27,191 nucleotides of DNA from a virus. This document shows, piece by piece, positions 1-27,191 of the stretch; position 1 is the first letter of the stretch; every line of letters starts with the position of its first letter. Position numbers and translations under genes: made by a program. Location of the stretch: IMG/VR virus record IMGVR_UViG_3300009158_002314, positions 1 through 27,191 of that record, one strand, 5' to 3'. The notes below the pieces were generated by a model. That model had not been told where the DNA came from. It saw only the letters and a program-made list of their open reading frames with translations, and did no database searches.

Positions 1-282
1 TGAACCAAACTCTGAATCATAAAATAAAACGACAGCATCCTCATACTTATCCAAATAGGCTTTGGCAAGCAATAACGAGAATGCTGTTTTAAAATGTTTA
101 GATGGACCTGCAAATACTGTGAGACCAGGAGTCAGCCCGCCCTCAAGACTTCCAGACATCGCGACGTTAACCATAGGAACAGAGGTTTGAATCATATCCT
201 TCTTTGCAAAGAATTTTGATTTGCTCAAAGTTTCTGTTTCTTTGATTGTCGAATTTTTCTTTAATTTTTCAAGTAACGACAT
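1..282 (-). CDS. uvsX: UvsX recombinase, N-terminal part (runs off window)
   Basis: This is the N-terminal 94 residues of a T4 UvsX/RecA-type strand-exchange protein, which loads on single-stranded DNA for recombination-dependent replication and repair. The decisive motif is the Walker A variant GPSKHFKT at residues 59-66, close to the GPSKSFKS of T4 UvsX and unlike the canonical RecA loop. It follows a UvsX-like segment (SVPMVNVAMSGSLEGGLTPG) and precedes a FYDSEFGS stretch. The ATG at 282-280 has a strong AAGGAG ribosome site nine bases upstream. A sigma70-like promoter lies directly in front (307-335). The gene continues beyond position 1, so the catalytic core and DNA-binding loops cannot be judged. 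Family assignment is secure. Confidence 0.93.
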   Translation of the reverse strand, partial: MSLLEKLKKNSTIKETETLSKSKFFAKKDMIQTSVPMVNVAMSGSLEGGLTPGLTVFAGPSKHFKTAFSLLLAKAYLDKYEDAVVLFYDSEFGS

Positions 283-306
283 AATAACTCCTTAAGTAAT
301 TTCAAT

Positions 307-335
307 ATTATAATATGACCATGACAAAAAGTCAA
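307..335 (-). promoter_or_regulatory. Sigma70-like promoter for uvsX
   Basis: On the minus strand TTGACT (335-330) and TATAAT (312-307) are separated by exactly 17 bases, one mismatch from full consensus. The site lies in the 56-bp gap between the nuclease stop and the uvsX start, about 25 bases before the ATG. It should be read by unmodified host RNA polymerase, as T4 early promoters are. Confidence 0.75.
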
Positions 336-338
336 TAG

Positions 339-779
339 TTAATTACACCAACTTTGTTTAGCATCTCCGTAATATTCACGGGCGAAGCCGTTTCTAATTA
401 ATTCTGCTCTTAAACTTACTCCGTTTAAAATAATGTCACCTAAAACACGACCACCAAATTTATCCCAACCATATAACATGACTTGATGTTTTTGCGTGGA
501 ATTTATTGCATTTTTGGTAAAGACGCTAGCAGCTTCTCCGCGTTGTTTTTCAGAGTCACATTGTCCTCTAAACCCCTTTTCCGGTGTGTCTACTCCAAAC
601 ACTCGAACAGCAATTTCAGGCTTCAGCGGCGCCGGTAAATAAGGTGCAGCAATAACTACAGTATCTCCGTCGGTTGCTCTTAAAATTTTGGCATCATATA
701 AAACTCCCTGTGGAGTTTTTTGTGCATAACTTGTAGATGCACATAATAGAAATGCAAGTGTTAATAATAATTTTTTCAT
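339..779 (-). CDS. Secreted thermonuclease-like (SNase fold) nuclease
   Basis: This is a 146-residue protein of the staphylococcal nuclease (TNase/SNc) family, which cleaves DNA and RNA with calcium. Residues 1-19 form a clean signal peptide (MKK, hydrophobic core, SYA-Q cleavage site), so the enzyme should act in the periplasm or outside. Catalytic motifs are visible: DGDT at 37-40, R59-V-F-G-V-D-T-P-E67 (the Arg, Asp and Glu of the active site) and R111 in the KFGGRVLGD segment. The mature part, about 127 residues, is the size of a minimal SNase domain. A longer frame reads upstream to 821, but the ATG at 779 gives the signal peptide and overlaps the gp43 stop codon as ATGA, so translation is probably coupled to the polymerase. 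A periplasmic or exported nuclease in a replication operon may scavenge nucleotides or attack incoming DNA; that role is inference. Confidence 0.85.
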   Translation of the reverse strand: MKKLLLTLAFLLCASTSYAQKTPQGVLYDAKILRATDGDTVVIAAPYLPAPLKPEIAVRVFGVDTPEKGFRGQCDSEKQRGEAASVFTKNAINSTQKHQVMLYGWDKFGGRVLGDIILNGVSLRAELIRNGFAREYYGDAKQSWCN

Positions 780-3265
780 GCGAATAATCCTTCCAATGTT
801 GCTTGTGGCTTTGCAGACCAACCTACACCATTCAATATTGTTGTTAACGGTTCAAGAAATGATTTCTCAAACATTATATCATAATCTACATACTGCTTCA
901 AATTGAACTCTTCGGGAATCACATTGATAAAGGCAATACAATTTTCTTTAATCAAGTTTGGTTCTTTTAAGTAAATGAATTTGATCTTATCGCCTTCACT
1001 TATAAGTTCATACTTTTTATCTATTTGCTTTTCTTTTAAATAAAAGTTATACAGCAAGGCTCCTCGAACGTGCATTGGAGTAGCCGGTTTATATATAGAT
1101 GCTCTATCTGTATATTTATCGACTCCGTTTACTCCTCTGGGAAAGGCAATTAATTCTGGTTCTAATTTACGATACTTACATTCAAACTCTCGAATGTAAT
1201 CTTGTAGTTCTTGTTCTGTTCCGGTCAATGCCAATTTAACTGCCTGCTTCAAAGCGTCTCGTACAGGTTCGGGTGTAGATGATCTAACAATCTCTAATCC
1301 CATGACCTTCAACTTCGGCTCTTTATATTGAACGCCCTCATTGTTGTAAACATTTAAAGCATATCGTTTTTTAGCAACCCAAATGCCTCGATCTGCAATA
1401 ACCTCACGCTTAAAATAAATCTTTGTTTCAAATGCATTAGTATAATCCGCAAGCCCATCACATGACTTATTAATTGCCTTTTCAATTTTCTCATTACAAA
1501 TCTTATCGAGAATCTCTACAATCTTTTCTTTTGGTTGATCTTTGTAGAATTTTTGAACCAATGGGTCAAGTGTAATATAACACGCATCTGTATCTGAATA
1601 AAAAGAATAAATGTGATCTTTAGTTCCACATACTTTATTTAAATACTCATCCAATGCTTTGCCAACTGTTTGAATAATATACTGACCGGTCATTGTGATA
1701 CCTTCAGCAATGTTCGAATCATAGAATCTAAAAAACTCATTGCCCCATGCACCAAACAAAGAGTTCAATTGAATCTTACGAGCCATCTGAAAGTTGTTAT
1801 ACTTTGCAATCTCTTTTTGCCACTTCTTATCTTTTGATTCTTCATACTTTGATTGAGCAGCCAACATTAACTTCTTATATTTTTGTCGATCGTCAAATAA
1901 CTTCTGAACAATCTCAGGAAACAATCCTTGTTTCTCTCTGGTATAACAAAAACCATTTGCCGACATACAATAGTTATTATCTTTTAAGTCATCTAGATTA
2001 ATAGATTGTTTTAACAATGAGTTTACATCTGCATTCTTTGTTGCTTTTCTAATTTGTGTTTCTGGCGACAAATTATACTGCATAATAATACTTGGATACA
2101 GACTTGTCGCATCAAAAGAAACAACCCAATCATATTTGCCTGGTCGTGGTTCTTGAACAAATGCCCCGACAATTTGTCTGCCGGGCAAACCTTCTCTCTG
2201 ATGGACAACGATGTTTTGTTTCCATAAATGATTCCATAAGATACAGTCCCAAGTTCTTACAGCTGAGAATACATCAACATAATTACACTTCGCATCATAC
2301 GCCATTGTAAGAATCAATTCAATCAACTTCATCTTATCTTCAAGCTGGTCAACAAGTTCTACGTCAACTACGTTATACTCAACAAACTTTTGCCAATCAT
2401 TTTTATAGAAGTCTCGGAATGAAGTATATTCATCATACGATAATTTCTCTTTACCTAGTTCTACTTTGGCAATGTGATCCAACTTATATGATTCTTGAGC
2501 ACTGTAGGTAAACTTCTTATACAGATCAAGATAGTCTAGAATGGCTACACCAAGAATATCATAAATAAGTTCTGTGCGACTCATGCGGGTAAACTCTTTT
2601 GGATTTACCACACCCCAGGGTGATAGCTTTTTAACAGAATCATCTCCAAGAATGCGTGCCATTCTTGAACACAAATATGGAATATCAAAGAACTCAATGT
2701 TCCATCCTGTAAGAATGTTAGGGCAATTGTCTTGAAAGTATGCTAAGAACTTCTGAAACAGATCATACTCATCTCGGCATTGTATATAGGTATGATTATC
2801 TTTTGTTACTTTAAATTGTTTCGATCCAAATGTCACAAGCTCTTTAGTACTTGCATCTTGAATCGTAATCAATAATAATTCTTCTTTGGGATCTCTGACA
2901 TTCGGGAATCCAAGTTCTGCAGAGGTCTCAATATCAAGAGACCAAATTTTAATCTGCGAAATATCGAACTCTACTTCGTCTGGAAACGTCTTTGTGATAT
3001 ACTGATATGCGTAATTTGTATTACCGAAGATGTGATAATTTTCTACTTCTTTGTATCTTTTGACATAATCTTTGGCATCGTTGATATCTGCGAATTCGAT
3101 TTCTTCAAGATTATCTCCGTATAACGACTTATACTGTGATTCTTTCTGTGACTTTGTAAATAAGCTTGGTTTGAATTCGATCTTTTCCTGAACGGTTTTG
3201 CCGTTATTTACGCCCCTGACCAGAATACGATTACCATACTGATTTACGTTAGTGTAGAACTTCAT
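776..3265 (-). CDS. 43: DNA polymerase gp43 (family B, T4 type)
   Basis: This is the replicative family B polymerase with 3'-5' proofreading, 829 residues against about 898 in T4. All hallmark motifs are present: exo I DIET (D111, E113), exo II WNIEFFD (D194), exo III Y297xxxD301, polymerase motif A DATSLYPSI (D385), motif B K497xxxNSLFG, motif C SDTD (D558, D560) and the KKRY motif. Both active sites look intact. The reading frame extends to a GTG at 3283, but the ATG at 3265-3263 is chosen: the product then starts MKFYTNV, like T4 MKEFYIS, and an AAGG sits six bases upstream. A perfect sigma70 promoter lies 35-63 bases upstream. In T4 gp43 directly follows regA. Here it is separated from regA by about 12.5 kb of accessory genes. 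The stop overlaps the start of the nuclease gene. Confidence 0.97.
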   Translation of the reverse strand: MKFYTNVNQYGNRILVRGVNNGKTVQEKIEFKPSLFTKSQKESQYKSLYGDNLEEIEFADINDAKDYVKRYKEVENYHIFGNTNYAYQYITKTFPDEVEFDISQIKIWSLDIETSAELGFPNVRDPKEELLLITIQDASTKELVTFGSKQFKVTKDNHTYIQCRDEYDLFQKFLAYFQDNCPNILTGWNIEFFDIPYLCSRMARILGDDSVKKLSPWGVVNPKEFTRMSRTELIYDILGVAILDYLDLYKKFTYSAQESYKLDHIAKVELGKEKLSYDEYTSFRDFYKNDWQKFVEYNVVDVELVDQLEDKMKLIELILTMAYDAKCNYVDVFSAVRTWDCILWNHLWKQNIVVHQREGLPGRQIVGAFVQEPRPGKYDWVVSFDATSLYPSIIMQYNLSPETQIRKATKNADVNSLLKQSINLDDLKDNNYCMSANGFCYTREKQGLFPEIVQKLFDDRQKYKKLMLAAQSKYEESKDKKWQKEIAKYNNFQMARKIQLNSLFGAWGNEFFRFYDSNIAEGITMTGQYIIQTVGKALDEYLNKVCGTKDHIYSFYSDTDACYITLDPLVQKFYKDQPKEKIVEILDKICNEKIEKAINKSCDGLADYTNAFETKIYFKREVIADRGIWVAKKRYALNVYNNEGVQYKEPKLKVMGLEIVRSSTPEPVRDALKQAVKLALTGTEQELQDYIREFECKYRKLEPELIAFPRGVNGVDKYTDRASIYKPATPMHVRGALLYNFYLKEKQIDKKYELISEGDKIKFIYLKEPNLIKENCIAFINVIPEEFNLKQYVDYDIMFEKSFLEPLTTILNGVGWSAKPQATLEGLFA

Positions 3266-3299
3266 TAAAAACCTTTTAGACACAATAAATAATTATATC

Positions 3300-3328
3300 A
3301 TTATATAGGAAAAGTGCTTATTTGTCAA
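3300..3328 (-). promoter_or_regulatory. Perfect-consensus sigma70 promoter for gp43
   Basis: On the minus strand TTGACA (3328-3323), a 17-base spacer and TATAAT (3305-3300) match the sigma70 consensus at all twelve positions. It gives gp43 its own strong promoter, which fits a gene cut off from the clamp-loader operon by the inserted block. A second TATAAT (ATGATATAAT) follows about nine bases downstream. Confidence 0.85.
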
Positions 3329-3372
3329 TAGGTTATGCGACAAAGATAACCAAATCTTTATATTTGAATAGG

Positions 3373-3380
3373 CATAAATA
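3373..3380 (+). promoter_or_regulatory. Late-promoter-like box CATAAATA
   Basis: CATAAATA, one base from the T4 late consensus TATAAATA and matching the NATAAATA form reported for T4-like cyanophages, lies 34 bases before the RCC1 gene. The gp43 promoter diverges from it within the same 150-bp gap. This fits late expression of the plus-strand block. Confidence 0.55.
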
Positions 3381-3413
3381 TATGAATACGCATATGTTAG
3401 TAAGGATAATCAA

Positions 3414-4541
3414 ATGGAATTTACAGCTGGATTTACGTTAGTTGGAGGTGGGACTTTTGTTGCGCCACCGCCCCCTCGTCCCGCCTTATATATGTGGGCA
3501 TGGGGCTCTAATTACAAAGGAAAACTTGGTTTAGGCGATACTAATAATAGATCTAGTCCAACACAGGTGGGTGCGTTGACCGATTGGGAAAATGTATATG
3601 CGGGCGGAGGTACGGCCACTGCTGGATTAAAAACTAATGGTACTTTGTGGACATGGGGAAACAATGCGAACAACGGCAGGCTTGGACATGGTGACACCAT
3701 AGATAGATCTAGTCCTACGCAAGTAGGGACATTGACTAATTGGGCATCTATGGGTGTAGGCAACGGGCACATGATCGCAATAAAGACAGACGGTACATTG
3801 TGGGCATGGGGATATAATTCGGATTACGGGAATTTAGGTTTAGGCAATCTTACAAATTATTCAAGTCCAAAACAAGTTGGAGCATTAACTGCATGGTCCA
3901 AAATAAGTACAGGATATAATAATAACCTAGCAATTAAAACAGATGGAACTATGTGGGCATGGGGACATAATACAAACGGCAAATTAGGATTGGGCGATAC
4001 CAATAATAGATCTAGTCCAACACAGGTAGGTGCATTAACTACGTGGTCATCTATAAATGCAGGAGAAGACCTTGCGGCCGCAATAAAAACTGACGGCACC
4101 CTATGGATGTGGGGACAGAATAACTCTGGACAATTGGGATTAGGAAATACTACGTATTACTCAAGTCCAAAACAAGTCGGCGCTGATACAAATTGGGCAA
4201 GTGCATCTGTTGATGCATTTCAGTCCATTGCAATTAAAACCAACGGCACATTATGGGCATGGGGCGCCAATGGTGGAGGACAGCTTGGTTTAGGTAATAC
4301 CATAAGTAGATCTAGTCCTGTACAGGTTGGTGCATTGACTACGTGGTCAAGTATTGGGGCAGGTGGTTATCATACCCAGGCTATTAAAACGGATGGTACA
4401 TTATGGGCATGGGGTTACAATTTTGATGGAATATTGGGACTAGGTAATGCTACATATTATTCAAGCCCCAAACAAGTTGGCGCATTAACCACCTGGTCAA
4501 AAATTTCGGTAGGTTACTTATATAATCTGGCACTCGGTTAA
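3414..4541 (+). CDS. RCC1-repeat beta-propeller protein (probable virion/adhesion protein)
   Basis: This 375-residue protein is built almost wholly of seven RCC1-type repeats of about 50 residues. Each has the core (L/M)W.WG.N..G.LGLG...SSP.QVG followed by a ..W..I..G....AIKTDGT strand. Seven such repeats form a seven-bladed propeller in RCC1 and BLIP-II. There is no signal peptide. The N-terminus (GGGTFVAPPPPRP) is a short glycine/proline arm that could anchor the propeller to another virion protein. Repeats are near-identical at DNA level, so the array expanded recently. The ribosome site is AAGGA, eight bases before the ATG, behind a late-promoter-like box. Propellers of this kind are binding platforms, and the position among likely structural genes suggests a tail-fibre or capsid decoration, but no family with a known phage function is recognised. 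Confidence 0.8.
   Translation: MEFTAGFTLVGGGTFVAPPPPRPALYMWAWGSNYKGKLGLGDTNNRSSPTQVGALTDWENVYAGGGTATAGLKTNGTLWTWGNNANNGRLGHGDTIDRSSPTQVGTLTNWASMGVGNGHMIAIKTDGTLWAWGYNSDYGNLGLGNLTNYSSPKQVGALTAWSKISTGYNNNLAIKTDGTMWAWGHNTNGKLGLGDTNNRSSPTQVGALTTWSSINAGEDLAAAIKTDGTLWMWGQNNSGQLGLGNTTYYSSPKQVGADTNWASASVDAFQSIAIKTNGTLWAWGANGGGQLGLGNTISRSSPVQVGALTTWSSIGAGGYHTQAIKTDGTLWAWGYNFDGILGLGNATYYSSPKQVGALTTWSKISVGYLYNLALG
3491..4541 (+). repeat. RCC1 repeat array with about 300-bp higher-order unit
   Basis: Seven blades occur in two sequence types: type A encodes RSSP(T/V)QVG (tagatctagtcc at 3548, 3704, 4007, 4307) and type B encodes YSSPKQVG (near 3857, 4159, 4459). The order is A-A-B-A-B-A-B, so the last six blades are three copies of an A+B pair with a spacing of about 300 bp. 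This points to duplication of blade pairs by recombination. Confidence 0.75.
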
Positions 4542-4577
4542 TTAATAATTAAAAGTAAAACAAAAATAGGAGAAAAA

Positions 4578-6197
4578 ATGTTCAACAAAAAGGTTGCCGC
4601 ATTGGCACTTTTTGTTATGATGTTTGGTAGCACTTTAGCGCAAACGACAAGTGGAACCTCTAGCACAACTGGAGGAACAACGACTGGGACTACAAGTCTT
4701 ATCAATCAAGGTAGTTACGACGGGGGCAAAACATTAGTAGACACCAATAGCACTTCTAATAGTGTCAGTACCGTTAACAGTAATAGCAATGCTACAAGTA
4801 CAAGCACAGCTACAAGTAATTCAACTGTTAACAGTACATCTGTAAATACTAATAACAATAATAGTGCAAGTACCAGCACAAGTACAAATGTTAATACTAA
4901 CAACAATATTAACAGCGGTACGCAGACGTTAAACAATAACAACGTCAATTCCGGCACAATGACGTATAATAATAACAACGTCAATACTGGCACAATGACG
5001 AATAATAACAATAACGTCAATACGTCATCTTCAACCGCAACTAACAACAATGTTAATACTAATAATAACATTCAGAGTGGAACATTAACAAACATTAACC
5101 AAAATACCAGTGCGGTTACAAGCACAAACGTTAATACTAATAACAATGTGAACAGCGGTACGCAGACATTTAATAATAATAACGTCAGTACCGCTACAAC
5201 GGCAAACACGAATGTGAATCAAAATAACAATGTGAATACTGGCGATATGACTAATAGAAATATTAATACGTCAACTATCAATAGCACCAATGTGAATCAA
5301 AATAATAATGTGAATACTGGTGATATGACCAATAGAAATATCAATACTTCTACAAGTGTTAATACAAATAATAATATTCAAAGTGGTAGCATGACGAATA
5401 TTAATCAAAATACCAGTACAAGTACTAACACCAATACAAACACTAATTACAATGTGAATAGTGGTACGCAGACTTTTAATAACAACAACGTCAGTACAAG
5501 CAACAATATTAATACAAATAATAATGTTAACAGCGGTACTATGACGTATAACAATAATAATGCAAGCACTGCTACAAATAATAACAACAACGTCAGTACA
5601 TCTACTAATACTAACAACAATGTTAATTCTGGCGATATGACTAATAGAAATATTAATTCGTCAACTGCAACAAGTACCAGTAATAACACAAACGTTAATC
5701 AAAATGCAAACATCAATCAGAACATAAATTCTGGCGAAGTAACTAACATTAATAAAAACGAAACTGTTATTACACAAAGAGTAATTCAGCCTCCACCTAC
5801 AGCAGTTGCACCTGCAATGATGAGCGGTGGTAATAATGATCTATGTACTACAGGATCAGCTGGATCAATACAAACACAAGTATTTGGTGTTTCATCTGGC
5901 GGAACAATGCGAGATTTAAATTGCGAAAGATTAAAACTTTCTAAAACCCTTTATGATATGGGAATGAAAGTTGCTGCAGTTGCAGTCATGTGTCAGGACG
6001 AACGAGTGTTTAATGCAATGTTAAATGCCGGCACACCTTGTCCTATTGAGGGTAAGATTGGCGAACAAGCTAAACTTACATGGGAAGATAATAAAGATAA
6101 AATCCCACAAACACCGAAAGTAGACAAATATGAAACTGCTAAAAACATTGGCCTTGGTTCTTTGCTCGGCATTCTTGTCCATAACGCTTTCAAGTAA
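4578..6197 (+). CDS. Secreted Asn/Thr/Ser-rich repeat protein
   Basis: This 539-residue protein has a signal peptide at residues 1-21 (MFNKK, hydrophobic core, STLA-Q). Residues of roughly 50-395 are a repetitive Asn/Ser/Thr tract with the recurring unit NNNVNSG-(T/D)-(Q/M)-T-NNN. Hydrophobic residues recur at regular intervals between short polar runs, as in beta-solenoids. After a short proline linker (VIQPPPTAVAP) comes a non-repetitive C-terminal domain of about 120 residues with four cysteines (DLC, LNC, VMC, TPC). This domain ends in a hydrophobic helix, GLGSLLGILVHNAF. AGGAG precedes the ATG. The last 68 bases overlap, in another frame, the start of the next gene. No family is recognised. 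It may be a long exported fibre or envelope protein. The coding frame is certain from the signal peptide and the ordered C-terminal domain. Confidence 0.72.
   Translation: MFNKKVAALALFVMMFGSTLAQTTSGTSSTTGGTTTGTTSLINQGSYDGGKTLVDTNSTSNSVSTVNSNSNATSTSTATSNSTVNSTSVNTNNNNSASTSTSTNVNTNNNINSGTQTLNNNNVNSGTMTYNNNNVNTGTMTNNNNNVNTSSSTATNNNVNTNNNIQSGTLTNINQNTSAVTSTNVNTNNNVNSGTQTFNNNNVSTATTANTNVNQNNNVNTGDMTNRNINTSTINSTNVNQNNNVNTGDMTNRNINTSTSVNTNNNIQSGSMTNINQNTSTSTNTNTNTNYNVNSGTQTFNNNNVSTSNNINTNNNVNSGTMTYNNNNASTATNNNNNVSTSTNTNNNVNSGDMTNRNINSSTATSTSNNTNVNQNANINQNINSGEVTNINKNETVITQRVIQPPPTAVAPAMMSGGNNDLCTTGSAGSIQTQVFGVSSGGTMRDLNCERLKLSKTLYDMGMKVAAVAVMCQDERVFNAMLNAGTPCPIEGKIGEQAKLTWEDNKDKIPQTPKVDKYETAKNIGLGSLLGILVHNAFK
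4740..5760 (+). repeat. Degenerate in-frame repeats of the Asn-rich protein
   Basis: The tract is made of related modules such as aacagcggtacgcagac (4913 and 5153). A larger unit starts aatgtgaatc at 5211 and again at 5289 (78-bp period), with few changes over more than 60 bases. All spacings seen keep the reading frame, which fits expansion under selection for protein structure. Confidence 0.7.
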
Positions 6198-8256
6198 AGC
6201 ACAAACAGTAGATACAACAGGTAACCTGGTTAATTTTACTAATCAGGCTACCGGAACTACATCTACTTGGCAAAATGCAGGTAGTATCGGACAACCATTG
6301 ACTTGTTGGCAAGGCGGAGATCCTGGATATTGTGGTCCTCTACCTAGAGTTGCTGCATGGGGTACAGGATCAAATATAATTAACTTTTCATACGGGTTAA
6401 CAAACCTGAATCAAATTGTTAACATTAACAATGCCTTGGCCAGTGCCGGAACCGGGTTACAAGTTAATGGTTTCAATTTTAGTTTCCAAGCAAAGAACGG
6501 AAATGGATGGGATAATGGTATGCAGGATTATCTAACTGCATATGTTAACATCTATAACAATACAAATTCAAAAGTATTAGAATCATATAATTATGATTTA
6601 AATCGAAAATATAACTGGACTCAGTTTAGTTATTCGGAAACATTTAAAACTCCGTATGCTACGCCAAACGTAGGTAATGCAGTATATGGGTTTATAGGTA
6701 AAGACAATAATTTTTGGGTAGGCCCATATGGCCCAGAAGTAACTGCCGTAAATTTTAGTTTAAAATATAGTGTTGATCCATGTACTATAAATGCTTTATC
6801 CAGTCCTTCTTGCCCAGGATATCTTGCAGCATTGGCAAAATTAGCGCCGGCTCCTGCAGCAGCTCCTCCCCTTGACCCTATTTCAATTGCGGTCGCACCC
6901 CCAACTGGGCCGGCACCTCCACCAACTGGGCCGGCACCGCCGCCACCTGGATCTCCTCCACCGCAAGATCAATCGCAACCTCAACCAGGACCAGCGCCTC
7001 TAGGATCTCCTCCGCCACCTGGGTCTGCCCCTCAACAAGCTGCGGCACAACCTAGCGCAAATAATCAACAACCAAAAGCAGGAGAAGTTGCAGATGCTGG
7101 AGGCGGAGGAAAAAGTTCATCGCCGGTTTCTTTATCATCTGTTTTAAGTATGATAGGATCAAATCAAGAAAAAACTGCAGCATTGGAAAAGTCAGTAGTG
7201 CAAGCTGCAGATGCACAGGCATTTTCTGCAGGTGAGTCAGCAAAACAAACTGCAGAAAAAATTGCAGGGGAAGCGCAATCGCAAAGTATTGCTATTAGTA
7301 ATTCACAATCTGCAGGCACTCCACAAGCATCAAGCACACAATCTTTTTCTGGTCCAGGACAAAATAGCGGACTACCATTACAAGGAAACTTACAATCCAA
7401 TACAACATTTAGTTCTACTAGATTGGAACAATCGTTATCAAGTGTGAATTCTGGGCAATCATCTTCTAGTTCAAATATGAGTTTTGGTATACAACAAAAT
7501 ATACAGAATGATACAAAACAAGATTTTGTTTTTAATGTTCCACAAACTATTGCGTATATTCCTAAAATAGAATCTTCAAATAAAATAGAAATTAATACCA
7601 GTGTTCAAATGCCAAAATATGAACCACCTACAAATTATGAGAACATGGGATTACAAGTCCCAATATCTACTGTAGGTAGAACCCAGTTTGAATTTAAACA
7701 AGACACGCAGGCATCTACACAATTTACTATGATGCCCCCGGTTAAATATGAACCACCGAAATTTGAAAACAATACAGGAACTTCTACTCAAGTATATCAG
7801 TATCAACCCCCAATTGTTAAACAAGATACAATTATATCAATGGTATCTCCGCAATCATTAACTTATAGTTTAGTACCGCCCACAAAACAAACATCTGCAC
7901 AAATAGAAATGCCAGTATTAGAAGGTATCAAATTTAGCGGAAATAAAAATCCTGTAGAATCTGCAATAGAATATAGACCAATTATATTGCAAACTACTTC
8001 AGGTCAACAAACTGATACGGTAAAACGTAATGTACAAAATAATGAACTTGCTGGTGGAGTATCAATTGAATCAATTGCAAGGCAACCTGCAAATTTTGCG
8101 CAGTATTTTTCAATGATTCCAGATGCAGCATTTTATGAACCTAAAGAAATTTATAGAAATCAAAAGACTGTTGACAATGTAAGAGCTTTAAGATCACTTA
8201 GCTCTGATAGGTTGCACCAAGAAATGATTGAAAAGCAATATAAACTAGGAGAATAA
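6130..8256 (+). CDS. Secreted protein with Pro-rich linker (probable structural protein)
   Basis: This is a 708-residue protein of unknown function. Residues 1-24 are a signal peptide (MKLLKTLALVLCSAFLSITLSSKAQ). Residues of about 26-220 form a globular, aromatic- and Asn-rich domain with few cysteines (CWQGGDPGYC; VDPC...SPSC), probably beta-rich. Residues of about 225-315 are a Pro/Ala/Gln linker with repeated TGPAPPP and GSPPP units. The rest is Ser/Gln-rich with recurring (K/Y)YEPP and QFEF/TQFT segments. The ATG lies 68 bases inside the preceding gene, so the signal peptide is encoded in a different frame over that gene's C-terminus. The ribosome site is weak, suggesting translational coupling. 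Both neighbours are exported or membrane proteins, so these genes probably build one envelope- or virion-associated assembly. Confidence 0.75.
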   Translation: MKLLKTLALVLCSAFLSITLSSKAQTVDTTGNLVNFTNQATGTTSTWQNAGSIGQPLTCWQGGDPGYCGPLPRVAAWGTGSNIINFSYGLTNLNQIVNINNALASAGTGLQVNGFNFSFQAKNGNGWDNGMQDYLTAYVNIYNNTNSKVLESYNYDLNRKYNWTQFSYSETFKTPYATPNVGNAVYGFIGKDNNFWVGPYGPEVTAVNFSLKYSVDPCTINALSSPSCPGYLAALAKLAPAPAAAPPLDPISIAVAPPTGPAPPPTGPAPPPPGSPPPQDQSQPQPGPAPLGSPPPPGSAPQQAAAQPSANNQQPKAGEVADAGGGGKSSSPVSLSSVLSMIGSNQEKTAALEKSVVQAADAQAFSAGESAKQTAEKIAGEAQSQSIAISNSQSAGTPQASSTQSFSGPGQNSGLPLQGNLQSNTTFSSTRLEQSLSSVNSGQSSSSSNMSFGIQQNIQNDTKQDFVFNVPQTIAYIPKIESSNKIEINTSVQMPKYEPPTNYENMGLQVPISTVGRTQFEFKQDTQASTQFTMMPPVKYEPPKFENNTGTSTQVYQYQPPIVKQDTIISMVSPQSLTYSLVPPTKQTSAQIEMPVLEGIKFSGNKNPVESAIEYRPIILQTTSGQQTDTVKRNVQNNELAGGVSIESIARQPANFAQYFSMIPDAAFYEPKEIYRNQKTVDNVRALRSLSSDRLHQEMIEKQYKLGE

Positions 8257-8257
8257 T

Positions 8258-8440
8258 ATGGGATATCTTCCTTACGTAATTGTAGGAATTGGTTTAGGAT
8301 TATCCGCAACAAGTATTATAACAAAGAATAGTACAAAATTACAAAATGCAAAAGACAATTTAGAAGCAAAAAAAGAATGGTTGAGAATGCTTTCAACACA
8401 AAAAAAAAAATTAGGAGATAAAAATGGCAGAAGAAATTAA
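8258..8440 (+). CDS. Small membrane-anchored protein, 60 aa
   Basis: A 60-residue protein with one N-terminal hydrophobic segment (YLPYVIVGIGLGLSATSII, residues 3-21) is followed by a charged, probably helical tail rich in Lys and Asn. AGGAG lies six bases before the ATG, and the gene starts one base after the previous stop. Its end overlaps the next gene by 17 bases. The layout of a short membrane anchor plus cytoplasmic helix occurs in small phage holin-like and inhibitor proteins, but nothing identifies a role. The tight spacing and good ribosome site support it as real. Confidence 0.6.
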   Translation: MGYLPYVIVGIGLGLSATSIITKNSTKLQNAKDNLEAKKEWLRMLSTQKKKLGDKNGRRN

Positions 8441-9044
8441 AGACGTTAATGCTAAAATTGACGAAGCAGAAGCAGCAATGAAAAAGTATGCTAGCAAAGA
8501 TACTGTTATTAGCATAGGTGGATATGAATTTACCCCAGCAAAACTAATGGTAGCTGCTACTATTGTGTCATCTGTACTAGGTGGGTTATACGGTACATTT
8601 GAAGTATATAAAGATTACGTAGGAATGAAGAAAAAGATTGCAGAATATTCTGCACCAGATTTATCTGGGTTTGATAAACGTCTAGCTGTTATTGAGGAGA
8701 ACAGCCAAAAGACAAGTGACTATACTCGCGATATTAAAGTTGATTTAAAGAATGATCTTCGTCGCAACGAAACAGTAACTGAACAGGTAGAGCGCAGTGT
8801 TAAAACTGCACAACGTGAGACGGAAAGTGAAATGCGTGATATGCGCAAGGCTGTGCGTGAAGATTTGGAAAGAGCAAGAACTGAAGCGGCGGCAATTCGT
8901 AAGGATATGGAATCAACACGTAAGGAAATTAACAGTGAATTTACTGCGGCTCGTAGAGAAATTAACCGCGAAGTAGAAACACTAAAGAGAGAAGTTGATA
9001 GTAAAATACAAAAAGCTATGGACAATCCACTAGCAAATAAATAA
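8424..9044 (+). CDS. Membrane protein with long coiled coil, 206 aa
   Basis: Residues of about 35-57 (KLMVAATIVSSVLGGLYGTF) form one transmembrane segment. Residues of about 80-200 are a highly charged, uninterrupted heptad-like helix (repeats such as REINREVETLKREVDSK) typical of a coiled coil. AGGAG lies six bases before the ATG. The gene overlaps its upstream neighbour by 17 bases and is followed 17 bases later by another membrane-protein gene. An anchored coiled coil could span the periplasm or tether a complex at the inner membrane. No family is recognised. Confidence 0.68.
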   Translation: MAEEIKDVNAKIDEAEAAMKKYASKDTVISIGGYEFTPAKLMVAATIVSSVLGGLYGTFEVYKDYVGMKKKIAEYSAPDLSGFDKRLAVIEENSQKTSDYTRDIKVDLKNDLRRNETVTEQVERSVKTAQRETESEMRDMRKAVREDLERARTEAAAIRKDMESTRKEINSEFTAARREINREVETLKREVDSKIQKAMDNPLANK

Positions 9045-9061
9045 ATCTAAAGGAGATTAGT

Positions 9062-9610
9062 ATGGCTGAAGAAAAGAAACCATTATCACGTTCCGAGCGT
9101 GAAGCACAAATTAAAGATAAAGCCGGTTGGTTAATTACTGTACTTGCTGCTCTTTTAGCTATTAATACTTATATTGCTTCCGGTAATAGTTCTAAAGTAT
9201 TAAACAATACTATTAAAGCAAACGATACTTGGGCATTCTTTCAGGCAAAGTCGATTAAACAAACTCTTGCTGAAATGGCTAGAGACGATGCGGTTGAAAG
9301 AAAACAATTTGAAAAGGCAGATAAGTTAACTGCTAAAATTAATAGATACGAGAGCGAGCCTGCAACGGGTGAAGGCAAGAAAGAACTAATGGCTAAGGCC
9401 CGCGCTTTAGAAACTGAGCGTGATGAGATACGCAAGTCTGGACCATGGATGACCTTTGCTGGTTCTGGATTTCAAATTGCTATTGTGTTATTGTCAGCTA
9501 GTATCTTGGCTGTAGCACCCGCATTATATATTGCAAGTATTGCGGTTGGCGCATTATCTGCGTTGTTAATGAGTCAAGGCATATGGTTGTGGATACCAAT
9601 AGTGCTATAA
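9062..9610 (+). CDS. DUF4337-like membrane protein
   Basis: The 182 residues follow the plan of the bacterial DUF4337 family: a first transmembrane helix (WLITVLAALLAINTYIA, about 24-40), then the signature ANDTWAFFQAKSIKQTLAEMA (about 54-74), a charged coiled-coil middle and one or two C-terminal transmembrane helices (FQIAIVLLSASILAVAPALYIA, and a final GALSALLMSQG stretch). The family is found mostly in proteobacteria and has no known function. AAGGAGA precedes the ATG. The 3' end overlaps the LpxH-like gene by 28 bases. Together with the previous two genes it makes a run of small membrane proteins. Its presence beside lipid-A-type and glycosyltransferase genes suggests host-derived envelope genes. 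I am fairly confident of the family, not of the role. Confidence 0.7.
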   Translation: MAEEKKPLSRSEREAQIKDKAGWLITVLAALLAINTYIASGNSSKVLNNTIKANDTWAFFQAKSIKQTLAEMARDDAVERKQFEKADKLTAKINRYESEPATGEGKKELMAKARALETERDEIRKSGPWMTFAGSGFQIAIVLLSASILAVAPALYIASIAVGALSALLMSQGIWLWIPIVL

Positions 9611-10377
9611 CTCAACAAAAAAAGTATCGCAGCATTTTTATTAGTGATGTGCATCTTGGCACAAAAGATAGTCAAGCTGGCAAATTAAATAACTTTTTAA
9701 AACATAATAGTTGCGATACTTTATATCTAATTGGTGACATTATAGACGCTTGGAGAATACAACAAAATAAATGGCGTTGGAAACAAAGTCATACCAATGT
9801 TGTGCGCCGTGTTTTAGGTCATGCCAAACGTGGTACTAGAGTAGTATACATAGCAGGAAATCATGATGAGTTTCTAAGACCAATGATACCATATGGTTTT
9901 AGTTTTGGTCTAGTAGAAATTCACAATCAAATAGAACACATTGGCGCTGACGGCAAGCGCTATTTAGTAACACACGGAGACTTGTTTGATGGTATAACAA
10001 GATTAGCACCGTGGATATCATTTTTAGGAGATAAGGCATATGACTTCATTCTTTCGCTCAATAGCAAGTTCAATTGGATACGCCATCGTATGGGTTTTGG
10101 GTACTTTAGCCTTAGCAAATTCCTTAAGCACAAAGTCAAAAAGGCAGTAGACTTTATATTTCAGTTTGAAAAGAATCTTGCAGGATATTGTAAGAAGCGC
10201 GGATATGATGGTGTTATCTGTGGACACATACACCATGCCGAAATAAAAGATATAGATGGCGTCACATACATGAATGACGGTGATTGGGTCGAATCATGCA
10301 CCGCGCTTGTAGAACATCATGATGGTCGATGGGAAATAATAACTTGGACTAAGGAAAAAGATGATGAACCTCAGTAA
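9583..10377 (+). CDS. LpxH-like metallophosphoesterase (UDP-2,3-diacylglucosamine pyrophosphatase family)
   Basis: This 264-residue calcineurin-like phosphoesterase is of the COG2908/LpxH type. In bacteria LpxH hydrolyses UDP-2,3-diacylglucosamine to lipid X in lipid A synthesis, at the inner membrane face. The metal-binding motifs are complete: SDVHLG (D22, H24), GDIIDAW (D52), GNHDE (N93, H94), THGD and CGHIHH. The C-terminal segment NDGDWVESCTALVEH is a strong marker of the proteobacterial LpxH-like group, which runs about 25 residues longer than E. coli LpxH (240). The gene starts inside the previous one and its end overlaps the glycosyltransferase start by 17 bases, so the three are coupled. 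This reads as an auxiliary metabolic gene from a Gram-negative host. Whether it acts on the lipid A precursor or another pyrophosphate substrate cannot be read from sequence. Confidence 0.85.
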   Translation: MVVDTNSAITQQKKYRSIFISDVHLGTKDSQAGKLNNFLKHNSCDTLYLIGDIIDAWRIQQNKWRWKQSHTNVVRRVLGHAKRGTRVVYIAGNHDEFLRPMIPYGFSFGLVEIHNQIEHIGADGKRYLVTHGDLFDGITRLAPWISFLGDKAYDFILSLNSKFNWIRHRMGFGYFSLSKFLKHKVKKAVDFIFQFEKNLAGYCKKRGYDGVICGHIHHAEIKDIDGVTYMNDGDWVESCTALVEHHDGRWEIITWTKEKDDEPQ

Positions 10378-11074
10378 TAAAATTACTATCGTGGTGCCTT
10401 GTAAGAATGAGGAAAACTATATTCATCATTTGTTAGATGCTTTGCGCCTACAAGACATTAGCGATACAAGAATCATTATTGCCGATTGCTCTACTGATAA
10501 TACTAGACAAGTAATAAAAGATAATAGTTCTTCATTGAATGTCGAAATTATTGAAGGTGGCCCAGTTTCATTTGCCAAGAATAACGGAGCAAGATTAGTT
10601 ACTACTCCATATATTTTATTCATTGATGCAGATGTTCGGTTCTTTAAAAACACAGTAATTAAAGATGCCGTTAACGAAATTGTGTCCAATGACTTAGATC
10701 TAATTGGGCTAAACATTAAATGTTATGACAAAGACTTACGTGCAATAATTGGATTTACAATTTTTAATATTATTAATCACATATTAAAATTCTTTTCCCC
10801 ATTTGCAATCGGGGCATTTATGTTGACTCGCAGAGATAGATTTGAAGAATATGGCGGGTTCCCTGAAAAGACAGTAACATCTGAAGATTACTTTCTATCA
10901 AGAATGTATAGCCCAAAGAAGTTTAAAATTGCAAATCACTATTTTGGACAAGATTCCCGTAGGTTTAAAAAAATGGGATACTTTGGAATGGGTGCATACT
11001 TAATAAAGAACTTCATTAATCGTAACAACAAAACATATTGGGACAATCTAGATTCATCTAAGTACTGGAACTGA
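10361..11074 (+). CDS. Family 2 glycosyltransferase
   Basis: A 237-residue GT-A enzyme of the GT2 type transfers a sugar from a nucleotide donor to a glycan or lipid acceptor. It has the N-terminal ITIVVPCKNEENYI motif, the ADCSTDNT segment, the metal-binding D-x-D (FIDADVRFF, about residues 88-96), and a SEDYFLSRM stretch in place of the usual ED acceptor motif. A hydrophobic helix (about 127-155, IIGFTIFNIINHILKFF then FAIGAFMLTRR) may contact the membrane, as in lipid-linked glycosyltransferases. The start codon overlaps the end of the LpxH-like gene. The pairing suggests modification of host lipid A/LPS, which is inference. Donor and acceptor are unknown. Confidence 0.85.
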   Translation: MMNLSNKITIVVPCKNEENYIHHLLDALRLQDISDTRIIIADCSTDNTRQVIKDNSSSLNVEIIEGGPVSFAKNNGARLVTTPYILFIDADVRFFKNTVIKDAVNEIVSNDLDLIGLNIKCYDKDLRAIIGFTIFNIINHILKFFSPFAIGAFMLTRRDRFEEYGGFPEKTVTSEDYFLSRMYSPKKFKIANHYFGQDSRRFKKMGYFGMGAYLIKNFINRNNKTYWDNLDSSKYWN

Positions 11075-11104
11075 ATGCTGTAATATTACTGTAATATATT
11101 ATTT

Positions 11105-11112
11105 CATAAATA
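11105..11112 (+). promoter_or_regulatory. Late-promoter-like box CATAAATA
   Basis: The same CATAAATA octamer as at 3373 lies 44 bases before the Ala/Val-rich gene, in an 80-bp intergenic gap, and could drive that gene separately as an abundant late product. Confidence 0.5.
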
Positions 11113-11155
11113 ATAGTGTGCCAAGAGCACAAATCATTAACAAAAAGGAGTAAAC

Positions 11156-11800
11156 ATGAGATTCGAAGATCTAGCAGTAAGATTAGTAGCCGTTGAAGCT
11201 AAATTAGCAACACTAACAGGTATTAGTGCTAATAGCGATATTGCAACCGCATTAGAAGAACTAGATGCGCGTTTAACATTAGTAGAAGTTACCGTTGGCC
11301 ATTTAGTTGCTGTTCAAACACAAGAACATATTGAAGCGATTATTGCTGCGCCAGCAGATGCTGCTCCTGTAGCAGTTGAAGATGTGGTGGCATTATCAGC
11401 AAGTGCAGATGTCCCAGCAGCCGCTGACATTGTAGCTGATGTAGTTAATGCTCAGGTTGAAACAGTTGCAGTTGAGAATACAGAAGTTGCTGCGATTATA
11501 GCTGCAGCAGTAGCCGCAGTTGTAGCTGCAGACCCAGAAGTTGTTACAGATCCAGTAGCAATTACTGCAGCAATTACAGAAGCAGTTGCAGAAATGCCAG
11601 CTCCAGCACCAGAAGTAGCAGCAGAAGCAGGTGCCGCAGTTGCTGAAATTATTGCCGCAGCTACAGGTGAAGTTGTTGCTCCAGAAGTACATGCAGAAAT
11701 TGCTGCAGCTGTTGCAGCAAAAGCAGATCCAGCGTTAGATGCTATCGAAGAGCGTTTGAATGTTGCTGAAGCAAAGGTTAATAGCTTGTTGGGAAAGTAA
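11156..11800 (+). CDS. Ala/Val-rich low-complexity protein, 214 aa
   Basis: The product starts with a short heptad-like helix (RLVAVEAKLATL, then LDARLTLVEVTVGHL) and ends with a similar one (IEERLNVAEAKVNSLLGK). Between them, residues of about 60-190 are nearly all Ala, Val, Glu, Ile and Pro (for example EVAAIIAAAVAAVVAADPEV). There are no cysteines and few aromatics. An AAGGAG site six bases before the ATG, a late-promoter-like box upstream and a strong terminator downstream mark it as a well expressed single-gene unit. Coiled-coil ends around an extended helix suggest an oligomeric rod or scaffold. It matches no family that I can name. The opposite strand carries long open frames only because GC-rich alanine codons lack stops. 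Confidence 0.7.
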   Translation: MRFEDLAVRLVAVEAKLATLTGISANSDIATALEELDARLTLVEVTVGHLVAVQTQEHIEAIIAAPADAAPVAVEDVVALSASADVPAAADIVADVVNAQVETVAVENTEVAAIIAAAVAAVVAADPEVVTDPVAITAAITEAVAEMPAPAPEVAAEAGAAVAEIIAAATGEVVAPEVHAEIAAAVAAKADPALDAIEERLNVAEAKVNSLLGK

Positions 11801-11883
11801 TAATAAAAATCAAACAATGGTTTGATAATTTATTTAATTCGGGTACAAAATAGCGTATCGCTGGATTTGCGTAACCAGCACTG

Positions 11884-11904
11884 AGGGCCGCAAGGCCCTT
11901 TTTT
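11884..11904 (+). terminator. Intrinsic terminator closing the plus-strand block
   Basis: AGGGCC, a GCAA tetraloop and GGCCCT form a six-pair GC-rich hairpin (11884-11899) followed at once by TTTTTT (11899-11904). The run of T is only on the plus strand, so it terminates the Ala/Val-rich gene. A second hairpin GCTGG...CCAGC (11860-11879) sits just upstream. The terminator overlaps the last two bases of the convergent S11 peptidase gene. Confidence 0.88.
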
Positions 11905-12622
11905 AATCTGTTTGATATTCCTGAAGTGCGATAAATTCTGCTTCGGGAATTCTAGTCTTACCGTTTTTACTTCCAAGAACAACAACGATGCGTCTGCCGA
12001 TATCAGTATCAAGCATCATAACGATACAACCACCGGCAGCATTTGTTGTTCCAGTTTTACTCACAATAAAATTATGTCTCTTTCCAATAATAGGATTTGT
12101 ATTATTAAAAAAGAACCACTTCTTTTTAATTTGAATTTTTACTTGCGATGTTTTACTTGCTTCTACAATATCAGTATAGTAGCTTGCAGAAAGAACTAGT
12201 TCTAATAAATCTCTAGCTGTACTAATATTCATTGGGCTTAATCCAGACGCTTCTACAAATTTAGTATTAGGCATATTAATTGCCATAGCTTTTAAATTCA
12301 TATCTCGTATACAACTAGGTTTGCCGCCAGGATAGTTGTCGCACAATATAATAGCTGATTCGTTACTGGACTTTACAAGTGCCAACTGTATGTGTTGCTC
12401 TCTTGTAAATTTGCCAAGCATTTGTTGCGGATCTTGGCCTGAATCAATTACGACCATTGCAGTCATAAGTTTAGTAATACTGGCGATTGATCTCGATTCA
12501 TCAATACTTTCGCCTTCAATAATTTTTCCATTACCATTAGCAACAAGCCAAGAATGAGCAGTTACTTTCATGGAAAAGGCATTGCTTGTTATAAACAATG
12601 CCAATATCATTATATATTTCAT
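11903..12622 (-). CDS. D-Ala-D-Ala endo/carboxypeptidase, peptidase S11 (penicillin-binding protein 7 type)
   Basis: This 239-residue serine peptidase of the S11 family trims D-alanine ends or cross-bridges of peptidoglycan in the periplasm. A signal peptide covers residues 1-17 (MKYIMILALFITSNAFS). The three active-site motifs of the fold are intact: S48-I-T-K51, S85-S-N87 and K189-T-G191. The length is short, like the PbpG/PBP7 catalytic domain, without the C-terminal beta domain of DacA. The start overlaps the lipoprotein stop as ATGA. The gene lies beside a convergent terminator and downstream of a late-promoter-like box. It may help lysis, DNA entry or wall remodelling. A complete catalytic set argues that it is active. 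Confidence 0.9.
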   Translation of the reverse strand: MKYIMILALFITSNAFSMKVTAHSWLVANGNGKIIEGESIDESRSIASITKLMTAMVVIDSGQDPQQMLGKFTREQHIQLALVKSSNESAIILCDNYPGGKPSCIRDMNLKAMAINMPNTKFVEASGLSPMNISTARDLLELVLSASYYTDIVEASKTSQVKIQIKKKWFFFNNTNPIIGKRHNFIVSKTGTTNAAGGCIVMMLDTDIGRRIVVVLGSKNGKTRIPEAEFIALQEYQTD

Positions 12623-12921
12623 AAGTAATCTTTACTAGATACACGCCCCATTATCTTATAATTGTGACCTGAACCTAGCAAGCAAGCTATCTCAGTACTG
12701 TATTCGACTAATGACCATGTCTTTGTTGCAGGATTAACTGTTAATACAATCTTATTTGCGAATGTATCTTGGTCAAATACCATAAGTATTGTCTCACGGT
12801 ATTCTTCAAATATTGCGTCAAACATCTCTTTTGTTTCCATGCACAAAACAGGCTTGGCGTTTTCTTGACTACACGCAACCGTAGACACGGCTAGTAGAAG
12901 TGATAATATAATTTTTTTCAT
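12619..12921 (-). CDS. Small lipoprotein/secreted phage protein, 100 aa
   Basis: The protein begins with MKKIILSLLLAVSTVACSQ: a lipoprotein signal with a VAC lipobox-like site (C17), so it is likely anchored in the envelope. The mature part of about 83 residues has two further cysteines (LCMET, IACLLGSG) that could form a disulfide, and ends with a conserved-looking WSLVEYSTEIACLLGSGHNY segment that I associate with small proteins of T4-like marine phages, function unknown. The stop overlaps the S11 peptidase start (ATGA). The ATG is only two bases after the encoded CCA of the tRNA, and the only purine-rich candidate ribosome site (GGGG) falls inside the tRNA T-stem/acceptor stem. Confidence 0.75.
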   Translation of the reverse strand: MKKIILSLLLAVSTVACSQENAKPVLCMETKEMFDAIFEEYRETILMVFDQDTFANKIVLTVNPATKTWSLVEYSTEIACLLGSGHNYKIMGRVSSKDYL

Positions 12922-12923
12922 AA

Positions 12924-12997
12924 TGGATGCGGACCCCAGAGTTGAACTAGGAACTAAGGATTATGAGTCCTTTGTGATACCATTTCACCAATCCGCG
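12924..12997 (-). tRNA. tRNA with CAU anticodon (Met; initiator-like first pair)
   Basis: A 74-nt tRNA folds on the minus strand: acceptor CGCGGAT/GTCCGCA, D-stem GTGA/TCAC with loop AATGGTA, anticodon stem AAGGA/TCCTT with loop CTCATAA (anticodon CAT), a four-base variable loop, and T-stem CCTAG/CTGGG with loop TTCAACT. The discriminator is T and CCA is encoded. Position 1 is C and 72 is A, the unpaired C1-A72 that marks bacterial initiator tRNA, but the anticodon stem lacks the three G-C pairs of initiators. It could be elongator Met, initiator-like, or an Ile tRNA needing lysidine. Counting from the first G-C pair instead gives a 6-bp acceptor stem and a shorter call. Confidence 0.85.
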
Positions 12998-13005
12998 GCA
13001 TAATT

Positions 13006-13013
13006 TATTTATA
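13006..13013 (-). promoter_or_regulatory. Late-promoter-like box TATAAATA
   Basis: An exact T4 late consensus TATAAATA reads on the minus strand and overlaps the stop codon of the DUF4214-type gene. It lies just upstream of the tRNA, the lipoprotein and the S11 peptidase, so these may form a late unit. Confidence 0.5.
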
Positions 13014-13908
13014 CAACCGGAGTATACTCGATCCCCGTTGTAGCTAAACCTACTAAACCAATTGTAGTTTCAAATGCTGGTAACTCACTAGCTGCAACTA
13101 AAACATCTGCTTGAGACAATTTGCTGCTATTCATCCAATTAACATATTCCGTAACTTGTGCAAAAGTAGCATCAGCACCAAATACATTTTTGTAGACTTG
13201 TTTAATAAATGTTTCGTTGCTAACACCGCCTGCGTCTGTTTTATAAACATCTGTAGCTAGCAATGCTTCTGCTAATTGTTTGTTTGTCCAGCCCTTGTCC
13301 GCAAGGTTAATACCAATACCTACATAGGCTTTGGTAACATCTGCAACACCTAAGCCAGCAGCTAATAAAGCATACACATCGCCAGCTTTGCCTGCCGCAT
13401 CATACGCAATAGCTTTATCATTAAACACAACGCGCTCGTGATCTGCCAATTCAAAACTAACAGTAGGTGATAATGTACTTACTGCAGATACTTTACTTGC
13501 AGATTTTGTAACTGTGAAGTCTGCAGCTTTACCGTCAAACGCATAAGTATCTACACCAGTAGTGCCAGTAACATCAACAACAACATCTACGACGCCATCG
13601 CCAGAACGACCAGTTCCAACTGAACCGAATGTAGCAATTTTACCCAATGCACCAACTGTAGCAACAGTCAGGATCAAATCATTTGTAGGCGAGGTTCCGC
13701 CCAATGCAGTTCCTGCAATAGTGATAGTATCCCCTGCAACATATCCAGCGCCAGAACTTGTTGCTACTGAATCTAGTGCTACAATATAAACACCATCTGT
13801 TTTAGTTACATCAAACTTTGCACCGGTTCCTGCGCCAGCAGTTGTGCCTGTTTTGTCTTGATATGTTGTATTAACTGGTTTATCTTTAATTGTAATTTTA
13901 GTTGTCAT
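13009..13908 (-). CDS. DUF4214-type structural/adhesion protein
   Basis: This is a 299-residue acidic, Ala/Gly/Thr/Val-rich protein. Residues of about 25-100 hold a glycine-rich beta module (SGAGYVAGDTITIAGTALGG) of a type common in structural proteins of T4-like marine phages. Residues of about 205-285 fit DUF4214 (NETFIKQVYKNVFGADATFA, then QADVLVAASELPAFE), a helical module seen in bacterial S-layer, adhesin and RTX-like proteins and probably a surface-contact domain. No signal peptide is seen. AAAGGA lies seven bases before the ATG. The start overlaps the preceding small gene by 11 bases. A role as a fibre or capsid-decoration protein is inferred. The domain reading is moderately sure. 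Confidence 0.68.
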   Translation of the reverse strand: MTTKITIKDKPVNTTYQDKTGTTAGAGTGAKFDVTKTDGVYIVALDSVATSSGAGYVAGDTITIAGTALGGTSPTNDLILTVATVGALGKIATFGSVGTGRSGDGVVDVVVDVTGTTGVDTYAFDGKAADFTVTKSASKVSAVSTLSPTVSFELADHERVVFNDKAIAYDAAGKAGDVYALLAAGLGVADVTKAYVGIGINLADKGWTNKQLAEALLATDVYKTDAGGVSNETFIKQVYKNVFGADATFAQVTEYVNWMNSSKLSQADVLVAASELPAFETTIGLVGLATTGIEYTPVV

Positions 13909-14080
13909 TTTTTTCCTTTGTTTTAATTAAATCTTCATCATAGTATTCATTCTTCATAATCGCATCATCAAACTTTTCCTCATCTGTTTTTTTATTATTA
14001 CGAAAAATAGCATCGTAATTATTATCAAATGTAGTGAGAGGAACACTATATGGTCTAGGTTTACTACCTTTACCGTTCAT
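13898..14080 (-). CDS. Conserved small phage protein (GKGSKPRP type), 60 aa
   Basis: The 60-residue product starts MNGKGSKPRPYSVPLTTFDNNYDAIF, the N-terminal pattern (GKGSKPRP..V....F..N.D.IF) of a small protein that recurs in many tailed phages and has no known function. The C-terminus is highly charged. AGGG lies seven bases before the ATG. It follows the stop of the 38-aa gene directly and overlaps the DUF4214-type gene by 11 bases. Confidence 0.75.
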   Translation of the reverse strand: MNGKGSKPRPYSVPLTTFDNNYDAIFRNNKKTDEEKFDDAIMKNEYYDEDLIKTKEKNDN

Positions 14081-14197
14081 TTATTTACCCTGGCCTCTGT
14101 ATGCCTTATAACTTCTCTTTTGAGTCTTATTCATACTAGAAGTTTTTGCCTTACCACCTTGTTTGGTGCGTTTTTTAAAGTTATGTACTATTTTCAT
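14081..14197 (-). CDS. Small basic protein, 38 aa
   Basis: A 38-residue, strongly basic protein (about 12 Lys/Arg) ends SSMNKTQKRSYKAYRGQGK. I recognise the MNK.Q.RS.K.YRGQG(K/R) ending from small basic proteins of T4-like phages, function unknown; the charge suggests nucleic acid binding. The ATG at 14197 overlaps the stop of the preceding gene as ATGA, and the stop abuts the next ATG, so it is embedded in a coupled run. Confidence 0.7.
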   Translation of the reverse strand: MKIVHNFKKRTKQGGKAKTSSMNKTQKRSYKAYRGQGK

Positions 14198-14517
14198 TTG
14201 GTATCTTTATTATTAAGTTCTTGCTCAATTTTATTCAATGAAACATTTAGTGATGTTAGTGCACGCTGATAGTCTGTAATCATACTATCAGGCAATTCTG
14301 AAATCCATATAACTTTTGAAGCATCAACTTCTATGGTATGGTTAACAACATATGGGGCATATGGAAACAATGCCAACGTCATTTCTTTTTCAAATCCAGG
14401 TTCACGATTAGGTGCCATTGTTAAAATGAATGGTTGCACAAGTTTAATACTTGATGTTTCCATTGACATATCAGCAACCAATTCTTCACCGGTTTGTAGC
14501 TTTAAAATTTTAATCAT
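14194..14517 (-). CDS. Conserved T4-like phage protein, possible Sm-like fold, 107 aa
   Basis: The product begins IKILKLQTGEELVADMS and continues IKLVQPFILTM...LALFPYAPYV. This K.TGEE(L/I)(V/I)...I.L..P......PY.P pattern belongs to a small conserved protein of T4-like cyanophages and related phages. It looks like short beta strands of an Sm/LSm barrel followed by a C-terminal helix (TDYQRALTSLNVSLNKIEQEL). No function is known to me; an RNA-related role is only a guess from the fold. GGAG lies seven bases before the ATG and a sigma70-like promoter lies 26-53 bases upstream. The stop overlaps the 38-aa gene as ATGA. Confidence 0.75.
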   Translation of the reverse strand: MIKILKLQTGEELVADMSMETSSIKLVQPFILTMAPNREPGFEKEMTLALFPYAPYVVNHTIEVDASKVIWISELPDSMITDYQRALTSLNVSLNKIEQELNNKDTK

Positions 14518-14542
14518 TTAATTCTCCGTTTACGAATAATAT

Positions 14543-14570
14543 ATTATAACATCTTTATGTCAAATATCAA
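14543..14570 (-). promoter_or_regulatory. Sigma70-like promoter
   Basis: On the minus strand TTGATA (14570-14565), a 16-base spacer and TATAAT (14548-14543) precede the Sm-like gene. It is the third sigma70-type site in the window, with 11 of 12 consensus bases, and would drive the run of small genes below it. Confidence 0.65.
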
Positions 14571-14593
14571 AGTATTCTGTTATCATTTGGACA

Positions 14594-14613
14594 ACTAGGG
14601 CCGAAGCCCTAGT
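14594..14613 (-). terminator. Perfect 8-bp hairpin with UUCG loop (terminator or RNA-stability element)
   Basis: ACTAGGGC and GCCCTAGT form eight uninterrupted pairs around TTCG on the minus strand, the extra-stable C(UUCG)G tetraloop. It follows the 30-aa gene stop by four bases and precedes the next promoter, so it ends the Hsp20 unit. No T-run follows on the minus strand, so protection of the mRNA 3' end is as likely as termination. Confidence 0.6.
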
Positions 14614-14617
14614 GTTT

Positions 14618-14710
14618 TTACGAACCCTTTGTAGGGAGTTTATCCCCACGAGTGGCTAGTCGGTGTCGTACTTCGTGTACGATTTTTATAAAAGCTTTAA
14701 TGAATTTCAT
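14618..14710 (-). CDS. Small basic protein, 30 aa
   Basis: A 30-residue protein starts MKFIKAFIKIVHEVRHRL: an amphipathic, positively charged helix followed by a short polar tail. Its ATG overlaps the stop of the DUF3563-like gene as ATGA, and its stop lies four bases before a strong hairpin, so it fits as the last gene of the Hsp20 unit. No homologue is recognised. The support is positional. Confidence 0.5.
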   Translation of the reverse strand: MKFIKAFIKIVHEVRHRLATRGDKLPTKGS

Positions 14711-14892
14711 AATAGACCTCTGCGTGATAATACTTGCATTCTAGTTTCTAGATCTTTATGATCTACAGAATCTCCTAGATACATATCAATTTCTTTTTGA
14801 TATGATGGAGTAAAGGCTTTTTCAACCCATGACCAAAAGTCTTTTACCGAAGGAACATGAGCTCCTTCAAATTCTTTTAGATCATTGGTCAT
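14707..14892 (-). CDS. Small DUF3563-like protein, 61 aa
   Basis: The C-terminal half, YQKEIDMYLGDSVDHKDLETRMQVLSRRG, matches the pattern of DUF3563-like small proteins (E..YL..S.D..DLE.RM..L.RRG), short bacterial and phage proteins of unknown function. The N-terminal half has aromatic residues (VKDFWSWVEKAF). The start shares one base with the Hsp20 stop (TAATG) and the stop overlaps the 30-aa gene. The assignment is from memory of the motif and is moderate. Confidence 0.65.
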   Translation of the reverse strand: MTNDLKEFEGAHVPSVKDFWSWVEKAFTPSYQKEIDMYLGDSVDHKDLETRMQVLSRRGLL

Positions 14893-15416
14893 TATAGCAT
14901 CCTATCTTCTACAGGATCTTCTGTAAGTAATTGAGGTTTAGATTTCTTTGTAGGCTTTGTACTTACTTCGGAATCTTTAACTTCAATCTTCTTTGGCTTT
15001 TTATGCTCAGGAATAATACGCTCTAAGAAAATCTTAAGCATACCATTTAGCATAGCGGCATCTTGAACTTCAATATGGTCTTCCAAAGCAAATGTGCGAG
15101 TAAATGCTCTATTAGCAATACCTTTGAACAAGAAGTTTTCTTCTTGGTCTGCGCCATTTACATTACCCTTAATAATCATTTTGCCATCGGCAAGTTCAAT
15201 TTCAATATCTTGTCTGGCAAAACCAGCAACAGCAACTTCAATAACATACGTGTTATCTCCAGTTTTCTTAATATTGTAAGGTGGATAATTTGGAATGCTC
15301 TTTGTTAGATCATCATGAATCTTTGCCATCTTATTAAATTGATCGTCAAAGCCTACATATAATTTATCAAAGTCTTTGAACATATCACGGCCAAATATTT
15401 GTGGAACAAATGTCAT
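14892..15416 (-). CDS. Small heat-shock protein Hsp20
   Basis: This 174-residue alpha-crystallin-type chaperone binds unfolding proteins without ATP. The alpha-crystallin domain spans about residues 45-148: PPYNIKKTGDNTYVIEVAVAGFARQDIEIEL, then GKMIIKGN, FLFKGIANRAFTRTFAL, and the closing A..NGMLKIFLER. The N-terminal arm is about 45 residues. The C-terminal tail, from about 150 on, is Lys-rich and includes the I-E-V near the usual I-x-I/V position. Hsp20 is a typical gene of T4-like marine phages, where it is thought to aid virion protein folding. The ATG overlaps the phasin-like stop (ATGA), and GGGAG precedes it. Confidence 0.93.
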   Translation of the reverse strand: MTFVPQIFGRDMFKDFDKLYVGFDDQFNKMAKIHDDLTKSIPNYPPYNIKKTGDNTYVIEVAVAGFARQDIEIELADGKMIIKGNVNGADQEENFLFKGIANRAFTRTFALEDHIEVQDAAMLNGMLKIFLERIIPEHKKPKKIEVKDSEVSTKPTKKSKPQLLTEDPVEDRML

Positions 15417-15643
15417 TTTGTATCTCCCTTTTTACTTGTTTTACCGGTAATCGAATTAGCAAAAGTCTCTGACGCAATATTCATTACATCATTGGCAGAC
15501 TTAACAATTTGCTTTGTAAAGACACGTTGTGCTTCCACAAAATCGACTAGGGGTTTTTGAAGGGAATCTTCCTTGACTGTTTGTTTGAGGAAGTTGATTT
15601 TGGCGTTTTGAATTGAATCGATAGCCATGTTTGCGTAAAACAT
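15413..15643 (-). CDS. Phasin-like helical protein, 76 aa
   Basis: A 76-residue all-helical protein with heptad-like spacing (SIQNAKINFLKQTV; FVEAQRVFTKQIVKSANDVMNIASETF) resembles part of the phasin family, amphipathic helices that coat hydrophobic surfaces. AGGAG lies six bases before the ATG. It is the first gene after the candidate structured RNA and late-promoter-like box, and is coupled to hsp20 by ATGA. A structural or chaperone-related role is possible. The phasin link is weak. Confidence 0.6.
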   Translation of the reverse strand: MFYANMAIDSIQNAKINFLKQTVKEDSLQKPLVDFVEAQRVFTKQIVKSANDVMNIASETFANSITGKTSKKGDTK

Positions 15644-15664
15644 ATAGTTCTCCTATTAAGCGAG

Positions 15665-15835
15665 TTTTAGATTTGCTACCCCGAAGGCATAGCGTTAATC
15701 CTGCTTACTGACTACAGGGGTACCATACGTTGTACCAGCTTTAGACGTTCCCAAGGTAGTGGGACTGAAATTAGTTCGGCTTCTGGTTTATACAGCCCAC
15801 ACCGATTGCTGCGTTTCCCATCCCGGGGATTATAA
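15665..15835 (-). ncRNA. Candidate structured RNA / 5' leader before the hsp20 unit
   Basis: This gene-free stretch is clearly richer in G and C than its surroundings. On the minus strand it can form four successive helices: GGU-GUGGG-CUG (15803-15793) with CAG-U-CCCAC-U-ACC (15767-15755), eleven pairs with two single-U bulges; GGUAC/GUACC (15736-15719); CCUG/CAGG (15718-15700); and GCUA..CC/GG..UAGC around UUC (15693-15675). It starts just after a TATAAATA box and ends before the ribosome site of the phasin-like gene. Frames across it are broken by stops. A cis-regulatory leader, a separate small RNA or a decayed gene are all possible. No known RNA family is recognised. Confidence 0.45.
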
Positions 15836-15836
15836 T

Positions 15837-15844
15837 TATTTATA
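15837..15844 (-). promoter_or_regulatory. Late-promoter-like box TATAAATA
   Basis: An exact TATAAATA on the minus strand lies four bases past the regA stop and immediately before the candidate structured RNA. It could start a late transcript carrying that RNA, the phasin-like gene and hsp20. Confidence 0.55.
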
Positions 15845-15848
15845 CAGA

Positions 15849-16280
15849 TTATTCTTCTGTAGGTTGTTTTTTCTTACCAATATTATACTTTGTTTGTAAA
15901 GACCATTCATTTTTATCTTTAAATGCAATTACTTTGATCTGCGATAACGGTGCTAAATCTGTAAATTTATCAGGATCAATAATTTTTACCAAGCCCCAAT
16001 CTATTAGCAACTTAGCAATTGTATTACGTCTTTGTAAATCGTTCTCTGTCAAATCTGCAGTCTTACCATCAAGAGCAAATAGCTCTTTAAAATGGACAAT
16101 GAAGTATCTACCTTGCTTATGTAAGATATGGCAAGATTGATAAAGTACTTTATCTTTGCGTGATGCTACACCGATACGTGTGAGAGTTTCTCTGACCTTC
16201 AAAAAATCGTCAGGTTGTGCCATGGTTACTTCCAGCGGGTTGTATCCAGGATAATCAATGTGAAAAATATCTTCAGCCAT
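15849..16280 (-). CDS. regA: RegA translational repressor
   Basis: RegA binds around the start codons of many early phage mRNAs and blocks translation. The 143-residue product aligns closely to T4 RegA (122 aa): QPDDFLKVRETLTRIGVA, RKDKVLYQSCHILHKQG, YFIVHFKELFALDG, a DLQRRNTIAKLLIDWGLVKI segment and KVIAFKDKNEW.L..KYNIG. It has about 15 extra N-terminal residues (MAEDIFHIDYPGYNPLEVT) compared with T4. The ATG at 16280 is chosen because AAGGTGG precedes it. An upstream GTG frame start is less likely, and an internal ATG at residue 19 would give a T4-like start. The start lies eight bases inside gp62, as expected in the T4 order 44-62-regA. Confidence 0.95.
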   Translation of the reverse strand: MAEDIFHIDYPGYNPLEVTMAQPDDFLKVRETLTRIGVASRKDKVLYQSCHILHKQGRYFIVHFKELFALDGKTADLTENDLQRRNTIAKLLIDWGLVKIIDPDKFTDLAPLSQIKVIAFKDKNEWSLQTKYNIGKKKQPTEE

Positions 16281-16713
16281 TACGACCACCTTTTATTAGT
16301 TTTGTTCTTAAATAATCTAATTTTGAGTCGTCGAGAAGAGGGAGTACTTGGCGGGCTTTTTCTGTGCTATATCCATAGTATTCTTTAATTACTTCGATCG
16401 ATTCAATTTTCTCCGCTTTGATCCATTTATTGAATCTTTTACGGGGCCTAATTGTATTTATAAGAAACGAAAACTGCATCTTTTTCTCAAGATGTGGTCG
16501 CGAATTCATCTCATTCGCAGGGATTACTGTATCATGTCCGTAAGATAGTCCTTTATTAATGATAAACGGGTTATATTGTTTCTCCGACCAATCATCTACA
16601 ATGAGATTATCTTTGCTATAATGAATAGCATTAATAAAGTCGAAGGGTGAGATTGCAGGGGCCTTATAAGGAACTTCTGCGGGTTTTTCTACAGGGGTTC
16701 CAAATAAGCTCAT
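16273..16713 (-). CDS. 62: Clamp loader small subunit gp62
   Basis: gp62 joins four gp44 subunits to load the gp45 clamp on primer-template DNA. The 146-residue product is shorter than T4 gp62 (187) and like the cyanophage forms. Recognisable segments are SPFDFINAIHYSKDNLI, YNPFIINKGLSY..D, ANEMN, KKMQFSFLINTIRPRKRF.KW and IKEYYGYSTEKARQVL. The start overlaps the membrane-protein gene by ATGA and the end overlaps regA by eight bases. Position between gp44 and regA supports the call strongly. Confidence 0.92.
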   Translation of the reverse strand: MSLFGTPVEKPAEVPYKAPAISPFDFINAIHYSKDNLIVDDWSEKQYNPFIINKGLSYGHDTVIPANEMNSRPHLEKKMQFSFLINTIRPRKRFNKWIKAEKIESIEVIKEYYGYSTEKARQVLPLLDDSKLDYLRTKLIKGGRNG

Positions 16714-16997
16714 GTTAACATCCTCACTAATCCTACTGAATCTATTGTTACCAATAGCAAGTAGTTAGCCAGCATGCCAAAAGATTTGCGAGTAAAAGCA
16801 GCCCAAGCATACATACCACAACCGAGGATCCATATAGGGTAAAGAGATAATAGGGGCGGATTGGGGACTGTGAGAGCCATGGTAATTGAACACCCAATAC
16901 TAATAGCCCAAGCAAGCAACTCCACGCAAAAACGAAAGCGATTACTAGTATAATCATGTCTAATCCAATCTAATGTGGGTCGTAATAAATCAATCAT
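16710..16997 (-). CDS. Small membrane protein between gp44 and gp62, 95 aa
   Basis: Two to three hydrophobic segments are visible: FRFCVELLAWAISIGCSITMAL (about 22-43), LLSLYPIWILGCGMYAWAAF (about 49-68) and FGMLANYLLLVTIDSVGLV (about 73-91). The TVPNPP..SLYPIWILG segment is familiar from small membrane proteins of T4-like cyanophages, function unknown. It overlaps both neighbours by ATGA (gp44 stop and gp62 start), so its production is tied to the clamp loader. A role in anchoring replication to the membrane is only a guess. Confidence 0.75.
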   Translation of the reverse strand: MIDLLRPTLDWIRHDYTSNRFRFCVELLAWAISIGCSITMALTVPNPPLLSLYPIWILGCGMYAWAAFTRKSFGMLANYLLLVTIDSVGLVRMLT

Positions 16998-17935
16998 TTA
17001 AATTCAACCGACGCCATAATCTCTGTTAAACACGCAACAAGATTAATTTCTTGGTCTGCACAAAATGCGGCCTTGTACTGATAGTCTGCAAGCAATAAAA
17101 CAAGTTGCGGTACCTGTACAACTGAATCTAATAATGTATCATAGATTTTTCTGAAAAGAGTTTGCGGATCGTTATCTAAATTGTTAACAACCCAAGTACG
17201 CATCTTTTTCCAATCTTTGTCTTTGAGAGCAGAGATAAGGTCTTGCATATTAACCTCACCCATATTAACAAGAATACCCTCATCGATCTTGCCCGAAGAT
17301 GCATAACGCTGTAACTCATTAAGTACACGACGATAATCGGGAAAATGTTTCTCAAGAACTTTTGCTACAACTTTAGGGTCAGCTTCAACCTTTTCGTTTG
17401 CCAAGATTTCATTAACACGTTTAAAGAAACGAGCAGCAATCTTCGGACGTTCTTCTTTACCAATTTTAAATTCGATTACCGCGCAACGAGAATGAAGCGG
17501 AGGAATAATACGATTTTTAAAATTACAAGTAAAAATGAATCTGCAATTTGCTGAGAATTCTTCTATGAATGCTCTTAAGGCCGGTTGTGTAGAATTAGGG
17601 TTTAAGTAATCAGCCTCATCTAAAATAACAACTTTAGTCTTGCCACTAAAGGATACTGTAGAAGCAAACTGTTTAATTTTAGTTCTAAGAACATCAATAC
17701 CCGATTCCTCTGAACCGTTAATAATGATATAGTCTGTACCTAATTCTTCACACAATGCTCGAGCAATAGTAGTCTTACCTACACCCGCCGAACCACACAA
17801 TAGCATGTTCTGTATTTCATCTTTTTCAACCATGTCCTGGAAGACCTTCTTTTGGTCTGCAGGTAAAATACATTCATCTAGTTTACGAGGGCGATAACGC
17901 TCAACCCACAAAAATTGATCTTCACGAAATTCCAT
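16994..17935 (-). CDS. 44: Clamp loader large subunit gp44 (AAA+ ATPase)
   Basis: gp44 is the ATPase of the sliding-clamp loader. The 313 residues include the WVERYRP opening typical of clamp loaders, Walker A GSAGVGKT (48-55), Walker B VVILDEAD (102-109), sensor 1 FTCN (135-138) and the SRC arginine-finger motif (149-151). A helical collar domain fills the C-terminal third. Length is close to T4 gp44 (319). GGAG lies seven bases before the ATG, in the sequence GGAGTTATTATG, which also precedes uvsX. It sits downstream of gp45 and of a short Tat-signal protein gene. Confidence 0.97.
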   Translation of the reverse strand: MEFREDQFLWVERYRPRKLDECILPADQKKVFQDMVEKDEIQNMLLCGSAGVGKTTIARALCEELGTDYIIINGSEESGIDVLRTKIKQFASTVSFSGKTKVVILDEADYLNPNSTQPALRAFIEEFSANCRFIFTCNFKNRIIPPLHSRCAVIEFKIGKEERPKIAARFFKRVNEILANEKVEADPKVVAKVLEKHFPDYRRVLNELQRYASSGKIDEGILVNMGEVNMQDLISALKDKDWKKMRTWVVNNLDNDPQTLFRKIYDTLLDSVVQVPQLVLLLADYQYKAAFCADQEINLVACLTEIMASVEFK

Positions 17936-17950
17936 AATAACTCCATAATA

Positions 17951-18298
17951 TTAAATTTTACGCCAAATGTTATTCTCTTTGACATATAGCTTTCCGTCAG
18001 GTCCAACCTGCATCTTAGCTTGCACATGTATTTCAGTTCCGGGTTTATAATTAGGACCGGTGCCTATAAACATAAATTGTCCAGCGGGTGGCGGTGGTGG
18101 CGGCATCTTTTCACCATATGTTGCCTGCAACTGAAGTAAAGGCTGTTCGTCTAATTTGTCAGATAACTCTTTAGACGCTAGTTCATCGGGCGCAGGCATA
18201 AGACGCTCTTTGGCTTCTTTATAACCTGCAACACCTACACCTATTAGGCCTATAAAACCTAGGCCTTTAGCAAATGATCTACGACCTACGGGATTCAT
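17951..18298 (-). CDS. Small protein with twin-arginine (Tat)-like signal, 115 aa
   Basis: The N-terminus NPVGRRSFAKGLGFIGLIGVGVAG has a twin-arginine motif (R6-R7-S-F-A-K) before a moderately hydrophobic, Gly-rich stretch, as in Tat signal peptides. A charged region, a PPPPPP run (about 67-72) and a compact C-terminal part (YKPGTEIHVQAKMQVGPDGK) follow. Its ATG shares a base with the gp45 stop (TAATG). Other readings are a plain membrane anchor or chance similarity. No family is recognised. Finding an exported protein between the clamp and its loader is unexpected. Confidence 0.65.
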   Translation of the reverse strand: MNPVGRRSFAKGLGFIGLIGVGVAGYKEAKERLMPAPDELASKELSDKLDEQPLLQLQATYGEKMPPPPPPAGQFMFIGTGPNYKPGTEIHVQAKMQVGPDGKLYVKENNIWRKI

Positions 18299-18954
18299 TA
18301 GATCACCGAATCAGGTTCCATTGCAATGAAATACTCTAAAGGCTTTGTAGCGTTTTTAAAGTGGAACAATTTCTTTTTAGCAACTGTTACTGCATAAGCA
18401 TCGGGAACGATCTTGAAGTTTTCAACTGCCATGTGGCATTCAAATGTTTCATCTGAAGCACCAATTGTCTTTTTATAAGTGTTTGCAGTATCATTTTTCT
18501 TATCACCGATAGTCAATGTAACTTGACCGTTTTTACTGATAACAGAAATTGTAGGTGCTGCTGTAATAGCTGCTGCCTTCATAATCATGTTAACATCTTC
18601 AGATGAGAGGTTAAATTTAAAATGCTCATCAATCTCAATGTTCTTATCTGGTGCCGCAACAATAACGCTTGCGTTAGAATAGAAATACTCAAATTTACCA
18701 TTGTCTTTAGAAATAGTCAAAGACTTCTCGCCAAAATCAACTTGCTGATTTTCCATCAAAGTTAACAATGCCAACAAAGAATTCAAATCATAAACAGGAA
18801 CTTCTACAGGGAAGTCTTCAGTAACTGTTACACGAGCAAAGATATTCTTTGCTGTGCTGATTGTAGATAATGTCTGACCTTTACGGATCAAAATGTTACT
18901 ATTAATTGCGGCGAAGTTCTTTAAGAACTGAATTGTTTCATTACTAAATTGCAT
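18298..18954 (-). CDS. 45: Sliding clamp gp45
   Basis: gp45 is the trimeric ring that holds gp43 on DNA and, in T4, also activates late transcription. The 218-residue product is close in length to T4 gp45 (228) and starts like it (MQFSNETIQFLKNFAAINSNILI). The VPVYDLNSLLALLTL segment corresponds to T4 VAIYDLNGFLGILSL, and the end is EYFIAMEPDS as in T4 YVVALEADS. AAAGGA precedes the ATG. No separate promoter is visible in the 11-bp gap upstream, so it is probably transcribed with the sugar cluster or from an internal site there. With gp45 present, the TATAAATA late boxes seen in this window make functional sense. Confidence 0.95.
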   Translation of the reverse strand: MQFSNETIQFLKNFAAINSNILIRKGQTLSTISTAKNIFARVTVTEDFPVEVPVYDLNSLLALLTLMENQQVDFGEKSLTISKDNGKFEYFYSNASVIVAAPDKNIEIDEHFKFNLSSEDVNMIMKAAAITAAPTISVISKNGQVTLTIGDKKNDTANTYKKTIGASDETFECHMAVENFKIVPDAYAVTVAKKKLFHFKNATKPLEYFIAMEPDSVI

Positions 18955-18965
18955 AATATTTTCCT

Positions 18966-19298
18966 TTAAATTTGGGGATAGTCCGTCACATAATCTTCAA
19001 TTGGTTCCCGATGCATCATCGGCTCTTCTACTTCAATGTCGTGTACATATAAAAGCATCAATGCATAGTGTAACACCTTTAGCAGGTCTTGTCTATTCCT
19101 TCCTGCTTTTTTTCCATATCTTTGAACATATTTCATAACATTGCCGGCGGTAAAGCCTACGCCATGTCCATTGTCAATAATAAATTCAGTTGCCTGAAAT
19201 CTATTCATTGAATAATGTTGTCCATATGTTGCATCAATATATTCTTGGAACTCTTTAATAAGTTCACCTTCGTTGTATTTGTAATCTACTTTCTCCAC
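18966..19298 (-). CDS. DUF3310-like small protein, 110 aa
   Basis: Residues of about 33-84 (QATEFIIDNGHGVGFTAGNVMKYVQRYGKKAGRNRQDLLKVLHYALMLL) fit DUF3310, a small phage domain with the F..GN..KY..R...K....DL.KA..YL pattern and often called nucleotide kinase-like without proof. The start is GTG at 19298, with GGAG seven bases upstream (ATGGAGTATTCCCGTG). It overlaps the end of the glycosyltransferase gene by 13 bases. No ATG lies nearer than residue 31, which would cut into the domain. Confidence 0.72.
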   Translation of the reverse strand: MEKVDYKYNEGELIKEFQEYIDATYGQHYSMNRFQATEFIIDNGHGVGFTAGNVMKYVQRYGKKAGRNRQDLLKVLHYALMLLYVHDIEVEEPMMHREPIEDYVTDYPQI

Positions 19299-20008
19299 GG
19301 GAATACTCCATTATATTTTTGTTTCATAATCTCATTGCCTTTCAAAAAGAATTGGCCTTGAACCGAATCTGCTCTATTACCTGCTCGATAATTTACAGTA
19401 TACTTTCCTGTCACCTCACACTCTATTTTATTATCTTTAAGCGTATAAGTCAATGCTCTATCAACCTCAGGTTGATCGTCTGGATGCCTTGCACGTCTAA
19501 ACCAAATAGGACTTAATTGCAATGCTAATGGTTTACTAAAAAAGAAACAATTAACATCTACAAAATAATCTCTGATAACCGATTCCCAATTACATAGGCT
19601 TTCACAATCATCATTACAAATGAACTTACCTTCATTGTCTACAATCTTTCTTAAGGTCGCCGCCCATTGGTTATCGCCAACCGTTTTTATTAGGGATTCT
19701 ACGTGTTCTGGTTCTAACCAATTATCCTCATCCAGGTAACAAATATAATCGCCCTTTGCAATATGAGTAAACGCGCCATAAATTTTATGACCATTATATT
19801 GATCGACCCCTGTTGCATAAGGTAAGACAACTAAGTCTGCATTGTGGTTTTCTTGCTGCAAGATTTGCGCCACCTTGTCTAGATGATGCTCGCCATCTAC
19901 AACCACAAGATGTTGAACATCAAGATATGTTTGGGATGCAACTGATCTAATATTGTCTCTTAGATATTCTGAACCTGTTGTTGCTGTAATTACTGTCACC
20001 TTAGTCAT
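19286..20008 (-). CDS. Family 2-type glycosyltransferase
   Basis: This 240-residue GT-A enzyme has the N-terminal VTVITATTGSEYLRDNIRSVASQTY, a VVDGEHH segment and the metal-binding motif CYLDEDNW (about residues 93-100). A shorter C-terminal part has a RARHPDDQPEVDRAL stretch. The motif order is that of the GT2 family. It should transfer a sugar to a glycan acceptor. Acceptor and donor are unknown. It overlaps the methyltransferase gene upstream by eight bases and is coupled in the sugar operon. GGAG lies about ten bases before the ATG. Confidence 0.8.
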   Translation of the reverse strand: MTKVTVITATTGSEYLRDNIRSVASQTYLDVQHLVVVDGEHHLDKVAQILQQENHNADLVVLPYATGVDQYNGHKIYGAFTHIAKGDYICYLDEDNWLEPEHVESLIKTVGDNQWAATLRKIVDNEGKFICNDDCESLCNWESVIRDYFVDVNCFFFSKPLALQLSPIWFRRARHPDDQPEVDRALTYTLKDNKIECEVTGKYTVNYRAGNRADSVQGQFFLKGNEIMKQKYNGVFPWRK

Positions 20009-20681
20009 TTGCAGCTTTGCTCCATTGATATGCGTAATCTGCTTGTTGTATATTTTTATGTGCGAAATCTTTTCTCGCTATAACAGTTCTAACCATAACA
20101 TATACTGGTCTTGGATGTTCTATTTCCAATCGTTGTCCGGGCTCAGGCGGATCCAATTCATATGTCCATCCCAAGTCTGCGGTATCGCCCACAAATACTT
20201 GTGTGTCTTTATACCCATTCTTTTCAGAATACAATGCAAAGAATAATTCAGGAGAGAATTGCCAGAATCCATGTCCGCAATTATTATTTGCAGGCAGTGC
20301 ATGTAAAATTTGGCCACCTACTTTACATAATCTAGTTATGTTTTTAAATGCTTCATTAATATTAAATACGTGTTCTAATGTTCCACTATCAATAACAGTA
20401 TCATATTCTTCAGGGCGATTCAAAGGTAAATTCATATCATGAATAATGTTTGCGCCCTCATAATCAGAATAATCTATTGAATCAACCTTTGTTGCTCCAA
20501 AATATTCCATTAACATATCGTCACAATATTGACTAGGTTTAAAATCTTTTATGTTTAAAAAATGTTCAACATTATGTTTTTGCACATGAAGACCTTGTCT
20601 ACCTGCAGTAATTGTTTTACCAAACGGGCCGTGCTGACTTACGTTGACTAAAAACTGCATTTCCTGATTACCAATTCCCAT
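20001..20681 (-). CDS. SAM-dependent methyltransferase-like protein
   Basis: The 226-residue product has features of a class I methyltransferase: ATKVDSIDYSDYEGANIIHD (acidic loop for the SAM ribose), then YDTVIDSGTLEHVFNINEAFKNI (motif IV-like, about 95-115) and LCKVGGQILHALPA (post-motif). The glycine-rich motif I is not clear (YFGATKVDSID in its place). Proteins of this type in sugar clusters often methylate sugars or glycan ends. AAGGA lies eight bases before the ATG. Confident for the fold, less so for activity. Confidence 0.7.
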   Translation of the reverse strand: MGIGNQEMQFLVNVSQHGPFGKTITAGRQGLHVQKHNVEHFLNIKDFKPSQYCDDMLMEYFGATKVDSIDYSDYEGANIIHDMNLPLNRPEEYDTVIDSGTLEHVFNINEAFKNITRLCKVGGQILHALPANNNCGHGFWQFSPELFFALYSEKNGYKDTQVFVGDTADLGWTYELDPPEPGQRLEIEHPRPVYVMVRTVIARKDFAHKNIQQADYAYQWSKAAND

Positions 20682-20695
20682 AATATTTCCTTATT

Positions 20696-21391
20696 TTATT
20701 CGTGTAATTCACCATTGTTAAACTTATACTTTTTAGATACAGATTTTGGATCAAACTCCGCACATTCTTTTAATGTAGGAGGATACATTGGCATATCGTG
20801 TTCGTCGTATCCATTACCACAAAAATCATATGGATTAACTAATAGTGCTCTTGTTTCTCCAAACCAGCCTTCATTCATAGAATGCACTAATGCACTATCT
20901 TGAACCAAAGGCCAAATTACATCACGCAAGAATATTTGATCACCCACATAATAATTAAGTTGTTCTGTATACTTGTTCATCAAATTAAATACAGGCGTAC
21001 TAAATTTACCCTTATAACCAAATGCGCAACCTATAATAGGAAATTCAAAATGTGCATCGTGGTCTCGGAATGTGTGGAACTTTTTATCAGAATTTATCCA
21101 GTCATTAACTGCTTTTTGTTCTCGTATAGTAATTCTACTATCTGAGTCACGTACAAGCACAATGTTATTTTCATTCTCAAACATTGCTCGAAACCGCCAG
21201 TACATTCCGTAGCTACCATCATTAACTTCTATGATATTTGCATCTGCTAAATTTGAGAATTTATTTTTGTCATCTGTATAAATTCTAAATTCCCAATCGG
21301 AGTAATATTTTTTTGATAATTCGTATTGACGGTTTGCGCCAACAATATATCTTGGGTCATCACCCCAAACACTTATGGATATAATTTTCAT
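20696..21391 (-). CDS. Putative glycosyltransferase (DxD-containing), 231 aa
   Basis: The product begins MKIISISVWGDDPRYIVGANRQYELSKKYY and has WEFRIYTDD and NNIVLVRDSDSRIT segments. The DSDSR is a likely DxD metal site at about residue 85, and the overall plan is that of small GT-A transferases in capsule/LPS loci. A WRFRAMF motif precedes it and a FHTFRDHDAHFEFPIIGCAFG segment follows. The ATG at 21391 lies two bases after the previous stop; a TTG six bases upstream is possible. Acceptor and donor are unknown. Confidence 0.6.
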   Translation of the reverse strand: MKIISISVWGDDPRYIVGANRQYELSKKYYSDWEFRIYTDDKNKFSNLADANIIEVNDGSYGMYWRFRAMFENENNIVLVRDSDSRITIREQKAVNDWINSDKKFHTFRDHDAHFEFPIIGCAFGYKGKFSTPVFNLMNKYTEQLNYYVGDQIFLRDVIWPLVQDSALVHSMNEGWFGETRALLVNPYDFCGNGYDEHDMPMYPPTLKECAEFDPKSVSKKYKFNNGELHE

Positions 21392-21393
21392 AA

Positions 21394-22089
21394 TCAATAA
21401 TTAATTGTTTCAAAATGATTTGGTATTTCTATAGGCAATCCGCCTTGGTGAAATTTTCTAGTGTTGTGATAAACAACCTTGTTTGTCTTTAATAATCCTA
21501 AATGTGACAATAAAGATATTAAAGGATATAGTCCACTGTTTATAAAATGGACTTCTTTCGCATTGCATATTGTGTGTATATAATCTAACACATCTGGAGT
21601 ATCAGATTTATCTACTATAAACTTAGGAGATGCGGAATTAATCTGTAATTCAAAATTACCAGCAGTGCTTTCTGTATGAACAAAGATATAATCATTTCCT
21701 AATTTAGAAACAGTCTTATTATAAAATTTAATAGACTGTGATAGGTCTAACGGCATTCTAAATTTTGTATTTTTATCCTCGAGTGTCAACCCATACTGCG
21801 CATAAAAAGATCGTTCAAAGTGCATTGGATCTGTGTGCTCAAATCCAACCTTTATAACGGATATTTCTGAAATTGTACCAAAGTCAAAAATATCATGCGG
21901 TTCTTGTTTAACTTCAAATATTTTAATCTTGGGATAGTCTGCATATAGATGTGTCGCAGTTGGCACTACGTAATCTTTAGTAGCTAACCATACTTCGTCA
22001 AAGTCTTTGGCAATGTGATGAACTAATCCATTACAAGTAAACAGATCACCCATCCCAAGATGGTGGTATATAATTGCTCGATTTACCAT
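21394..22089 (-). CDS. Putative GT-B type glycosyltransferase/heptosyltransferase-like protein
   Basis: The 231 residues begin RAIIYHHLGMGDLFTCNGLVHHIAKDFDEVWLATKDY, the GxGD...NG.V...A....V..... plan of ADP-heptose:LPS heptosyltransferase-like (GT9) proteins. A C-terminal VHTESTAGNFELQINS and VLDYIHTICNAKEVHFINSGLYPLISLL region follows, as in their donor-binding half. It is shorter than typical GT9 (about 320), so a diverged or reduced form is likely. The start overlaps the RmlB-like stop by seven bases. Family call is tentative. Confidence 0.5.
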   Translation of the reverse strand: MVNRAIIYHHLGMGDLFTCNGLVHHIAKDFDEVWLATKDYVVPTATHLYADYPKIKIFEVKQEPHDIFDFGTISEISVIKVGFEHTDPMHFERSFYAQYGLTLEDKNTKFRMPLDLSQSIKFYNKTVSKLGNDYIFVHTESTAGNFELQINSASPKFIVDKSDTPDVLDYIHTICNAKEVHFINSGLYPLISLLSHLGLLKTNKVVYHNTRKFHQGGLPIEIPNHFETINY

Positions 22090-23030
22090 ATGAAATGTTC
22101 TTTGTAATATCGTACAATTTCTTTTAATCGAGTATCAAAATTAGCTACTGGTCTCCATCCAAGCGATTTTAATTTAGAATCATCTATTGCATATCTAACA
22201 TCTTGGCCTTGTCTCTTTTCAGAGAAATCCATATGATCTAAGTAATCAGATTTATCAATGCCATATGCTTTTAATATTTTATTAGCAACAACAATATTTT
22301 GTTCTTCGTAATTGCCAGAAATATTATATGTTTCGTTAATCTTGCCAGATTCAATAATTGTTAAGACTGCAGATGCAGTATCACTAACGTGCAACCATGT
22401 TCTTGTGGGTGTGCCGTTATCGTGCATTAAAATTGGTCTGTCCAACATCAAATGCTTAACTGCTTTGGGTATAAATTTTTCAACATATTGTCCTATACCG
22501 TAATTGTTAGTGGGTCTAACAATTATATAAGGTACATCATATGTTCTTGCCCAGGCTGTAACTAACATATCCGCAGCAGCCTTTGTTGCTGAGTAAGGGT
22601 TACTGGGTTTAAGAAGATCTGTTTCAGTATGAAACCCTTCTTCTATATCTCCGTAGACTTCGTCTGTACTAAAATGCAATAATACTGGCCTTCTTGCTTT
22701 TGGTAATGCTTTTATAAGTTCTAATAACTTATGCACTCCATTGATGTTACTCTGTAAGAATACATCTGAGCTGGCAATACTATTATCTACGTGTGTTTCT
22801 GCCGCAGTATTAATGATGTAATCGCAATCATGAATGCGCTCAATGTCATTAATATCTGATTCTAAAAATTTAAATTTTAGAGACTTTTCTAATTCTGGCA
22901 GGAAATTTAAATTGCTTGCGTATGTCTTTTTATCAATACCAAATACATAGTATCCTGCATCAAGACATTTCTTTGTGACATGGTAACCAATAAAACCAAG
23001 ACAACCGGTTACATAAACTACTTTTTTCAT
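22083..23030 (-). CDS. dTDP-glucose 4,6-dehydratase-like enzyme (RmlB type)
   Basis: This 315-residue extended SDR enzyme converts a nucleotide-glucose to the 4-keto-6-deoxy sugar in RmlB. It has the NAD motif TGCLGFIG (8-15), an IDKKTYASNLNFL segment as in RmlB (I D.LTYAGN...), the STDEVYG catalytic Asp-Glu pair (about 121-127), YSATK (about 146-150) and RPTNNYGIGQYVEKFIPKAV. All catalytic residues appear present. It is near the RmlB length of about 340-360 but slightly short. Both ends overlap neighbours (ATGA upstream). It gives the common entry step to deoxysugars. Whether it uses dTDP- or CDP-glucose is not visible. Confidence 0.85.
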   Translation of the reverse strand: MKKVVYVTGCLGFIGYHVTKKCLDAGYYVFGIDKKTYASNLNFLPELEKSLKFKFLESDINDIERIHDCDYIINTAAETHVDNSIASSDVFLQSNINGVHKLLELIKALPKARRPVLLHFSTDEVYGDIEEGFHTETDLLKPSNPYSATKAAADMLVTAWARTYDVPYIIVRPTNNYGIGQYVEKFIPKAVKHLMLDRPILMHDNGTPTRTWLHVSDTASAVLTIIESGKINETYNISGNYEEQNIVVANKILKAYGIDKSDYLDHMDFSEKRQGQDVRYAIDDSKLKSLGWRPVANFDTRLKEIVRYYKEHFIW

Positions 23031-23806
23031 ATATAAACTTTCAATCCATGGGCTAAGCCATATAATCTAAGACCAGCCCCTTGCAGTTTCATTAGATTAT
23101 TACTATCTCCGGTATAATGTTTATCGGAGTATGACTCTACTACAAAATTCTTCTCAATATTATTTATATCGCAAAAGTAATCTAAAAACTCGCTAAGCAA
23201 CATTTTTTGTCCATAAACACAATCTATATCATAACTATAGTATCGTTCGTTACCTGTTTGTGTTTCATTCGCAATATATTCTACAACATTTCCAAAATCT
23301 TGAATTGAAAAATAATCAAAATACTTATCTGCAATTTTTAGAGGCTCAGTTGCTGATAGAAACTTTTTTAACAATCTAAAATCAGGTTCGCCTTTTCCAA
23401 AACAACCATATAATCTAAGTGTGAAAAATTTATTGTTGTTTTTTATAATATTATGAATTGTTCTTTTAGAAAATGCATATGCAGAACTGTCTTCTGATTT
23501 TTCAATTCCAGAACCTATATTAATGTATTTAGTATACAAATGTTGATTGGTATAAAAATTATAGAACATTGCAAGGTTATCTGCTACATCTGTTGCGCTA
23601 TTTTCTTTAACCTTTTCTTTACCGCCAAAAGTTAAACAATTAACAACTATATCAACTTGCAGTGTTTCTAATAATGTAGTAACTGTAGTATTATCCAATA
23701 AGTCAAGTGTGCCTTTGTATAAAGGATATACTTCGTGCTTTTTAGCTAAATGCTCAGTCAAATATGTACCAACAAATCCGCCGGCACCTACAATTAAAAT
23801 TTTCAT
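23027..23806 (-). CDS. NAD-dependent epimerase/reductase (SDR)
   Basis: This 259-residue extended SDR protein has the nucleotide motif GAGGFVG (7-13), a DIVVNC strand, and the Y-x-x-x-K pair in SAYAFSKR (about 109-116). It resembles dTDP-4-dehydrorhamnose reductases or NDP-sugar 4-reductases (the YLTEHL.KKHEVYPL plan). In a cluster that makes a 4-keto sugar, a reductase is needed to finish it; this is the best candidate. It overlaps the ThDP gene and the RmlB-like gene, both by ATGA. Substrate is unknown. Confidence 0.78.
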   Translation of the reverse strand: MKILIVGAGGFVGTYLTEHLAKKHEVYPLYKGTLDLLDNTTVTTLLETLQVDIVVNCLTFGGKEKVKENSATDVADNLAMFYNFYTNQHLYTKYINIGSGIEKSEDSSAYAFSKRTIHNIIKNNNKFFTLRLYGCFGKGEPDFRLLKKFLSATEPLKIADKYFDYFSIQDFGNVVEYIANETQTGNERYYSYDIDCVYGQKMLLSEFLDYFCDINNIEKNFVVESYSDKHYTGDSNNLMKLQGAGLRLYGLAHGLKVYI

Positions 23807-24543
23807 AGTTTTACAATCATTTCACTTTCTAATTCTTCATCGCTTAGAAACGGCATCATGTCGTGTAGGCCACATTGTTTACCATTCTTTAATGCCTGTG
23901 CTGGCAATATTTCTTGTTCTAAAAGACATTGGCAATCTATAATTGCAGGGCCTTCTTTAGATAACATTTCGCCCATTCTATCTAAATCTTTTGCAAGTCT
24001 AACATCCTCATATCCTATACCAAAAGATGCGGCAATATTTTTAAATGAAGGAAACCATAATCCAGTATCAGAACTTGTGCCATATACGCGACCATCAAAA
24101 TATTTTGTCTGTGTATTTTTAATACTTAAATATCCATTATTATTCAGTATCACAAATTTAATATTAAGATTATGTTGTTTAACAACTGCAAGTTCTTGTA
24201 TATTACTCATAAAACTGCCGTCGCCCGTAATAGCAATAACGGGTTGTTTACTAGCTAAGCTAACTCCAATTGCACCAGGCAATGCCCATCCCATATCAGC
24301 TTGTGCAGGACTAAAGATAAGTCTTTGTCCCTTTTTAGCATTCAACGCAACAGGGCCAGCATAGCTAATACTACCAGCATCCCCCATTAAAATATCATTA
24401 GCAGTACTATGCTTATTAATTGCATCAAGAACAGCATAGATGTTTACTCGATATGTGTCGTTATCTGCTCTATATTCATTTTGCATTACAGGCCACTTGT
24501 GTCGCCACCATGCACATTTTTCAACCCATTCGGCTCTTGTCAT
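23803..24543 (-). CDS. Acetolactate-synthase-like ThDP enzyme, C-terminal half (PP domain)
   Basis: This 246-residue piece matches the C-terminal pyrophosphate-binding domain of the acetolactate synthase/pyruvate decarboxylase family. The ThDP motif is GDGS at 107-110 with NNNG at 134-137. The SISYAGPVALNA and ADMGWALPGAIGVSLA segments are typical. It starts EWVEKCAWWRHKWP, the usual linker between the central and PP domains, so it is the natural continuation of the next gene upstream (24540-25547), with ATGA overlap. Together they total about 580 residues, the normal length of one enzyme. It may work as a heteromer of two chains or be made as a fusion by frameshifting. Confidence 0.85.
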   Translation of the reverse strand: MTRAEWVEKCAWWRHKWPVMQNEYRADNDTYRVNIYAVLDAINKHSTANDILMGDAGSISYAGPVALNAKKGQRLIFSPAQADMGWALPGAIGVSLASKQPVIAITGDGSFMSNIQELAVVKQHNLNIKFVILNNNGYLSIKNTQTKYFDGRVYGTSSDTGLWFPSFKNIAASFGIGYEDVRLAKDLDRMGEMLSKEGPAIIDCQCLLEQEILPAQALKNGKQCGLHDMMPFLSDEELESEMIVKL

Positions 24544-25547
24544 AACATTGCTCCAAAAAATTCATTCAATGATGTGTTATATGTTTCATCTATATGAACA
24601 ATACCTTTATCGAATTCATCTGCATCTATATCTACCATAATTTTATAACTGTGTGGGCTAAATTGTTTTGGATCATATCCAATTACACTAGCACCCAAAC
24701 TACAACCTAAAATTAACAACAGGTCAGCATTCTGCATAGCAAAGTTTCCTGCTCGACTACCTTTAATGCCTATGGCACCCACATTCAAAGGATGATAGGC
24801 ATCATTATAATCTCTTGCACCATATGTACTAACGTATGGAATCTTATATGATTCAATGAATTTATTAAAGTTATATACAGCATCTGCTTGTCTAATACCA
24901 TAACCTGCAAGAACAATTGGTCTTTCAGACTTTTCAATCGTTGCCTTTATATGAGAAACTTCAATAGGTCTTTTACGTTGACCAGCATTATATTCTACAT
25001 AACTTGTAGGCATCTTTGCTGTTTGAACATCACTAGGAATATCTAACCAAACGGGGCCTGGTCTATCACTTTTAGCTATATGTATTGCTAAAGATAATGC
25101 GAAAGGAACATCTTCGGGTCTAGTTACAAATTGACTAAACTTTGTTATTGATTTATATGTATCCACCACATGATGTTCTTGTACCCCATACTTACGAATG
25201 TTTATCTTTCTCATATTGTTAATATGGCCTGAGCAAGTATTTGTTCTAACATTGCCAGATATAAACAATACAGGAGTCGAATCCTGCCATGCGTTTAATA
25301 CTGATGTTGCGCAATTTGTTCCAGCACACCCCGTTGTAGGATTAACAACCGCGATGTTACCTGTAAATTTTGCTTCGCCAATTGCAGCATGCCCAGCGCC
25401 TTGTTCATGATGGTAACAAATATAATTGATATTTTTGTTTTTAATAAATCCATCATTCAGGCCACTAGCACCACCGCCCATTAAACCATGTACATTTTTA
25501 ATTCCTGCTGAATACAAATATTCGGCAATCCAATCACAAACTCTCAT
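24540..25547 (-). CDS. Acetolactate-synthase-like ThDP enzyme, N-terminal half
   Basis: These 335 residues carry the pyrimidine-binding and central domains of an acetolactate synthase-like enzyme. The catalytic glutamate that activates ThDP is E48 in YHHEQGAGHAA. VVNPTTGCAGTNCATSVLNAWQDSTPVLFISG is the usual GPG-like region, and the central domain ends LLLILGCSLG...IMVDIDADEF. The frame opens at a TTG, but the ATG at 25547 with AAGG upstream is preferred. The stop overlaps the C-terminal half gene by ATGA. In the sugar cluster it may transfer an acetyl group from pyruvate to a keto sugar, as YerE does in yersiniose synthesis. That role is inference; plain acetolactate chemistry is possible. 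Confidence 0.82.
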   Translation of the reverse strand: MRVCDWIAEYLYSAGIKNVHGLMGGGASGLNDGFIKNKNINYICYHHEQGAGHAAIGEAKFTGNIAVVNPTTGCAGTNCATSVLNAWQDSTPVLFISGNVRTNTCSGHINNMRKINIRKYGVQEHHVVDTYKSITKFSQFVTRPEDVPFALSLAIHIAKSDRPGPVWLDIPSDVQTAKMPTSYVEYNAGQRKRPIEVSHIKATIEKSERPIVLAGYGIRQADAVYNFNKFIESYKIPYVSTYGARDYNDAYHPLNVGAIGIKGSRAGNFAMQNADLLLILGCSLGASVIGYDPKQFSPHSYKIMVDIDADEFDKGIVHIDETYNTSLNEFFGAML

Positions 25548-25548
25548 T

Positions 25549-26091
25549 TTATGCCTTTCCAAAATCTGGAAACTCTACAAGTATGGTACTAATACCATCT
25601 GTTCTATTATATGATTTTTGATATGCGGGCATGATATCCTCAATTGTTTTTAATTCTACGACATCAATTGTTTTGCACATCAATCTAAATGCTTCTGCAA
25701 AGTTACCTTTATGTTGATCTTGAGGATCAATAGGTGTCTCTGATCCTACTGCAACTCTAATAATAACTTTAGGGCTACATTTACCGTCACTCATTAATCG
25801 CATTTTATCCAAATGGTTAATAATTTGATCTGTTGCAGCTAATAAAAAATTCCAACGAGGAACTACACTAACGGGAACAATTCCGTTAAGTGCTAGGCCA
25901 GTACTAACACCTATTTGCAAATTTTCTGCTACAGGAAATTCCATTTTCTTATTAGCAGGAACTTCTGTTAGACTTTCATAGCAACCTGTGCCGGCATAAC
26001 AAACTGCTTGACCAAGTATCATTACATTATCCTGATCTGCAATCCAATTCATTGCTTGCTTTAATTCAGCATTGTATTTTGCGGTAGTCAT
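25549..26091 (-). CDS. ThDP-dependent E1 beta-like subunit (transketolase-type pyrimidine domain)
   Basis: The 180-residue product has the pyrimidine domain of 2-oxo acid dehydrogenase E1 beta or transketolase: VMILGQAVCYAGTGCYESL, then a FPVAENLQIGVSTGLALNGIVPV segment with the catalytic E at about residue 56. The PRWNFLLAATDQIINHLDKMR segment is like the E1 beta F..FA.DQI.N...K. Only the pyrimidine domain is present; the C-terminal transketolase domain (about 130 residues in E1 beta) is missing. It starts one base overlapping the E1 alpha-like stop (TAATG), so the pair should form an alpha-beta complex. Confidence 0.8.
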   Translation of the reverse strand: MTTAKYNAELKQAMNWIADQDNVMILGQAVCYAGTGCYESLTEVPANKKMEFPVAENLQIGVSTGLALNGIVPVSVVPRWNFLLAATDQIINHLDKMRLMSDGKCSPKVIIRVAVGSETPIDPQDQHKGNFAEAFRLMCKTIDVVELKTIEDIMPAYQKSYNRTDGISTILVEFPDFGKA

Positions 26092-26714
26092 TAAAATTGA
26101 ACCCTTACACCTGCTCCTGCATGAGGATACTTATCATTTTTATATTTGTAGTATATTAAGTGTTCACTTACAAACTTATCGACGTTTTGCTCAGGCAAAT
26201 ACCATTTGTGATTTCCCCATACTGTTTCAGTAGGAGTCATTACACTTAATTCGTTATCTTCTACAATAAAAGTAATAGGCAAATCTTGGGCAACCGCATA
26301 TTTGTATGCCTCTGCCCATGCACCCGTCTCTGCACTCATATCTCCAACCCAACACCAAACCTTTTCAGAGGTTCCTTTTAGTTTAGCTGCAAGCGCAATG
26401 CCTGTTGCTATACTAGGAATACCGCCCACAATACTAGAACAAATAAATTTGTATTCAGGCATATTCAAAATCATGCTTTTGCCTTTTACAATTTGTTCTT
26501 TTAATATCTCAGGTGGAATGCCTTTTAACAATGCCTGATAATGGTTGCGCCAAGTGCAACATATCCAATCTTTTTCAGTATCAATAAATTTAAATACTTG
26601 GCGAATTTGTTTTTCATTCCCCGAGGATAAGTGAATCGGAGCTCTAATCTTTGCTTGATTAAATAATTCTCCGATTTCTGTTTCAAAATCTATTAATTCT
26701 TGATTGGATATCAT
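26091..26714 (-). CDS. ThDP-dependent E1 alpha-like subunit
   Basis: This 207-residue protein matches the E1 alpha (2-oxo acid dehydrogenase) PP domain. The TWRNHYQALLKGIPPE motif corresponds to YRDHG..L..G..P. The ThDP/Mg motif is G124-D-M...N154 in VGDMSAETGAWAEAYKYAVAQ and FIVEDNELS. It is shorter than a standard E1 alpha (about 320-360), lacking much of the regulatory part. The phage has no visible E2/E3, so the pair probably works as a stand-alone transferase, for example two-carbon transfer in sugar synthesis as proposed for AviB1/AviB2. Starts by ATGA overlap with the aminotransferase-family gene. Confidence 0.8.
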   Translation of the reverse strand: MISNQELIDFETEIGELFNQAKIRAPIHLSSGNEKQIRQVFKFIDTEKDWICCTWRNHYQALLKGIPPEILKEQIVKGKSMILNMPEYKFICSSIVGGIPSIATGIALAAKLKGTSEKVWCWVGDMSAETGAWAEAYKYAVAQDLPITFIVEDNELSVMTPTETVWGNHKWYLPEQNVDKFVSEHLIYYKYKNDKYPHAGAGVRVQF

Positions 26715-27191
26715 TTAAATAAACTCATAAAACTGTCTACAGTTTCTCCGATGTATGCAATTTGTTCTGGAGTAATAACAGGACTTGTACCATGGAAATA
26801 AGTATTAGTCATTGTCATTGTAGCAACTGGGAAATTATCTCTTGCATCTGCAGGATTCATTAAATGAGAATATGCAGGTTGCAACATAATATTGCCGGCA
26901 AAATAAGGTCTTGTCTGAATTAAATTCTCTTCCAAATAGTCTACAATGTCACTGCGCTTGAAAGGTGAACCTGCACGAATTGTTAATGGGAACGCAAACC
27001 AACTTGGGTCTGAGTATTCTTGTGCTCTTGGTAGATGGAAATACTCCTCGTATTTGCTGTAGATATCAAACAACAAACCATAATTACGACGACGAAGTGC
27101 ATGAATTGTCTCCAGTTTTTCTAATTGAACTAATCCCATTGCACCTTGCAATTCAATAGGCTTAAGGTTATATCCAATCTCATCATAAACA
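26711..27191 (-). CDS. DegT/RfbH-type PLP/PMP sugar enzyme, C-terminal part (5' end outside window)
   Basis: Residues read in from the window edge as VYDEIGYNLKPIELQGAMGLVQLEKL, the conserved GYN.K.(T/I)(E/D)(L/M)Q.A.GL.QL.KL motif of DegT/DnrJ/EryC1 enzymes. The rest is WFAFPLTI, VDYLEENLIQTRPYFAGNIMLQPAY and a TNTYFHGTSPVIT..QI.YI end, which fits the RfbH/E1 (CDP-4-keto-6-deoxyglucose 3-dehydrase) subgroup better than plain aminotransferases. The active-site residue (His in dehydrases, Lys in aminotransferases) lies upstream of the window, so the reaction cannot be settled here. The stop overlaps the E1 alpha-like start by ATGA. Confidence 0.82.
   Translation of the reverse strand, partial: VYDEIGYNLKPIELQGAMGLVQLEKLETIHALRRRNYGLLFDIYSKYEEYFHLPRAQEYSDPSWFAFPLTIRAGSPFKRSDIVDYLEENLIQTRPYFAGNIMLQPAYSHLMNPADARDNFPVATMTMTNTYFHGTSPVITPEQIAYIGETVDSFMSLFK

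What the first reader, a model, noticed from the sequence alone, without database searches (positions are those of the whole stretch)
9583..11074. LpxH-like lipid A gene coupled to a glycosyltransferase in a phage
The phosphoesterase has the full metal site and the NDGDWVESCTALVEH signature of cellular LpxH-like proteins, and overlaps a GT2 gene by 17 bases. Lipid A genes are not part of normal phage cores. A plausible aim is to change host LPS during infection, for example to block rival phages or boost envelope supply.
Basis: partly seen in the sequence, partly recalled or inferred. Interest (0 to 1): 0.58.

Follow-up and report, generated by a model that had tools for sequence, protein, structure and literature searches.

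The report
Phage phospholipid-to-glycolipid gene pair
The supposed lipid A gene of this phage looks instead like a phospholipid-cutting enzyme of the kind bacteria use when starved of phosphate, paired with a sugar-adding enzyme, so the phage probably recycles phosphate out of its host's membrane and replaces the lost lipid with a sugar lipid.

Summary
In detail: a 264-aa metallophosphoesterase (9583-10377) with all seven metal ligands overlaps a GT2 gene (10361-11074) by 17 nt, on a T4-like phage contig. The lipid A reading does not. The protein fails the LpxH models (35 and 46 bits; cut-offs 190 and 134), has His where 9 of 9 fetched LpxH loci have Arg, and groups with genes of cellular plcP operons, apart from LpxH. 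PlcP is the phospholipase C of phosphate-starved bacteria, often encoded beside a diacylglycerol glycosyltransferase (Agt, GT4).

In 160 related viral loci, 84 have the window's GT2 type just downstream and 54 an Agt-like GT4; none has both; 10 are truncated there; 12 have neither. The two types swap at least five times on the tree. Of 79 newly fetched GT2 loci, 77 follow plcP; the other two are contig ends. A phosphate-binding protein gene, pstS, lies beside the pair in some phages.

Best reading: a phage plcP-glycosyltransferase cassette that turns phospholipid into diacylglycerol and then glycolipid, freeing phosphate for phage DNA. Biochemistry is untested. I found no report of phage-encoded plcP in the papers searched.

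The parts
9583..10377 (+). PlcP-type metallophosphoesterase (predicted phospholipase C), 264 aa
   Evidence: PF00149 2.5e-11; seven metal ligands and GNHD invariant in 62 rows; groups with bacterial plcP-operon genes and apart from LpxH; LpxH equivalog models fail
10361..11074 (+). GT2-family glycosyltransferase, 237 aa, predicted to glycosylate diacylglycerol
   Evidence: PF00535 2.3e-19, weak PF13506 (GT21) over cut-off; 77 of 79 newly fetched relatives directly follow plcP, 2 are contig ends; replaced by Agt-like GT4 in the same slot
10361..10377 (+). 17-nt overlap of the two genes, suggesting translational coupling
   Evidence: read from the sequence; the coupling itself is inferred
9062..9610 (+). 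DUF4337 protein gene overlapping the plcP start by 28 nt; possible operon member
   Evidence: PF14235 7.5e-29; found somewhere in 30 of the 80 best viral loci, often not adjacent, so not taken as a core part

Best explanation
The pair is a phage-encoded lipid-remodelling cassette. The first enzyme is a PlcP-type, metal-dependent phospholipase C that removes the phosphate-containing head group from host membrane phospholipids and leaves diacylglycerol (DAG). The second enzyme, a GT2 glycosyltransferase made from the overlapping gene, adds a sugar from a nucleotide sugar to that DAG, so the membrane keeps a bilayer lipid that holds no phosphorus. The net effect is to release phosphate for phage DNA during infection of phosphate-poor bacterioplankton without collapsing the membrane. 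Shown here by computation: family membership, gene pairing, the exchange of GT2 for an Agt-like GT4 in the same slot, purifying selection, and clustering with pstS in some phages. Inferred: that the phage enzyme cuts phospholipids, that the GT2 acceptor is DAG, and that the benefit is phosphate.
For: (1) Tree of 153 rows: 8 LpxH rows are set apart (100, starred). The 78 viral rows form one clade (97, starred) within a group otherwise made of 66 bacterial genes and one divergent named phage row (L084). (2) The nearest cellular relatives are plcP-agt operons: 42 of 80 bacterial loci have, within 3 kb downstream, an ORF with FPSxTDTFG, 37 of these also the GRVAxEK motif of DAG-glycosylating Agt (motifs from PMC8231724, passages read). 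A looser clustering finds downstream ORF clusters in 48 and 28 loci, but the representative of the second looks like a shifted frame, so I rely on the motif count. (3) GT slot in 160 viral loci: 84 GT2, 54 Agt-like GT4, 12 neither, 10 truncated, 0 with both. Among the 80 closest, where PlcP is 87% or more identical, the split is 70 GT2, 9 GT4, 1 truncated. (4) The swap needs 12 changes on the tree, at least 5 forced by starred branches. (5) The phage GT4 of L046: 18 of its 30 best bacterial matches lie beside plcP. (6) GT2 relatives: 77 of 79 newly fetched loci have plcP directly upstream; the other 2 have under 75 bases upstream. (7) pstS occurs in 6 of 25 whole phage records and lies within about 1.5 kb of the pair or of plcP in 5 of those 6, with GT2, with GT4, and in Mosig with neither. 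(8) dN/dS 0.023-0.051 in 12 of 18 comparisons, 6 saturated.
Against: No enzyme assay exists for any phage member known to me. 12 of 160 viral loci, including relatives of Pelagibacter phage Mosig, have plcP without either GT type. The 7 bacterial relatives of the GT2 found in 398 genomes are distant (27-34% identity) and none has plcP in the fetched stretch, so its acceptor rests on the slot swap. Known DAG glycosyltransferases belong to GT4, GT21 and GT28 according to PMC8231724; GT2 would be unusual. PhoB boxes are not clearly enriched upstream of phage plcP (8 of 80 and 5 of 77, against 2.8% and 2.9% in shuffles; bacterial control 27.5% against 1.3%). No pstS lies in the window contig, and 19 of 25 phage records show none. 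Agt motifs are partly changed in viral GT4s (30 of 54 and 6 of 54 pass my two regular expressions). The fold search ranks LpxH structures first for the phosphoesterase, but the model is modest (pLDDT 77) and no structure named PlcP is in the 50 rows listed.
Confidence: 0.76

Rival explanations
1. True LpxH: a lipid A step that changes host LPS during infection.
For: Weak similarity to LpxH profiles and chains; LpxH structures head the fold search; public records name phage relatives UDP-2,3-diacylglucosamine diphosphatase or hydrolase.
Against: Scores far below both LpxH cut-offs; His in place of the LpxH-specific Arg (80 of 80 close viral rows; 79 of 80 farther ones with one unread); tree; several bacterial carriers of the same form have a separate LpxH; partner swaps with Agt-like GT4.
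Confidence: 0.05
2. PlcP-type phospholipase C plus GT2, but the purpose is to change the envelope (superinfection exclusion, membrane charge, help in lysis) rather than to free phosphate.
For: Glycolipids change envelope properties; PMC8528852 (passages read) reports polymyxin protection in P. aeruginosa. The window also carries a long sugar-gene operon.
Against: Clustering with pstS in several phages of both GT types points to phosphate; bacterial plcP-agt is a phosphate-starvation system (PMC4796936, passages read).
Confidence: 0.13
3. A phosphoesterase of another substrate, for example a nucleotide defence signal, with the GT2 acting separately on surface sugars or on DNA.
For: Metallophosphoesterases are functionally broad; a mycobacteriophage phosphoesterase evades immunity (title and abstract start of PMC12287305 in the listing only).
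Against: 47-57% identity to bacterial plcP-operon genes, and a GT partner that is nearly always adjacent and can be replaced by an Agt relative.
Confidence: 0.06

Closest known systems
PlcP-Agt lipid remodelling of bacteria (Sinorhizobium SMc00171, tag recalled; Phaeobacter MED193, SAR11 HTCC7211, P. aeruginosa PA3219-PA3218; PMC4796936, PMC8528852)
   Same: Same metallophosphoesterase type (47-57% identity to the bacterial loci fetched), with a glycosyltransferase directly downstream on the same strand
   Different: Carried by T4-like and very large phages; in the window the GT is GT2, not GT4; no clear PhoB box
LpxH2 (PMC3087551, PMC5016852)
   Same: GNHD in place of GNRD and the same size class; probably the same family as PlcP
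   Different: A name by similarity only; its substrate was unknown in those papers
LpxH, UDP-2,3-diacylglucosamine diphosphatase
   Same: Superfamily, metal site, top hits in the fold search
   Different: Catalytic Arg missing, far below the curated cut-offs, separate in the tree
Phage phosphate genes such as pstS (recalled from cyanophages)
   Same: Phage-borne genes for phosphate supply, here sometimes in the same gene run as plcP
   Different: Would draw on the host's own membrane rather than on uptake

Membership tests
LpxH | Passes a curated equivalog model (TIGR01854 190.35 bits; NF003743 134 bits) | tested here: not met
   35.2 and 45.9 bits
LpxH | Arg after the metal-binding Asn (GNRD; Arg80 of P. 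aeruginosa LpxH, PMC5016852) | tested here: not met
   GNHD in the window; His in 80 of 80 closest viral rows; GNRD in 9 of 9 LpxH loci
LpxH | Groups with LpxH in a tree | tested here: not met
   8 LpxH rows apart, 100 starred
LpxH | Hydrolyses UDP-2,3-diacylglucosamine | not testable with these tools
   needs an assay
PlcP | Metallophosphoesterase signature with GNH(D/E) and GHxH | tested here: met
   D22 H24 D52 N93 H94 H131 H215 H217 invariant in 62 rows
PlcP | Groups with plcP of plcP-agt operons | tested here: met
   the characterised reference proteins themselves were not in the tree
PlcP | Gene beside a lipid glycosyltransferase, common but not universal in bacteria (PMC4796936) | tested here: met
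   GT2 in the window; Agt-like GT4 in 54 of 160 viral loci
PlcP | Phospholipase C activity on PE, PG or PC | not testable with these tools
   needs an assay
Agt (DAG glycosyltransferase, GT4) | GT4 / GT-B sequence family | tested here: not met
   the window enzyme is GT2; it may work like Agt without being one
Phage phosphate-starvation gene | PhoB box upstream | tested here: inconclusive

The most novel reading that the evidence does not exclude
Widespread T4-like and very large aquatic phages carry an exchangeable phospholipid-to-glycolipid cassette (pstS)-plcP-GT, in which a new GT2 class of diacylglycerol glycosyltransferase, tied to phage plcP in the data seen here, has repeatedly exchanged places with the bacterial-type GT4 Agt. 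Infected cells would thus strip phosphate from their own membrane to build phage DNA. Viral lpxH genes reported by annotation may in part be this gene.
Probability: 0.6. Interest if true: 0.82.

Novelty: new variant of a known kind. Interest (0 to 1): 0.7.

Why it matters
If true, phages directly run the membrane phosphate economy of bacterioplankton, a step not seen in the papers I found. It would correct a misleading lipid A label on a very common viral gene, offer a new DAG glycosyltransferase class, and make a testable link between phosphate limitation, membrane lipids and phage yield. Scale, as a rough inference: two phosphates per base pair give about 0.3 million per 162-kb genome and 0.7-1 million for the 345-525-kb contigs, so membrane phospholipid could be a relevant source.

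Tried and rejected
Rejected: LpxH identity. Rejected: a recent host capture, because viral rows form one clade and synonymous sites are heavily changed or saturated. Tried without result: PhoB boxes upstream of phage plcP (weak); promoter and terminator scan (8 promoter-like sites against 11.4 expected); bacterial GT2 relatives as a guide to the acceptor (distant, not beside plcP); fold search of the GT2, whose top rows are a Pyrobaculum mannosyltransferase, AvpGT, WrtF and the teichoic acid enzymes TarS and TarP, which does not fix the acceptor; fold search of the phosphoesterase, which does not separate PlcP from LpxH. The paper on PlcP manganese dependence (PMC6052262) is not held, so its mutated residues could not be checked. 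Rows dropped from the tree: sequences with a stop or under 225 aa (only two of the four named-phage rows, L082 and L084, remain), near-duplicates, and L250 of the 9 LpxH loci, which my pattern missed. The LpxH rows were picked by a GNRD and GHTH pattern, so (all 9 loci, GNRD or GNHD allowed) is the fairer count. Only the best 80 of at least 600 viral and of at least 591 bacterial candidates were fetched. Ten paper searches were allowed and used.

Full report
What is there. The window is a 27,191-base virus record with T4-like replication genes: gp43-type polymerase, RegA, clamp loader subunits, sliding clamp. ORF 9583-10377 is a 264-aa metallophosphoesterase and ORF 10361-11074 a 237-aa GT2 glycosyltransferase; they overlap by 17 nt. 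The gp43 protein is closest to Synechococcus phages among named records, at about 52% identity, so the host is not fixed.

It is not LpxH. The protein scores 35.2 bits on TIGR01854 (cut-off 190.35) and 45.9 on NF003743 (cut-off 134). In 12 bacterial genomes that hold close relatives, the LpxH search gives two classes: 8 genomes with a match over the cut-off (202-344 bits) plus one at 183 bits, and nine low matches of 34-48 bits; in the three genomes whose loci I chose as alphaproteobacterial (G010, G011, G012) only the low class appears. Three bacterial members of the low class scanned directly give 43-44 bits. The window protein belongs to the low class. LpxH has Arg after the metal-binding Asn, said to be unique to it (PMC5016852, passages). 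The 9 fetched LpxH loci have GNRD, whereas GNH is read in 80 of 80 close viral, 79 of 80 farther viral (one unread), 4 of 4 named-phage and 80 of 80 bacterial relatives. PMC3087551 (passages) calls the GNH class LpxH2 and cites that the P. aeruginosa member does not complement E. coli lpxH.

It is PlcP-like. PlcP is a phospholipase C needed for lipid remodelling under phosphate stress; it supplies DAG to the glycosyltransferase Agt (PMC4796936, PMC8528852, PMC9239053, passages). Of the 80 nearest bacterial loci, 42 have a downstream ORF within 3 kb with the Agt motif FPSxTDTFG and 37 of those also the second motif; among the 38 without, several contigs end early. In the tree (IQ-TREE quick, 153 rows, SH-aLRT only, long outgroup) the 8 LpxH rows are separate (100*), 78 viral rows form one clade (97*), and the window lies in a 40-row viral clade (99*). 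The characterised PlcP proteins were not available as rows, so identification is by the plcP-agt operons.

The partner enzyme. Downstream of plcP in 160 viral loci there are 84 GT2 and 54 Agt-like GT4, none with both, 12 with neither and 10 cut within 500 bases. All 84 GT2 and 53 of 54 GT4 start within 260 nt. In the 80 closest loci the count is 70, 9 and 1 truncated. The GT label needs 12 changes on the PlcP tree, at least 5 forced by starred branches. For the GT4 of L046, the 30 best of its matches in 299 genomes include 18 with plcP beside them. Scanning with the GT2 itself gave 530 stretches, 527 confirmed; of 79 newly fetched loci, 77 have plcP directly upstream and 2 have no room. Two unrelated glycosyltransferase families taking the same place beside a nearly identical enzyme is the main reason to assign DAG as acceptor. 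It remains an inference.

Phosphate context. PF12849 (PstS type) occurs in 6 of 25 whole records, and in 5 of the 6 it lies within about 1.5 kb of plcP or of the pair; in the sixth (L097) it is far away. With PstS queries, 24 of 243 viral stretches have a match; in 15 pstS is upstream of plcP on the same strand within 240 nt, but these include near-duplicates and overlapping fetches of one contig, and the stretches are short by design. Both GT types occur with pstS. The window contig has none.

Are the contigs phages? Of 25 records, 10 have gp23 and 14 a gp43-type polymerase, 16 having at least one. GT4 carriers among them are L046, L120, L134, L097; seven other GT4 carriers tested (L036, L042, L051, L053, L075, L076, L077) showed neither marker, and the records may be fragments. 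phrog_262 also rings in cellular controls. Large carriers include contigs of 345, 349 and 525 kb.

Selection. Window against 18 viral plcP: amino acid identity 90-96%, dN/dS 0.023-0.051 in 12, synonymous sites saturated in 6. The gene is old and under strong constraint in phages.

Novelty. Paper searches (listings read, open-access library only) showed no title or abstract start about phage-encoded plcP; absence from print is not shown. A Lake Baikal viral metatranscriptome lists lpxH K03269 once (PMC9611531, passage). A marine survey of virus-encoded metabolic genes excluded contigs with glycosyltransferases (PMC11360552, passage), which would remove this cassette. Sebastian et al. hold no occurrence of phage or virus.

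Structures. The GT2 model is good (pLDDT 84.7), top hit a Pyrobaculum mannosyltransferase. The phosphoesterase model is modest (pLDDT 77.3), top hits LpxH with TM about 0.53, which shows superfamily and not substrate.

Noticed in passing
L012:5753-5919 and 48 other viral loci: Between plcP and the GT, 49 viral loci have a small ORF of at least 35 aa ending near the GT start; many are about 56 aa with a hydrophobic start and two Cys (37 of 49 have two or more Cys). Seen with both GT2 and GT4, absent from the window. Some (L022, L026) look like reads of the plcP end instead.
   Followed up: partly
9062-9610: DUF4337 gene overlapping the plcP start by 28 nt; found in 30 of the 80 closest viral loci, function unknown.
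   Followed up: partly
11156-11800: Ala/Val-rich 214-aa ORF right after the GT2 with no family match; relatives in 15 of 80 closest viral loci.
   Followed up: no
11903-12622: D-alanyl-D-alanine carboxypeptidase (S11) gene in a phage.
   Followed up: no
3414-4541: RCC1-repeat protein gene beside the DNA polymerase.
   Followed up: no
19286-27151: Long run of sugar genes: GT2, methyltransferase-like, nucleotide-sugar epimerase-like, aminotransferase-like.
   Followed up: no
L034 (525-kb contig): Two gp43-type polymerase genes in opposite orientation near the two contig ends: real duplication, terminal repeat or assembly artefact.
   Followed up: no
L178, L236: Loci titled Klebsiella pneumoniae MAG and Solirubrobacterales sit inside beta- and alphaproteobacterial groups in the tree, so the titles are probably wrong or the bins contaminated.
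   Followed up: no
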